Source: Kappaphycus alvarezii
Lineage: Eukaryota > Rhodophyta > Florideophyceae > Gigartinales > Solieriaceae
Reading direction: 5' to 3'
Length of the DNA stretch: 64,000 nucleotides
Assembly (NCBI GenBank): GCA_002205965.3
Contig: NADL03000692.1
Span: 1,054,001 to 1,118,000 of the forward strand
Shown: piece by piece, positions 1 to 64,000 of the stretch
Layout of the letters: each line of letters starts with the position of its first letter
Numbering within the stretch: position 1 is the stretch's first letter
The notes under the pieces: generated by a model
Seen by the model: the letters and a program-made list of their open reading frames with translations, nothing else
What the model was told of the DNA's origin: nothing
The model's database searches: none
Position numbers and translations under genes: made by a program

Positions 1-56
1 GTATTCGAGTTGAGAAGTATTAGGGAACCAGTCGAGGGGATTTTGTTTCTGTAATC

Positions 57-1006
57 ATGGATCTCAACGCTGCTCGTATAACGTTCACAGGGCAAGAATG
101 AAGACGTTGAGGAGTTTTTCTATACATATGTCAACGTTGTGATGCGTGAGAAGGGCGATGAAGAGAAGGCCGCAAGTATCTTTGCCTATCTTCATGATGA
201 CGCAAAGCACAAATATAAGTCCAAGTTTATCGACGGGTGGTCTCTTAACGGGAATGGGCGTAACTTCGGTGACGTATGTTAGTGGCTTGTGAAAGAGTAT
301 GCTAAGGAGGTAGAACCAGATGAGATGCCATAGAGGCCCGGCTCAACTTCGACGATTTGTTAAGCTCATTGGTGTACTTGTGTGATCTTTATGAAAAGGC
401 TGGGTTCAACGCCCAAGCCAAGTACGGAATGCTGCGTAAGGCGGCTATGGGGGATAAGCGGCTCTCCGATTTCTTCCCCCTCATCAAGGGCCCTCACACT
501 TTTGATGAGCTGAAGGGTACCATAGTAGAATTTTCAAAAATTCGGAGACGTTTCAGTCACCAAGTGAAATACCGAGGGAAACCCGTACATCTATGCCGAT
601 CGTACATCCTGAAAAGAATTATCAAAGGCCAGCCACTAGCGCAGCAGCATTGGAATCAGTCAGGAGCGATGTCAAAAACTTGGAAGAAAGGTTGGAAACC
701 CGATTCGATAATCGACTTGACATGATAACCTCGCAGTTGGAAAGCCTTACTCTTACCATTAAGAAGAACCAGTCTGGGGCCCCTAAGGCCGCAGAAGTCT
801 GTTCTTACTGTCACAAGCCTGGACACTTTGCAAATAGGTTTCCTGATAATCCACACAGAAACACTCGTTGTGGAAAGTGCGGACGTTACGGGCATCATGA
901 AAGTAACTGCTGGTCTAAAGACAACAGAAGATCAAATTTATCGGAAGCAAGGAGTGAGTCAGGACCACAGGTGAAAATTTACAAAATAGAAGGGATCAAA
1001 GGTTGA
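57..1006 (+). pseudogene. gag-like region with two zinc knuckles
   Basis: Reading starts at ATG 57, just after the leader, but the frame breaks near 100 and again near 280-340. Open pieces are 357-725 and 593-1006. The 593-1006 piece has a coiled, charged stretch and then two knuckles at about 799-915. The first has C-x2-C-x4-H but phenylalanine where the last cysteine belongs. The second, CGKCGRYGHHESNCW, is a canonical CX2CX4HX4C. Ty3 gag proteins form the particle and bind RNA through such knuckles. The second copy at 23461-23745 keeps the same layout and also lacks the last cysteine of knuckle one. The leader and start are matched in the second copy around 22863, which supports ATG 57 as the gag start. 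Confidence 0.75.
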
Positions 1007-1873
1007 CAGATGCCGGTAACGTATCCATCGCTGAAGAGATTAGTCAAGTCAATGTGACAAAAAGGGATGGGGAAGGGAACATTTTATCGAAGAAACCTAG
1101 GCTAGATTATGGAATGCTGGAGCATATCCCAGCACTTGTACCTCCTCGAACCAAGAGGTCTGATCAAGTTGTTCCAGGAGTGGGAGTCACTCCGGCCAAG
1201 AAGACGAAAAAGAGTAAGAAAGTTAAGAGTATCTCTAAGGACGTACTAGAGTATGTGAAGAGGTACAATTTGGTGGCTGAGCTTGCATCGGCCCCAACTG
1301 GGATAACGTTTGGTCAACTTTTGAGGGGCGACGCAGAGGACGCAAGAAAAGAACTCAAAAAATTATCAGGTCTAATAAGTCCGCTAAGGGTAAGAAACTG
1401 TTTCTTCAATCGGCCTCGACAGCACCAAGACGTCTTAAGCTGGTACCAGTCAAAGTATTGGGTATGAAAACCAGGCTCTCTTCGATTCGGGTGCTGTTCC
1501 AAACCTCATTTCAGAAACTTTGGTGACAGATCTAGGTCTCGACATTACTCCAACGACTCGAAAAATAACTGTAGCGGATGGAACCGTCTCAAAATGCATG
1601 GGCACTGTTGACAATGTTTCCGTGTTCTTTGGGGACTCTAAAGTTGATGTAGACTTTCTTGTCATGCCTGATCTCCCTTTCGATGCAATCATTGGCTGCC
1701 CTACCATGGAAAGACTAGGGACATGCATTGACTTGGGCAATCAAATGGTTTCAGTTAATATTGACGGCAGAACCGTGAAGATGCCCCTGGATTTCGACAA
1801 AAGCACGCATCCTGAAGATTTAAAAGAAACGGACAGTGAAGATTTCACTTCTAGCTATGACAGCGAAGATTAG
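1003..1873 (+). pseudogene. Retropepsin-type protease region of pol, frameshifted
   Basis: Three frames are used in turn. A basic, lysine-rich linker is open from 1003 in one frame, a second frame is readable at about 1370-1470, and the protease core is in a third frame to the stop at 1873. The core carries ALFDSGAVPNLIS (about 1484-1522), the D-S-G aspartic protease signature followed by the hydrophobic turn. The flap and later strand follow, then the I-I-G-C-P-T-M-E-R-L motif near 1690-1725. In the decayed copy (24200-24530) the linker and DSG-equivalent segment run in a single frame. That places copy-1 frameshifts near 1340-1380 and 1470. This family of enzymes cleaves the polyprotein as a dimer. 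Confidence 0.75.
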
Positions 1874-1911
1874 GAACCAACGAACACTTTCGGAAGTGGA
1901 AAAGGGTACCC

Positions 1912-2409
1912 TTGGGGGTAATAAACATGGCATGGGACGATTATGATTCTGGGTTTGAAACAGATGACGACTGGAATTCTAGGATAAGTTTGAAACCCGA
2001 ATATGTTTCTTTTTGCGATGATATCGAATCAAAGGACAGAATTCGGAGCATGAAAGAAGATTACCTTTGCAAAGAAAATAAGAATACGTCGAATTCCATA
2101 TATGAAGATGTGAGCACGACGGAAGAGGTCCTTCAAAATATTGAGGTTGAGAATCAAGAAGAAAAAGGGCGCCAAATGGCAGAAATTCAAGGAAAAGTGC
2201 AGCACCTTCCCGCCGCCGCCTCACTGAAAATATCCAACATGTTAACATCTTCCGAAGTAATTGCATGGAGTGTATCAGATTTAAGACAAGCAAGTGTACC
2301 GGTTACCACTCGTTCGAACTTACCGACACTCAACCGATTTACCACAAGCCTAGACGTCAACCGCCAAAATATGACCAATTTATCTCAGAAAATGTTACAA
2401 GTACGCTGA
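1912..2409 (+). pseudogene. Acidic spacer between protease and reverse transcriptase
   Basis: Open frame rich in D, E and S between the protease stop and the RT. Its first part, to about residue 110, is an acidic spacer with no recognised domain. From about 2265 the real coding frame appears to shift to the one carrying the RT N-terminus, so the tail of this frame is out of register. The equivalent interval in the decayed copy (24540-25650) is longer and unreadable. I see no catalytic motif here. Confidence 0.5.
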
Positions 2410-3080
2410 AAAATGATATTATTCGACCAGTTTCATCCCCATGGTCGTTTCCAGTTGTGGTCGCACCAAAGAAGGATGGAAAGCTGCGTTTTTGCGTCGA
2501 TTACCGACAACTGAACCAGAGAATGATACCCGATCGATTTCCGATTCCGAACATGGAGGAGATCCTCGAGGACCTGAAGGATGGGAGATATTTCACTCAA
2601 TTGACCTTTACAATGGCTATTGGCAGATTCCATTGGATGAAAAATGTAAGGAAAAAACAACCTTTGCCAGCAAAGTTTGTACGTTCAGGTTCGAAGTGAT
2701 GCCTTTTGGTCTCATGAATGCACCAGCTACATTCCAAAGAATGATGAACGAGGTTTTGAAAGGACTTCCATTCGCAATAGTCTATATCGATGATGTCGTC
2801 ATATTCTCAGAAACATTGGATCAGCACATCTCGCACGTCAGGACAGTTGTGGAGAGGATATCGGAATATAGCTTGAAAATTAAGTTGAGCAAATGCTTCT
2901 TTGCGAAAACTTCTATCCAATTACTCGGTCATATCGTCGACCAAGAGGGAATTAGAGTGGATCCAGAGAAAACGAAAAAAATAAAGTTGGCACCAAGGCC
3001 CGCTTCAAAGACGGAGGTCCGAAGCTTCTTAGACTGGCCTCATATTACAGAAGATTTATCAAAGATTTCGCCAAAACTGC
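2265..3080 (+). pseudogene. Ty3/gypsy reverse transcriptase, two or three frames
   Basis: The N-terminal fingers read in one frame to about 2610, with FPVVVAPKKDGKLRFCVDYR (about 2448-2507), the hallmark start of Ty3-type RTs. The frame then shifts. The palm continues from about 2595 with DLYNGYWQI (motif A), MPFGLMNAPATFQRMM (motif B) and YIDDVVIF (motif C, YIDD at 2783-2794). The thumb side has LLGHIVDQEGIRVDPEK. Another shift occurs near 3030-3060 before the connection to RNase H. Catalytic aspartates of motifs A and C are present, so the domain was active before the frameshifts. It would copy element RNA into cDNA in cytoplasmic particles. Confidence 0.9.
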
Positions 3081-3600
3081 AGCACCGTTACATGCCAGCA
3101 CTACGAAGAACGGAAAATTTTACTGGAACAAGGAAATGGAAACTGCATTTCAGGAGCTTAAAGATAAGCTATGTGTCCCCCAGTTCTCATGTACCCAGAT
3201 TTCAAGAGACCATTCGTTGTGGAGACAGATGCCTCAGAACGGTCTTTGGGTGCCGTTTTGTCCCAAAAAGATGAAAACGGAAGACTACACCCTGTTCAAT
3301 TCGCAAGCCGAACTCTGAATGATGCGGAAAATAGATACTCAGTCTGCGAGAAAGAAGCGCTAGCTGTCGTCTTCGCGCTGAAAAAGTTTCGCGTATACCT
3401 TTTATCACTCGAGAAATTTGTCTTGATAACTGATCACCAGGCACTTAAGACAGCATTCCAAAAGAAGGATGTATATCACCGCTTGGCCCGATGGCTCGAC
3501 ATTTTCGCAGAATATCGGTTTGAAATTGTGTATAGACCCGGACGCAATAATCAGCCTGCCTATTACCTATCCCGCTTGAGGGATCCACTGAGTCCAAATG
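3060..3600 (+). pseudogene. RNase H domain of Ty3-like pol
   Basis: From 3171 a single frame runs to 4106 and covers the RNase H and the integrase zinc finger. RNase H signatures are VVETDASERSLGAVLSQ (first catalytic D), the glutamate region YSVCEKEALAVVFALKKF, and LITDHQAL (second D). The tail reads IVYRPGRNNQPAYYLSRL, close to the usual Y-x-P-G-x-x-N-x-x-A-D-x-L-S-R; the D position is Y here, which would damage the last catalytic acid. The stretch 3060-3170, joining RT to RNase H, is in a different frame. Confidence 0.85.
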
Positions 3601-3639
3601 AAAAGGCTTCGGAGGACATCGTCGGAGTCGCCGAGTTGC

Positions 3640-4480
3640 AGTTGCCGAACGATAACGAGTACGAAGCTAATATTCACGGACTGATCAAATTCCTCGATGG
3701 ACTAGAAATGAGAAAGGTTGATCTTGAACACAGAAATTGGGTACGCAGGAATCAAAAAGCTTTTACATTGTGGAATGGGAATCTCTTCCGGCACACTAAA
3801 GCCAGTCCCCGACTAGTGGCCCCTTTGAAAGAAAGAATGAAGATCTTGAGGACTTTCCATGATGAGCTAGGGCATTGGGATCTCGAAACAACCAAAAAAT
3901 TCGTAACTGAGAGATTCTGGTGGCCCGGTATCCATAAGGACGTCTATAATTTCGTGAAAAGCTGCGACAACTGCCAAAAATTCACTACAATACGGAAGTA
4001 TAAGACAACTCTAAGTTTTCCAGTTTCCGGTCTCTTTGAAACCTTCTCAATTGACTTTGCGGGCCCGTTCAAGGAAACCTCTTCCGGAAAAAATATCTCC
4101 TTATAGGGGTGGAACATCTTACTGGATAGCCAATAGCAGTTGCAGTTGAGGAGGCAAATGCTGAGGTGGTACTGAGATTCATCGAAAAAGAAATAATTGA
4201 ACCGTTTGGTCTTCCGAAAAGGATAATCTCGGATAACGCCCTTTGTTTTACTGCAACTTTACAGCTTCGTTTTTTGGACGAGAAAGTGATTCAGCTGAAG
4301 ACCGTTCTCGCATACGCTCCTATGTCCAACGGGAAAGCTGAGAGGATGGTTGGAACCATTAAACGAGCAATATCGAAAACTGTGTCGGAGAATAAAATCC
4401 AGTGGGAAGATGCCTTACAAAAGTACTATACGGCTATCGTCGAAGAAGAGGAAGAAATGGACGCTCACCATTCGAGCTAA
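3640..4480 (+). pseudogene. Integrase zinc finger and DDE core, frameshifted
   Basis: The HHCC finger is at about 3858-3975: H-x4-H in HDELGHWDLE and C-x2-C in CDNCQKF. The core begins FSIDFAGPF (first D, about 4047-4073), has the second D in ISDNALCF (about 4223-4246) and the glutamate in NGKAERMVGTIKRA (about 4328-4369). The frame changes near 4090-4106 and a TAG near 4125-4130 sits where relatives have a tryptophan after T-G, so it looks like a TGG to TAG mutation. Integrase inserts the cDNA; this copy would need more than one repair to work. Confidence 0.85.
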
Positions 4481-5964
4481 TATACGGAAGGGCTCCTAGA
4501 ATGTTACAGAGAGACATGGAAACAAATATTATCGATGAAGAGAGTAGGGAAGTTGAGCTACTGGCCACCGAAGGCTGGAGATCACACCGCGCGCTAGCAC
4601 AGACAAGAAATAAGGATGCAGAAACTGCAGTCAGAACCTTTTCAGTTGGCTCTAAAGTACTTGTAGTACATGGAAAAGCAATGCAGCAGGCTGTGAAGTG
4701 GCCGGCCTTCCAAACCAAGTACTCGAATCCTTGCATCGTCACGGAGGAAAGACACCCGCACTATCAGCTCTGTTCAAGCTCAGGGAAGAGATCAAGGAGG
4801 GCTATCCATGCACGTCGTCTGGTCCCTTATCATCAGAGGCCTGAAGAATTCCTTCTCACACAGGACTATGCGCAACCACGGGGCATACTCATCTTTAATT
4901 ATAGAATGATTCCTATGGGAGGAAAAAGGGCCTGGGAATGGATCATTTCGATTACGCGGGACTTCTACGAACTCCACGTAATCATCCATTTCTACACTAA
5001 TATATGCCTATGTTTTCGTACGTTGAACGGACCATTGCTACCTGAAGAAGATTTCCGACTATTAATAAGAGTTCTATTTTCATTCCAAAACGGAAGGTTC
5101 ACGGAAGCAGGTCCAGAGTTTGTGGAGGTAATATATCATTACTCTATAGGAAGATATGGAATGGTAGCTGCTGGAGACTTGTCGCAAACATATCTGAATA
5201 TTATCCGTCCAATTTACGTATTTCTCAAGAACAACCAAGACGTGCGACTGACAGGTTACGCCTTACCCCCGGATATGGTGTACAGACTGGTCCCGTATCC
5301 TCTATGGGAACCTTACGTTTCTCCGCCACAAATTGGGAACGTTGGAGGCGGCGAGGATCCTCCTGAAGCAGTGATGATGACCAGAGGAGGACCTTCAGGA
5401 TACAACAACCCGCCCAGAAGAGGTTCCGGTCGTCCCCTGAGAGGACCTCGTGCAGGTCCCAGTACGTCAGGAGCTGGTCGCGGCCATTCATCGGGACCGT
5501 CCACCACAACTTCATCTCTAGCTCTCCTTCACAACCATGCACAGCATACAGTCGGAAGAAGAAGATTATCTTTTTGGCTGCGCAATATCTCCGAGGATGC
5601 GAACGATGCGCAGGTCATTTCTTATTTCATGATAAGCATCTGTTTATGTTTTAGGGCGCTACATGGACCGCACTTATCTTACGAAGATTCGTTCTTGATG
5701 ATGCGCGTCTTCTTTTATTATCGGCATCCATTCCTCCGGCATCTTCCAGAAGAGTTTGCATATCACATATACTTTTTCACTCTTGGAAGATTCGGAAGAG
5801 TCACGGAAGAAGAATGTATTCAACCCCACCTCGATGTTATCAAACCAATATATGAGGCTATGCTACAAAGTGAGGTACCAGTAATGCGAACCTACTTTTT
5901 AGAACATCATATTGGTAATCAGTTGCATCCGTACCCGTTAAGAGACCACATATTTTATCAATAA
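4402..5964 (+). CDS. Integrase C-terminus (GPF/Y-like) fused to a tandemly duplicated unknown domain
   Basis: Longest open frame of copy 1: 520 codons, ending TAA at 5962-5964. Residues 1-25 are the end of the integrase core and 25-35 contain SPFELIYGRAP. Residues about 80-145 look like the GPF/Y module of Ty3 integrases (FSVGSKVLVVHGK, a P-C-I-V-T step and an R-A-I-H-A-R-R-L-V-P-Y end). Residues about 190-308 and 403-519 are two copies of one domain, sharing ICLCFR-x-L-x-GP-x-L, an E-D pair, an R-V-x-F segment, P-E-F, G-R-[YF]-G, L-x-[VI]-I-[RK]-P-I-Y and a closing PYPL. Between them (about 309-375) is a G/P/R/S-rich linker. I do not recognise the domain. It sits where other Ty3 elements carry a chromodomain, but does not resemble one. 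The decayed copy keeps the linker and second repeat near 26930-27480. The first Met codon lies inside the integrase, so it is not the true start of translation. Confidence 0.75.
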   Translation: MGRCLTKVLYGYRRRRGRNGRSPFELIYGRAPRMLQRDMETNIIDEESREVELLATEGWRSHRALAQTRNKDAETAVRTFSVGSKVLVVHGKAMQQAVKWPAFQTKYSNPCIVTEERHPHYQLCSSSGKRSRRAIHARRLVPYHQRPEEFLLTQDYAQPRGILIFNYRMIPMGGKRAWEWIISITRDFYELHVIIHFYTNICLCFRTLNGPLLPEEDFRLLIRVLFSFQNGRFTEAGPEFVEVIYHYSIGRYGMVAAGDLSQTYLNIIRPIYVFLKNNQDVRLTGYALPPDMVYRLVPYPLWEPYVSPPQIGNVGGGEDPPEAVMMTRGGPSGYNNPPRRGSGRPLRGPRAGPSTSGAGRGHSSGPSTTTSSLALLHNHAQHTVGRRRLSFWLRNISEDANDAQVISYFMISICLCFRALHGPHLSYEDSFLMMRVFFYYRHPFLRHLPEEFAYHIYFFTLGRFGRVTEEECIQPHLDVIKPIYEAMLQSEVPVMRTYFLEHHIGNQLHPYPLRDHIFYQ

Positions 5965-6021
5965 GACAGCAACCACTAACGGAAACAGAAGAAGAGCAGT
6001 GACGAGCCGGGACGTTCGTCT

Positions 6022-6035
6022 TGAGCGGGAGGGCG
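6022..6035 (+). other. Polypurine tract of Ty3-like copy 1
   Basis: TGAGCGGGAGGGCG lies directly before the TG that opens the 3' LTR. Polypurine tracts prime plus-strand DNA synthesis in LTR elements and abut the 3' LTR. The decayed copy has a matching tract (ACCGGGAGCTAG) directly before the TGTTGG at 27566. That agreement is the main evidence for where the LTR starts. Confidence 0.65.
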
Positions 6036-6436
6036 TGATGTGCGCAAATTCGCACACGAAAAAATCTAGATGAGGACCTTAATTGTATACAGTATTGGAA
6101 CTGGGAAGATATTTTTACAGTTTTTGAATTTGCAAGATATATTTATTTGGGTGAGTGTGGCAAAATCATCGTTTGATTTTTTTTTAGGACACGCTGTCAC
6201 AGTGGATGTCAGTACAGTTCTAGGTTGTGGGTGATACTACGAGTGACTCTGAAAGGTCTATATAATGGCCACATCAATTCCCACCCCTGGCCGATGGGTG
6301 GCTGGCATGGGTATGGCACCTAGATATTTACCTTGAGGAAATATCTTCTAATGGTCTCTCTGGTTTACAAGATTCCCGTGAATGCGTTTTATGGTATTTA
6401 GTATGTTTGATTGAGACTTTAGGACTAGGCGAAAAG

Positions 6437-6450
6437 TCTATATAAGCTGA
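6437..6450 (+). promoter_or_regulatory. LTR TATA box
   Basis: TCTATATAAGCTGA within the LTR. The same TATA box context recurs in the LTRs at 8346-8361 (minus), 36588-36600 (plus), 38930-38945 (minus) and 62209-62222 (plus). Repeated preservation inside otherwise diverged LTRs fits the U3 promoter that starts genomic RNA. Confidence 0.6.
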
Positions 6451-6519
6451 GTAAAGTGCTTCCTCCTTGAGAGGTCAAGCAAGCTGGCAGACAACTTCAG
6501 GTCAAGCTCCGAGTAGTAA

Positions 6520-6538
6520 GAAGTTGAGAGTCAACTTC
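6520..6538 (+). other. Conserved inverted repeat in the LTR
   Basis: GAAGTTGA-GAG-TCAACTTC: eight-base perfect arms around three bases, about 75 bp downstream of the TATA box, so probably in R or U5. The solo LTR at 8045-9708 has the same hairpin (minus strand, near 8258-8276), and the LTRs near 36680 and 62295 have slightly mismatched versions. As RNA it would form a short stem-loop; function unknown. Confidence 0.5.
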
Positions 6539-6759
6539 AGACCCAAGAAAACTTTTTCCTAAGCTGGTCGCAGAGCATCAGTGGTAGACGCTGCCCCTTT
6601 TATGCTTGCTTGTAGGCCTCTCAACTCTCTCCCATATACACTCCTTTTTATTTGTTCAACTATACCACGGTAGCACTTTTGTCGCTCGCAACACCTCCGT
6701 CTTGGGGTAGTTGGTTCTAAGTATCTCTTCTCCCGAAGATTTACCCCTATCAATGTCCA

Positions 6760-7193
6760 TGCTTATCGGGGAATTCCGGCTTTTTGGCGGCTCTTACGAT
6801 ACTTAGTAATGTTTTAGCAACTGGACAAGCGCCAGCCGTTCTTGCTCCTTGGATCTCAAGTGCTCCACTAACCCCGTTGGCGAAGAAAGACATGTCACCT
6901 AGGCCTTCAACCCAATGTCCTCTCTGAATGCGGCGCGAAATGCAAAGCAGAGAAGATATCAATCCTTTATCGCGACCTCCACCAGAGGCAGGCTCGTGCC
7001 TGTGCCAATCTCCACTCTTGGAGGTTGGCACCCGGATGCATGTGCAGTGCTAAATGACGTGGCAAAAAACGTGGCTGTGAGGGCACTGGAGACGTACGGA
7101 AAGGTTCGGGGGGTTTTGATGCAAAGGCACGCTGCAGCAGCCGTCATGTCCAATGCGGCCTGCTTGATGGCTGGCCTGAAGGTAGCATTTTAG
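6760..7193 (+). pseudogene. Family-A non-LTR retrotransposon, C-terminal RLE-domain fragment
   Basis: From about 6890 the plus strand encodes the last ~100 residues of the family-A endonuclease region: LNAARNAKQRRYQSFIAT, then ISTLGGWHPDACAVLNDVA, ending in ACLMAGLKVAF and the stop at 7191-7193. The same C-terminus is seen at 9766-10100 (minus), 38390-38625 (minus), 41190-41400 (minus) and 41872-41975 (plus). The stretch 6760-6890 seems to carry an upstream part of the same domain on the opposite strand, as a possible inversion. Directly downstream is the family's 3' tail. Confidence 0.7.
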
Positions 7194-7312
7194 GAAGCGT
7201 AGTTCCTTCCCCATTACGAAGTAGGTATTTCCTGAGTCGATTGTGGTTGTCTGGAAAACCATTGGATAGATCGGATATATCTTCCAAGAGTAAAACACCC
7301 AAACCTTTCCCC
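7194..7312 (+). repeat. Tail A: 3' untranslated end of family A
   Basis: Starts at the stop codon of the family-A ORF and runs through AGTCGATTGTGGTTGTC, GGATATATCTTCCAAGAG, TAAAACACCCAAACC to a C-rich end. There is no poly(A). At least eleven more copies or fragments occur in the window: 13451-13532, 14926-14993, 21283-21332, 38255-38345 (minus), 40539-40680 (minus), 40795-40861, 41845-41870, 41976-42100, 44876-44996, 60990-61063 (minus) and 63661-63792. Several carry TSDs. This fits a LINE-type 3' end recognised by its own RT, with 5' truncation. Confidence 0.75.
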
Positions 7313-7338
7313 TTCCTTACCCCCTCCACGGTACGTAC

Positions 7339-8044
7339 ATGTCCTTTTCTGCGTGGAAAGTCGCTCTGGCTCTCCGTCTCGGCATCCCGTTATTCTCTGG
7401 ATCTACTAGCTGTGCGTTCTATTCCCGCCGCTCGGCCGACGTCGCACCCGTCTTAGATCCAAGCGACCAACACGCGTTGACCTGCAAATACAAAGACGGA
7501 ATGAGTCGTCGTCATCACATCCTCCGCAACGTTCTCGCCGGCCTCTGTAAGGAAGTTGGGATAGTCGCCCTCGTCGAACATCCACTCCTCTACCAGGTTC
7601 CCGACCCATCTGGGCATTCGGAGTCCCCCCCGCTACGAATGGACATTTACATACCCGCTGCATACGGGCTTCACAGTACCGATATCGCCGTCGACGTTAC
7701 TGTTGCCCACCCCTCCGCACGCCGCCACATTTCGCCAAGTACGGTTACCGCAGGCGCTGCCGCAACACTCGCAGAGCGCGACAAACATCGTCATTACAGC
7801 ACTTACTGCGACCAAAACGATATCCTCCTCTCCCCCGTCCGGATTGATATCTATGGCGCCTTGGACGACGACGGCAAGGGTTTTTTCCGCCGCCTTGCTT
7901 CCTCCGCTGCTTCCCGTCGCGGTTCCTCCCCTCAACAGGAGCTCCGCGACTTCGTTACCCGTTTTGCATTTAGTCTCCAAATAATGCAGGTGCGACAGGT
8001 TTCTACCCGCCGCCTGCATCCGTACTTAATTTATGAATACCCTC
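7339..8044 (+). pseudogene. Family-B non-LTR retrotransposon, RLE-domain C-terminus (B1)
   Basis: Open frame from 7339. Order: WKVALALRLGIPLF, a CKYKDGMSRRHH segment with C and H residues that may bind zinc, then LRNVLAGLCKEVGIVALVEH, a D-I-Y-I-P step, DIAVDVTVAHPSARR, and A-E-R-D-K-H-R-H-Y. The R/K...D...D-V-T-V arrangement is that of restriction-like endonuclease domains found after the RT in several site-specific and related non-LTR families. The reading frame ends in the family-B tail, which is cut after GAATACCCTC by a solo LTR (8045-9708) and resumes at 9709. The last ~40 codons of the nominal frame (to 8163) therefore lie in the LTR and are not part of this protein. Confidence 0.75.
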
Positions 8045-8487
8045 TGATAGGGGTAAATCGTCGGGAGAAGAGGTATTCAGAATCAACCACCCCAAGAAGG
8101 AGGTGTTGCAAGCGACAAAAGTGCTACCGTGGTAGAGTTGAACGAACGAAAAGGAGTGTATAGGGACGACAGTTGAATGGGCTACAAGCAAGTATGGAAG
8201 GGGCAGGGTCTACCACCTATGCTTAGTGACTAAGGTAAAATAAATGCTTCTTGGGTCTGAAGTTGACTCTCAACTTCCTAACTATTTGGGACTGAGCTTG
8301 AAGCTGTCTGCCAACTTGCTTGACCTCTCAAGGAGGAAGCACTTTACTCAGCTTATATAGACTTTTGGCTAACCCTAAAGTCCGAACAAAACTACAGAAG
8401 GTACCAGGAAATGCATACAAACAATTTGTGTGGATGATATACTCTAAACAAAAGATACTTAAGAAACTAACAATCAATGAGGTCCTC

Positions 8488-9246
8488 TTATTTCCCATTC
8501 TCTAAATCAGATCCAAACAACTCCTCTAAAATATCCATGCTGTCCAAGCAGTCCCCACAAATATCTGCGAATGGCTCACAGCTCTCTATTCCCTCCTGGG
8601 AGATATCTAAACTACTAAAGATATCTCCATCCGGTTCCAGCGTCGGCACCACTTGATCCATACTCTCCAGTCCAGGCCCCACCAGTACAACACTTTCCAT
8701 GCCCCCATTTCCCTCATCCAACTCGTCCTCGTCCTCGTCATCCTCCTCTTCCTCCTCTTCCTCCTCATCCTCATCCTCATCTTCATCCTCATCCTCATCC
8801 TCCTCTTCATCCTCATCCTCATCCTCCTCTTCATCCTCATCCTCATCCTCCTCTTCATCCTCATCCTCATCCTCCTCTTCATCCTCATCCTCATCCTCCT
8901 CTTCATCCTCATCCTCATCCTCCTCTTCATCCTCATCCTCATCCTCCTCTTCATCCTCATCCTCCCCGTCCTCCTCGTTATTAACCTCATAGACCAATCC
9001 AGGGGCTACCCACTCCTCAAAGGTCTCCCCAGCTCCCTCCTCGATGTCCCACTCCTGACCCTCAGGTACCTCCTCGGCCTCATCCTCGACGAAGAGCTTG
9101 CGGACGAATTCTATTATCTTCTTCTTAGTCTGCCGTCTCAGGTAGTCGTCTGCATCCGTCGGGCCATATACTGCGAGCGCAAGGCCGTTTAAGGGGCGAG
9201 AGGGGCGGTTTTTAGTGATGGGGGCGGAGGGGCGAAGGTTGCTCAT
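8488..9246 (-). CDS. LTR-encoded acidic protein, 252 aa, intact
   Basis: Starts at ATG 9246 and ends TAA just before 8488. Residues 1-75 are basic to neutral with LNGLAL and T-D-A-D-D-Y-L-R-R. Residues about 95-180 are almost pure D/E, built from a 24-bp repeat. The C-terminus (about 205-248) has SLDISQEGIESCE and SMDILEELFGSDLE. Relatives in other LTRs: 28170-28492 (plus), 35975-36505 (plus), 39045-39483 (minus), 61551-62080 (plus), and a remnant at 6324-6360. These share the N-terminal L-A-L step, a D-[RQ]-E-R-[VA]-x-[EK]-[CW] segment and the C-terminal L-G-S-D-L-E. I recognise no domain. The frame lies wholly inside U3 of the LTR, on the sense strand. A TATTTAAA at about 9349-9362 could be its own promoter. 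Function unknown; an acidic chromatin-binding or histone-mimicking role is only a guess. Confidence 0.7.
   Translation of the reverse strand: MSNLRPSAPITKNRPSRPLNGLALAVYGPTDADDYLRRQTKKKIIEFVRKLFVEDEAEEVPEGQEWDIEEGAGETFEEWVAPGLVYEVNNEEDGEDEDEEEDEDEDEEEDEDEDEEEDEDEDEEEDEDEDEEEDEDEDEEEDEDEDEEEDEDEDEDEDEDEEEEEEEEDDEDEDELDEGNGGMESVVLVGPGLESMDQVVPTLEPDGDIFSSLDISQEGIESCEPFADICGDCLDSMDILEELFGSDLENGK
8775..8965. repeat. 24-bp coding minisatellite, about 7 to 8 units
   Basis: The plus strand repeats TCCTCCTCTTCATCCTCATC plus CTCA with a strict 24-bp period. On the minus strand each unit encodes the eight residues EDEDEDEE. The block is flanked by more irregular CCT/TCC sequence to about 8735. Copies of this ORF in other LTRs lack the array, so it expanded in this copy. 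Long serine or leucine frames on the plus strand across it are artefacts of the repeat. Confidence 0.9.
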
Positions 9247-9708
9247 TTTGGTTGTAAATGATTGTAGACGGAGGATAGAGGGTGTTTTGGGTGTGTTGGG
9301 GAAGAGGAGTGATGAGTAAAATGATCAGGGACGTTTGAAACTTGGAATAAAAAGGTTTAAATAGGCTCCCGGGGCAGGTTCTATCGATTAGGAATCGGTA
9401 AAATAAATCTGCAAGGGATTTTGTAGTAGTGCATTTGCGCCCTTTTTCTCAAAAAAAAACGAATTTGGAGGAGGAGGTAAGGAAAAAGGGAAAAAGAACT
9501 TGATTCGGGATCGATTCAGAGGGGTGGATACAGTATAAAAATATCTAGATAAAATGGAAGTAAATTTGGGGAGGACCGCGGTAATGATAAGCGAGGTTCA
9601 GGGAGGACGAGGAAGGACCGGAACTATAAGCAAATTTGGACAAGGAGAGGTAGTACAGTAAACTATAGGCCTGTAGATGACGGCGACAAAAAAAATCTGC
9701 GCCTAACA

Positions 9709-9764
9709 CCCTCCGCACGCTTCTGTGCGACATTGTACAACCAATAAAGATTTACCACCACAGG
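9709..9764 (+). repeat. Tail B, second half, after the solo LTR
   Basis: CCCTCCGCACGCTTCTGTGC followed by ACATTGTACAACC, an AATAAAG poly(A)-like signal and ACCACCACAGG. This completes the 3' end of the family-B fragment interrupted at 8044. Other tail-B copies are at 12907-12970 (plus), 14498-14564 (minus) and 15135-15205 (minus). Confidence 0.75.
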
Positions 9765-9765
9765 A

Positions 9766-10814
9766 AACTGGCTGGAGGCTTGCCAACAGGCACGCCGCAT
9801 TAGACATCGCTGCCGCTGTCGCATGACGCTGTGTTGAGACTTGTTTGACTTTTGCGTAGGTCTCCCTTGCCCTCATAGCGACGTTGCGTGCGACGTCGGT
9901 TAACAACGCGTGGGCGTGCGGGTGCCTTCTTCCGACGGTAGAGATAGGGACGCGCACCAGCCTACTTCTGGCGGAAGACGCGATAAAGGACTCGTATCTT
10001 CTGTGTTTCGCCGTTCTTGCTGCGTTGCGAGAGGTGAGTGGGTTGAAAGTCCTTATCCTGTCCGAGGGCGCTAGGGGGTTTACGAAGGTGACATCGAAGA
10101 AGTCTGTTCCGCCAGTTCGTCCTATTGCGCGAATATCAGAGCTTGTGCGGTGGACCCCTTCTCGCGGCTCGATGACTGGATGTCGCGCAGCTTTCCCGAG
10201 ATCGCTCGCCAATAAACGAACCTGACGGTCGTGTCTTCGCGTCCTTTCGCCCCCGTGCAAGCAGTGCAACAGATGGCCGCCGAAACAGTCGAGATTTTCG
10301 GGGCAGTTCCGCTTGGGACATGTTGTTTCCGGAGGGAAAAGCGGGACTTGGCAATAGTATTGGAACCATATTGAGAATTCTCTTGATTCAATGCTAGTCT
10401 TAAGGCCCGGAGATGGGGTGCAGTACACCCAATCTTTCGCCCCGGGAGCCCCATAGAGGCACGGAAGGCTAGCCGTCTGTTGTCTCCCACATCGATCTCT
10501 TCCTGCACCCGCTCGTGGATGGCGTGCGATAGTGTCTTCTGTGATGGTGTTTTGCTTGAGCAGAGGGCACTCAAGGGAGAATCCTGGACTGGGAGCAAGA
10601 GAGGGACCAAATCTGGTGCGCCTCCACGATGTCTCGGTACGTTGCGAGATCCGTAATTGTCGCTGGAAGGAGGGCTGCCACACATCCTGTTGGACGCTGC
10701 GCTGGAGGCGAGGAAGGCTTGAGCTGCAATTGACTTCGCCGAAGTCAGTCCAATTCCCAGTGATGGCATCTTGGCGGTGATCGGTTTCACAAGCAACTGC
10801 AGTTCTCGAAACAT
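9766..10814 (-). pseudogene. Family-A linker, zinc-binding segment and restriction-like endonuclease
   Basis: Two overlapping frames, 10122-10814 and 9703-10683. The first opens with LGIGLTSAKSIAAQAFLAS, typical of the region after the thumb in this RT group. The second has a C/H cluster, CPENLDCFGGHLLHCLHG, then RHDRQVRLLASDLGKAARH, R-T-S-S-D-I-R and FFDVTFVNPLAP. The D...D-V-T spacing is the RLE active-site pattern; R2-type proteins likewise place a zinc knuckle just before the RLE. The C-terminal block (FNPLTSRNAARTAKHRRYES onward) is conserved in all family-A fragments here. The last ~25 codons of the nominal frame are family-B tail read backwards. Confidence 0.75.
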
Positions 10815-11625
10815 TTCGGGTCGAGGACGCCCCCAGCCAGTGTACGCACGCAGTTCTCCATCATTGCATCAAATATTGCAGCGCCTTCCGCAGTGCAAGC
10901 TGGTGCCACCACTCGTAGCATGTATCCGAGCTTACAGACCCTGAAACAGTTGCGAACGAGCTGGAACGCGATATGTGTGTTCTCCAAGGCTATGATGGTG
11001 TCGAGGAACGGCTTCAGAGACTTCACATGGCCTGTGAAGTGCTGCTGGGTAAAGCTATTGGTGCCAACCGGAGCGTTCAGCACCACTGTGCCATCGCTGT
11101 ACTCCTGTGCGAGTTTCTTGGATAGAGGCGTTGCACTGACTCCAATGGTGGAATTGGCCACCAGATTCTGCATTTCGCCACTGCTAGAAGCAGTCCCGAG
11201 CTGTAGCCTCTGGCGATGACAAGATCTCCAGCGCCTTGCGGAGCTGGTCGTGTTTTGCAATGATGTACTCATCATCATGGTACCAGGGTTGAAACAGCAG
11301 GTTGCCGGGTTGCTGCTCTTCGTCATCCCCTGGTTTCAATAACCGTTGGATTTTGAGGATAACCGGGTGCAGCGCAAGATCGAAAAGGAGCCCACCAATG
11401 TTGTACCCTTGTTGCGTTCCTTGCACGCCCCGGATTATATGGCGACCAAACCACAAGAAAGCGGGCTCATGTGCATAGCAGTATGCAACCGACGGGAACA
11501 GGTCGTGGAACTGGTGTTTGACTGCTGCCAGAAAAGCTGTCCGACTGCATAAATTGAATGCATTTTTGAGGTCAACAGTCAGCAATGCGTATTCGGAGCT
11601 GTGCCCGAACTTCTGTACGACCCTT
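10787..11625 (-). pseudogene. Family-A reverse transcriptase (palm and thumb)
   Basis: Motif A is TVDLKNAFNLCSR (about 11579-11541). Motif B reads GVQGTQQGYNIGGLLF, where relatives usually have Q-Q-G-D-P. Motif C is WYHDDEY at about 11285-11265; the two catalytic aspartates are kept but the usual non-LTR form is [YF]-x-D-D. After a frameshift near 11200-11320 the thumb-side block reads NAPVGTNSF and then LENTHIAFQLVRNCFRVCKL. This is a non-LTR type RT that would prime on nicked target DNA. Confidence 0.8.
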
Positions 11626-12151
11626 CAGTCAGGCGAGGGGTGGCAGCCTGTCGCGCTTGCATAGCTTGTAGGCTAAACGCAAAGCTAGTAACGAAGTCGC
11701 GAAGTTCTTGCTGAGGAGATGAACCACGACAAGAAGCAGCGAAGGAAGCGAGGCATTAGAAATCCTCTGACCCTCATCACACAAGGCGCCGTACATATCA
11801 AACACGACGGGGGAAAGGAGGATATCGTGTTGGTGGCTGTAATCGCCGTAATGACGATGTTTCACGCGCTCTGCGAGTGTCGCGGCAGCGCCTGCAGTAG
11901 CTGTAATTGGCGAGATGTGACAGAGAGCGGAAGGATAGGGGGCAGTAATGTCGACGGCAATATCACTGGTGTGAAGACCATAGGCCCCGGAATGCACATG
12001 TCCATTCGTAATGGACCGGACTCCCAGTCAACAGAAGAATTGGGATCCTCGACGGAAAGCGTATGTTCGACGAGTGAAGCGACGCCAACTTCCGTACAGA
12101 AGCAAGCGATAATGTTGCGAAGACGTAATGCCGAGGAGTCATGCCGTCTTC
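11626..12151. repeat. Left arm of a 526-bp inverted duplication
   Basis: Pairs base by base with 12378-12903 (paired coordinates sum to 24529 along the whole arm, so no net indel). The translated frames on both strands are identical in the two arms. The only difference I found by eye is near 11632. Content is a family-B RLE domain on the minus strand. The family-B reading continues through the 226-bp spacer, so this left arm is the native copy and the right arm the inverted duplicate. Confidence 0.9.
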
Positions 12152-12376
12152 CTACCAGCAAGTCAATGTTTGTTGGCCTCTTGGATCCAAAACGGGGGCG
12201 GCATCGATAGAGCGCCTGGAGCGGACCATAAAACGATTGGATCCTGATAATAGCTATTATCAGGATCCAATCGCGCGATACAGAGTTGGATAACCAGGGG
12301 GATCTTCCAACCATTCGCAGCTGTCTTCGTCGCTAACAGGTAATGTCCTTGTTGAGCGTCGTCCTCCGCTGTCCCC
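11629..12376 (-). pseudogene. Family-B RLE-domain fragment (B2) through left arm and spacer
   Basis: Minus-strand reading: G-W-K-I-P-L-V-I-Q-L in the spacer matches WKVALALRLG of B1. It is followed, after the palindrome and a frame change, by the C/H segment, L-V-E-H, SDIAVDITAPYPSALCH, AERVKHRHY and the C-terminus to 11629. At least two frameshifts and a stop break it. It joins family-A sequence at 11625 without a tail B. Confidence 0.65.
12234..12273. repeat. Perfect 40-bp palindrome in the spacer
   Basis: Each half is CGATTGGATCCTGATAATAG or its exact reverse complement, with no central spacer. It sits in the spacer of the large inverted duplication but is not centred on it (palindrome centre 12253.5, arm centre 12264.5). 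Other family-B copies have no palindrome here, so it is an insertion or small fold-back duplication. Confidence 0.95.
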
Positions 12377-12377
12377 T

Positions 12378-12903
12378 GAAGACGGCATGACTCCTCGGCA
12401 TTACGTCTTCGCAACATTATCGCTTGCTTCTGTACGGAAGTTGGCGTCGCTTCACTCGTCGAACATACGCTTTCCGTCGAGGATCCCAATTCTTCTGTTG
12501 ACTGGGAGTCCGGTCCATTACGAATGGACATGTGCATTCCGGGGCCTATGGTCTTCACACCAGTGATATTGCCGTCGACATTACTGCCCCCTATCCTTCC
12601 GCTCTCTGTCACATCTCGCCAATTACAGCTACTGCAGGCGCTGCCGCGACACTCGCAGAGCGCGTGAAACATCGTCATTACGGCGATTACAGCCACCAAC
12701 ACGATATCCTCCTTTCCCCCGTCGTGTTTGATATGTACGGCGCCTTGTGTGATGAGGGTCAGAGGATTTCTAATGCCTCGCTTCCTTCGCTGCTTCTTGT
12801 CGTGGTTCATCTCCTCAGCAAGAACTTCGCGACTTCGTTACTAGCTTTGCGTTTAGCCTACAAGCTATGCAAGCGCGACAGGCTGCCACCCCTCGCTTGA
12901 CTG
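12378..12903. repeat. Right arm of the 526-bp inverted duplication
   Basis: Reverse complement of 11626-12151. Its plus strand encodes the same RLE piece and, unlike the left arm, runs on into tail B (12907-12970). The inner breakpoint (12377/12378) falls at GAAGACGGCATGAC; upstream sequence there is not the expected family-B continuation. Confidence 0.9.
12532..12900 (+). pseudogene. Family-B RLE-domain fragment in the right arm
   Basis: 122-codon open frame identical in translation to 11997-11629 on the other strand. It contains the D-I-A-V-D-I-T active-site region and A-E-R-V-K-H-R-H-Y, and ends shortly before tail B. It lacks the N-terminal part of the domain in the same frame, so it cannot make a full endonuclease. 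Confidence 0.65.
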
Positions 12904-12906
12904 CGT

Positions 12907-12970
12907 AGTTGATCTCTGAATACTCTCCGCACACTTTCGTGCCTTAGAACTTGTAAAGATTTTCCGTTCC
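12907..12970 (+). repeat. Tail B after the right arm
   Basis: Matches GTTGAT..TGAATAC(T/C)CTCCGCACRC and the later TTGTAAAGATTTTCC, in the sense orientation of the upstream RLE. From 12976 to 13385 I see no gene; a TACAGTACTGTAC palindrome lies at about 13093. Confidence 0.6.
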
Positions 12971-13393
12971 GTGGCACTAAGACTCGCCCAAAACTCCTTT
13001 CAGCAGACAACTGGCGTTGTTCTGGACGAGTTTCGCCGCGTGACGAGCGGACAGTGTTTAGGATAGAAGTCCTATGAATTTCGCTGTGTTACAGTACTGT
13101 ACATCGTTGTATATCACTGCTCTTTGGGACATTGATACCAAAATCCACGCCAACCTGTCCAGTCTCCCTGGGTTTCCTCGGGCAGTTCCTCTTCCTCCCC
13201 ACACGCAGCGGCTATTGGATTTAAAACGCCGCCGTATTCAGAATCCCCCTGCACCGCCTCAGACGGATGGCCGGACTACGGTCGGTGCTGTTCCGTTCCG
13301 AATATGCAGAGCTATATGAAGTTTCTGCAGGTAGCCTTTATGGGAGCGTTGTTACTCTCATTATTGTCGGCATGTGCTTTTGAGCTATTTAGA

Positions 13394-13532
13394 TCCCCCC
13401 ACTAGAAGTGTCAGACGGCGAAGTGAAGTACCCCATCATCCCCGCCCCCTTTTTGAGTCGCTTTTGATTGTGTGGAAATTTTAGGATAGATCGAATATAT
13501 CTTGCAAGAGTAAAACTCCCAAAACTTTCCCC
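13394..13532 (+). repeat. Repeat C joined to tail A
   Basis: 13394-13450 is CTAGAAGTGTCAGACGGCGA and a C-rich run. The same block is at 37462-37500 and 40687-40745. It passes directly into tail A (13451-13532, from GAGTCGC). At 40745 to 40539 on the minus strand the same order, repeat C then tail A, occurs. This suggests a composite element using a family-A tail. Confidence 0.55.
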
Positions 13533-13667
13533 TATTGCAATCGCCGACCGATGGAAAACTCTTTTATTTGATGGATAGTATTCCGCCACCAACACTGCTT
13601 GACGCCGTAGATCGGCTGGAAAGTGTTCATGTCTTCATGTCGACGCCTTCGCCTCTTGCAGCCCAAC

Positions 13668-14324
13668 TCATGCGCGGTTGTTGTTCTCACAACCCGCCAA
13701 CATGTGCTTCTTCCAGTGCTCCCTTATGTCCGTTTCGTCCTCTGCCCGAAGTACGGCACCCCATCTCTGTTTCTCTGTTCCGCGCGAGTTTCCTTCATTT
13801 GTCATCCGCCCCTCAACCTGATTGTCCCCTTTACTTGCTATCAGCACCTCGTCCTCAAAATAAGTACTATCAACGGCAATTTTCCCATCCGTTCCGTCAG
13901 AAACGTCCAATGTACTCAAAGTTTTAGACTGTTCAGACGTACCGTCACTAAGACCGCTAGAAGCCTCCTTCCTTGCGGTCGTCCTCTGCACCACCTTAGC
14001 CCTCCTTTCCTGACCCACACGTCCCACTGCTACACTCTTCGGCGCAACCTTCGCCCCGCCAAAGAGGAGTTGCACATCGCCCGGCAGGAAGTCATGCCTC
14101 AGGAGCACATCCTGCTCGCCCTTGCAACAGGAGTCGGAAACATAGTGCCAACGGGCTTTGTTGGGGTTTGTGCGAATGTAGTCGTCGTCATCGTAATGGA
14201 TAAAGAAGGTGGACCAAGTGGGGCGAACGGCGCGGGCTAGAGTGCCTCGGAAATAGCGTTTGCAAGTGGGCCAGTAGATGTCGACACGGTCATGCAATGC
14301 GGGTGGTTTCGGGGTGGTTGACAT
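13668..14324 (-). CDS. Tudor-like domain protein, 218 aa (copy D1)
   Basis: ATG at 14324. Residues about 8-60 read D-R-V-D-I-Y-W-P-x-C-K-R-Y-F-R-G-T-L, then STFFIHYDDDDYI and R-W-H-Y-V. This is the pattern of Tudor/Agenet-type barrels: W, Y-x-G, then V/I-H-Y-D-D-D/G-D. Such domains bind methylated residues or nucleic acid; that function is inferred from pattern only. Residues 95-218 are hydrophilic and poorly conserved. The paralogue at 42852-43475 is almost identical in DNA over the first ~90 codons but diverges, with indels, afterwards. TGA stop. Confidence 0.55.
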   Translation of the reverse strand: MSTTPKPPALHDRVDIYWPTCKRYFRGTLARAVRPTWSTFFIHYDDDDYIRTNPNKARWHYVSDSCCKGEQDVLLRHDFLPGDVQLLFGGAKVAPKSVAVGRVGQERRAKVVQRTTARKEASSGLSDGTSEQSKTLSTLDVSDGTDGKIAVDSTYFEDEVLIASKGDNQVEGRMTNEGNSRGTEKQRWGAVLRAEDETDIREHWKKHMLAGCENNNRA

Positions 14325-14497
14325 GGTAAACTAGGAAGATTTGCGATGAAATGAAAGCGTGTGGGTGTGGTGTTGGTAGGTTGGGAGACAGGAGCAGCGG
14401 AGCCTTCAAATCGTGGAGTTGCAGATGTATGTGGGCAAGGGGTGGGACGGCAACGGGTGCATGAGGAAGGTTTTGGGTTTATATCCTGTAACTTTCC

Positions 14498-14564
14498 TGG
14501 TGGTGGTAAATCTTTATGGGTTGTACAATGTTGCACAGAAGCGTGCGGAGGGTATTCATAAATC
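14498..14564 (-). mobile_element. 67-bp tail-B insertion with 8-bp TSD
   Basis: Flanked by AACTTTCC at 14490-14497 and 14565-14572. The paralogous block at 43641-43660 has a single AACTTTCC and no insert, which is the empty site. In tail-B sense the insert begins GATTTATGAATACCC and ends CCACCACCA. Confidence 0.85.
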
Positions 14565-14925
14565 AACTTTCCTACATAGCAGGCTGTGTAAAGTTTAATT
14601 CGGTGAAACACCAAAATTTTCCGAGGCTACTTTCAAGCTACGGACCCAAATTGTGGACCAAGCGGTCCATTTCCAATGCAAGGTACCGTGCGGTGATACA
14701 AGATTCAAAATTTGGTCCCTCACGGAACGGTCCGTAAAGGGCCCTTCGAACGAGTAGCAGTTTTTGAACCCAAAAAGCGCGATAGCCTGCGCGATAATGA
14801 TTTGGCTGTCGAAGAAAGAATCTGTTGCATTTCAAACCAATGCCCGAATTACACGTATTATACAGATGACCGTACAGCAAGTAAAGTACAGTAATGTACA
14901 GTACAGCTATTGCACTGTACAGTAC

Positions 14926-14993
14926 GGTTGTTTGGAAAACCATGGATAAACCGGATATATCTTCCAAGAGTAAAACACCCAAACCTTTTCCCA
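14926..14993 (+). mobile_element. 68-bp tail-A insertion with 10-bp TSD
   Basis: Flanked by TGTACAGTAC at 14916-14925 and 14994-15003. The insert begins GGTTGTTTGGAAAACC and ends CCTTTTCCCA. The target region is itself rich in GTACAGTAC, so the exact TSD length could be over-read. Confidence 0.75.
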
Positions 14994-15134
14994 TGTACAG
15001 TACTGTGCAATCCAGTGGAGACTCCTTCCTCTCTGGAACCCTAGCTCTCCCACGGTTTTCAGCCCTCTGAAGTCCCAAACCATACAGACCCCCTGCTCCT
15101 CTGTGGAAATAGCTGTTCGGTCCTATTCAGCTGT

Positions 15135-15397
15135 TATCCACGTGGTGGTAGATGTTTACGAGTTGTACAGTATGGCACACAAGCGTGCGGAGGGTATTCA
15201 AAAATTAACTACGTAGAACAGGAGTCGGAGTAAGAGAGTAACTAATCAGAAGAGCGACTGGCAAGAACCTGACGCGGTTGCAACCCGTGCAAGCAGAAAA
15301 TAAGGAGCAAATTGAGGAGTTGTAGCTCCCATTGAGGAGTGGTGCCGCGACGGGCAGCAGCGAACGTAGCAAGACGACGGAAGAAAGTGACACCCTC
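15135..15397 (-). pseudogene. RLE C-terminus and tail B of B3
   Basis: Minus strand from 15397: G-V-T-F-F-R-R-L-A-T-F-A-A-A-R-R-G, matching F-F-R-R-L-A-S-S-A-A-S-R-R-G of B1, to a stop near 15240. Tail B follows (15205-15135, CCTCCGCACGCTTGTGTGCC). The sequence is continuous with 20938 onward when the copia-like element is removed. Confidence 0.7.
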
Positions 15398-15922
15398 TGC
15401 AAAAATAGTTGGGATAGGTAGATCCAAAAAATGAATATTTCCAACTTGAATAAGTAAATAAATGCCACAATTGGACTTAGAATGAATAATGAATAGAAAA
15501 CCAAATTTGATGATATCTGACCGAGGTGAATATTTCGATGGCCCGAGCATGTAAAAAATATTTCTAACAACCTAGTACTCCTTATACTCTACACCAGGTT
15601 AAAATAATTTCGGTAGACATTATTCAGGCTCAGCAATAACTATTTCAGTATTTTCCAGGTAAGCAATCATCCAGATAATAATTTGTTGGCAGCATAAATG
15701 TAATACTTATAGCCTGTATAATATAAAAAACCAACTGTAGGACATCAAAATTATTACACACTGAATTCAGCATAAAATAGGGCCAGTTTAAAATAGATAA
15801 AATTATTAGTTGACGATTCACAATAAATATAAATTGTGGGCATCAATAAAAATATTGCTCAACAATTCAGCATCACTTTAGGACAACAGGATAGAGATTA
15901 AAATATTTGGTCAATTTTCAAA
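15398..15922 (-). repeat. 3' LTR of the copia-like element
   Basis: Begins TGCAAAAATAGTTGGG and ends GGTCAATTTTCAAA on the plus strand. It is nearly the same as 20414-20937. On the sense strand the purine tract AAAGGGGAAGTGG lies just outside its 5' edge. Confidence 0.85.
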
Positions 15923-15952
15923 CCACTTCCCCTTTGAAATATTGAACTAAAT

Positions 15953-16340
15953 TTATCCTGTAGACTGAGATGAATCCCGAGATAAAATATTACTCATATC
16001 CATAGGTATAGATCCATTAAATAAGAGGAGCTTGAGTATGTCAAATACAGGACTGTCTTTTTTTGTGAGCGGGTCGGAGGGATTAATTGAACCAGGTATA
16101 CGTAGCATTTTCTTGATTTTGTTCGTTTCGAAATCATATCGAATTAATTGAACATCCGCTGTAATAGATTTGTCTTCAGTCACACGACAAGTAGATAAAG
16201 AGCTGAATAGATCTTTTGAATCAACAGCGACATGAAGAGGAATATTGATATTGATAATTGTAATGTATGCTGCTGCAATAAGTTTTCCTTCCTTGATAGC
16301 GTCACCAGCAGCCAATATTTCACCAGATGCAATAGATTTA
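15953..16340 (-). pseudogene. Copia-like RNase H
   Basis: Frame with a S-x-E-I-L-A-A-G-D-A segment (just upstream of the first Met), VAVDSKDLFSSLSTCRVTED and then IKKMLRIPGSINPSDPLTK. These match the usual copia RNase H end: E, D-[SN]-K/Q-x-L, and x-x-A-D-x-L-T-K with S-D-P-L-T-K here. It lies next to the 3' LTR. Confidence 0.75.
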
Positions 16341-16410
16341 ACAGGAAGCCGAGATAGATGTGAATGCTAGTAAATTGTATGAAATATTGAATTACAATTT
16401 AAGGAGCCAA

Positions 16411-17540
16411 TTAGGAACCCACCAATACATCCAAGTTGCGCATTTGTCGATCCTGCTGGTTTTCCTGCATCAAAAAAACAACAACTGATAAATTGAAATT
16501 TACAGAAACTTCCAGGCGCCGATACGTGCTTGTAGAACCAAAAGATTTTAAATTCCGAAGCATAGAAGATTGAATAGATAAATCAGGAACCAATGGATTT
16601 GACCTTTTCTGTTGTAGATAACTTGCTGTAAAAGCAGACACTGGAGATGCAACCATACCCAAATAGACAATTAAACCATTTAACGAATTAAAAGCGAAGT
16701 TTTCAAAAGAGTTCATTTCTTCATCAGGGTGTTTTCGACGATTTCTTGATATTGAATGAGGTTCCAGTCCATTTAGTTTTTCATCAGCTGAGGCATTAAA
16801 TTTATAGTCATCAAAATGCGTAATTTTAACTCCGTTGAAATTAAAAGATCCAGGACTATGTACGACTGTACCAAGCTAATATACTTTTCCGAGATATTGG
16901 ATAAATTGCTTCTTAATTTTTTTGGTTCAGTAATAAGTATATCATCGGCAAATTTAACGACAAGCAGAATTAATGATCCTTTTGAACTCATGAAAAAGAA
17001 TTGGGGTATATAAACGACTGATTTCAATCCGAGGTCAAAGAATGTAATATCCGAGTGTATTTGCCATTTTGCATTCGCGTTGACTAAACCATATGAACCA
17101 GACAGTAATAACCAATAAAACGATTTTCCGAGCATTCCCGAGGAGGTCTCACATAAACATCTCGTAATGCTGATCCAGATTGAAAAATGCAGACTTGACA
17201 TCAACCTTTGATGAATTCCATTTAAAAATTGTAGCAATTGATAAGAGAATTCTAATTGCCATCGGAGAACAAGATTCTGAATCTGTTCTCAAATTATTTT
17301 TCTCCTTATCCTCATTTCCATGCGGAGCTATTCGAGCCTTGCATTAATATTTTACATCATCTAAAACTTTCATTTTGTATAAAACGTGACCGGATATTAC
17401 ATTCGATTGGGGAGGAATTTTTGAAACATGAATTTTTGAAGAGGTACTGCGAAAATTATTTTCTTCTGTATTGTATGCATTTGAAATAATATGAGATGGA
17501 ATTCCAGATGCTTGATGAAGTAAAACTTCTTATGATCCAA
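16411..17540 (-). pseudogene. Copia-like reverse transcriptase
   Basis: Frames at 16773-17237 and 16411-16716 carry the palm. GLVNANAKWQIHSD and a hydrophobic VVYIPQFFF precede KFADDILI (FADD at about 16952-16941), the copia motif C. Motif A lies upstream near 17190-17240 in another frame. The region 17240-17540 has only short frames. At least two frameshifts are needed. Confidence 0.7.
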
Positions 17541-17558
17541 AGCTTTTATGATAAAAAC

Positions 17559-18182
17559 TCAGATTCTTTTGTTCAGATGATTCCAATTCCGTTCCAGGTA
17601 ACAGCTCAATTTCATGCGCACCAATTCCACCGTTCCAGGTAACAAATCAATTTCATGCGCATCAGTTCCACCATTTTCATCAACAGGGATATGAATAAAA
17701 TTTTCGGGATGTAGGGAATTAAGTTCGGATTCAACCGGAACATGTTCAAGAGATAATATATTTTTAGATTCTGATAAGTTTTCATCGCTTTCTGATTCAT
17801 TATATTTTTCGAATTCAGCATTCATATTTTGGTTAAAATTACCATCACCAGAGTGATCGTCAAAATTGTTCTCGTCCACATTCTTCACTTCGTTAATATT
17901 CGTTTCATCAGAAATATCTTCCACAGAGTATTCAATAGATTGATTCAATAAATCATTTGCCTCTTGAATTTGGTAAGCTAATTCATTAGATGAAACGGAA
18001 TGTCGGACATCTTCAATTGCCGCATGTATAAATTTTCCATTGGATCCAGGTACTGTGACGATAAGAGATTTTTTATCGAATTTCAATACTGGTTTGGACA
18101 ACCACCAAGATCCTTTTTTCTGATTTGATAGATGAATAAAAAGTTCCACAATATCGCCAACATTAATTGGAATATCGGTCAA
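17559..18182 (-). pseudogene. Copia-like post-integrase linker, acidic
   Basis: 207-codon open frame directly downstream of the integrase. The start (INVGDIVELFIHLSNQKKGS) resembles the small beta-barrel at the integrase C-terminus, followed by an E/N/S-rich linker towards the RT. A near-duplicate GTDAHEIDLLPG / G-A-H-E-I-E-L-L-P-G pair occurs at its end (17660-17590). No catalytic motifs. Confidence 0.6.
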
Positions 18183-18189
18183 AGACTTT

Positions 18190-19255
18190 GATTTTAGAAT
18201 AAGATTTAATTTCTTCTTGGCTATTAGCTCATTATGAGCTTCTCTTAAATCATTTAGTAGACTTCGAGGACCAGAATTATCGATGGGCCGAGTGTGACAA
18301 GTGGCAAGCTTTTATGTAGAAACAACATGATTTCCATATAAATCATTCGATATTTGAAACATTCGAGCAATACGAACCGTATTACTTGCAGAAGAATCAG
18401 ATATTTTTAAACAGATATAAATATCTCTCAATGTTTTATGTTTCGACTCAATAGAATTTTTGTTGTGGCGGCGGTAACCAATACGACAAAATGAAATTCC
18501 TCTTTCCTCAAGATAGATCCTGAAAATATCATTGTCAAACGCCTGATCTCCCATTAAATTGTTAGGGTCCCAAAATGGTGTTAACTATAGAGTCTCAATA
18601 CAATTAATGCAATTTTTTATACTTAAGGAGGGCACTATTGAACCAGTTAAATATCTGGTAACTGAGTCCATAATGTGAAAATATCCATCTTTTCCACAAA
18701 AAAGTGATCCAAACACACAAATTCATTAAATCCGCGAGATATAGAGCTTAAAGATACTGCACGAGGATGAGATGCTTTTTTGTGACATCGCAAAATTTGC
18801 AGGAGTCAATTATGCTTGATAGATATTTTTTGCACTCATCGTCCCATATAAAATTTCTTTGTAATAACAGTTTTATATCATCATGACTTGAGTGACCACA
18901 TACATGTTTGTGCACCTTATTAATTATTTTCTTTTTTTCAGCCCAAGAATATTTTTTGATATATTGATATTGTTGGAACAAATTGCTGATAGAAATGAAT
19001 TTTCAATAGGTTCGGATGATTGTATAAATATATTTCCGGCTACATAACAATGATGAAAATGATCCACCAATGTTATCGAATCGATTGAACTATTTGCGGA
19101 CTTGAACTCGATGCGGTTGTCCATCATATGAATAATATATGATTTTCTTGTGATATTTCTTCCTATAACCCATTGTGATGATCCACTGATTATTAGATGC
19201 CTTAATTTAACCTGATTTCCATTGTCCGAAATAGCTGATAAAAATATTGAACCGA
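18190..19255 (-). pseudogene. Copia-like integrase
   Basis: The zinc finger lies at 18930-18790, with HKHVCGHSSHDD and CKFCDVTKK (H...H...C-x2-C). The first catalytic D is in VCLDHFFVEK (about 18725-18695), after which the frame shifts. The second is in GDQAFDNDIF (about 18551-18520), and the glutamate in NSIESKHKTLRD (about 18456-18421). All three DDE residues are present but not in one frame. A stretch at 18620-18700 has stops in every frame I tried. Confidence 0.75.
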
Positions 19256-19577
19256 TCATTTCTCTTTTTTCGCTTGAGTGGGCGCCATTTCCGTATTGCC
19301 AGAAGGGCTTTTACTTGATACATTCGGGAAGGTCATCCAGAATTCCATTCCATTCTGGTAAAATAAGTTTCGAAAGTGCTCGTAATTCAACAATCCCCAT
19401 TCCACTATACGGTGCTCCATCATCAAGTAACGGACCTGGGTAAAACTCATTTGACGGATAATCAAGCACCTTTTTTACCATATGAAATGTTACAGAACCA
19501 GAATCATTTTTGTCTTTGATATTTTCTGCATTTCCCATTTTAGATGAGGAGCATTTATGATAATTTTTACCACTCTT
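19256..19577 (-). pseudogene. Copia-like protease region
   Basis: Two overlapping frames (19311-19538 and 19256-19465). The signature is LLDDGAPYSGMGIVEL at about 19435-19388: an aspartic protease core with D-D-G in place of the usual D-[ST]-G. An LPEW segment follows. The change to D-D-G may be lineage-specific or inactivating; I cannot tell. Confidence 0.6.
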
Positions 19578-20413
19578 TCATTTATCTTTTTCATAGGCCA
19601 AATGGCCAATTTCTCCACATCGGTAACAAGTTGATTTTGCCTTGAGGGCAGCCAAGTATTCAGGAAATAATCTTTGCTTATTATTTTTCTTGAAATTTTT
19701 CTTTTCTCCGTATGCAATATTTGATTGACTTGAAGAGATATATTTTAGAGAATATCCATATGTTTGATTTGTATTATTTGTTTTATCACGTGAACGAATA
19801 ATAGATGTTATTTCTGAATATTTGGTTAATTCGAGGATTTTTCCTTTTTCCAAATCGGCTTCTTCTTCATGCTTCGTAGAAGCAGCAGCCAAAATAGGCA
19901 CTCGCTGGTTTGAATCAATTTTGGAATAAGCCAGGAGTAAAAATGATACCAATGCTTCTGATAGTTTCGAAGTACCAGTAGATGAATGAAATCGGGCAAT
20001 TTGAGCATCAAAACATGATTCAAAATTTTTGAAAGACTCATTATCACCACGAGTAGTGTGAAATAGATCTAAGAATTCTTGAAATGCATCTGATATAGAT
20101 GACAGAGGATCTACCTTATGAATAGCGTTAGCAATCGCTAGTGCACCATTTTCAGACTGAATGTCTGTGTGTGGAATTTTCTCACAAATATCAAGAGCTA
20201 GTCCAAATAATTGTGATTGTAAAACAAGACCTTGTACTGCCTTAGGAAACTTATTAAAATTTGATGCTGGTAATAAATCATGGACAGATTTCCATTTGTG
20301 AACAGCATCAAAATATTTTTCTTGAGGTCCTTTACCATCCGTCCAAGGAGCCGTGCGAAGATCCCATGAAATTTCGGCCTTGAAGGAATTTCGGGGCGAT
20401 CTGGGCCAATAAA
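19578..20413 (-). CDS. Copia-like gag with zinc knuckle
   Basis: Open frame on the minus strand continuing from the LTR to a TGA near 19578. The body is mostly helical and polar. Near the end (19630-19590) lies CYRCGEIGHLAYEK, a CX2CX4H knuckle in which lysine replaces the final cysteine. Gag forms the particle shell. The following protease is in another frame, so either a frameshift mutation or programmed shift separates them. Confidence 0.65.
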
Positions 20414-20937
20414 TGCAAAATAATTGGGATAGATAGATCCAAAAAATGAATATTTCCAACTTGAATAAATAAATGAATGCCACAATTAGACTTAGAATGA
20501 ATAATGAATAGAAAACCAAATTTAATGATATCTGATCGAGGGGAATATTTCGATGGCCCGAGCATGTAAAAAATATTTCTAACAACCTAGTACTCCTTAT
20601 ACTCTACACCAGGTTGAAATAATTTCGGTAGACATTATTCAGGCTCAGCAATAACTATTTCAGTATTTTCCAGGTAAGCAATCATCCAGATAATAATTTG
20701 TTGGCAGCATAAATGCAATACTTATAGCCTGTATAATATAAAAAACCAACTGTATGACATCAAAATTATTACACACTGAATTCAGCATAAAATAGGGCCA
20801 GTGTAAAAAAGATAAAATTATTAGTTGATGATTCCCAATAAATATAAATTGTGGGCATCAATAAAAATGCTGCTCAACAATTCAGCATCACTTTAGGACA
20901 CCAGGAGAGAGATTAAAATACTCGGTCAATTTTCAGA
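20414..20937 (-). repeat. 5' LTR of the copia-like element
   Basis: Begins TGCAAAATAATTGGG and ends GGTCAATTTTCAGA on the plus strand. The gag frame stays open from within this LTR (a Met codon at 20585). No ATG is visible between the LTR edge and the first gag-like residues, so the true start is unclear. Confidence 0.85.
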
Positions 20938-21460
20938 CCCTCAGCTCCCAGGGCGCCGAACAAATCAATACCTACAGGAAGAAGCCGAATATCACTCTTC
21001 CGGCAGACTGGACAGTAATGGGTGTGTTTTCCGCGTTCAGCCGTAGAAGCAGCTGTGCCGCCGGATAGGGCACACTGGGAAACGCGAGAGCTGACCTGTG
21101 GGTGGGCGACGGTTCCACCCACAGCGACATCCTTCGTGTCTAGGCCGTATGCGCCAGGGATATAGAGATCTATGTGGAGGGTGGACGAGGGAGAGGACGG
21201 AGGCGGAGTAGGGGGAGTAGATGTTCAAGCAGGGCAGAAATTCCTAGCTCTTGACAGCAGCTTTGCAGTGCACTACGCAAGAGATAGATCGGATATATCT
21301 TCCAAGAGTAAAACACCCAAACCTTTCCCCTGCTAAGCAAGATATTATGGCGACGAGTGTGCCCATCTTCGTACTTACAGGTGAGAGCCTGTTTGCTCAA
21401 GCGATTGAGCGACGGGGCGGCGTTCGTTGGAACGGGGCACAGACCGGACATCACTCATAA
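20938..21460 (-). pseudogene. RLE domain of B3, N-terminal part
   Basis: Minus strand: A-A-P-S-L-N-R-L-S-K-Q-A-L, then CKYEDGHTRRHNIL, the tail-A insertion, then R-S-A-L-Q-S-C-C and E-L-G-I-S-A-L-L-E-H. Later the frame carries AERGKHTHYCPVCRKSDI and G-I-D-L-F-G-A-L-G. It continues at 15397 once the copia-like element is removed. Confidence 0.7.
21283..21332 (+). mobile_element. 50-bp tail-A insertion with 10-bp TSD
   Basis: Flanks CTACGCAAGA (21273-21282) and CTAAGCAAGA (21333-21342) differ at one base. The insert begins GATAGATCGG and ends CCTTTCCCCTG. Without it, the RLE coding frame of B3 is continuous across the site, which supports the edges. Confidence 0.8.
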
Positions 21461-21869
21461 ACAAAGAAAAGCCCCCGGCCCAGGCATAGAGACACAGCGA
21501 CTAAACAAGTTTACGAGGACCGATGGGTACCGCGGTGAAGGTGAGGTAAAGTAGAGAAGGCGTGACAGGAGGACGATTCACGAAAGGAAAAAAAGGCCAG
21601 CTCTATCTTTGTCAGAAGATGAACGGAAGATGCGATCAATTATCAAACTGTGAAGCTCAGACGCGATAGAAGACTGGAGGAATTCACCGGGGACCGGCGT
21701 TCGACATCGCAGGAACAGAGAAGGGGGCGTGAGGGAAGCCGATATGTCCGCATAAATTGTAGATAATAAGGAGATCGCAGCACGGAGCACTTCCTCCAGG
21801 TGTAGGTCACCCGACTACGAAAGTAGATCAGAGAGGAGGGAGAAAACATCGATCAACGAAGCCGCATAT

Positions 21870-22830
21870 GCGGACTCAGGGACTGCAGTAGCTAGAGGGA
21901 GGCCGAGACCACCATAAGTAATGGGAAGGCAGGCTCTCTCTCACTTGCAGTCGGTGCAAGGACCATGAATCTGTGAGAAAGCCTCCCGCTGCCTCCGGTC
22001 AAAGCTGACGCCCAAAGCGGTAGATTGTTGAGGGGAGGGAGTCCGCAGCAGATAAATAACCTTTCAGGCGCTCGCGCAGAAACTATGTAAGTGGTGGGCC
22101 ATCTGGGCGTCGTTGAAGGCCTGAAGACAGGCAAGGATGCGATGCACTGCAGATTGACGGATGTCTGCCGCACTGACGAAGGAATCAGAACCAATGGGAG
22201 AGCCGAGAAAGGTAAAACCATCGGGCGTGGAGTAGGGACAGGGAAGAATGAAGACAGAAGGAGTGGGTGACAGGCCGGAAACGTGGTTTTTGGACATATT
22301 CAATGCGAACCCTATGGAAGATGGACGAGTCCGGAAATTTGCAAAGCTGCGAGGGCCTGCGAGCGGGGAACTTGCATACCAGGCTCTGAGCGGGGGCCGG
22401 AATCGGTCCTGAAACTTGAGAACGAGAGGATGGAGAGCGAGTGCGGAAAGCAGAGGCCCAAATGGGTCACCCTGCTGAGTATCATCAGCGCTGAGGACGG
22501 AGAATGAACCAAATGAAAGGGAAGAAGTATCCCAATAGCAATAATGAACCCACTGCCCGATACTAGGCGCGAATTCCAAGACCATCCAGAATACGTTGGC
22601 GAGAGATGCTATTCAAAGCATTGTGGGCATCGACTTAGACCAATACGTGGTCCCGGAACTGGGGGTTTTGCGAGATGCGATGGACAGCGTGTACAATGGC
22701 ATCAGTCCCGTATTTAATGCCAACGTCAAGTTGATGAGGAAGAAGACTGGAAAAAGCAGTAGGGCATGCCTTGTGAACAATGAAGAGTTACATCGAGGTA
22801 TCCGAATTGCGAGGAATTTGGTATAAGTTC
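21870..22830 (-). pseudogene. Family-B reverse transcriptase (B3)
   Basis: Minus strand from 22720: G-T-D-A-I-V-H-A-V-H, then motif A VDAHNALNSISRQRIL (about 22640-22590), motif B DTQQGDPFGPLLSALALHP (about 22490-22430), a clean non-LTR form. Thumb: FTFLGSPIGSDSFVSAADIR near 22215-22155 and a downstream A-L-T-G-G-S-G-R-L-S-H. Motif C is not readable in frame; the Y-x-D-D position falls in a damaged stretch near 22380-22420. Several frameshifts and stops. Confidence 0.75.
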
Positions 22831-23460
22831 AGCTTGATATTTATTTATTTATTTTGGCAACTATGGGTCTTAATTCTTCTCGTTTATACTTCACAGGGAG
22901 GAAGAGTGAAGACGTTGCAGAGTTTCCTATACATAAACTCATGTTTTAATACGAGGGGAACGATAATGAGAAGGTTACGAGTATCTTCATCTACCTTTTT
23001 AGTGATGTAACGAGCAAATATAAAGCAAAGCTCATGTATAGGTTGTCACTGAACGGGAATAGGCACAAGTTTGGAGAGATATGTGTTTGACCAGTGAAAT
23101 AATACGCTATAGAAGTAGAACCAGACGAGATAAGCAGCACCACCATAGAGGCCCTCCCTTATTTGCAGAAATTTGTTATGTTTATTGGTTTACTTCTATG
23201 ATCTCTTCGAAAAAGCTGTGTTCAACTCCCAAGGCAAGTACGAAAACTCTGCGTAAGGCTTCAATGGAGGATAAAAGCTCTCCGACTTCCTCTCATTAAT
23301 GGTCCTCACACGTTAAATGATCTGAAGATCAGGAGCTCGGAGACGTTTTGCTGGCCATAAACGTAGCTCTAGGTCTAGCTCAGCAGTGTTAGAAGCCGTG
23401 AAAAACGATGTAAGAAACCTGTAATAACGAACAATAACCGGACTCGACGGTCTAATTGAC

Positions 23461-23745
23461 ATGATAACGTCACGGCTAGAAAGAACTAATCTAACCAACA
23501 AGAAAAACAAGCCACGTGATCCGAAGGTTACAGAAGTCTGTTCCTACTACCATGAGCCTGGCTACTTTGCAAATAGATACCTGGAGAGTCCAAACCGGAA
23601 TAAACAGTGTGGAAAGGGCGGCGGCTACGTTCATCATGGAAGCAACTGCTGGACTACAGCTGATGGACGGGTAGCTATCCCTGAGGAACGAAGCGAGTAT
23701 GGACTTGAAGTGAAATTTTTACAATTTGAAATGATGATGCACTGA
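23461..23745 (+). pseudogene. gag zinc-knuckle remnant, copy 2
   Basis: Aligns with 721-1000. Knuckle one is CSYYHEPGYFANRY, with tyrosines at cysteine 2 and at the last position and Y for H. Knuckle two, CGKGGGYVHHGSNCW, has lost cysteine 2 as well. Earlier gag pieces are readable at 22863-23300. Confidence 0.65.
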
Positions 23746-24007
23746 ACAGTGCCGGTTACGTATTCATCGGCAACGAAATCGGCCAAGTCAACTTGCCTGA
23801 AATAGATGCAGAAGGTAACATTTTATCGAAGAAGCCAAGTTCGTGTCATTAAATACTTGAGAATATTCCAACACACGTAGTTCTCTGGAAGGAAACGTTC
23901 GACCAGGATATATCAGGCACGGAAATTGCTGCAGCAAGGAAAATAAAGAGGTATAAGAAATTGAAAGGAATTACGAGGGGTTTATTTGTGTATGTGAAGA
24001 AATACAA

Positions 24008-24531
24008 TTGGGAGCCGAGCTCCCTTTAGCATTAACTGGAAGCAATTTTGTTCAGCCACTAAGGAGTGACAGAAAAGATTCGAGGAAGGAGCTCAAAAAT
24101 ATTACGTTATCCAGCAAGTCCGCTAGGCGCAGCAAACTATTTCATAGCCCAGCTTCAACATCACAAAGACATCTTGACCTAGTACCAATCAAGATATTGG
24201 AGATGAGAACACCAGCTTTTTTCGAATCCGTTGCCGCCTCAAATCTTATTTCAGTAAGATTTTCTCCAAACATCGGTCTAAAATTGTTCCAACAACACGA
24301 AGGATACCTGTTGCGAATGTGAACTTATTAAACTGTACTGATAGTGCTGACAGAGCTTCTGTGTGCCTCTGGGACTCGAAATGTGACATGGATTTTCGTG
24401 CCACGCTTGAGCTACTTTTTGATGCAATCCTTGGCTTTCCAACAATGGAAGAGATGGATACACGCATTGAACTTACCAATCAAAGTGTATCAGTTCAAAT
24501 TGGCAGCAGTACAGTGAAGTGGCGCCTATAA
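24008..24531 (+). pseudogene. Protease remnant, copy 2
   Basis: LVPIKILEMRTPAFFESVAA at about 24180-24238 matches the segment with DSG in copy 1, but the catalytic D-S-G reads E-S-V. Downstream, FDAILGFPTMEEMDTRIEL matches the I-I-G-C-P-T-M motif. 24540-25650 holds no readable gene. Confidence 0.65.
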
Positions 24532-25659
24532 TTTGGTGAAATCCTGACCCGAGAGTATTTTAGGTAAATAGACAGTGAATATTTTACCCTAGCTATGACT
24601 GCGAAGGTTCGAAGACAAAAAAGCGTTCAAAATTGGAAACTCTTATACTAAAAAGATACAAAACCTTTCATGAAATTATTATAACTCTGAGAATGGTACA
24701 AGCGAAGAGTGGGGTTTGAAAGCAAAGCGGAGCTCTGAATGTGTAGAATATTTCGAGAATTTTTGACTCGAAAACAAGATTATCAGTATGATGTTTATGT
24801 ATTAATCCTCAGAAACTAAGTGTCTGGCGATGATCTAACCAGAAAATGTGAATTTAACTGGCTCATCAAAACAGAGATGTGAAAGATCACAAGCCAGAAG
24901 GGACAAAGATCGCAAATATTACTGAATAACTAAAATTCATCCCTTTAATGGTGTTTAAATTCATACCTAGGATACTAACGTTTTTCGAAGTCAATTATGA
25001 GGCGTTTCTTTTTCAAGAAAGAAGATGTAGTGGTCACTCACTGATACGAACTTACCGATACTCAACATACTTACCATAGGCCTAGTGTTTATAGGAACAT
25101 TATCCTCATATGAGGACATAGTCAAGGGTTAATTTTTGAAGTAAAAAATATTTTTCTGTCTTATTTTTGCTAACCTATAGTTTCAACAGTAGTGAATCTC
25201 GATCAAAACAAAACTTTGGTAACTTTAGCGCTATTCAGGGTGCGAACTACTTTTTCCACTTGCTAACCTTTGATTTTAGTACCAATTTGCCAAATTCTTT
25301 CTTGTGTTTGAATGTTTCAGCCGAATTTGTTTAAGGGTGCTGCTCAGCATCTCTTTACTGTAATTATATATTCTAGGGTTTATTTCTCAATAAATATGTA
25401 CTGGCTCCCAAAAAATCATTTACTTACTGTAAAAGTTTTTACGATATAGAGTTTTATACTCATGTGAGAACAAATTGTGCCTCATATGAGGACAGTGCTA
25501 TCGCAGATAGACACTAGACTTCAATTGATAAAAATGACCAGTTAATTAGGGAAACTACTAAACATCTGTCGGGAAAAGGCATTTTTCAGTTGATCTCTTG
25601 ACCAAAGTCAGTCTCTTGTCATAGTTGCGCCAAAGATGTACAGTTTCTAATTTTAGTCG

Positions 25660-26560
25660 ACTACCGGCATTCATAACAGAGGATGATACTATATTGATTT
25701 TCGACTCCCAGCACGGAAGAAAAACTCGAATATTTGGGGTGTAATATGTATTTTACATCAGTTGATCTGTACAATGGTTTTTGGAAGATTCATTTTGAAT
25801 AAGAAGTGCAAGAAAGAACAACTTTTACCTGACAAATGAATGAATTTAGATTCAGGATAATGTCTTTCGGTCTCATGAATGCATCAGCTACATTCAAAAA
25901 CTTTATGAGGGATGTTTTAAAGGGACCTTTACTTGAAATGGTGTAGATTGTTGGTGTTGCATCATTCTCAAAAAATTTTGGATGAGAATATCTAGGATCA
26001 CAAGGCAGTCGCGGAGATAGTATCAAATTACAGCTTGAAAATATACTTGAGCAAATTCTTCTTTCAATCAAAATACTAGGGCATATCATAGATCGGGAAT
26101 AAAGTAAGCGCAAAAACTAGAACTGGCACCAAAAAGTACTTAAGAGAAGGAATTTCGAATCTTTCTTAGTGTATCTTCATATTACTTAAGTTACATCCAT
26201 AATTTATCGACGAGAGCAGATGGATACACGCCGGAACTACGAAAATGCAAAGATTTTTTTGGAACCAAAAAATTAGAATTGAATTGGACGGATTGGAAAA
26301 GAAGGTATACGCTCCTCAATTGCCCATGTTTTTGGTTTTCAAAAAGAATTTTCATTGGTAGTAGATGCATCTAATCGAACTTGGGGAGCAGTTATGTCTC
26401 AGAAATGTTGAAAACGGAATACTACAACCCGTCCAAATATCGCCGGTCTTTTAAGCGGTAATCCGAAAAGAATGATGTGTATCATCAGTTGGCTAGCTGG
26501 CTCGAGATTTTGACAGATTATTGATTTGAAACTATGCACAGACGAAAAAAATACAAGTGA
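25660..26560 (+). pseudogene. RT and RNase H remnants, copy 2
   Basis: S-V-D-L-Y-N-G-F-W-K-I (about 25756-25790) and SFGLMNASATF (about 25865-25897) match copy-1 motifs A and B. Motif C, YIDD in copy 1, reads stop-I-V-G-V here (25946-25960), so the active site is gone. RNase H pieces such as L-V-V-D-A-S-N-R-T-W-G-A-V are visible near 26357-26395. Confidence 0.65.
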
Positions 26561-26599
26561 CACCATAGAGTGTCGAAACGCTGTATCAAAGATATTTTA

Positions 26600-27500
26600 T
26601 GTGTAGCAACGAAGAGAGAGTGTAAAAGCCGCTCTTTATTTGAGATCTTGTATGGAAAAGATGCAAAAATTTCAAAAGGAGACGTGACGGTCAAACTGGC
26701 CGATGAAGAAAATTAAGAGCTTAATTTATAAGCCACGAAAAATTGGGAATCACACCAAGCGTTGTAAAAAAAGAAACCGAAAATTCGAAGCAACGTGCTC
26801 CAAACATCTTCGTTATCTCCAAATTTCTTGTGTTTTGTACATCCATTTTTTATCTGAGGAGCCCTTGACATATATACATTAGAGTGAACGACCTTATCCT
26901 TTAAACGGATTATCTTAAAGTGAAAGTCCAGCTATGGGAACCTCGTCCTATACCTTATCACAATGAAACTGAAAGTAGGAAGGGTGATCCTCCCGAGGCC
27001 CTGATTATGACCCGAAGAGGGATTTATGAGGTCTACAGCACGCGAAGAACGGTTCTGGGTTTCCGGATGCCCCCCGGGAGGACTTCTTGCGTGTCTCAGT
27101 AAACCGAGAAAAAGGTAGTAGTTTCCATCGGCAGAACCTATTGCAGCTTCATCTAAACCTCTCCTTCATATTACGGGAGACACACGGACCGCATTTGTCA
27201 TACGAAGATTATTTATTGTTGATGCATGTCTTATTTTCAAGTATAAATCCATTCGCCGGAATCTTCCGGATATGTTTGCACAGCGCATATAGTATTTCAT
27301 TCCTTCAAGATTTGGAGTGTTTATGGAAAATGGTATTATCCAACCACATCTTAATATATTTTCAGACCTACATATGAAGCAATGGAATGAATTGAAATAC
27401 CACTAACATTGTGCTTAAAGTATTTTTTTTGGAACATCATATTGTTAGTCACGTTCATCCTTATCCGTTTGAAAAGCCTAAAATCTAGATATGTTGCAAC
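26600..27500 (+). pseudogene. Integrase C-terminus and duplicated-domain remnant, copy 2
   Basis: S-L-F-E-I-L-Y-G-K-D at about 26636-26665 matches SPFELIYGRA. The first repeat of the unknown domain is mostly missing. The linker is recognisable (E-S-R-K-G-D-P-P-E-A-L-I-M-T-R near 26965-27012). The second repeat reads THGPHLSYEDYLLLMHVLFS at about 27180-27240, nearly the copy-1 sequence. A large deletion removes the DDE core between 26560 and 26610. Confidence 0.7.
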
Positions 27501-27565
27501 GGAAGCTAACGAAAACAACAGAAGAAAAATGAAAAGTCTGGATGTTCGTCCTGACCGGGAGCTAG

Positions 27566-28500
27566 TGTTGGTACAAACTCATTCCTTTCCGCAAATTCTT
27601 GTTTCCCTTCACCCTTACAACTACCCTTCACCTATTCTTCTTTAATCAATTTCTATTAATTATTATTTTAAAAAAAGAAATACTGAAAGTATGTTTACTA
27701 TATGAATCTATAAGGAAGAATGACGCTTTATTGTTTGAAGAAAAGTCCGCACTACACAGGACCTCGGGTTCTGCTAGACGGACGACTCCGGGCAATGGCT
27801 GAACCGATTGCCCACTCAAGCGAAAAAGGGACCGGAAGAAAACTCCACCAACTGAACCGGGGATTCAGAAGGCTTAAAAAACTCCCGCTGTAAGCACATG
27901 AATCTATAATAACTGTGTGACTCCATTTTCAAATTTATGTTTGAAGATTTGGTCCTCCATTTTCGAAGAGAAACCTCTCTACTTTTTATAGGCTTCATCC
28001 TATGAATTTATTACGATATTTTTTCAAAAATACTCTCTATTTTGCCCCGATTTAAGGTATTTACAAATCCGCAGCATCGTTTCGCACTTTTTTTTTCGAC
28101 CAAGGCGTTAAAAATTAATGAATACATTCACCTAGTGCTATTGAAACCTCGTTGAAAAGCACCCATAATATCAACCATTCCATCTGCTCATCCCCACCTT
28201 TTCGTGCTTCTCGTCGACGTGAATCATCTCTGCCAGCCACTCAGCATCGCGAGAGGAACCAGAGTCCCGAGTAACATCAGCTTCCTGGCTTTAATGGCCA
28301 TGTCACAACTGACTAAGAGAAATTTCTCAGTAGGATGGACCGGGAACGCGCCCGAAAGTGGGTTCATCGTCCGTTCGTGGAGAATTCAAAGGATTTACAA
28401 GAGGATGAGGCGAATTTGGAGGTCTTTGAAGAAATTTCATCGGCTTGTAAGGCAACTCAGGTCCAATCATTCCAGCTTAAGCAGCTGTAGGTAAATTGGA
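27566..28500 (+). repeat. 3' LTR of copy 2 with acidic-ORF remnant, 3' end not found
   Basis: Starts TGTTGGTACA after a polypurine-like ACCGGGAGCTAG. The upstream part (28020-28110) aligns with 61380-61460 in another LTR. The acidic-ORF relative lies at 28170-28492, including M-D-R-E-R-A-R-K-W-V-H-R. The TATA-box portion that should follow was not found, so the LTR is truncated or too diverged. Confidence 0.55.
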
Positions 28501-31500
28501 ACTGGGTGCTTACCTTTTCGTTTCTTAGAAGTTAAAAAGACTGTCCCGATTGTGTTGGCCCGAAATAAGGAAGATTTAATAGACCATCTGTGATGCAGTC
28601 AGGTTCATCAGCAGAAGAAGTCACAACCTATGGAAATATTCCCTCTGTTGGCACAATTACTGGAAAAGAGAACGACATAACCGTTTGAAAATGAGAGGGA
28701 GAATAAATAAGCAAGTTTCATTGAAGAACCCAACTAACGTCAATCTGTAGCAGACGAAATCGAAACTTCTGGCTAAACTAAAAGAAATGAAAAGCTGAAG
28801 AGAGGTGAAAATAACGTCAAGAGGAACATCTCTGTTCCAAAAATTGGTAATACGTATTATTATTTTACCACAGTAAGAGAAAATAATTCATTTCATGATA
28901 ACAAAAAAAACATCGACTCAACAAAAACTTGTCAAATGCGAAAAATCGAAGCGAGGTTAATTTATTTTGCTGAACTGAAAGACTTATGCAACCTAACGAG
29001 CAACAAAAAAAATCTGTTAAAAATAATATCTACTTTTCAAGAATTCATTTCAAACCCTTTTACAATTCAAATCACCGGTTACAACACTTTAATTGATTGA
29101 AAATGTCAAAAATACCAATAAACCAGTTATATTAAATAAGATCAGGCAAAACTGTCAAGAGATAGCTGCAAAAAAACGTTTTTGTCCTCAAAAGCTTTAC
29201 TAAGCTCATCAAAGAGGTCAATTTACAGCGCCGAAAACAATAAGGTTATATTTCCGATAACTTTCGAATACATAAAGACTAGAAAATAAGAAACAACACC
29301 AATGTTTGATACAATCAGTAAAACAATACCCGCAGGAAGTAGCATTATAATTATTCGTCTATGCTTCTGCAAAATTTGAAAAACGTAGATATCTGTTCAA
29401 AATATCTTTATTTATAACACTATAAGAAAATTGCGACTTTTACTCAACTATTAAATCTGATTTCTCTGTCCAAATAAATATAATGTTTTGACATAAACCC
29501 CTAGAGAATTATATGAGAGTTTTTGTGCATTTAGGAAAGAAAAAGAAAGAGTCTAGTGGTATTCATCACTCAATCAAAGAAAAAAGCGAGAAAATGATCT
29601 ATAATTAAAAATTATTAAGGATGATTTAATAGAGAATAGCTTATTATTTAATTCAAATAGAAAAATAGAAATCGTTACAAAAAAAGAAGTGGAAAATGTG
29701 CTTCTTAATGACATGAATAGGCATTAAGGCAGTTACTGCTATAATTGAGTGAAATAAATAGAAGGCAGCATTACTTCCTGGAATCCGAGGAAGCCTTCAC
29801 GCATTCCTTAAAGATTCCATTAGATGTAAGAATAAATCGATAGATAAAGAATTGTCACCGGGATAAACTCGGTTTTTGGATTAAGATTGTTCTAATCAAA
29901 TCAGCTAAAGTATCGTTGATGAAAAAAATATTTGGTCATAATTAGAATAAAGAAATTAGATGGAAAAACGTGATATTCTCAAGTCATCTAATAAATAAAA
30001 CTGATTCATAAAATTTTGGAGATAGTATAAATCATAATAAAAGAGTCCTTCACAAGAATTTGAAGATGAATTTGAGATTAAAATGTTAAATGATTTGATT
30101 GAGTCATTTACATTAAGTTTTCTAGAAACTTTAATTTGCGCTTAGTTCATTTTTGTATAACGCTCTTTATTTTACCTAATATAAAGGAAATGCTGAGCAT
30201 ATATCTTGGATCCAAACCCTCCTTGCCCCAAGTACATACTATAACCATAAAGGTTCTACAAAAACTCTCTGATCCCTCAGAATTCCCGCGTTGAAATCCT
30301 CCGGGATGGTTTTCGTGTGCGGCGCTTGGGACTTTTGCATTAGGATAACTTTGGCGACTAATTCAAATAAGTGTGGTAAGATGCAACTTTATTGAGTAAT
30401 CTGATTCAATAACTGCGCTTGTGGTACCAAGTAAAATGATGCATCAAAAACAGATAGTGGCATTACTAGAAATGGGTGAATTTAGGAGCTTTTATTAGAA
30501 CAGGGGATAAATTTTAATAAAAATAATTGTAAACAGGGACGAAGCTAGAGATAGAAGAGTACAGAAGAGTTATTGGGAGTTCACAAACTCCATAGGTTAT
30601 CATAGATGAAGAGTGGGATTTGTTTGCAAGTGTCACTCAGAACCTGCTGGTTGTGCAGACATTGTTCTCAGAAAATTCCAAACTTCTCTACATGTGATAA
30701 GTTTGAATTTCTTCATGCGTAAATGACGCACTACTAGTTTAATAGTGTATGGGGAATAAATTTACTTTGTTTCTTTCTACTTTTTGGTCTGTTTGCAGTA
30801 GTTATTCCTTGAGAATGATCATCATAAAGAATTTGATAAACCATCAAAAATCACTTCTGGTAAGTCTCTTCTTTGTATATAATATCTAGTGTTACTTACG
30901 GTTTCATATACTCACATATACTTCAGTTTGCTAAGAATTGATCTGTTTTTTCGGTAATTTCTCAAAATCTCGCAAATAATTAATTAGTCAACCGAAATTT
31001 GTTCTTTTCATACGAGAAAATCCTAGAAAGATTCGTTGAGATCCACAAAGATTACAATCTATGTAATGAATGTTCTCCATCAAATCCACCAGTTCCGGCC
31101 AATAGATTTCACGAGTGACCGTTCAATATTTACGATCATAAAAGGTCTTTAAGAATCTGAGAGAAGAAAATTAAGACCCACCGTATATTTTTCGTAAGCT
31201 CAGCAGTTTTGAGCAAAACCCACCCAAGTCTAAATGATAATACTTGCTTTAATTCCTTTTGAATTTGAATAGATACAATAGGCTTGCAAAGACTTTACTT
31301 TCTTATTACACCAGTTGGTAGAGCTTGCTTCATGCACCAAAAATCTAAATAGTTCACTAGTTTAGAATATTACAGCAGAGGTCCTTATCGTATTCTAAAA
31401 CACGATTTTTGCTGCTTATGTTTCACATGCACATTGGAAAAACATGAGATATTTTACTTGACTAAAAACTAATTGATTAATTACCCAAATATAGGGAAAA

Positions 31501-34500
31501 TTGTGGGAAAGCTTCATTTCTAACCGTAATATTTCAAATAGCTGCTTCGGTAAAGCTTTCGCGTGTATATGAAAATAAGAGTCATTCATAAGAAAAATCC
31601 GAAAGACCCTCTCATTACTTGCAAAGGAAAGAAAAACTCTGTTCTATGCGAAGACATAGCTCTTTGCATACTAAATCATAAAAATATTAACATATTTAAC
31701 AAAAAAATTATAGTATACCTTATCAAAGCAAGGTATTTTTAATGCTTTTTTCCATAATTTTAAAAACTTGATTTTGAATCTATTGAAGAGCAAATTCATC
31801 AAACACAAGCCCTTCTAGATATTTTTGATTCCTTATTTAAAATTGGACGTAAAAAAAATGCAAGCACCATCTCATCAACCACAAAGTAATTTTTTTAAGT
31901 AATTTCGGTATTTACCGGTCTCGAGAAAAATATGAGGGAAATAATTTTTGCCTTCAACAGGAGCACACTGCAACACCGTTGTTTCAAAAATTAGGGTTAG
32001 CGACACCGATCAGTTCCTGAAATTTTCATATTGGATAGAAATCAAGCTTCCATAATCAGGGTTTGAGTAGTCCTTTTTAGATTCTAAGGGCAAAAAGGTC
32101 TCTCTTTGCGGCTCATTGGATAAAGAAAAAATGCGCAAAATTATATTCTGAAAGGTAAAATAGAAAAGATTATTCGATTCTTGAGTTCTCAATATATTGA
32201 ATGCGGATCAGCTCCGAGAAGAATTTGAAGTTGTGTTTAGTTCCATTGCTTTATCGGCAGCTAAAAAATCAATATTTTTCTCAACAAAAGAATAAATAAG
32301 ATATTAGTTCAACTGCACATTAACTTGAATGATAACCCCTCATTAAAATAATGTCATATCAAAAAGAAAACAAATGTACGCAAATTTTGAATTTTAAAAC
32401 AGCTCTTTGTCGAACAAAAGAAAACTTTTAGAATGATATGGATTTAGAAATGAAACTTTTATCTTTAAAAGATAAACATCGCTTTTTGAGATTCTAGAAA
32501 CACAAAATGAACGTAAAGAAACATCAACATTCTTAAGTTCTTAAAAAAATTCCTTTTACACAGATAATTTCCAAATCTGGAAGTAAATGATGTAGGAGAA
32601 GATTTATGAAACGTTCTTTATGTGCCTGGAAAAGCTCTTCATTTATGTTTATGTTGGAAGAGATTTCTCTCTATCAAAACGTCTTGATTCAAAAGATTGC
32701 AATAGAATATACACAAAATAATTTTTACTCATTGAAGCCGCCACAAACATGTAATGTTTTTCACTGAAAAGGGATAATAAAAGCAGTAGTAAGAGCATAA
32801 ATTCCCGATAAGGTAGTTAAATTAATGTCATAAATCCATTTACATTCTCAGAAATCGGTGGTTTCATTTTCAAAGACGGGAAAAGTATAAAAATTTAGTA
32901 AATTTCTATACCATCAAGAATGATTCAAATCTCGATATTTACTTCAGTACATCCGAAATGACTCGAATAATTAATGTGAAGCCCTTATTTCCGTCTCTTT
33001 TATTACTAAAACTGACTTTCGGCTTTTTATGGACTACTTGGACTACAGTTCAACTGTCTGGAGCAGCATTCAACCAGTTTTTTTGGACTTTTTCCAAATT
33101 TATTTTCTTCTTTTATGTTACTACCAGCAATTTTTCCGTTCTATTTTACCCTTCCCTGTCATTTACTGTTCAATTAATATTTTACAAAGATTATCTGTTC
33201 GGAAATATTTACATAGGAACTGATTTGATCTGTTTCTATCTGGATGCCCCGATACTTTATGTTGCCTTTACAAGGTCATTTTCAATAAGAGGAGAAACAT
33301 ATTGATGAACCTTAAAATGGTAAAAATTTTGTGGCTGATTTCTAACTTCACTGAAAAATTAAAACCAAGTTCAGTAGCAAGTTTAAACTATCATGGTTCG
33401 TATAATTTGGTAATGGGGGTTCTACACAACAAAAAAAGAGATAAGAAAAGAACTGTTCCGAAAATAAATTCCTTTCCATCAGAAAATCATTTTATACTCA
33501 TCGTAAAGGTGATTCTCTCCTTTCTTGTTTATAACTGTTAGGCTATGTGTACTGACTGAACGTATTTCACAGGAACAGGGATAGTTAAAGTTTGTCGAAA
33601 AAATGTTTATAGAGATTGGTAGAATTATTCATGCTGATTTGGAGAGTTCAATCTTCACTACGCAATCTTCATCGGGTACGATTGAATCAAAAAAAAGACA
33701 AAGCTGCACAAAATCCAAGACCTTTACCATGGGGTGTCCGTCTATTTTATATATTGGAACATCTCCGTAGCCTGAATTGTCATTAGAAAATTTCCAAGTA
33801 TAAATATGGCCTATAAAATTTTATTACTCATGAAGACCTTGAGAATACATTTAATATGCTCTACCAATCAAACTACAAGGTTTTTATCCCCTAGATTCAC
33901 TCAAAAGTAGAAAGGGCTAGCCAAAAATATCAATCAATTCCCTAATTGCATACTGTAAACTGAATTACAATATAATAGCTTGGATTTGACATTTCATATG
34001 TCCATCTTTCCCCAAAATTTGGTTGTTGTCAAAAATTTGCAATAAGAACATTGTACCATAAGTTCTGAGCTCAAAAAGTTTACCTAAAACTGTAATGAAG
34101 TGGTTAGTCATTTTTAATGTACGTTCTCGCATAAAAGAGTCATAATCTGAAAACCGCAATCAAAAATGACACTTTTTTGAAGATTAGCTTCACCCAGATC
34201 ACTCTTTGCTCATAATTGGTTGCTGCGCAATTATTGGCTTAAAAGTAAGATGCAATTAAATATTTCTGTGTTACATATCTGTCACCAATACCACCAGTAT
34301 TAATGTAACTACTTTATGACTAGTTCCATATTCTGGACTTAGTTTTAGTATATCGTTCCAACTATATCAGATTCATTTTTTGGGGCTCAATATTTTAATT
34401 ACAACGTTCTAAGAGCACTTTTATTGCATTTCCACTGATTTTACTGGATTCTTTTCCTCGTTTACAGCATCATTTCAAAGTTCAATTTGAATAAGTATTC

Positions 34501-34990
34501 AATTGACACTTCTATTTAAGTCCTACTTTTGTCAATTTGCAGCGATTTAATGTAAGAGTCTCTTTGAATTTTTCTCATCATCGATGCCGACGAAAGTATC
34601 AATGAAGTATTTTTTCCCTCATAAGTACGCGACTGACTGTTTAAACTTAGCTGCCGATGTGAGGATGTTATATAAGTGTTATTAAGTTTCCAGTTTATCG
34701 CATGGATTACTCTTATTCATCCGTTTTATAAAATTATGGATATTTGCAAATCTTCATTTTCCAAACTGGTGCGCTGCCAGTGAAATGCTTGTCTTGCACT
34801 TCTGACTACTCTCCAACGTTGTTTTCTATGTTCAAAAGTCAATGGATTTATTCTGTGTAGTTTACTAGTTTTATATTCTTTCTTACAGAAAGTTCAGCTT
34901 TTCTTTACCATCTACCGCATCTATAGGCTCAATTGTTTTAAATTTCTCGAGCCCTTTGCGTGCTGATATACTTTTATCTCATTTGCAAAC
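28501..34990. other. AT-rich interval with no recognisable gene
   Basis: About 6.5 kb of AT-rich sequence with only short frames. The longest, 32958-33305, is phenylalanine- and leucine-rich with no motif and looks like chance. No LTR, tail A, tail B or block D match was seen by eye. It could be host intergenic DNA or very old element debris. Confidence 0.6.
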
Positions 34991-35045
34991 ACAATTTCAC
35001 TTTGAACCTTCATTCTTATTATATATTTGATAGTTTTGGACGTTT

Positions 35046-35313
35046 ATGCAAGATGCGGCTCCGTGTCATCACCCCCGAATAGTCAGTGACTGGCTCTGGG
35101 ATTGGTATGCAATTGTTTTAGACTGGCCTGCGTACAGCCCCGATCTGAATCCTATAGAAAATCTGCGGGGATCCTCGCTCAAGTGGTGTACGAGAATGGG
35201 AGTCAGTTTGAAAATGTGGACTCAATTTTTGAGAAATTTAAAGAGTTCTGGGAGGCTTTTAAGGGTGAGCACTTCGTAGAACATTGTTACCTCTATAATC
35301 AAGAGGTGTAGCA
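35046..35313 (+). pseudogene. Tc1/mariner transposase C-terminal fragment
   Basis: MQDAAPCHHPRIVSDWL then VLDWPAYSPDLNPIENL: the second D in Q-D-x-A-P-x-H and the last acidic residue in S-P-D-L-N-P-I-E-N, as in Tc1/mariner DDE transposases. The frame shifts by one base after I-E-N-L. The other frame continues G-I-L-A-Q-V-V-Y and ends at a stop near 35311. The N-terminal half and terminal inverted repeats were not found. Confidence 0.85.
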
Positions 35314-35899
35314 TGGTTTTGGGAGTAAGTGGTTTGTCGATACCATATTGATATTTAGAAAAAGGCACTTTTATCTCGTTCGCCACAAACATACTTTATC
35401 TTTGTTTCCATTGTGGAAAGTACAGTCGAGCGTATCTTTTGAATTTACCATTACCTTTGAAAGTCAATGTGATATTTGTCCTCACCGTATCAATGTTCGC
35501 TTAGTAACAGATTTTCTACTTGAGTGATTTCTTGCTAAGTTTATTGCTATTCTACACATTCTTTATCTTTTTTTTCATCACGATCCCCTTTTTCAAATTG
35601 AAAAATTTCAAAGTTCTTTTTCCAAATAAATCCAAATTCACCGTACCACTGTAATTTCCATTACATGTTTGAGGATTTCTTTCCTCCTTTTTCAAAAGAG
35701 AAAAATTTCGACTGGTGATCCGTTTTTACCTCTAAATTCAGTCTTGATATTTTATCAGCCAAATTTTTTATGCTGCCCCTGAATTCACGCAAATTTAAGG
35801 TTGCATAGTTTCAAGGTTTTTTTACCAAAACCTTGAAACTTACAGAAGACATGCCCCTATTTAATGTTCTATAGAACCGTCCCTGATGTATTATTTCTA

Positions 35900-36909
35900 C
35901 TTTCAACAACTACACCAGCTCACATACACAGCCCCTCAGTTTCCACCAGCACGACCCACCTCCTTCCGTCTTTTACCATAAAAAATCAAACAAGGCCCAG
36001 CGTCGCATCAGCAGCCTAGCTTTGATGGATAACGGGCCATCGACCTATGATGTGCATGTCAGTAGGGTGGAGCGGTAGCTCTTTCAGGAGTGGGTCCGTG
36101 GGCACTTAGTAGAGGACCCAGAGGAAGCGGGGTAGTCGGAGGGGTCAGAGGAGAACGAGGTGGATGTGGAGGTATCCTAGAATGAAAAGCACTTTGCATT
36201 CCCGTAGAAGCAGATGGTTTATAACCGTTAGGGGTTGCTAAGGGGAAGTGAGAGGAGACTGAAGGCATTACGTAATTTTGGACTCCTCGGATGTGGATGT
36301 AGCGGAAATTGAGAGTTGCGATGATTACCTATACTATCTTGATATTTCAGATGATTCCATCTATAATTCTGAGTCATTCAAGGGAATTTGGAGGGATTCT
36401 ATTAGAAGTGTGAATTTTTTGCAGTACTTTCTTGGTTCTGACCTCGAGGATTGTAATTCTGAGTACCAGAGATACATATTTATTATGAAAGTATCTTATG
36501 GTTAGTCTTTATCAGCCACGTGACTTGTTTTGGGGCATCCTATTGTAATGAGCACGTTTATTTGAAATTTTAGGTCTAACGGAAAAGTCTATATAAGCTT
36601 AGTAAACTTCTTCGAGCTTGGATAGATCAACTAAGTTGCTAGGCAACCTCAAACTAACTCCCAAATAATTAGGAAGCTGAGAGTAAACTTCGTACCCAGG
36701 AAACGATTCTCTTACGCTGGTCACAGACCAGAGGTGATAATGAACCCTTCCTCTGCAATACTCGCCTATATCATCTTGAAGTATTGTCCTTACCTACCTC
36801 TTTTTTTTCGCTCAACTACACCATGGTAATACTTTTTGCCTCTTGTAACACCTCCCTCCTGGAAGAATTTCTTCTGAGGATCGCTTCACCTGATGATTTA
36901 TCCCTATCA
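35900..36909 (+). repeat. LTR of the Ty3-like family (L4), 5' edge unknown
   Basis: Ends TTTATCCCTATCA at 36909. The TATA box is at 36590-36597 and the hairpin relative at about 36670-36690. The 5' edge is unclear; homology to other LTRs is felt from about 35590 onward. No TSD found (right flank GTCTC). It faces the solo LTR at 38626-39917 in inverted orientation 1.7 kb away. Confidence 0.65.
35975..36505 (+). pseudogene. LTR-encoded acidic protein, broken copy
   Basis: N-terminal piece near 35990-36110 reads K-A-Q-R-R-I-S-S-L-A-L and E-W-V-R-G-H-L-V-E-D-P-E-E, with a TAG at 36077. The C-terminal frame 36278-36505 reads MDSSDVDVAEIESC, LDISDDSIYNSESF and F-L-G-S-D-L-E-D. This matches the intact ORF at 8488-9246 at both ends; the D/E tract is not expanded here. 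Confidence 0.6.
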
Positions 36910-37671
36910 GTCTCCATAATATAATTGACTTGATGCTTCTCGTAAGGGCAGCAGCTCAGTTTCGTATCGAAAAAAATCCTGCAGAGGAACGGCACTAGTA
37001 GCATCTAAGTTTCAGCTTCTTGTATAAGCGGAGAATTTCAATAGAGATAAATAAATCGCGGAAATACAACGTTACGAGATCTTATAGCTAGCCTATTTGA
37101 ACACAAGACAATCTCACAACAGGTTGCTCAATCGCCAGCATTATGCATGTTCGTGAGGCATTAATAAGAGGGCTTGCGTGGAAAGGAACATGATAGAATA
37201 ATCGCTTTATTTCAAACTATAACTACTTCAGCGTAGGGGTATGTTGAAATGTATTGAAGCATGTCTATTATTATATTGAGGCAGCGGTTCTACGAATATA
37301 ATGGTCCTAATGCATGGACGCGCAATACAAGCTGTAATATCTAATGACGCATTCCTCTTCGCCTACCTTGACCCGCTCAGGTAGTCCCATGCTCACGAAG
37401 GTGCTGAACCTTTTCTTTTTCCTCCTTTTCTTCTCTTCAAACTCCGAGTAGATTCTGCTTGCTAGAAGTATCAGACGACGAAGTAAATTATTTTATATTA
37501 CTCCTTATGCGAACGAACTTGGGTGGGGAGTTAATAAATAGCTTCCGGCCGTGGGAATATGTTGAATGTGCTTCTAGCGTTCACTGAGACCATTGCATGT
37601 CCATAGTCGGAGCCATGCACTTTGGTAAACATGTGGGCGTTATCTAAGAGGGAGTTAGCAGTATCTTTAAT

Positions 37672-38049
37672 TCAGTTGTAAATTTGCCCCGGGAGACAAC
37701 GGAAAGATGGCGAATCTGCAAGCGTGAATTTGGGAAGATTTTTGGTAATTGAGTGGTGGAAAATCTGCCGATCGCAGTCTGGCAGCGTAACTCTGAGCGA
37801 ATCTGAATCAAGAGTATTTTTGAAACGGAAATTAAAGGGAAAAATCATGGAGGGAAGTAGCCTATGAGAACCATTGGCCGGTATTGATAAAATCAGGGAG
37901 ACAAGCAAATCCGTTTTGAGAGTGGTAGCAGTCAAAACGACATGGCGATAGCGAAGAGAGAGTAGATCTGATCTAGGGATAGAAAGGGGAAAGAATGGTG
38001 TAATTTCAGATATATTCGACCTAATGAAGCCGCGATTTTCCAGCTTCAA
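37672..38049 (-). CDS. Unrecognised ORF, 125 aa
   Basis: Open frame with S-I-P-R-S-D-L-L-S-L-R-Y and a P-A-N-G-S-H-R-L-L-P segment. I recognise no domain. It lies between two inverted LTRs. The rest of 36910-38250 shows only a repeat-C fragment at 37462-37500. It could be part of an unknown element or chance. Confidence 0.25.
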   Translation of the reverse strand: MKLENRGFIRSNISEITPFFPLSIPRSDLLSLRYRHVVLTATTLKTDLLVSLILSIPANGSHRLLPSMIFPFNFRFKNTLDSDSLRVTLPDCDRQIFHHSITKNLPKFTLADSPSFRCLPGQIYN

Positions 38050-38625
38050 TTTGAACCCAGTTAGCTTGTCCTATCTTATAAAATACCTAACTTTTCGATC
38101 TGGTCTCAGAAAGGCGGAAAGTTTTTCGGTAATTTTATTATTTGGAAAGATTAGTAAGCTTGTTAACTGCGCGTAGTGCGAAGACTAGAATTCATCTGAA
38201 AAAAGGTTACAAATATATTCATTCCAGCAAGTTCTTCACCGAATTACAAAAACAGAAAAAGCTTGGGTGTATTTAAATTTGAAGATATATTCCATCTAAC
38301 CTATAAAAGTTTCTAGACAACTGCAATCGACTCAAGGAAGTGTGTCGAAGTAGTAAAGGGGGAGAAAGTACTCTCCGTCAAAGGGCATTTTCAGGACAAC
38401 CATCATGCACGCCGCATTGGATATGACGGGTGCTGCAGCGCTCATTTGCATTAAAACCCCCGAACCTTTCCGTACGTCTCCATTTCCCTCACGGCCAAGT
38501 TCCTTGCCACGTAATTTAGCACTTCACATGCATCCGGGTGCCAACCTCCAAGAGTGGAAGCCAGCAATCCATGAGCCTACATCTGGCAGAGGTCGCGATA
38601 AAAGATTGATATCTTCTCTGCTTTA

Positions 38626-39917
38626 TGATAGGGGTAAATCGCCGGAAGAAGAGATACCCAGAACCCGCTACCCCAAAAAGGAGGTGTTGCAAGTGACAAA
38701 AGTGCTGCCGTGGTATAGTTGGGCGGACAGAATGATTTAGGTAAGGGCAAAAGTTGAAAGGGCTATAAGCGGGTATAAAAGGGGCAGGATCTAGCACCAA
38801 TGCTCTGCGACTAGCGTAGTAAACAGGGTTTTGGGTCTGAAGTTGATTACTAACTTACTAACTACTTGGGACTTGAGGTTATCTGCCAACATGCTTTCCC
38901 TCTCAAAGAGGAGCAGTTATCTCAGCTTATATGGGCTTTTTATTAACCGTAAATCCTCAATACTGTATACCAAATACCATAAAATGTACTAGAACAAATC
39001 ATGCGGACGATAGAAACTAGTGATAAGATACTCTATAGTAAATATCTACATTTTATCCTCAAAATCGTCATTTCTAAGATCTACACCAAAAAACTCCTCT
39101 AAAATATCCATACCCCCAATAAATTCCCCTCAAATTCCCCCGAACGGCTCAGAATGATAGATGACCTCATGAGACATATCAAGATCCTCCAATCCTTCCT
39201 CGCGACCTTAGCATGCGCATCAACCCCCTGAGTCCGAGATCACTGTGACGCTCTCACTCTCCGAACTTTCGGCACCCACCTCATCCTCCTTTGCCTCCTC
39301 CGTCTCATCCGCGAAATTATGACGAAAACACTCCTGAACACGTTCCTGGTCCATCTTGCGGTAGTAGTCGTCGAAGTCCGTCGGCTCATGCTGAAGCAAA
39401 GCCAGACCGTTGATATAGCTTGGCCCCGGGTGGGCTTTCTGATGGTAGATGTGGGAGTGTTGGTCTTTTTTGAGGGAGGACAAGTGGCTAATAGCTCACT
39501 CTTTTGATAGTCCGAAAAAGACGCTGGGGCGGCCCTGGACGGTTTGAAATAGGGCCAGCAGTCATATATATCCAGGCCCAATGAGTAATAAAATTAGCGA
39601 AAATTGATATTTCAATTGAGTATTACTTGTAACGGTGTTCATAGAGTCAAGTTTATCGGGTAATTCCATGTGTAAAAGAACCTCGACCGTATGTGAAGAT
39701 ATTCAGATTCGTATACTGCAATATACCCTCAAAGGATCTTGAACAATTTTCTGGAGAGGAAGGGAGTGAGTAGATATTGCTTCACAGAAAAAGGAAAGAG
39801 GGAAATGAAGAAGATAAACTAAGATTTTTGTCCCGTAGGCGAGAACGAAATGAATAGAAATGCCTAAGAATATTTTTTCCAAAAAGAAGGCAGATGTCTC
39901 GTTTTTCTCGTATAACA
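38626..39917 (-). mobile_element. Solo LTR (1292 bp) of the Ty3-like family in A3
   Basis: Plus-strand ends TGATAGGGGT and TATAACA. TSD CTTTA (38621-38625) and CTTTG (39918-39922), one mismatch. Removing it rejoins the family-A codons N-A-A-R-N-A-K to the Q-R-R-Y-Q-S-F segment, as in the uninterrupted copy at 6930. The sense strand is minus; it carries the acidic-ORF relative at 39045-39483. Confidence 0.85.
39045..39483 (-). pseudogene. LTR-encoded acidic protein, truncated copy
   Basis: The frame from 39483 is open for 87 codons: I-N-G-L-A-L, E-P-T-D-F-D-D-Y-Y-R-K-M, DQERVQECFRHNFADE, then an S/E-rich end with V-T-V-I-S-D-S. After a stop the C-terminal block reappears at about 39112-39050 as M-D-I-L-E-E-F-F-G-V-D-L. 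The order equals that of the intact ORF. V-x-[VI]-I-S-D-S resembles a SUMO-interaction motif, on pattern alone. Confidence 0.6.
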
Positions 39918-40530
39918 CTTTGCATTTCGCGCGGCATTCAGAAAGTAAATCGGGTTGAAGGCCATTACTCTCCTGTTGAAGGGAATAAGGGACTTCAAGA
40001 AGGTACCATCGAAAAAGTCGGACGCCCCGCTGCCTCCCATTGCTTGGATGTCCGGTCTCGTGCGATGGAGACCATAGAGTGGCTCTACGACGGAATGACG
40101 AGCAGCTCTTGCGAGGTCTTTTGCGAGAAGGGTGGCTTGGGGATCATGTCGGTTGATCTTGTGGGCTCCATGCAACCAGCACATGACATGATCTCCATGT
40201 ACATCGAGTGTTTCCAAGCAATTCGTTCGCGGGAATGGCGTGCCAGAGTGAAAAAATAGGACTTGACAGTAGTATTGAAGCCACACCGCGAATTCTCGAG
40301 GTCCAATGCTTGTCTGGAGTCCAGGGCATGGGGGACAATACAACCATTCCTTGGCTCCCGGGAGGGCCATATAGGGGGGAAAACGCCTGTTTCCTCGAAT
40401 CCCGAAGAGGAATTCGTTCTTTCACTGCTTCATGGATTGCGTCCGTCAACGTCTTTTGCGATGGTGTGTTTTTAAGCGAATTACACTGAACGGGATAATC
40501 CTTGACGGCAGGCAAGAGGTCGACCACCTC
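39918..40530 (-). pseudogene. Zinc-binding and RLE segment of A3
   Basis: Frames 40144-40533 and 39864-40370. LKNTPSQKTLTDAIHE and P-G-L-Q-T-S-I-G-P-R-E-F-A match A2. The C/H cluster follows (C-L-E-T-L-D-V-H-G-D-H-V-M-C), then LLAKDLARAARHSVVEP, R-T-R-P-D-I and D-F-F-D-G-T-F. The usual D-V-T reads D-G-T, so an active-site neighbour is altered. Confidence 0.7.
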
Positions 40531-40538
40531 CAATTATG

Positions 40539-40680
40539 TGGGGAAAAGGTTGGGGTGTTTTACTCTTGGAAGATATATCCGGTCTATCCATGGTTTTCCA
40601 GACAACCGCAATCAACTCAAAAAGGGGTATACCGACACAGTAGTTGGGAAGGAACTACGCTCCCTAAAATGTTACCTTCT
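40539..40680 (-). mobile_element. 142-bp tail-A insertion in A3
   Basis: Minus-strand sense: starts with the last codons of the family-A ORF, then the full tail A to GGGG. Flanks ATTATG (40533-40538 and 40681-40686) give a 6-bp TSD. On the right it meets repeat C (40687-40745). Confidence 0.6.
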
Positions 40681-40686
40681 ATTATG

Positions 40687-40745
40687 GGGGGAGGAGTGAT
40701 GGTGTCATTTACTTCGTCGTCTGACACTTCTAGCGGGGGGAATAT
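40687..40745 (-). repeat. Repeat C
   Basis: Minus-strand CTAGAAGTGTCAGACGACGA plus GTAAATGACACC and a C-rich run. It occurs also at 13394-13450 and 37462-37500. In two of three cases it lies directly 5' of a tail A. Confidence 0.55.
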
Positions 40746-40794
40746 AGACGGACGGCTACAAAAATGTCCCTGGATTCTCTTGGAGCATTTCGAG

Positions 40795-40861
40795 TTGTCT
40801 AGAAACCCATGGGATAGACCGGATATATCTTCCAAGAGTAAAACACCAAAACCTTTTCCCC
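40795..40861 (+). mobile_element. 67-bp tail-A insertion with 7-bp TSD
   Basis: Flanks TTTCGAG at 40788-40794 and 40862-40868. The insert begins TTGTCTAGAAACCC and ends CCTTTTCCCC. 40870-41180 shows no gene. Confidence 0.65.
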
Positions 40862-41189
40862 TTTCGAGAAATAATCTGCTGTGTCTAAAGATAGACGATA
40901 CCCCTTTCAAAAGCGGTCCAGCTTTTGAGCTTCAGGTATTAATCCTGACTTACTCAGATCTCCGGGTAGACCAGCCTGGTCATGGGATTGGAGTTCCCTA
41001 AGAAATGTATCGAGTATTTATATATTAGTAATGGGTAAAGCATGAAAGGGGGAAATGGGGGATTAATTTTCTGTGGTAGATATGTAGGTTGTTACCAAGT
41101 AAATCTGTACCGGAGCGTAGATACCGTATAATGGCCAAGCCAATTGTGAAACCGTACAATGCATCGAAAACTGTAGATGGCACTCCAAT

Positions 41190-41830
41190 CTACCAGAAGG
41201 TGGAAGGGAGGCCAGCCAGCAAACAAGTGGCATTGAAGGTTACTGTCAATGCGGAGTGCCGCTGTAAAAGAATGCCTCTAACCTTCGAAAACCGTTCCAT
41301 TGCGCGAGTGGCAACAGTTCTCGCGAGTTCCTTGACGACGGAGAACGCCGCCGGATGCCATTCTCCAAGCTTTGAGATGGGAACAGGAGCCAGCCTGTTT
41401 CTCCCAGGCAGCTCAGCAAGGAACCCGTGGTATTTCCGCTCCTTCCCTGTGTGGGCTGCGTTGAGGCCTGTGAGTGGGTTGAAAGCCCTGGCTCTTGCGT
41501 GGGAGGGGGCGAGCGGGTTGATGAAGGTTACGTCAAAATAATCCTTGCCACCGACAGTTCCCATCGCCCTGATGTCCGGCCTTGTCCTGTTTTGGTAGTG
41601 TAAACGAGGTTCAATGAATGGACGTCAGGCGGCTCTTGCAAGATCATTCCCCAGTAAAGTCACCTGGTTGTTGTGGCGAGTATTCCGCTCGCAGCCATAG
41701 CGACAATGTAGCAAGTGGTCCCCCTAGATATCCAGCATATCAGGACACCCTGCTTTGGGGCAAGGGGTACCTGGGGCGAATAAAGGGGTTTTGCAAAAGT
41801 ACTGGAACCACACGAAGAATTCTTTGCATC
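41190..41830 (-). pseudogene. Family-A RLE fragment (A4)
   Basis: The frame 41190-41564 reads GKDYFDVTFINPLAPSHARA, R-A-F-N-P-L-T-G-L-N-A-A and L-G-E-W-H-P-A-A. Upstream (41600-41830) the zinc-binding part is present but frameshifted. The ORF ends differently from other A copies (L-P-S-T-F-W), without tail A. Confidence 0.65.
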
Positions 41831-41844
41831 AAAGTGGTTAGGGT

Positions 41845-42100
41845 ATTCATCCTTCAAAAATAAAACACCCAAACCATACGGAAAGGTTCGTGGGGTTTTG
41901 ATGCAAAAGCACGCTGCAGCAGCCGTCATGTGCAATTCGGCCTGCTTGATGGCTGACCTAGAGGTGGCCTTTTAGGGGGCGTAGTTCCTCCCCAATCACA
42001 TCTCGGCACAACTTTTTGAGTCGATTGTGGTTTTCTAGAAAACTTTAGGATAGATCGAATGTATCTTCCAACAGTAATAACACACAAAACTTCCTCCTTT
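41845..42100 (+). pseudogene. Family-A end (A5): tail-A scrap, last codons, tail A
   Basis: 41845-41870 is the end of a tail A, fused to the last ~34 codons of family A (YGKVRGVLMQKHAAAAVMC) ending with the stop at 41973-41975. A full tail A follows to 42100. The fusion suggests a tail-A copy served as landing site or template jump. Confidence 0.6.
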
Positions 42101-42370
42101 CCGGAAAGCCAAGGAATCTACGACTAATGAATTCCAGTATAGTATAATACCCATACTAAACTTTCATTTTAGGCCATTTATGCGAATCCTTTGAGTATTA
42201 TAGGGGGGGAGTTTGGATCATTGTAATGTAGGGAACATGTGGTCAGTTGCATCCAGGCCGAAGGAAGTGCGTAACGCGTAATGATTTTTTTGGCGAACAA
42301 TCTTGAGCACAGAGAACCACTTTCAACATGCTAGTCGAACGCCTCGCTCCGCGATTTTTCAAATGACAGC

Positions 42371-42652
42371 TTACAGAGAAGCCTGAATCATGGTTTGAAG
42401 GCAATTAGTAAGACTCCTAACCTTGGCACCACTCGCAGTAAACCAACTTTTTTTGCACAGAAGTCTGAAAAGCTTTTCTGATGAACGTTTTACTTCGGCT
42501 TGTATACTTTCTACGAGACCAACATCATAAAAGAGCGGAGCATCTAGAAACAGCCGTCCTACATCTCTAATCATTAAAGCACCCCAAATTTTCCCGTACA
42601 AGTTTGGTTCATCTTGCACCAATGCAGGTACTAGATTAGACTCGTTTACCAA
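42371..42652 (-). CDS. Unrecognised ORF, 93 aa
   Basis: Frame with EPNLYGKIWGALMIRDVGRL, L-F-Y-D-V-G-L-V-E-S-I-Q-A-E and a lysine-rich end. Composition looks protein-like but I recognise nothing. It lies between family-A debris and block D2; the rest of 42100-42690 is empty. Confidence 0.25.
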   Translation of the reverse strand: MVNESNLVPALVQDEPNLYGKIWGALMIRDVGRLFLDAPLFYDVGLVESIQAEVKRSSEKLFRLLCKKSWFTASGAKVRSLTNCLQTMIQASL

Positions 42653-42689
42653 AAGTTTTTAGTTGACTGCGTTTCTGACTACACTCTGC

Positions 42690-43990
42690 TACAGCACAGT
42701 ACAGCGCATGCAGCGCTGTCTGCTAATGAGACAGCGAGTTGTGTTAGTAGGGGGGCTGTATGAATACACCTCCCTCACTAACACTACATGATGCCGTATC
42801 ATGACAGGCAACCGTCCTTCCTGTTGACGGCCTCGCTTCCGACAGGCCATCTCATGCGTGGTCGTCGTTCTCATATCCCGCCAGCATGCGCTTCCTCCAA
42901 TGCTGCCTCCTGTCCCTTATGTCCTTTGCTCCACAACCGTCACCCTGACTCTGTTTCTCGGTTCCACGTGGACATCCTGTCTTTTTAATCCGTTCCTTAC
43001 CCTGATCGTCCTTCAAGCCATTACTATCAGCGGCAAGTTTTCCATCCATTCCATGAGAAACGTCCAATCTAGTCTTAGACTGCTGAGACGTAACGTCACT
43101 AAAACCACTAGCAGCCTCTTCCCCTGCGACCGTCTTCTGACCCACCTTAGCCCTCCTCCTCTTACTCACACGTCCCACTGCCACTCTCTTTTGCGCAACT
43201 TTCGCCCCGCCAAAGAGGCGTTGCACATCGCCCGGCAGGAAGTCATGCCTCAGGAGCACATCCTGCTCGCCCTTGCAACAGGAGTCGGAAACATAGTGCC
43301 AACGGGCTTTGTTGAGGTTTGTGCGAATGTAGTCGTCGTCATCGTAATGGATAAAGAAGGTGGACCAAGTGGGGCGAACGGCGCGGGCTAGAGTGCCTCG
43401 GAAATAGCGTTTGCAAGTGGGCCAGTAGATGTCGACACGGTCATGCAATGCGGGTGGTTTCGGGGTAGTTGACATGGTAAACTAGGAAGATTTGCGATGG
43501 AAGGAATTGGTGTGGTTGTGGTGTTGGGAGGTTGGGAGACAGGAGAAGCGGAGTCTTCAAATTGTGGAGGTGCAGCTGCAGGTAGGCAAGGGGTAGGACT
43601 GGAATAGGTGCGTGATGGGAAATGTAGGCCTACATATATTCTGTAACTTTCCCAGCAGGCTGTGTAAAGTTTAATTCGGTGAAACGCTAAAAATTTCGGA
43701 GGCCCACTTTCAAGCCACAGGCCCAAGATGTGGACCAGGCGGTCCAATCACAACGTCAGGTGTCTCGCGGTGAGACAGGGAAGCAAATTTGGCCCCTCAC
43801 AGAACCGTCCGTAAAGGGCCGTTCGAACAAGTAGCAGTTTTGAAGGTAAAAGGCGCGATTACCTGTGCGACAGGGATTCGCCGGTTGAAGAAAGAATCCA
43901 GCGCAGTTCCAAACACCGCCGGCCCGAATTACCGAATTACACGAATTTCCAGAACTACTGTACTGTACATACTGTACAGTACAGTGCAAG
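42690..43990 (-). mobile_element. Repeat block D2 with Tudor-like ORF
   Basis: Second copy of the block at 13560-14880. It lacks the tail-B insertion and so gives its empty site. It is bounded by GTACAGTA-rich sequence near 42690 and 43965-43992, like D1 on its right side. A small inverted repeat (GTGTTAGT ... ACTAACAC) lies at 42735-42785. Confidence 0.6.
42852..43475 (-). CDS. Tudor-like domain protein, 207 aa (copy D2)
   Basis: The N-terminal ~90 residues match copy D1 almost completely (D-R-V-D-I-Y-W-P, STFFIHYDDDDYI, H-Y-V-S-D-S-C-C-K-G). The rest is a lysine-, glutamate- and serine-rich tail with many substitutions and indels relative to D1, yet the frame stays open. Both end at TGA. 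An open frame through indel-rich sequence argues for coding constraint, or recent common origin. Confidence 0.55.
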   Translation of the reverse strand: MSTTPKPPALHDRVDIYWPTCKRYFRGTLARAVRPTWSTFFIHYDDDDYIRTNLNKARWHYVSDSCCKGEQDVLLRHDFLPGDVQRLFGGAKVAQKRVAVGRVSKRRRAKVGQKTVAGEEAASGFSDVTSQQSKTRLDVSHGMDGKLAADSNGLKDDQGKERIKKTGCPRGTEKQSQGDGCGAKDIRDRRQHWRKRMLAGYENDDHA

Positions 43991-44147
43991 CTATTACGAG
44001 CTCCACTCAATTCTACGTTTCTATCCAGTCAATGCAGGCCACAATGGTATTCGCGCTCTAATTCTGACCCCTTCGCTCTTTGCCAAGCTTTGCAACCGCT
44101 ACCTGCTCTGAGTTACAACCTTCACGCGAATCTCACTAACCTCCACC

Positions 44148-44820
44148 GTGTCGCCCAGCATTGCAAACCTCCCTAAATCCTATTTGTACTGCCGTACAGC
44201 ATCTCCACTAGTCTTCGAGGGCTCTCGTCTCTGCCCGATGTGCGCGACAAGCTCGTCTCAGCACCTCCCCATGTTCGGCGCGCCTGTTCAGCTCGCCTCC
44301 ATCTGTAAAAGCGCGTTAAGGGCTGTGAGGCGGCGCAACCGGTTACGCAACACTCTATCCGTCAACTTACCAACCTGGTATTGGTCGAGCTCCACAGAAA
44401 TCCGGCCGAACTACGGAAACTCGACCTCTTCATTGATGACCCCGTCTTCACTCCCTCCACGCAGGGAATTGACGTTAATATCACCAGTCCTCACTCACGC
44501 ACCTACCGAGACCTCGCCGATGCGCGGACATCCGCGCTCGAACGCGAGATCCTGAAAAAGCACATCAACTACGCCCCCTATGCCGGTCTGAGGGCATCGA
44601 ACTGAAGCCCGTTGTAATTAATGTTTATGCCCAGATCGATATCTACGGCCACCAGCTCCCCCAGTATATCGCAAATTGCATCGCCGTGAGGGGGGGAAAT
44701 CAGCCGTGACGGAGTATTGCGCCCTCCGAACAACAATGTCAGCATTCGTGAAACGTTATACTGCCGCTATTATCAACCAGCACAAATTCAGCGCTGTTGA
44801 GCCGCACTAGATCCAGTAGG
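44148..44820 (+). pseudogene. RLE domain of a third non-LTR type
   Basis: Two frames. A C/H cluster reads R-L-C-P-M-C-A-T with a following S-Q-H. In the frame 44381-44605: L-V-E-L-H-R-N-P-A-E-L, D-L-F-I-D-D-P-V-F, GIDVNITSPHSRTYRDLA and E-R-E-I-L-K-K-H-I-N-Y. A one-base shift leads on to Y-A-Q-I-D-I-Y-G. The D...D-V-N-I-T-S-P and E-x3-K-H spacing equals families A and B, but residues differ widely. Confidence 0.65.
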
Positions 44821-44875
44821 ACCGCAAGGTCTCACACTGCATTTGAATAAAAGTTCACCTCTTCCCCAACTTGCA

Positions 44876-44996
44876 GCTTGCTGTGCACCACCCTACTTCC
44901 TTCCCCATTACTGTGTCGGTATACCCTTTTTGAGTCGATTGCGGTTGCCTGGAAAACCATGGGATAGATAGGATATATCTTCCAACCTTTCCCCCG
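44876..44996 (+). mobile_element. Tail-A insertion (121 bp), candidate TSD
   Basis: Contains most of tail A but lacks the AAGAGTAAAACACCC part. Flanks ACTTGCA at 44869-44875 and 44997-45003 could be a 7-bp TSD. The first ~25 bases match tail A poorly, so the edges are uncertain. Confidence 0.5.
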
Positions 44997-45207
44997 ACTT
45001 GCAATGCAGACCCAGCACACAAACGTTACTTCTACTCCACACCTACATTCTTCCAACTTCTAGTGACTTTCACTAGAGACCACAATCCATTTCGTCCTCT
45101 GTTTCACGACACCACCGCGTGCGGGGCCCTGAATTCGTAAAACTTTGTATTGTAATAAATCAAAGCCCATCCTACTACACCCGACAGTAAAAAATACAAT
45201 CCCCGCA

Positions 45208-45650
45208 TGTTATATTAGGGATAGATCTCCCTAGAATGATATTCCCAGGGCCAATTATCCAAAGATGGAGGTGTTGCAAGCGAGAAGAGTGCTACTGAAG
45301 TATGATTGTGGGAATGAGAAGAGACAAACCAGGACGGGGCGCCGAGTGGCTACAAAGGAGTAAAGAATGAGCAGCTTCTGCCATCTACGCTGAGGGACTA
45401 GTGTTGAATAATTGTTTCTTAGAGTGGAAGCAGACTTTCAACCTCTGAATCATCTGGCCCTGTATTTGAAGTTGTCTCCCAATTTTTTTGCCCTTTCCTG
45501 GCGAAAGCAGTCTGCCCAGCTCATCTATACTTTTTTCGCAAACCCCAAAGTATCAACCAAATATACTAAATACTATAAAATTCATTCAAAAGAATCGTGC
45601 GGACGAGATCGACCAGAGGAAAATGTTATCAAAATAAGTATCTAGATGCA
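45208..45650 (-). repeat. LTR remnant (L6) of the Ty3-like family
   Basis: Begins TGTTATATTAGGGATAGATC (compare TGATAGGGGTAAATC) and continues through GGAGGTGTTGCAAGCGA and the damaged TATA segment near 45525. The upstream U3 match extends to about 45640. No acidic ORF seen. The frame 45686-46120 beyond it has no recognisable motif, and 46120-46690 is empty. Confidence 0.6.
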
Positions 45651-46689
45651 CCCTTGGAGCTCCAATCCACCAGAATATAATTAAATTGATACTTATATTG
45701 TGTTACACAATTGAGCTTACTGTTGTATCTTCGGGAAACTTAGCATTTACTGTACTCAATTATTGCCAGCTTGTTAAAAAAAATAGTGCCATAATTCTTT
45801 CATGTTGGCACGATAAAAAACATCACATTCATCTCGCCATGAATTTTCATTCTTGTCCAACTTCATTGTATATCAACTCCTCCAGCAGCAATCACTTAGA
45901 AACTGCCCATCTTGCCTATCTGCCCATCTACATGGAGACTTCATCCACCGAAATTACCCAAACTCTTCCCTTCCCACTACAAAACCCTTACCCGACACAC
46001 CTTGTCCCGAACCAATTCATCCACTACCAACCACGACAACGCTTAACAGTGCCCAAAGCCCAGAAAATCAAGAACATTAGCTACCCAGCCTCATCTCCTT
46101 CTGATCCCGTACTACCTTGAACAAAGTAATCTCAAAGGCTCTACTTCTAAAACATTGAAATATCCTAAGTTTCTTCCTGTACGTTCGCTCCTGCACAATT
46201 TTTCGATTTGGCCACCACTCGGAAACATTGTGGTGGCCATGGCTCGTACTCTTGCCGTGGTCTGTGCTTCTTTTCAAACAGATGGTAAAACACTCGCACG
46301 CCGGCCGAGCCAGAGGGAAGACGGCGCTTTTGGTTAACGGTTAAAAGCGCTCTAGACTACTTTTTGGAAGGTAAATTTTATGTGAAAGGACTGTGATTAT
46401 CAGGGGCAGGTTTTAGTGATTTAGATTTCCAAAAGATGGCGTTTAAATCGCATGAAGTGATGGGCATCATACTCGCAACATCACTTTTGGTTGATAAATA
46501 AAGTCGTATGAGGGGCTGCTTCGAAAATTTTGGGTCCTTGTTTTGTATATCAAATGTAATGGATTTGTTTCTGTTTACTGCAACCAGCGTCAAATATCGA
46601 GTCTTATAAACGTGATACCGAACAAATATGATGTATCACAAAATGGTGATAGGGTAGAACTGGCTTCAACAGAAAAGGAAACAACAAGA

Positions 46690-46945
46690 ACGGAGATGAA
46701 AGCTGTTAGTGGCGACTAAATTTCTAGCAGTGGACGTTACTGGACAAGAATCAAGAGGAAAAAAGAAAGAAGGGTTGCTGTTGTAGTAATAAGTTCTAAT
46801 GAAGCAGGCTCTTCCACGTTTATTAAAGGCTGAAGAGCTCATAATAAGTTTTTGGTCCGAGATTGACTCCCAAATTTCCTTCAATCTCACGGAAGAGGCA
46901 GTTTATTCAGCTCATATATAATTTTTTCGAACTAAAATCTCGATG
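46690..46945 (-). repeat. LTR remnant (L7), diverged
   Basis: Shares the block ending TTCAGCTCATATATAAT with the TATA region of other LTRs (minus strand) and a GGTCCGAGATTGACTC stretch equivalent to the hairpin region. It is more diverged than L6. Confidence 0.5.
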
Positions 46946-46949
46946 AAGA

Positions 46950-49900
46950 TACTTAACTCACCAAAAGATATTGAAAAGGACTTCTTCTGTTCGAAGATGT
47001 TTCCGAAAAAATACTTTACAGAACTTAAACAATTCCACTACATACAACTTTCTTCCCCCAGATCAGACCCTGCCAATTACTTCAAGAAACAACGAGTACA
47101 TATATAGCCCCTAATTTGTACGCGTGAGCTGCTTCAGATTGCTCATAACTTTCTGCAATGAATACAGATTAGCTGATGTCTCTCTAAACGTATACATGAT
47201 CAGGACCAACTGGTCAGTCCAGCTCATTCCTCCCCCTCTCGTATGAACCGATTCGACACCCCTTATTAATCTACGTGCTCCCTGACTTCCTCTTCTTCAT
47301 CCTTGGGCACTTTCTCGTCCTATTATCCTTCGCTTGATTCACAGGAGACATCTTGGATCACCAACTCCCCGACGCTCTGCGCAGCCTTAACATCCTCCTT
47401 TTCGAACCCATATACCTATCTCTTCTATATTTATCTCAAAAAGATGCCAAGGGACGGTTTATTTTAGGCACTGTCTCGTTTTCCGACGGATGCTGTCCAA
47501 AATGTCGGTCGGGTCCTACGTGAATAGTGGAAAGACGGTAGCGAGATAAGGATGATGGGTTTTTGAAATAAAGGGAAGGGCAAAGTCCGTTCATGATGAC
47601 TTTATAGAGTGACGGAGACTGTTTAATTGTTGTCATAGGGCCGCGCACGAATTTTTGCTAGCACTTGGATTGTTTAAATAGCACTATCATTTTCGTATCT
47701 ACAGGGTTGCTGAATCAAAAAGCAGGCCGAAATTTGCTTTGTGGCGCACATTAGCGGATAATACCTCGCATGTGCTAATTTATTACTGGAATAATGTGTA
47801 TGAATCTTAGTTATGAACTATTGTATTTAGGGTCATAAAAGATCAAATAAACAGAAAGAATAAATTAATAATGGAAAGAAAAATGTTGGTCACAAAAAAG
47901 GTAAAGAACAAATAAAACTGTACCGAGAGCCAGAAAATACCTCGCGCAAAAGAAAATGGAAAGTATTAAGAAAATCAGAATAGGGAAGAATTTCTGTGCG
48001 CAAGGAGAATTTAAAGGAGAAAATGCCCAGCGTTTAGAAAAAAGTCCTCGATTTTCTTACTTGACAGATGGCTAAGGGTGAAAGCATGGAGACCTGCCGT
48101 CTTGTCCTGTGCATTAAATCCATCGGTAGTTGGGTAACATATATTAGTTTGTTTTGATTTTTCTCATGTTAGGCTATGTATAGTGGTACCACCTCAGCCT
48201 TAGTTAGAGGACAGAAGAAAATGGGAGAAATGGTGAAATTTAGTTAGAGAATAGGTGCGGAGTTTTTGGAAGTGGGTAGATCCCTACATTGCCTCGAACT
48301 GAAGTTTTCGTCTTGTTCCAGTACCAATCTTCACTAATGACGAGCTGCATCTTGAAGCACAGGCCATAGCCAGAGACGTTGCGTGGAACATGGAGTTTCT
48401 AGCTTTAATAACACAGGTTATGCTGCGGTAGCAATGACAGGCCGAAAAACACCTTACAAAGGTTACTTCAAATGTTCAATGCCGGGCTCTCGCAAGTCTT
48501 CTCGTACGAGCAAAATCCTGATCAGGATTCTATTATGCGGACAAAAGAAACCGGCATTTGTAATCTATTTTCATGCCCTATAATTTCCTCCTCCGGAATT
48601 TATATAATCTATTCTCTCCCTAATAAATGATTTCTAGTGTACAATTTACAAATAAACTATACTATTCCGTTAAAAACGGCACAATTGCAGGACTCAAACC
48701 TTGGCTCCGCTCGAGTTAAAGCAATCATAAATTGCTCTTTTTCCATATAAAGGGGTGTTTAATTATGAGCCAGGTATGACATTCTCGGTGTATCATTGTT
48801 CAAAACTGCTTTGGAGATCATTTCTAACCAGTCGGAACCCTTTCATATCCCTAAAAGTACCGTTTTGGATGAAAAATTACCAAAAATACAGAGAAATATA
48901 GAATAGAAGAGGGTAATTTTCTGTGAGACATACGTTTACTGACCCACTGTTAATTTGGGATTTGGATGTTCCTAGAAATAAATAAGCGTATTTGAGACAG
49001 TTAAATCCTACTTCACCAGAAAATTTGCCTTCAGCTAGAAAGCTTGCTACTGGGGCCTACTTAAAAATACAAAAATAAAACTGAAGCTTCACTTGTTTCC
49101 GGGAGCAAGAAGCTGAGACTAATGTCACATAATTATTTAAATGAGATTCGAGAACATACAGTAAGCTATAAAATAGAGAAACCTTGTGTAATTTATCTTC
49201 ATTTTTCCTACTAAATAACCTCAATCGTTTTTTTATTCTTTACTAAAGTTCGCTCCATCCTTGTCACCTATTGTCCAACTCTCCAAAATGATGGGATTGC
49301 TAATCACTTACGCTCTTTTAGTCAGAATTTGCGGTCATTAATCGGTCTCAGTATGCTAGCACTGCGTTAAATTTTGGAATTCGGTGTGGTCCACATTTTC
49401 GGCTCATTTCTGAATGGCGAGGAAGGGTGTATGTTGGTCATGTTTGTAGATACGTAAGATACACGTGGGTATTGATACTGTTGTTGATAGTCAAGGGAAG
49501 CTAAAACTTACGCAGTTATAGTTTCAAGCTGTACAATCTATTACTTATATGCTATCTTCGAGTAAAACTATAAAGCCTTTGTGTGATTGTGGTTGGAGTT
49601 CGGAATTAGATACGAGGAATAGAGTTGCTTACATTTACGAGTCAAGGTAGACCGCAAATGCGGTGTGCTGACGCATAAAGCACATCTTAGCGGATAATAT
49701 TTTCGCAAGATATGGGATATATTGGAACTGTATATTATATCAATAATTTTTTTATTTTTAGATTTCCTAAAGAGAGGCACTTTTTAGCGACAAGCTTTAG
49801 AGTTTCGTCAAGCTCAAAACACCCAGCAACATAACCATCATTTTAAAACTTTCATATGAATGATAAAAGAATGGTATTGATAATTTTATGCTAATCAAAT

Positions 49901-52900
49901 GTGAATTGGAGGCTTGAATTATGTTAGTTGTCATATTTTTTGTATTAAATAGTAAAAAAGGGAACTTTCGTAGCCTTTTATGTATTTAATTATGTACATG
50001 TATTAATAAAAGTGTTTGTAGTGTTTGTTAAGCTTTCATTCTTTTCTTCTCAACTTTAAGTTTTCTTTGTTTGAACGGCTTTTATCATGCTACTTCTTTT
50101 CAATATATTATTTTGTATTATCTCTTCTTACTTCGCAGTTTCTGGTACGGTAGCTATATACTAGTTACTGTGTATCGTGATATTGGAGCTATAGAATGGG
50201 TCAAAAGCTGAGATGTAATGGTTTCAACGAGCACCCAGGCTCAATTCGAGAAACCGCTCTCTATATTATTCTGAGAGATTAATGCTACTTTTTTGTCCCG
50301 TTAGCGATAAACTGGCTGCTAATTTTCTGCTTCACTTGTAGCATCGCAACATCTTCACTTAGGCTTCCCGAGTCTTTAAAACGTTTCATTTGATTAATTA
50401 ATTATAAATAAGTGCTGATATTTGGTCCGGTTATATATCAATATTTATATAAATAGGCGAAAATATCAGAATATCAGATTGGATTATAAAGTAGAGCGAA
50501 AATTATTTTTCAAAATGTTATTATTTCATATATGCATTGAAGTCCTAGAAGAATCGTTGGAAACAATTGAGTTTTAGGTGACCATTCATCGACAGTTTAG
50601 AGCTTGTATGAAGTTTACATGAATTGATTATACATGAAAGGAATACTTATATATTATTTGCTTATGCTAACCGCCCTTTACTTAGCCCATATCTCAAAAT
50701 TGCAAAGAAGGTCAATGGCAATCATATGAAACACTATAAAACTTGATTCTAATTTCTATTAAGTCACAGGAAGGGATTCAAAAGGATCAAAGAGCTAGTC
50801 ACTTGCCTTTTCTACTAGCAAAGAATTACTGATATTCTGTGTATATGTAAGATGTTTTAACGTATTGGAGAGATATGAATAATATCCATACTGACCTTAA
50901 TGTTGTGAGAAGTATTGATATTGTACTTTAAATATGATACGAGGAATAAAGCACAGGATGTAAGCTTTCAAGCTCAGATGTCTGTGAAGACCTTACTTTT
51001 CATTAAGGAACAAAGAACTTATGAAAGTGATATATAAAGTGAAACATTTGCGCAGAGCCCTATTTTTCTTACAGTGTGTAATAATTCTTCATCAGCATGG
51101 AGACTAAAAGGTCGGATAAAATAAATTCATTTCGTTTAGGACTTTCTTACCATGTGCTTTGCGGGCCTTGGAACATATTTCACTAAAATTTAACGCAATT
51201 TTTGTCCTGAATCCCAGCTAGAAGACCAGCTCATTTTTAAAAGTAGCTCTGCCATGGGTTGACTTTTATTGGAATAGATGAGGGGCTGGCTAATTAGAGC
51301 CATTACCCTTTCAGTAAACAAAATTATCATACTAACTAGTGAAGCTCTTTCTTTAGGAAACAACCATCTGCTCTTTTTTCCAGCTGCATTCAGTTTGAAA
51401 ATATCGGAGAGCTGCTACATTAGCTTAGGAACGTGAAATAAATCATAATAAATATTTCAATTTTATTTCTGTAATGATACTATAAATTCAGTACGGTTGT
51501 GGGATACATACTTACGATCGCAATAATTTATCCATTTGTGAGTGTATCACAATCAACGTAAATAATACATCTTTCTCAGGAAAAGATTGCAAAAATTCGT
51601 GAAAGGGTAGCCATGATTCCTTCAAAATCGATAGAAAAGTCTGATACTAGGACCTTTCAGAAATATTTGAAATGTTTATACAAATAAATATGTTTGTAGC
51701 AATTATAATGAGTTCTGGTTCGACGTCTCACGGGGGATTTCTGTATTATGCTACGTCAATCAAATGATCCAGTTCCGCAGATGAATATGTGAGTTCAAAT
51801 CATAATTCTGGGGAGGATTTTTCCTTATTCCTCCGGTAGGTATGTGCAAAGATCTATAGTAGTTTTATTTCAGTCCAAAATCTGATAAGAAACAGCCTTA
51901 GTATTTATCTGATGAGTTGATATTAGTTCTTTTCAAGATCATACATCTATTCTATCATTTGAACCAAGTTTCAGTACATCTTGGAAAGCAATCAATCGTT
52001 TGTAAAAACCAAAATAATTCCTCTCCTGGTGAAAAGTCACGAAAAAGAATTTCAATTAAAAAACATTTAAGGATAATTACTGGCCGTTTATCAGAATCCG
52101 TCAAAATTGTACCAATTCTCGAGAAAAACGAGTAAACGTTTTGCATTTGTAGCTTAATCCGGACAAAGTCACACTTGAGACTTTTTAAGCTGACCACTTG
52201 ATCTTTTGTAGTGGGCAGTCTTTAGAGGTATCATTTTATGCCCTTCTCTTTCAAAATCCTAAAAAAGTGATTTGAATGAATAGCTTATTCCCAATCAGAT
52301 GGTGTAATAATATCAGCTATCATTTAAAGCGATGAATTATAGCTAGTAATGCAATCACCCTCTCTAATGATAATCACTAAGCTCTGGATGATTTTCAAGA
52401 CATACTTTACCATTTGACAATAGTTATAATTCCGGTTAGTAAATACCAGTACAAAATGTTTTTGTTCACTATAGGCATATACTGAGTCATCTTACCGAAA
52501 GTATGCTCCAAGTGCCAAGAGAGAGATATGAAAAAATAGTTTATTTTGTTGTAAAACCTTATTCTAGATTAAATCCAATGTGTGACTAAAGTAAATCTGG
52601 TGGTTTATAGGTGGCCATCTAGGCCTAGATCATTTTAGCTTTTCAATAGAACTTTCATTGTTATTTTGAGTGATCTATGCATAATTTGTAGAGTAACAGA
52701 TCCAATTCGAATGTTTCAAGTTCTGTGGATACTTTTTATGAAATCATTTACCGAATTTATCGAAAATAGATGTTTCATCGTCATTTTTTTGCAATTTTAA
52801 ACGATATCGAAATTTTGGGTTCTTTCAAAATGTATTTCAAAAAAATGAAAATCCGAAAATGGAAATCCTGTAAGTCAAGAAGAAAACAATACCAGGCAAT

Positions 52901-55900
52901 TAATGTATTCTTTGAAATTCTGAATCACATTTGGGGCCACAATACACCAAAACATGAGACTAGAACTGCAAACGCTTATTTAATCGTCATTTTGAAAATA
53001 TGATAGATATTTTTAATAAGAATACTTGACCTGCGTCAGAGCACAATCACTACACGGTGTCACTACCCGATGTAAGTTTTGCTAATAATCATCAGCTGCA
53101 ATTGTAACTCAAGCCGTTATTGTGCCACACCCTTACGCTTCTTGCATTTTTCGCTTGAAAGGCTGTTGAGTGGTACATTAACCCCGCATGGTTGGGTGGT
53201 AGACATGAGAATTTTAGTCTGCTACAACTACAGTCGGAACAAGAAAGTAATAAATACCTTACGATTAAAATGATTTCACTGATAGGCTTTCTATGAAAAA
53301 TTTGATTGCGTGATTACAATTGAAACATATCCGAAAGCAGCTGCAACTCACATTGTAGGGTTCTTCGATTCCATTCAAATTATTCTACGTGCTAATGGCA
53401 TTCTTGTCCAGAGAACATGGTTGAGATAGCCGGTATAATTTTACTGAATGACTGAAGTGACTCATCATAAGTACGGTTCGGTGTCTACCGGCTAGCAACA
53501 CATGACCAGAAAGCTTCCAATTAGCTAGTTCCAGCTAAAGTTAGCAGAGAATTAAATATAATTCTATCAACAATAAGATTTCTATCTTTCAGAGGCGTTC
53601 GGAGCTTTATGAAGGTGGTATCGAAAGCAATCATATAACTCAATTAGAAAACAGCTACTCTGTATAAGCGGCTAAAATATTGTGCACCAATATCTGCATC
53701 ATACTTGCCAAAGTCAGAGGTGTTTTAGCATGGATCCTGCGACTTCGTCGGCAATCAAGATGTTTAATACCTGAAGAAAATGTGGTAGATGTAGCAAAAA
53801 AGGGCCGATGCATAGAATCTATCGTTTCTTTTTTTCAGTTTTTGGACTGATCTTTAGGGAAGGATATTTTCGATTAGTGATCTTGACCTCACTGTCCTTG
53901 AACTAGCTATTTAGAGAATTAATTAAATAATAGGATGTCTCAAGTGGAGCGTTGTAAAATGCACAACCACTACAATTATCTGAATTTGAAAGGTTTGTGT
54001 TAGATCTGGTCAGAAAAGTTTAAGTCATTTATTACATCTGCTACCACTTTAGTACTTTAAATTTCACCTTTCAGAAATTTTAGAATATTTAATTGGCGGT
54101 GCGAAACTTTGAAAGATTTATGAAAAACTGTTTCGATTTCTAAGGTTGTTTAGTGCGGACTTGTCTACGAATAATAAAGCTTCATTCTCTCTTTCAGGCT
54201 TCCATAGTTTAAAAGATTCATAGAACGCTCCTTATTCCATAATGAACACAATATCTCAAAAGTTTTGCACATGCAACTAGATATAGCTAAAATATTTTAT
54301 TAGCGTTCCTTTAAAGCATAGCCTTAGTGCTGAGTATATATTATACATGAAAATTTTTAAGTGAAGATCAATTACGTTGATAAAATCTCAAAAATCCTAG
54401 TCCAGACTTCCTCTAATTCAAACAGTATATCGTGAAGAATTTACCAACTATTATTGAGCACTTACATCTTTTACCAACTGAAATTGGAAATTGGCCACTG
54501 CTCTCAGCAATATTTCGTGATTTGTCAAGCTTAGAAAGACGCAGAATCACTGTGAATCGAGTGCCGAGCCAGGACCTATTGAAGTCAGCGCATCGGCAAT
54601 AATTTTTATCGCATACATAGTGGCCGCCCCTGAACCATCAAATGTAACAGTATAAATAATTATCGCAATTTAGTTTGAAATGATAGGCAATAGAAGTTAT
54701 ATTTTAATTTTCAGTTTACCTTTGTATAGCTTTTCTAGATAATGGAGTCTCATATGTGAACAGACTGAGCGAGGGATGCGAGATCTGTAGGGAAATGTAA
54801 TGAAGATTACAATCTACGACGTATAGGATAAGTTTTTTAATCCCCTCCTTTGAGACCACGATAATGCAGTAGATTACACATCTATCTTATTCCGTTAATT
54901 ATATAATTTTTCCATCTAACAAAACACCCTTAAGGGCTGCATAAGATCCGTGTTTGATCATTCAATGCCGTTAAAACATCTCTCGCTGAAATTCAGGAAA
55001 TATTTTTGGGATAATACGATCCTCAAGATGTTGTACGGTTTAATTATATTGTCGAAGAGAACATTTGAAGTTTACACGCCCTTTTGTATATAATGGGGGT
55101 ACAGAAAGTTTCAATTTGCTATTTCAAAACCGCTTTGATCAACCGCTCTAAAGACAAGGGCACAATAAGGGTATTTCCAGTACAAGAGCTTTTCGCACCT
55201 CCACTCCAAATATATCAATCTTTTTTGCTCACGGATACCGCGACCCCGCCCCGCCATGGAGAGGGCAGTTTCTTTCATCGAGCTCAGAAGCTATGGATCT
55301 CTGTCATGCAAGAAATTGAGGGCACGAAAAAGTCGTCACACATAGGCTAAGAAACGTTACTGCCTCAGTTTGGGTCGGTACAGACGACTTCGACGATTAA
55401 ATAGTTGGTTACAAATGAAAGAAGTGGCAATTTGATTGGTAAATGTCCATTATATCCTCAATTGATAAAACATTCGGGGTTATGTCGAGCATTGTGCCGC
55501 CTCTACTCCAATCTAGTTCATCCAGGGAGGGGAAAATTGGAGTTTTTTATTTAGGGATGTTTCGCGTTCTGGGAGGCGACACCGTGACTTTATGAAATAG
55601 GCCGCCACACTACCTTCAAACACAATGGCGATCGCCGATGTAACAATACTTCACAGGACACATGCTGATTTTCAGTAATCAATAGAACAATTTTGGGACT
55701 TAGCAGCCTCCAATAATAAAATTTGGGACACAGTGTGAATGTTGGTGTGTTTTTAATGGCGAAAAAAAAGATACCATTTTTTAGTGGGGACCTCATACTA
55801 ACTCAACCGCGGAAACATTTATAACGAATAAATAGAAGATTTAATTTTAAAATCTCAAATACTACTGCAGTTACTCAGTGTGTGAAGGACCTATATTATT
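46950..55900. other. AT-rich interval, no recognisable gene
   Basis: About 9 kb. Short frames only; the longest, 55084-55350 (88 aa), has no motif I know. No copy of the LTR, tail A, tail B, D block or RLE domain was seen by eye. Confidence 0.55.
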
Positions 55901-55918
55901 CTGATCTTCATATATCTG

Positions 55919-57420
55919 TCACAGAGGGCACTGTGAAATATTATGGGCCGTTTGAACACGGGAAGCACAGCAGTAAATTCTTTTCTTTTCTATGTCCGGT
56001 CCTTTCTCATGCCACTCCTTCTTGATACTCCAATCACCCCTCACATTCCCTCTGAGAGAGGGTAGTACCTTTGGAACCACAAGATTATTCCGTAATGCTG
56101 CCAGTCTCTTCGCCTTCAATTTGACTTCTTCAACACCGAAATAATGCGGACCAGGATAATGCTTGTTTAAAATCTGTGCTTTTCATTTCTTTGTCAAACA
56201 ATTTGGGGCAATAAATTTGTACAGGTCGATAGACCTATAATTTTCGCACAATACAATGTTGCCGTGAAAAAATGGAAAGCCGGACCCACACTGGTAGTAC
56301 ACGCAACATATTGAGCGTGTGTTATAATCCAAGCTGAGGAAAACACGAGGGTGCATCGTTCCATCCAAAACGCTCCTAACTTTCCCCTCCATCTGATCAC
56401 CTCCCTCAACTGACGAAACAGTACTCTGGTAGACTCTATATTGTTGAATAAGAACTGCAAGGTGTTTGTAAACGCCTCGGCGCGTTGGAGTTTAAACGTT
56501 CAGTGCTGTTTCCTGTCTTTTTTGGAAAAGGAGATATTTGTGTGCGGATGACTGTTGATACCATTTTTGTGGCTCCACACACCTGATATGAATTAACAGT
56601 GCTGCATATATGCGATATTCCGCTCCCTAGGAGGTGTTGATGAGATCCTAGAATTACAGATAAAGATAAGCTCAATACAACTCAGAATCATTAAAGAGCC
56701 CTAAATACACTGGCAACGGACCTATATTATTGCTGTCTGTAGTTGACAAACCGAGGCGGTAGGGGCACGTGCAAAGCATTTTCATAAAGTCAAATATCTG
56801 CTGATTTTGCATCTGCGGGGCGTGAGGTGAGATTCTTCCTGACGTGTAGAGGATCCAGGAAAAGCTTTTCCTATTTACTAACCTTCTTTTGTGCTGCATT
56901 TATTGACTACTGGCGGTCCACAAATGCCGTACTCCTCCCAGTAATAGAAGCTGAGAATAAGCTTGCACGCCGCAAGAAATTCTCGAAAAAGTTTCCAAAC
57001 ACGCCTGTCCCGCAAAGTAAACAAGAAACAGAAATATCTGGAGATTTGCGTCGTAGGCCGTTACTTTAAAATAGTCCCTTAAAAATTACTCCTCAACCCT
57101 CCACAATGAGCTGTGCGAGCTGCGAAAGTCTGCTGATCTGTAGAAGATATGTTTTCAGCGATTTTGCGAATAAATATGAAACCCTCATTGCCCTTTTCTG
57201 TAACGAAATTATCGGGGACGTCCACAATGTCGTCATAAAGCACATCATCAGACTTTCGAATCCATCTTCTTTGGGATTGGATGAGTTGAGCAGCCTTAAT
57301 TTGCCGTGATTTCATATCAAACCCATCTAAAATGTGATTCTGCACAGTTTTGCCCTCATTTCGTAGTAGCTGAGGGTAGCCTTTGAAGGCAGCTTTGTCA
57401 ACAGCCGGGAAAAATTACAG
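55919..57420 (-). CDS. Possible multi-exon host gene, unrecognised
   Basis: The minus strand shows a chain of protein-like frames of 65-105 codons. From about 57396 the reading contains F-K-G-Y-P-Q-L-L-R-N-E-G-K, GFDMKSRQIKAAQLIQSQRR and D-I-V-D-V-P-D-N-F-V. Then come 56672-56827 (Q-N-Q-Q-I-F-D-F-M-K-M-L), 56183-56392 (M-H-P-R-V-F-L-S-L-D-Y-N and C-G-S-G-F-P-F-F-H-G) and 55919-56119 (ALRNNLVVPKVLPSLRGNVR). No family is recognised and joints are not established. A decayed gene is equally possible. Confidence 0.35.
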
Positions 57421-57683
57421 ATTTCTCTTAATCTCTCACTGAGCTGAATGATAATAAGATTACAGCGACCTGAGTCTGTAGAAGCCTCTGAACCTGACTA
57501 TTGCCGCTATATGAGAGGCCTGCGCGTATAAAGTATATCTGAATTAGATCAACACTGGCCTTGCAATTTGGTTTGCCGCGTATAGGGGACGACATAACTA
57601 TGTCCACTTTTCAATGCCCTATATTTTACTGTGTTGCCCGAACGAATCCTAGAGATACTTGTTCATGTGTTCGATAAAATTGT

Positions 57684-57935
57684 TCAGCTTTCATCCAACT
57701 TCTCCGGATTGCCATTTGAATCACAAAAATGCCGGAAAATCTTGGTTTTGACATCATATTTGCACTTGGCTGGTGTCTTCTCAATGTTCACTACCTTTTG
57801 GACTCCACAATTGGCTGTGTATGCTCTAATGAGCTGCCAAAATCGCCTCTGGGCTTCAAGGGTAATGCCAATTTCCAGATATTCTAGTATTCGTCTCCTC
57901 TGTTTCCATGTAACATCAAGGACCTGTTTAGCATT
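57684..57935 (-). CDS. Unrecognised exon-like frame
   Basis: KQRRRILEYLEIGITLEAQR and F-W-Q-L-I-R-A-Y-T follow a possible 3' splice site (CTAAACAG). A frame just upstream ends in Q-E-D-G-E before GTAGAGGG, so a ~38-base intron in matching phase is conceivable. It could belong to the gene above or to the J-domain gene. Confidence 0.3.
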   Translation of the reverse strand, partial: NAKQVLDVTWKQRRRILEYLEIGITLEAQRRFWQLIRAYTANCGVQKVVNIEKTPAKCKYDVKTKIFRHFCDSNGNPEKLDES

Positions 57936-58645
57936 CAACCTTGCTTGGGCCCTCTACCTCGCCATCCTCTTGCTCGATCATTTCTGTTCTGATCATCGTA
58001 TTTTTCGTCGTGATAAAATAATACTCGACAAATCCTCCCTTGTTCGCTTGCTATCACCGCCGATGTTAGCACCGTCAGTAGCTGCAGTCAACTCGTCCTC
58101 AGTAATTGACAGATATATGTTTGGGAAGATGTCTGACCCATAATCTGGAACGCCAGTCATGCAGTCCTCCCCACTGTCGTAGTCTTTCTCCTTGACTAAG
58201 TCACTTCCCACTCCTTCCATCCGCCCCATCCCCTCCATCCTTACCCCCTTCAATTCCCGCTGACTGCCTATTCCCAATTCCACCATCAATGTCTGGGGAC
58301 CATCTTTGTTCCATGGTATCGTCATCTACATCCCTCTCCCCACCGCCACCTTCATTTTCTGGGGAGCCCTTACCCTACCTGCCCTCAATTTATAGAGTCC
58401 CTTATTTCCCTGAGACGCTCTCTACCTCCTATAATCATCTTCAATATCCATGGAACTCTTCCTTATCCTCGGTTGGCAGTCACCATTTTCCAGTAATTTG
58501 CCTCGTATCCCCGAAGCGTAACCGTCAGCGTCAATAGATCTATTCGCCTTCCTGGCAGAATCAACATCAATCTCAGACCCTCCCATCTATTTTTCAAAGT
58601 GAGGAGGCCCTCTGACATCCTGGTCAATATCAACACTTCTAGCCC

Positions 58646-59683
58646 CTAAAGTGTCCATTTTGCCACCGTTTTCAGATTCATGTTCCCCCTCCCGCTGATA
58701 TTCTTTATTTCGCACCCTTCAGAACCTGTACTTTCTTTGCCAATCTTCCTTCTATTCATCTTTCCAATGAAATTCACACCTCTAGAAACCCCTGCTCCAA
58801 TAAAATCGACATTAAAATCGCTTCCCACCACTCTTCCCACTATTATTCCCAAAAGCTCGACTTCTGCAGCGTCCTCTTCTGGAAAAATATCTATGACCAC
58901 GTTCCCCAGCCTTTGTCTCTCCCCATCCTTAAAATGTTTCTTCCTCCATACTGTGTCATGGACATCCACTGAAATTCCCTCCCCACTTGTTCTACCTTCC
59001 TCACATTCGCCATCTATACCTATTGAAAAGGCATGCTCACATAAACCGGTCATTTTACTAAACTCGGATGATTTCATCTCCACGTTAACGCCACTATCAC
59101 TTTAAGTTGATTCCTTCAGAACACTGTTTCCTCTCATTTTAACCTGTCGTCTGGTAAGGTAGTCTTCTTCCGACATGTCAATTTCTCCATCCCGCCTTAC
59201 TTCATCTTTTAAATCGGAAAATCTACGACCAAGAACCCACCCGTAACCAGGATGATTGAACTATGTTCGGGAGCGATGGATGAATTTCCAGTCAATTTCG
59301 AACCGTTTGCGTTTTCGCCTATTCTCCTGCTCACATTCAGCGTTAAGTCTTCCAAATTAGGATTTGCGCTGTCATATATCTACCTTTGCGCTCCTTTCTT
59401 CTCCGTTCGTTGTGTCGTTTCCTATTTTTTAATAAATATATCGGCGCACCTGCAGACATGCTGCGATCCCTTCTCTTCACATCCACATTTTCCTGCCTCT
59501 GTACTATCTTTAGGGATATGGTTTCTTGCGTATTCTTCCTCTTGAAAAGGATTTTTCCTTTACTCTTCACCCATTTGTTGTGTACCGTTTCGTGCATCAT
59601 GCTTCCGCTGCCTCAATATATCATCACATCTTCGAATTTCAGCCTCTTCTGCCATTTCTTCTTTTCTCGCTTTTGTCTGCTCT
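58646..59683 (-). CDS. Charged, exon-like frames downstream of the J domain
   Basis: 59683-59210 is one frame of 158 codons, very rich in E, K, R and Q, with three internal stops (TAA, TAG, TAG) and no TGA. 59250-58646 is another frame with GYGWVLGRRFSDLKDEVRRD and a single TAA. The reading is highly charged and acidic towards the end. It could be several exons, a decayed gene, or part of the J-domain protein. No domain recognised. Confidence 0.3.
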
Positions 59684-59736
59684 CTATAAGTTGCTGAGTG
59701 GCCTCCTTTTGACGACTTTAAAGACTCTTACGCTAC
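59684..59736 (-). other. Candidate 53-bp GT-AG intron
   Basis: Minus strand: GAGAT|GTAGCG...CTTATAG|AGAGCAG. Removing it joins two charged segments, L-L-Q-E-K-E-L-E-A-E-R-K-D-E and E-Q-T-K-A-R-K-E-E-M, in phase. No direct evidence of splicing. Confidence 0.4.
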
Positions 59737-59961
59737 ATCTCATCTTTTCTTTCGGCCTCGAGCTCCTTCTCTTGAAGTAAAAACTGTAATAGTTCATGGT
59801 TTTCCGTGGTTACAATGATCGACACAACGCATGACCAATAATGTAAGAATTATTCAGCTTTACTCTCTCATAAAATTCTGTGAAAACATTCACATTATCA
59901 GGTTGCTCCATAGCACGGACAAAATTTTCATCGCTTTCGTGGCCTTCCTTTATCTACTTAC

Positions 59962-60207
59962 CTTGTTCTTGTCTGGGTGATTCACCACCCACAACCTCTT
60001 GTAGCGAGATATGACGCTGCGGAGGGTTAGCTTTTCTTCACTTTTCGCTTGAGCATTCGAAGGATCTACCACGCAAAAGAAGTCAATTACTGGAGAGCCT
60101 GAAATGGTAACCCCGCCACACTTGTCGCGTTGGCGGACTACGAGAGATCCGAAGTGAACAACGCCTGTCCAACAATCTTCGGGAAAGTGAGCATTAGGAT
60201 AAAACAT
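59962..60207 (-). CDS. J-domain (DnaJ-like) exon
   Basis: Minus-strand frame from ATG 60207. Helix II-like ISRYKRLWVVNHPDKNK carries the H-P-D tripeptide that all J domains use to stimulate Hsp70 ATPase. The preceding V-D-P-S-N-A-Q-A-K-S-E-E-K fits helix I and its turn. Just after the last lysine codon is GTAAGT (59961-59956), an ideal 5' splice site, and the unspliced frame stops four codons later. The acceptor is not clear. Long charged sequence downstream would suit a nuclear J protein, but I cannot name the subfamily. Confidence 0.6.
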
Positions 60208-60209
60208 TT

Positions 60210-60985
60210 GTCGATATTACAACAACCAAAGGGATTCCTGGAGGGGCAGGTCTGGTGAGAGACAACGAAGAATTTTTATCGGGCGATAGGTGAATTCTAG
60301 TGTGACGAGGGAGAATCTAGTTTGGCGCTTATTCCAAAAATAAAATATTAATCTTGGAGTTTGTTCCTGACAAATCCTCTAATTTAACCCTAAGGAAGTC
60401 CCACTTATGTTTCATCAGGTACCATGTTTTGGGATTTCTCGGGTGAAAGCCAAACGTTTACAAAAAAACCTTTTGGGTGGCGACATTCCAAATCAAGTAA
60501 ACACAGGTGGCACCAGTTCAAATACTTTTTTATTCCAGTGCGATATAGACGCTCTTGCTTCTGTGCATACCGAAATATTCTTCTCGGTGGCTTAGAAAGT
60601 ATTACTTAAAGGTTTTATGGTAGCCTGCGATACTTTTAATCAGCCCGATAGCTACACATTATTGTTACAGTAAAACATGGTAGCGATAGAAGGAATCTGA
60701 TGAATTTTATTGACGTGGTTCTGTCATGCTTTGTCCAAAATATATTTGCATGCGCATTTTTGTAGGCTAACATATTCTATGTCCCGTCCATATATCAGAA
60801 AAGAACACTACCAAAAGGAAGTTGCAGGGGTCCTGTTGTTACGTCTCCATATGAAAAAAGTCAGTTCTAATTGAGTCACCATATGTAAATAAGTAGAATT
60901 GAAACTGTTGCATTATATTTTTATATTATATTATTATACAGCTGTGTACCCGTTGCTTTGTGAAATTCGGGCTTTTACATAAAAT
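60210..60985. other. No gene seen
   Basis: Short frames only. It separates the J-domain frame from element debris. Confidence 0.5.
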
Positions 60986-60989
60986 ATTG

Positions 60990-61063
60990 AAGTTTTCTAG
61001 ACAAGCGCAAATCGACTCAAAAAGGTTTACAAACACAGTACTTGAAGGAGAACTACTATATTT
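60990..61063 (-). repeat. Tail-A remnant, diverged
   Basis: Minus strand reads CCTTTTTGAGTCGATTTGCG and GTCTAGAAAACTTC, matching the middle of tail A. The terminal GGATATATCTTCC part is missing. Confidence 0.55.
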
Positions 61064-61228
61064 AAAAGCCCCCATAATTCTAGTCCTGTGTTTTTGGAAA
61101 ATCAGTTCTTTCTGTAGGAGAGTGTACCGCTCCACGATCACTTATTCTTTTCATCCCTAACCTCTGATTTTTCAAAACAACTCTTCCCATTTATTTTCTT
61201 TTCATAAAAAAAGTACTTAAATAACTTT

Positions 61229-62524
61229 CCCCGCACGAATAAAATTTTCACTGTACAATTCAATTTTCTATTTCATCTATGAGGATTGTGGTCATCTTTT
61301 TTCAAAAAAAAACATTTCCACTCGTGGTACGCTTCGTCTTCCAAGTATAGTTCCGATATTTCACCAACCAGATTTCTTATTTTGCCCTGATTGTGTGAAA
61401 AATCAAATCTGCGTAATTGCTTCGCAATTTATTTCAGCCAGGGCTGTGAAAATTTTCGAGGACATCGCCTTATTTGAAGTTCGACCTTAACGTTATTAAA
61501 TCAAAACACCTGCCGTGAACCAACCCATTGGCTCATTCCACTAGTGCCAACATGAGCAACCTGCGCCCGTCCCTCACCATCTAAAAATCATCCAGAGCCC
61601 GTCGTACCCTAACTTCCCTTGCCTTCATGGCTATTAGACCAGCTGACTGCATTTTTTATAAAATAGGAGAATGGACCGGCAACACGCTCCGAAGTGGGTG
61701 CCGTCACTGCATGGAGGAGGCAGAGTAGGGCGTAGAGGAAGAGGAGACAATGGATGAATTACAAGAGGAGGAGGTTGAGACAGATATGGATTGATTGGAA
61801 GGTGAACAAGTCTAGATGGATCTCTGGGAGTCACTGGTTTAAAACGATAGGGAAGCTGCTATGAAAAATGGAGGACGAAGTGAGGGAGTAATCTTCATTT
61901 CTGACTCCCCTCATGGGAATGAGGTGGAGGCTAAATGTCGTGAGGAGTTAGTGGAGTGTCCAAATATTTCCGACAAGGCTGTCTATTATTCTGGGCCGTT
62001 CGAAGTAAAACTGAGGGGACAGAATTGGGGCTACGGATATGTTGGAGGAATCTATTAGCTCTGATCTCGAGGACTGAGATTTTAAGGTACAAATATGGAT
62101 ATTTATTTTCATAGTATCCGTTGTTAGTCTTTGTCATTCAACGAATATATTTAGTGCTCATTGCGTTACTTAATATGCTTGTTTGCGACTTTAGGGTTAG
62201 CCAAAAAGTCTATATAAGCTGAGAGACAGCTTCCTCTTGTGGAGGACAAGCAAGTTGGAAGGAAACTTCAAAGACACGCCCATGTTGTCTAAAAGTTGAA
62301 AGTCAACTTATGGTATGAGAAAAATTTATTCAACGCTAGCTCCTGAACATAGATGGTAGACCGTGCCACTTCTACACTGCCTTGTAGGCTCTCGGTCTCC
62401 ATATATTTTCTATCCCTTCTTGTCCCTACAACCATACTTCTGTAGCACTTTTGTGGCTTACATCGCCTCCGTCTGGGTGAAACTAGAGCTGAGAATATCA
62501 TACTCCACATATCTATTCCTATCG
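61229..62524 (+). repeat. LTR of the Ty3-like family (L5)
   Basis: The right end CTATTCCTATCG (CA mutated to CG) is at 62524. The TATA box is at 62211-62218 and the hairpin relative at about 62292. CCCCG at 61229-61233 and at 62525-62529 may be a TSD, but the left LTR end TG is not visible. A fragment resembling the same LTR core (ACTATGGTAGCACATTTG) recurs at 62568. Confidence 0.6.
61551..62080 (+). pseudogene. LTR-encoded acidic protein, broken copy
   Basis: ATG at 61551 with M-S-N-L-R-P-S, identical to the first residues of the intact ORF at 9246, then a TAA. The next segments read R-R-T-L-T-S-L-A-F-M and M-D-R-Q-H-A-P-K-W-V. The 61861-62058 frame has V-I-F-I-S-D-S-P-H-G. The C-terminus D-M-L-E-E-S-I-S-S-D-L-E-D is at 62039-62077. 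The shared start supports ATG 9246 as the true start in the intact copy. Confidence 0.65.
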
Positions 62525-62929
62525 CCCCGCTTTCCCACGTTCTTACCCTCCTATTCGTGTTCCCGAAATTATACTATGGTAGCACATTTGCCCTTGCAAA
62601 AAATCTGTTTGTACATAATGGGAGCTGTAAATCTAGTCCTCGACGATATAAACGTAGCAATTTTCTTTAATAATCTACGTTCTGTTAATAAAGAATGCAA
62701 TCATACTAATTCATACCCAGAACATGGTCAAAAGGGTAATTATACCCTTATAACCTCTATTTTCTCCGTAATCACTTGATACCGAACACCTGCTTCACCT
62801 TTCTCTCTCCAAACAGGGCTCGCGGGCTGATCCTACTGTCCTCAAGTCCATGGAATAAAACGTTGCACTCCTCTGTGTCTCCGGAAATTTCACAATTTTA
62901 CTAAAAAACTCCAATATCAGCGCCCTTGT

Positions 62930-63655
62930 TCCGTACTAATAGCTGATGGCACTCATCAGGGTGACGCATTGGGTACTCTGCTTTTCGCACTCGCTCTTCA
63001 TCCTCCTTTTCCCGAGTTTTAGGACCGATTTGGGCCCGGCTTAACGCATGGGACACAGGTGATGGGAACTTGGTTTTTCCCCCTCAAAGGCCCTCACCGC
63101 GTTGTAATTTTTCCAAACTCATGTTTTTGCCATCAGGTCCGCATTAAAACTGCCCAAAACCATCTCTACGGCCTTATTTTCATAGTCCTGTCTTAAATCG
63201 TCCCTGAACCTTCTCTACGTTCGATGGTTTTACCGTTCTTGGCTCTCCCATAGATTCTGATTCCTTCGTTAGTGCCGCGTCCGGCATCCTTCAATCGGTG
63301 GCCGATCGCATCTTTGCCTTCTTAAGGCCTCCAAGGATGCCCAGATGGCCTTTCATTTACATAGATTCTCTGCTAGCTCCTTTAAAGTTATTCATCTGCT
63401 GAGTACTGTCTCCCATTACTAATCTACGGCTTTGGCCGTCTGATTCGACTGAAAGCAGCGGGAGGGTTTCGCACACATTCATTGTCCTTGCACCGACTCC
63501 GAATGGGAGCAAACATGACTTCCTACTTCTTATGGTGGTCTCGGCCTCCTAGCTTTGGAAATCCCTAATTCCGTACAAACGGCTTCATTTACTGATTTTA
63601 CCGGTACATCATGATCTTATTTCCTACTTCGGTGATCTAAACTCGGAGGAAGGCC
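62930..63655 (+). pseudogene. Family-B reverse transcriptase fragment (B4)
   Basis: Motif B reads A-D-G-T-H-Q-G-D-A-L-G-T-L-L-F-A-L-A-L-H-P near 62945-63005. Downstream pieces (D-S-F-V-S-A-A, A-A-G-G-F-R-T-H and a T-A-S-F-T-D end) match B3 at 22210-21870. Stops and frameshifts are common. It is followed not by an RLE but directly by tail A. Confidence 0.65.
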
Positions 63656-63660
63656 CGAAT

Positions 63661-63792
63661 GTAGCCTTTTAGGGGCCGTCATTCCTCCTAAATTACTGTT
63701 TCTGTATACCTGTTTGAGTCGATTGTGGTTGTCTCGAAAACTATGGATCGATCGGATACATTCTCCACGAGTGAAACACTCAACCTTTAAAT
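63661..63792 (+). repeat. Tail A after a family-B RT
   Basis: Contains the stop-proximal CCTTTTAGGGGCCGTCATTC, GAGTCGATTGTGGTTGTC and the diverged GGATACATTCTCCACGAG. 63793-64000 holds no gene; TACAGTA-like motifs occur at 63928 and 63980. Confidence 0.6.
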
Positions 63793-64000
63793 ATAGGGGG
63801 TGGTAGTCGGGGCACTGCTTAAGGGTTAAAGGAGGCGATGGAAGTGTTTTTCAGAAAGTTTGGGTCAAAGGGTCAATGGAGTGTAGATAGATTCCGTCAA
63901 GCATCCAAATGCCCGTTTTATTGACAGTACTGTAGCTCTAGCGTAGTACATGTATATACTACCTCACTAACTAAAATACAGTAATAAATAGAGAATAGGT

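Follow-up and report, generated by a model that had tools for sequence, protein, structure and literature searches.

Sequence evidence for a selected, recombining and optional protein gene in the U3 region of a Ty3-like LTR family in Kappaphycus alvarezii

The U3 region of a Ty3-like LTR family in Kappaphycus alvarezii was found, as judged from comparison of its copies, to hold a small protein gene that is selected, recombining and optional. Hundreds of relatives of its ORF occur in at least four lineages (A/B, C, D and E), some of them intact in A, B, D and E, and codon changes between these LTR lineages are those of an ORF under purifying selection as protein. The point of departure was a solo LTR in the window, i.e. 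the whole stretch of 64,000 nucleotides that was analysed.

The solo LTR and its reading frame

The solo LTR occupies 1664 bp (8045-9708, minus strand, 5' end at 9708 and 3' end at 8045), and the TG..CA ends (TGTTAGGC..CCCTATCA) and the perfect CCCTC target-site duplication (8040-8044 and 9709-9713) on which it had been recognised are both present. An exact 5-bp duplication was seen in 21 of 86 LTR rows, some LTRs standing twice in that set. In a full-length relative the PPT (..CCGGGGGG) ends directly before the TGTTAGGC of the 3' LTR, and the CCCTATCA of the 5' LTR has the PBS (TTTGGTACTCTTG..) directly after it; hence the sense strand of 8045-9708 is minus, the plus orientation is excluded, and the 252-aa ORF is located in U3. 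Paired LTRs flanking an internal region with PBS and PPT mark the family as LTR retrotransposons. Two ORFs at 7339-8163 and 9703-10683, lacking a Pfam match, flank the solo LTR and look like the end part of a non-LTR reverse transcriptase of the CRE/R2 kind; by eye, similar pieces seem to be repeated at about 11.6-12.9 kb and 40-41.5 kb.

The original prediction of a complete 252-codon sense-strand ORF upstream of the LTR TATA box was borne out: the A-type ORF runs on the minus strand from the ATG at 9246 to a stop ending at 8488, recurs in the genome, and is followed downstream by TATATAA (8353-8359, minus), which was taken as marking the U3 end and is also found in an ORF-less LTR at about 6440. 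The ATG is preceded, at a distance of 117 bp, by a candidate ORF promoter, TATTTAAA (9356-9363, minus). Most A and D copies carry the ORF behind such a TATA-like box of its own, and one LTR, even a solo one, comprises TATA, ORF and R-U5. Of the A/B copies 64 of 75, and of the D copies 17 of 20, have the box at a similar place, the likeness of A and D promoters reflecting a recent common U3; the B copies examined have TACTTAAA or similar where A has TATTTAAA. A 25-mer spanning TATTTAAA has 619 exact copies in the genome (301 + 318), the reversed control none. Among 20 copies picked by hand from 100 listed matches, all 20 of the CCCC variant, recognisable ORF pieces followed downstream in 19, L139 having out-of-frame ones only; L143, L146 and L152 are open to the conserved end, as may be L141, whose start is shifted. 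In a further set of 19 loci, most of whose stretches begin too near the ATG to include it, TATTTAAA was visible in L099 and L107.

Three parts can be distinguished in the protein. The N-terminal domain (residues 1-60; 9067-9246, minus) is net basic, has the core GPTDxDDYxRR...FVRxxF and is exchangeable between copies; the acidic tract (residues 93-175; 8722-8970, minus) is an in-frame EDEDEEED-type repeat that varies in length from copy to copy; and the C-terminal motif SMDILEELFGSDLEN (8497-8541, minus) is the most constrained segment, for which a helix is predicted at low confidence. Residues 1-53 carry a net charge of +4 to +9 in each of 16 aligned A, B, D and E proteins, against net 0 in L099 and +1 in the fragment L109, while the remainder is net -38 to -117 in all but the fragment L025. 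The C-terminal 39-aa window is net -7 to -13 with 6-11 W/F/Y/L in 17 of 18 proteins, the odd one out again being L025. D proteins, of about 168 aa, are without the long ED repeat, and no long hydrophobic stretch was seen by eye. Of the structure prediction proposed at the outset, the C-terminal helix emerged from both AlphaFold2 runs, at low confidence: with 19 and 18 rows the mean pLDDT was poor (51.3 and 49.1), and both models place low-confidence helices at about 32-38, at 41-53 and at DILEELF and leave the remainder mostly unstructured.

Relatives outside the genome were sought with word-seeded protein searches, by which distant relatives can be missed. A profile of 18 members returned none at E<=0.1 from 5.8 billion proteins (7984 candidates scored), and the 69 candidates obtained with the N-terminal third of the window ORF included none at E<=1. 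A PDB search gave none at E<=1, IMG/VR 19 pattern matches of which none is a relative, and Rfam no match in the window. A Pfam scan of the 18 members yielded weak matches only (best E 0.019); Presenilin, offered for the window ORF at 14.2 bits against a cut-off of 34.3, looks like an artefact of the acidic tract, as do similar Pfam matches.

Copies, lineages and exchange of parts

A Ty3-like element whose LTRs lack the ORF fills 1-6752 (plus strand), its 5' LTR (in L090) lying just upstream of the window and being 98% identical to the 3' LTR of about 717 bp (6036-6752, plus); ATGTC flanks the element on both sides. The order of its Pfam domains, RVT_1, RT_RNaseH and Integrase_H2C2, places it with the Ty3-like elements (Metaviridae). 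The top-ranked relatives of pol are metagenome proteins reaching 53-54% identity; among the named ones Chondrus crispus stands at rank 21 with 46% identity over 70%, the plant proteins placed higher having a coverage of only 37-44%, which makes a red-algal host probable. Between pol and PPT the element has an extra ORF. In the window (4402-5964, plus) its frame continues from pol and is without a Pfam match; in L040 (974-2005, minus) it has 343 aa and consists of a domain present in two diverged copies, which are 31% identical over 128 aa (E 8e-22).

LTR 6036-6752 and the solo LTR have some 375 bp of their 3' part in common, at 82%. The scrap of the ORF that had been proposed there was not recovered, the LTR being ORF-less and the sole protein match at chance level (E 4.4) and on the other strand. 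Of the broken ORF relatives predicted elsewhere in the window, two gave clear tblastn pieces, namely the old LTR copy at 35900-36909 (plus) and the old solo LTR at 38626-39917 (minus), which served as C-lineage query, and the old copy at 61229-62524 (plus) matched weakly (N-part, E 0.005-0.04). In the 3' LTR part, where 498-591 columns could be aligned, their DNA identities to the window LTR are 66.7%, 71.2% and 67.5%, respectively. The fourth, 27566-28500 (plus), remained at chance level in tblastn with the ORF (E 0.5-2.6) and showed neither a clear match to the window LTR nor an R-U5 match; it is probably a truncated U3 relative, its identity with the copies at 61, 36 and 38 kb being 58-61% and, for the first of these, 60% across 572 columns. 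A further R-U5 remnant of the LTR superfamily lies at 45216-45642 (66% identity).

The genome searched comprises 336 Mb in 884 contigs, and the ORF recurs across it in many LTRs, as had been anticipated. With the window LTR at least 56 matched pieces were obtained (40 of 6007 candidates scored), at least 28 of them full-length LTRs at 88-100%, window LTR included; with the N-terminal third as protein, all 150 scored of 6567 candidates matched. At least 72 pieces matched the C lineage through the 38626 copy (40 of 3150 candidates scored), and at least 153 the D lineage through L109 (150 of 9712 scored). What is called E-type is an N-part seen in L025 and in many further LTRs. The 5' U3 of B-type LTRs (L073-L081) is distinct, differing by 27-32% where alignable. 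Neighbouring A LTRs are 99.2-100% identical in nine comparisons (one being the same LTR twice), and differences of 0-0.8% indicate that the family moved recently. Four D-type ORFs stand at intervals of about 10.36 kb in G000:C782:16827-48399, where CCATC on both sides of LTR L131 suggests tandem duplication of a unit with a solo LTR.

Fifty-three distinct LTRs were placed, 12 loci of the N-third search in the other orientation being excluded. Eighteen are open from the start to the conserved end, L018 and L035 among them with a frame-shifted middle; the other 35 are not, 27 breaking in or after the acidic repeat (past residue 90) and eight earlier, of which L025 has an ATG. A shortened C-run common to 7 of 74 sequences may be a homopolymer assembly error. 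Thirteen of 20 D copies are without gap or early stop against L110, a share biased upward since these were chosen from the best matches.

Several copies are mosaics. Most of L025 diverges by 0-10% from the window LTR, but LTR positions 401-640, the N-part of the ORF, by 23-45%. In L146 (E-type) 31 of 42 silent sites of residues 1-60 are changed against the window (dN/dS 0.09, p 1e-9), and its last 80 codons are identical to the window's in DNA. In a rough DNA alignment the divergence of A and D is 7-12% ahead of the ORF, 18-45% over its first part, 30-38% between the C-part and a point just beyond the stop, and 5-18% thereafter. The first 292 bp beside one D-type LTR match the A-type internal region at 98%, and window 1-5397 shares 93% identity with the internal region of an A-type, ORF-bearing element; A-type and ORF-less LTRs thus occur, as their sequences indicate, on one gag-pol backbone, and D-type LTRs too as far as read. 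Mosaic divergence on a common backbone argues that U3 types, and the N- and C-parts of the ORF, recombine between copies. From the sharing of a backbone by A-type and ORF-less LTRs, and from the 35 copies not open and the seven with the shortened C-run, the ORF seems not to be needed in cis. The ORF-less type is just as young and abundant, all 40 scored copies of its U3 (of 1407 candidates) lying at 97% or more, which points the same way.

Selection on the reading frame

Across copies dN/dS is not near 1 in the N-terminal third, and open frames exist in many of them. Against the window ORF this third gave 0.15-0.23 for L025, L073, L074, L076, L077 and L081 (p 3.3e-4 to 4e-8) and 0.43 for L071 (p 0.14). 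In the wrong-frame control on these seven pairs it gave 1.5-5.6 in the +1 and 0.8-1.9 in the +2 frame; the antisense frame facing the wobble positions scored 0.31-0.46, as is expected when the sense frame is constrained, though for L071 this lies below the sense value. The seven rows belong to a larger dN/dS set, whose remaining B rows gave 0.20-0.28 (N); all nine B-type rows together lie at 0.15-0.28 in the N- and 0.31-0.49 in the C-terminal third. Since the B rows have common ancestry, the independent contrasts are few: A-B, A-E (L025) and A/B-C/D.

Selection in the C-terminal third is weak and not clearly frame-specific. There, dN/dS was 0.31-0.51 in six pairs, with p<0.05 in two (L076, 0.018; L074, 0.048), L025 shows only two changes within this third, and some wrong frames score as low as the true one or lower (two of them for L077: 0.43 and 0.37 vs 0.48). 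The more distant contrasts were made on codon pairs from protein alignments, which lean to matching residues, and gave 41-45% aa identity of A/B with L099 and L109 (p 2e-4 to 8e-12). Between A/B and C/D the last 15 residues (SMDILEELFGSDLE) keep 80-93% identity with most silent sites changed; for A vs D, 5 of 7 silent and 2 of 37 nonsilent sites of the C-terminal motif are changed (p 3.7e-4). Of the two conserved ends put forward originally, the C-terminal motif is thus kept as protein, whereas at the start MSNLRPSAPITK A and D agree in DNA too, so that recent exchange explains it: silent changes amount to 4.5 of 19 in codons 1-24 and come near saturation in codons 25-148 (e.g. 18.6 of 22). 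The central D-x-E-R segment holds for the D-type (DRERVREWVRR) and not for the A-type of the window (TKKKIIEFVRK). Past selection on the protein, claimed on the strength of these motifs, is upheld by the frame-specific N-terminal dN/dS and the C-terminal motif.

The comparison was made between lineages because the young A copies gave no usable dN/dS by themselves (0.35 in the N- and 1.0 in the C-terminal third, on 3 and 2 shared changes), the former value being put down largely to the mosaic L025. Changes within D gave 0.67 overall and, when only private changes were counted, 0.66 (p 0.013 against equality), and such weak constraint within young copies is expected from decay after insertion. 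Other comparisons gave 0.75 for the whole ORF of L076 vs L077, and, against the window, 1.14 for the last 80 codons of L152 and 0.46 (N) and 1.54 (C) for L072. Values of 0.07-0.21 (N) in L014, L084, L085 and L089 rest on 4-6 silent changes, L082, L083 and L086-L088 have zero silent changes in the N-terminal third, and the old window copies show 0.58-0.60 (N) and 0.28-0.48 (C).

Possible function and known systems

Reading function from composition and short motifs, we infer a trans-acting regulator in which an acidic linker joins a basic N-domain to an activation-like C-terminal helix, and consider the chances of this about even. The U3-internal promoter would make a short mRNA ending in R-U5, and its protein would regulate transcription or chromatin of the element in trans, the basic domain lending target specificity, the acidic tract acting as a flexible, disordered linker, and the DILEELF helix as an acidic-hydrophobic, activation-type motif that may recruit host machinery; ORF-less and broken copies could use the protein in trans. 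A wider version is more tentative, namely that each LTR might be a self-contained regulatory gene, with swappable N-domains on a near-invariant activation motif, in a system of producers and users linked by trans-complementation.

Alternatively, the acidic protein might counter host chromatin silencing, as an anti-silencing or SUMO-pathway factor, which we think rather unlikely. Acidic stretches of known chaperones bind histones. All 20 D copies have xIVISDSS or a near variant (in 16 of them exactly EGVIVISDSSD), and VIVISD occurs in both L099 and L109; beside acidic residues, as in these C/D proteins, we take this to be of the SUMO-interaction-like motif class. However, the pattern is absent from the seven full-length A and B proteins scanned and was not noticed by eye in E-type frames, so SUMO interaction cannot be the common function. 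The position, mid-protein in L110-L129, L109 and L099, holds SVVLVGPG or similar in A/B types.

An accessory protein of the virion or of integration targeting, binding histones or integrase and non-transcriptional, is improbable: the long acidic tract would suit such binding, and A-type LTRs have one backbone in common with D-type LTRs over the part read, but the ORF-less U3 is widely spread, in the window on a 93% identical backbone, and no sequence feature indicates particle association. Somewhat less credible again is a selfish passenger that inserted into U3, either as a separate element or as a host gene captured there, and spreads with the LTR while bringing it no benefit. It would accord with an optional ORF exchanged among lineages and with the existence of ORF-less U3, yet boundaries of an inserted element were not noticed inside U3 in an unsystematic look, and purifying selection needs some benefit in source copies. 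That there is no protein gene at all, the frame being held open by the in-frame acidic repeat and conserved as RNA or DNA, is very improbable: the tract is microsatellite-like and open in several frames, and some wrong frames of the C-terminal third match the true one, but the six significant pairs separate the true frame from +1 and +2 in the N-terminal third, outside the repeat, the C-terminal amino acids are kept while silent sites change, and residues 1-60 of L146 contradict it as well.

To our knowledge, proteins wholly inside an LTR are known chiefly from MMTV. The present family, for which relatives were not found, combines in a Ty3-like U3 selection on protein, a promoter-like box and domain swapping. 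On the wider version given above, even a solo LTR would be a working gene. The family makes it testable whether retrotransposons outside animals have acquired a regulator driven from a promoter of its own, and whether solo LTRs, usually regarded as dead DNA, still supply a trans-acting protein. Masking LTRs as noncoding can hide genes.

In the titles and abstract beginnings of the open-access papers listed no LTR-encoded retrotransposon protein was recognised, and 'LTR ORF' in PMC12037069 means pol frames. MMTV sag has its entire ORF in U3, one copy per LTR, and is an accessory, type II membrane protein made from a singly spliced mRNA (PMC12789967). Like sag, the whole ORF described here is placed in U3 and is accessory, neither gag nor pol; unlike it, the U3 protein is acidic, apparently disordered and part of a Ty3-like element. 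Lentiviral nef, also accessory, has a coding sequence overlapping the U3 of the 3' LTR (PMC12789967) and lies only partly within U3. Foamy-virus Tas, an early regulator that activates LTR transcription, is driven by a second, internal promoter towards the 3' end of env (PMC12789967); the likeness may be one of logic, a candidate regulator with its own promoter-like box, which here would lie inside U3 and not in env. The profile search described above found no sequence homology to sag, nef or Tas, and membership of the U3 protein in the sag or Tas group is not supported. The aORFs of plant LTR retrotransposons are extra genes, often of unknown function, in otherwise ordinary elements (PMC7264820); wording for ORFs inside the LTR or U3 has 0 occurrences in that paper, and the plant aORFs are sited between pol and the 3' LTR, whereas the ORF of the present family lies in U3 itself.
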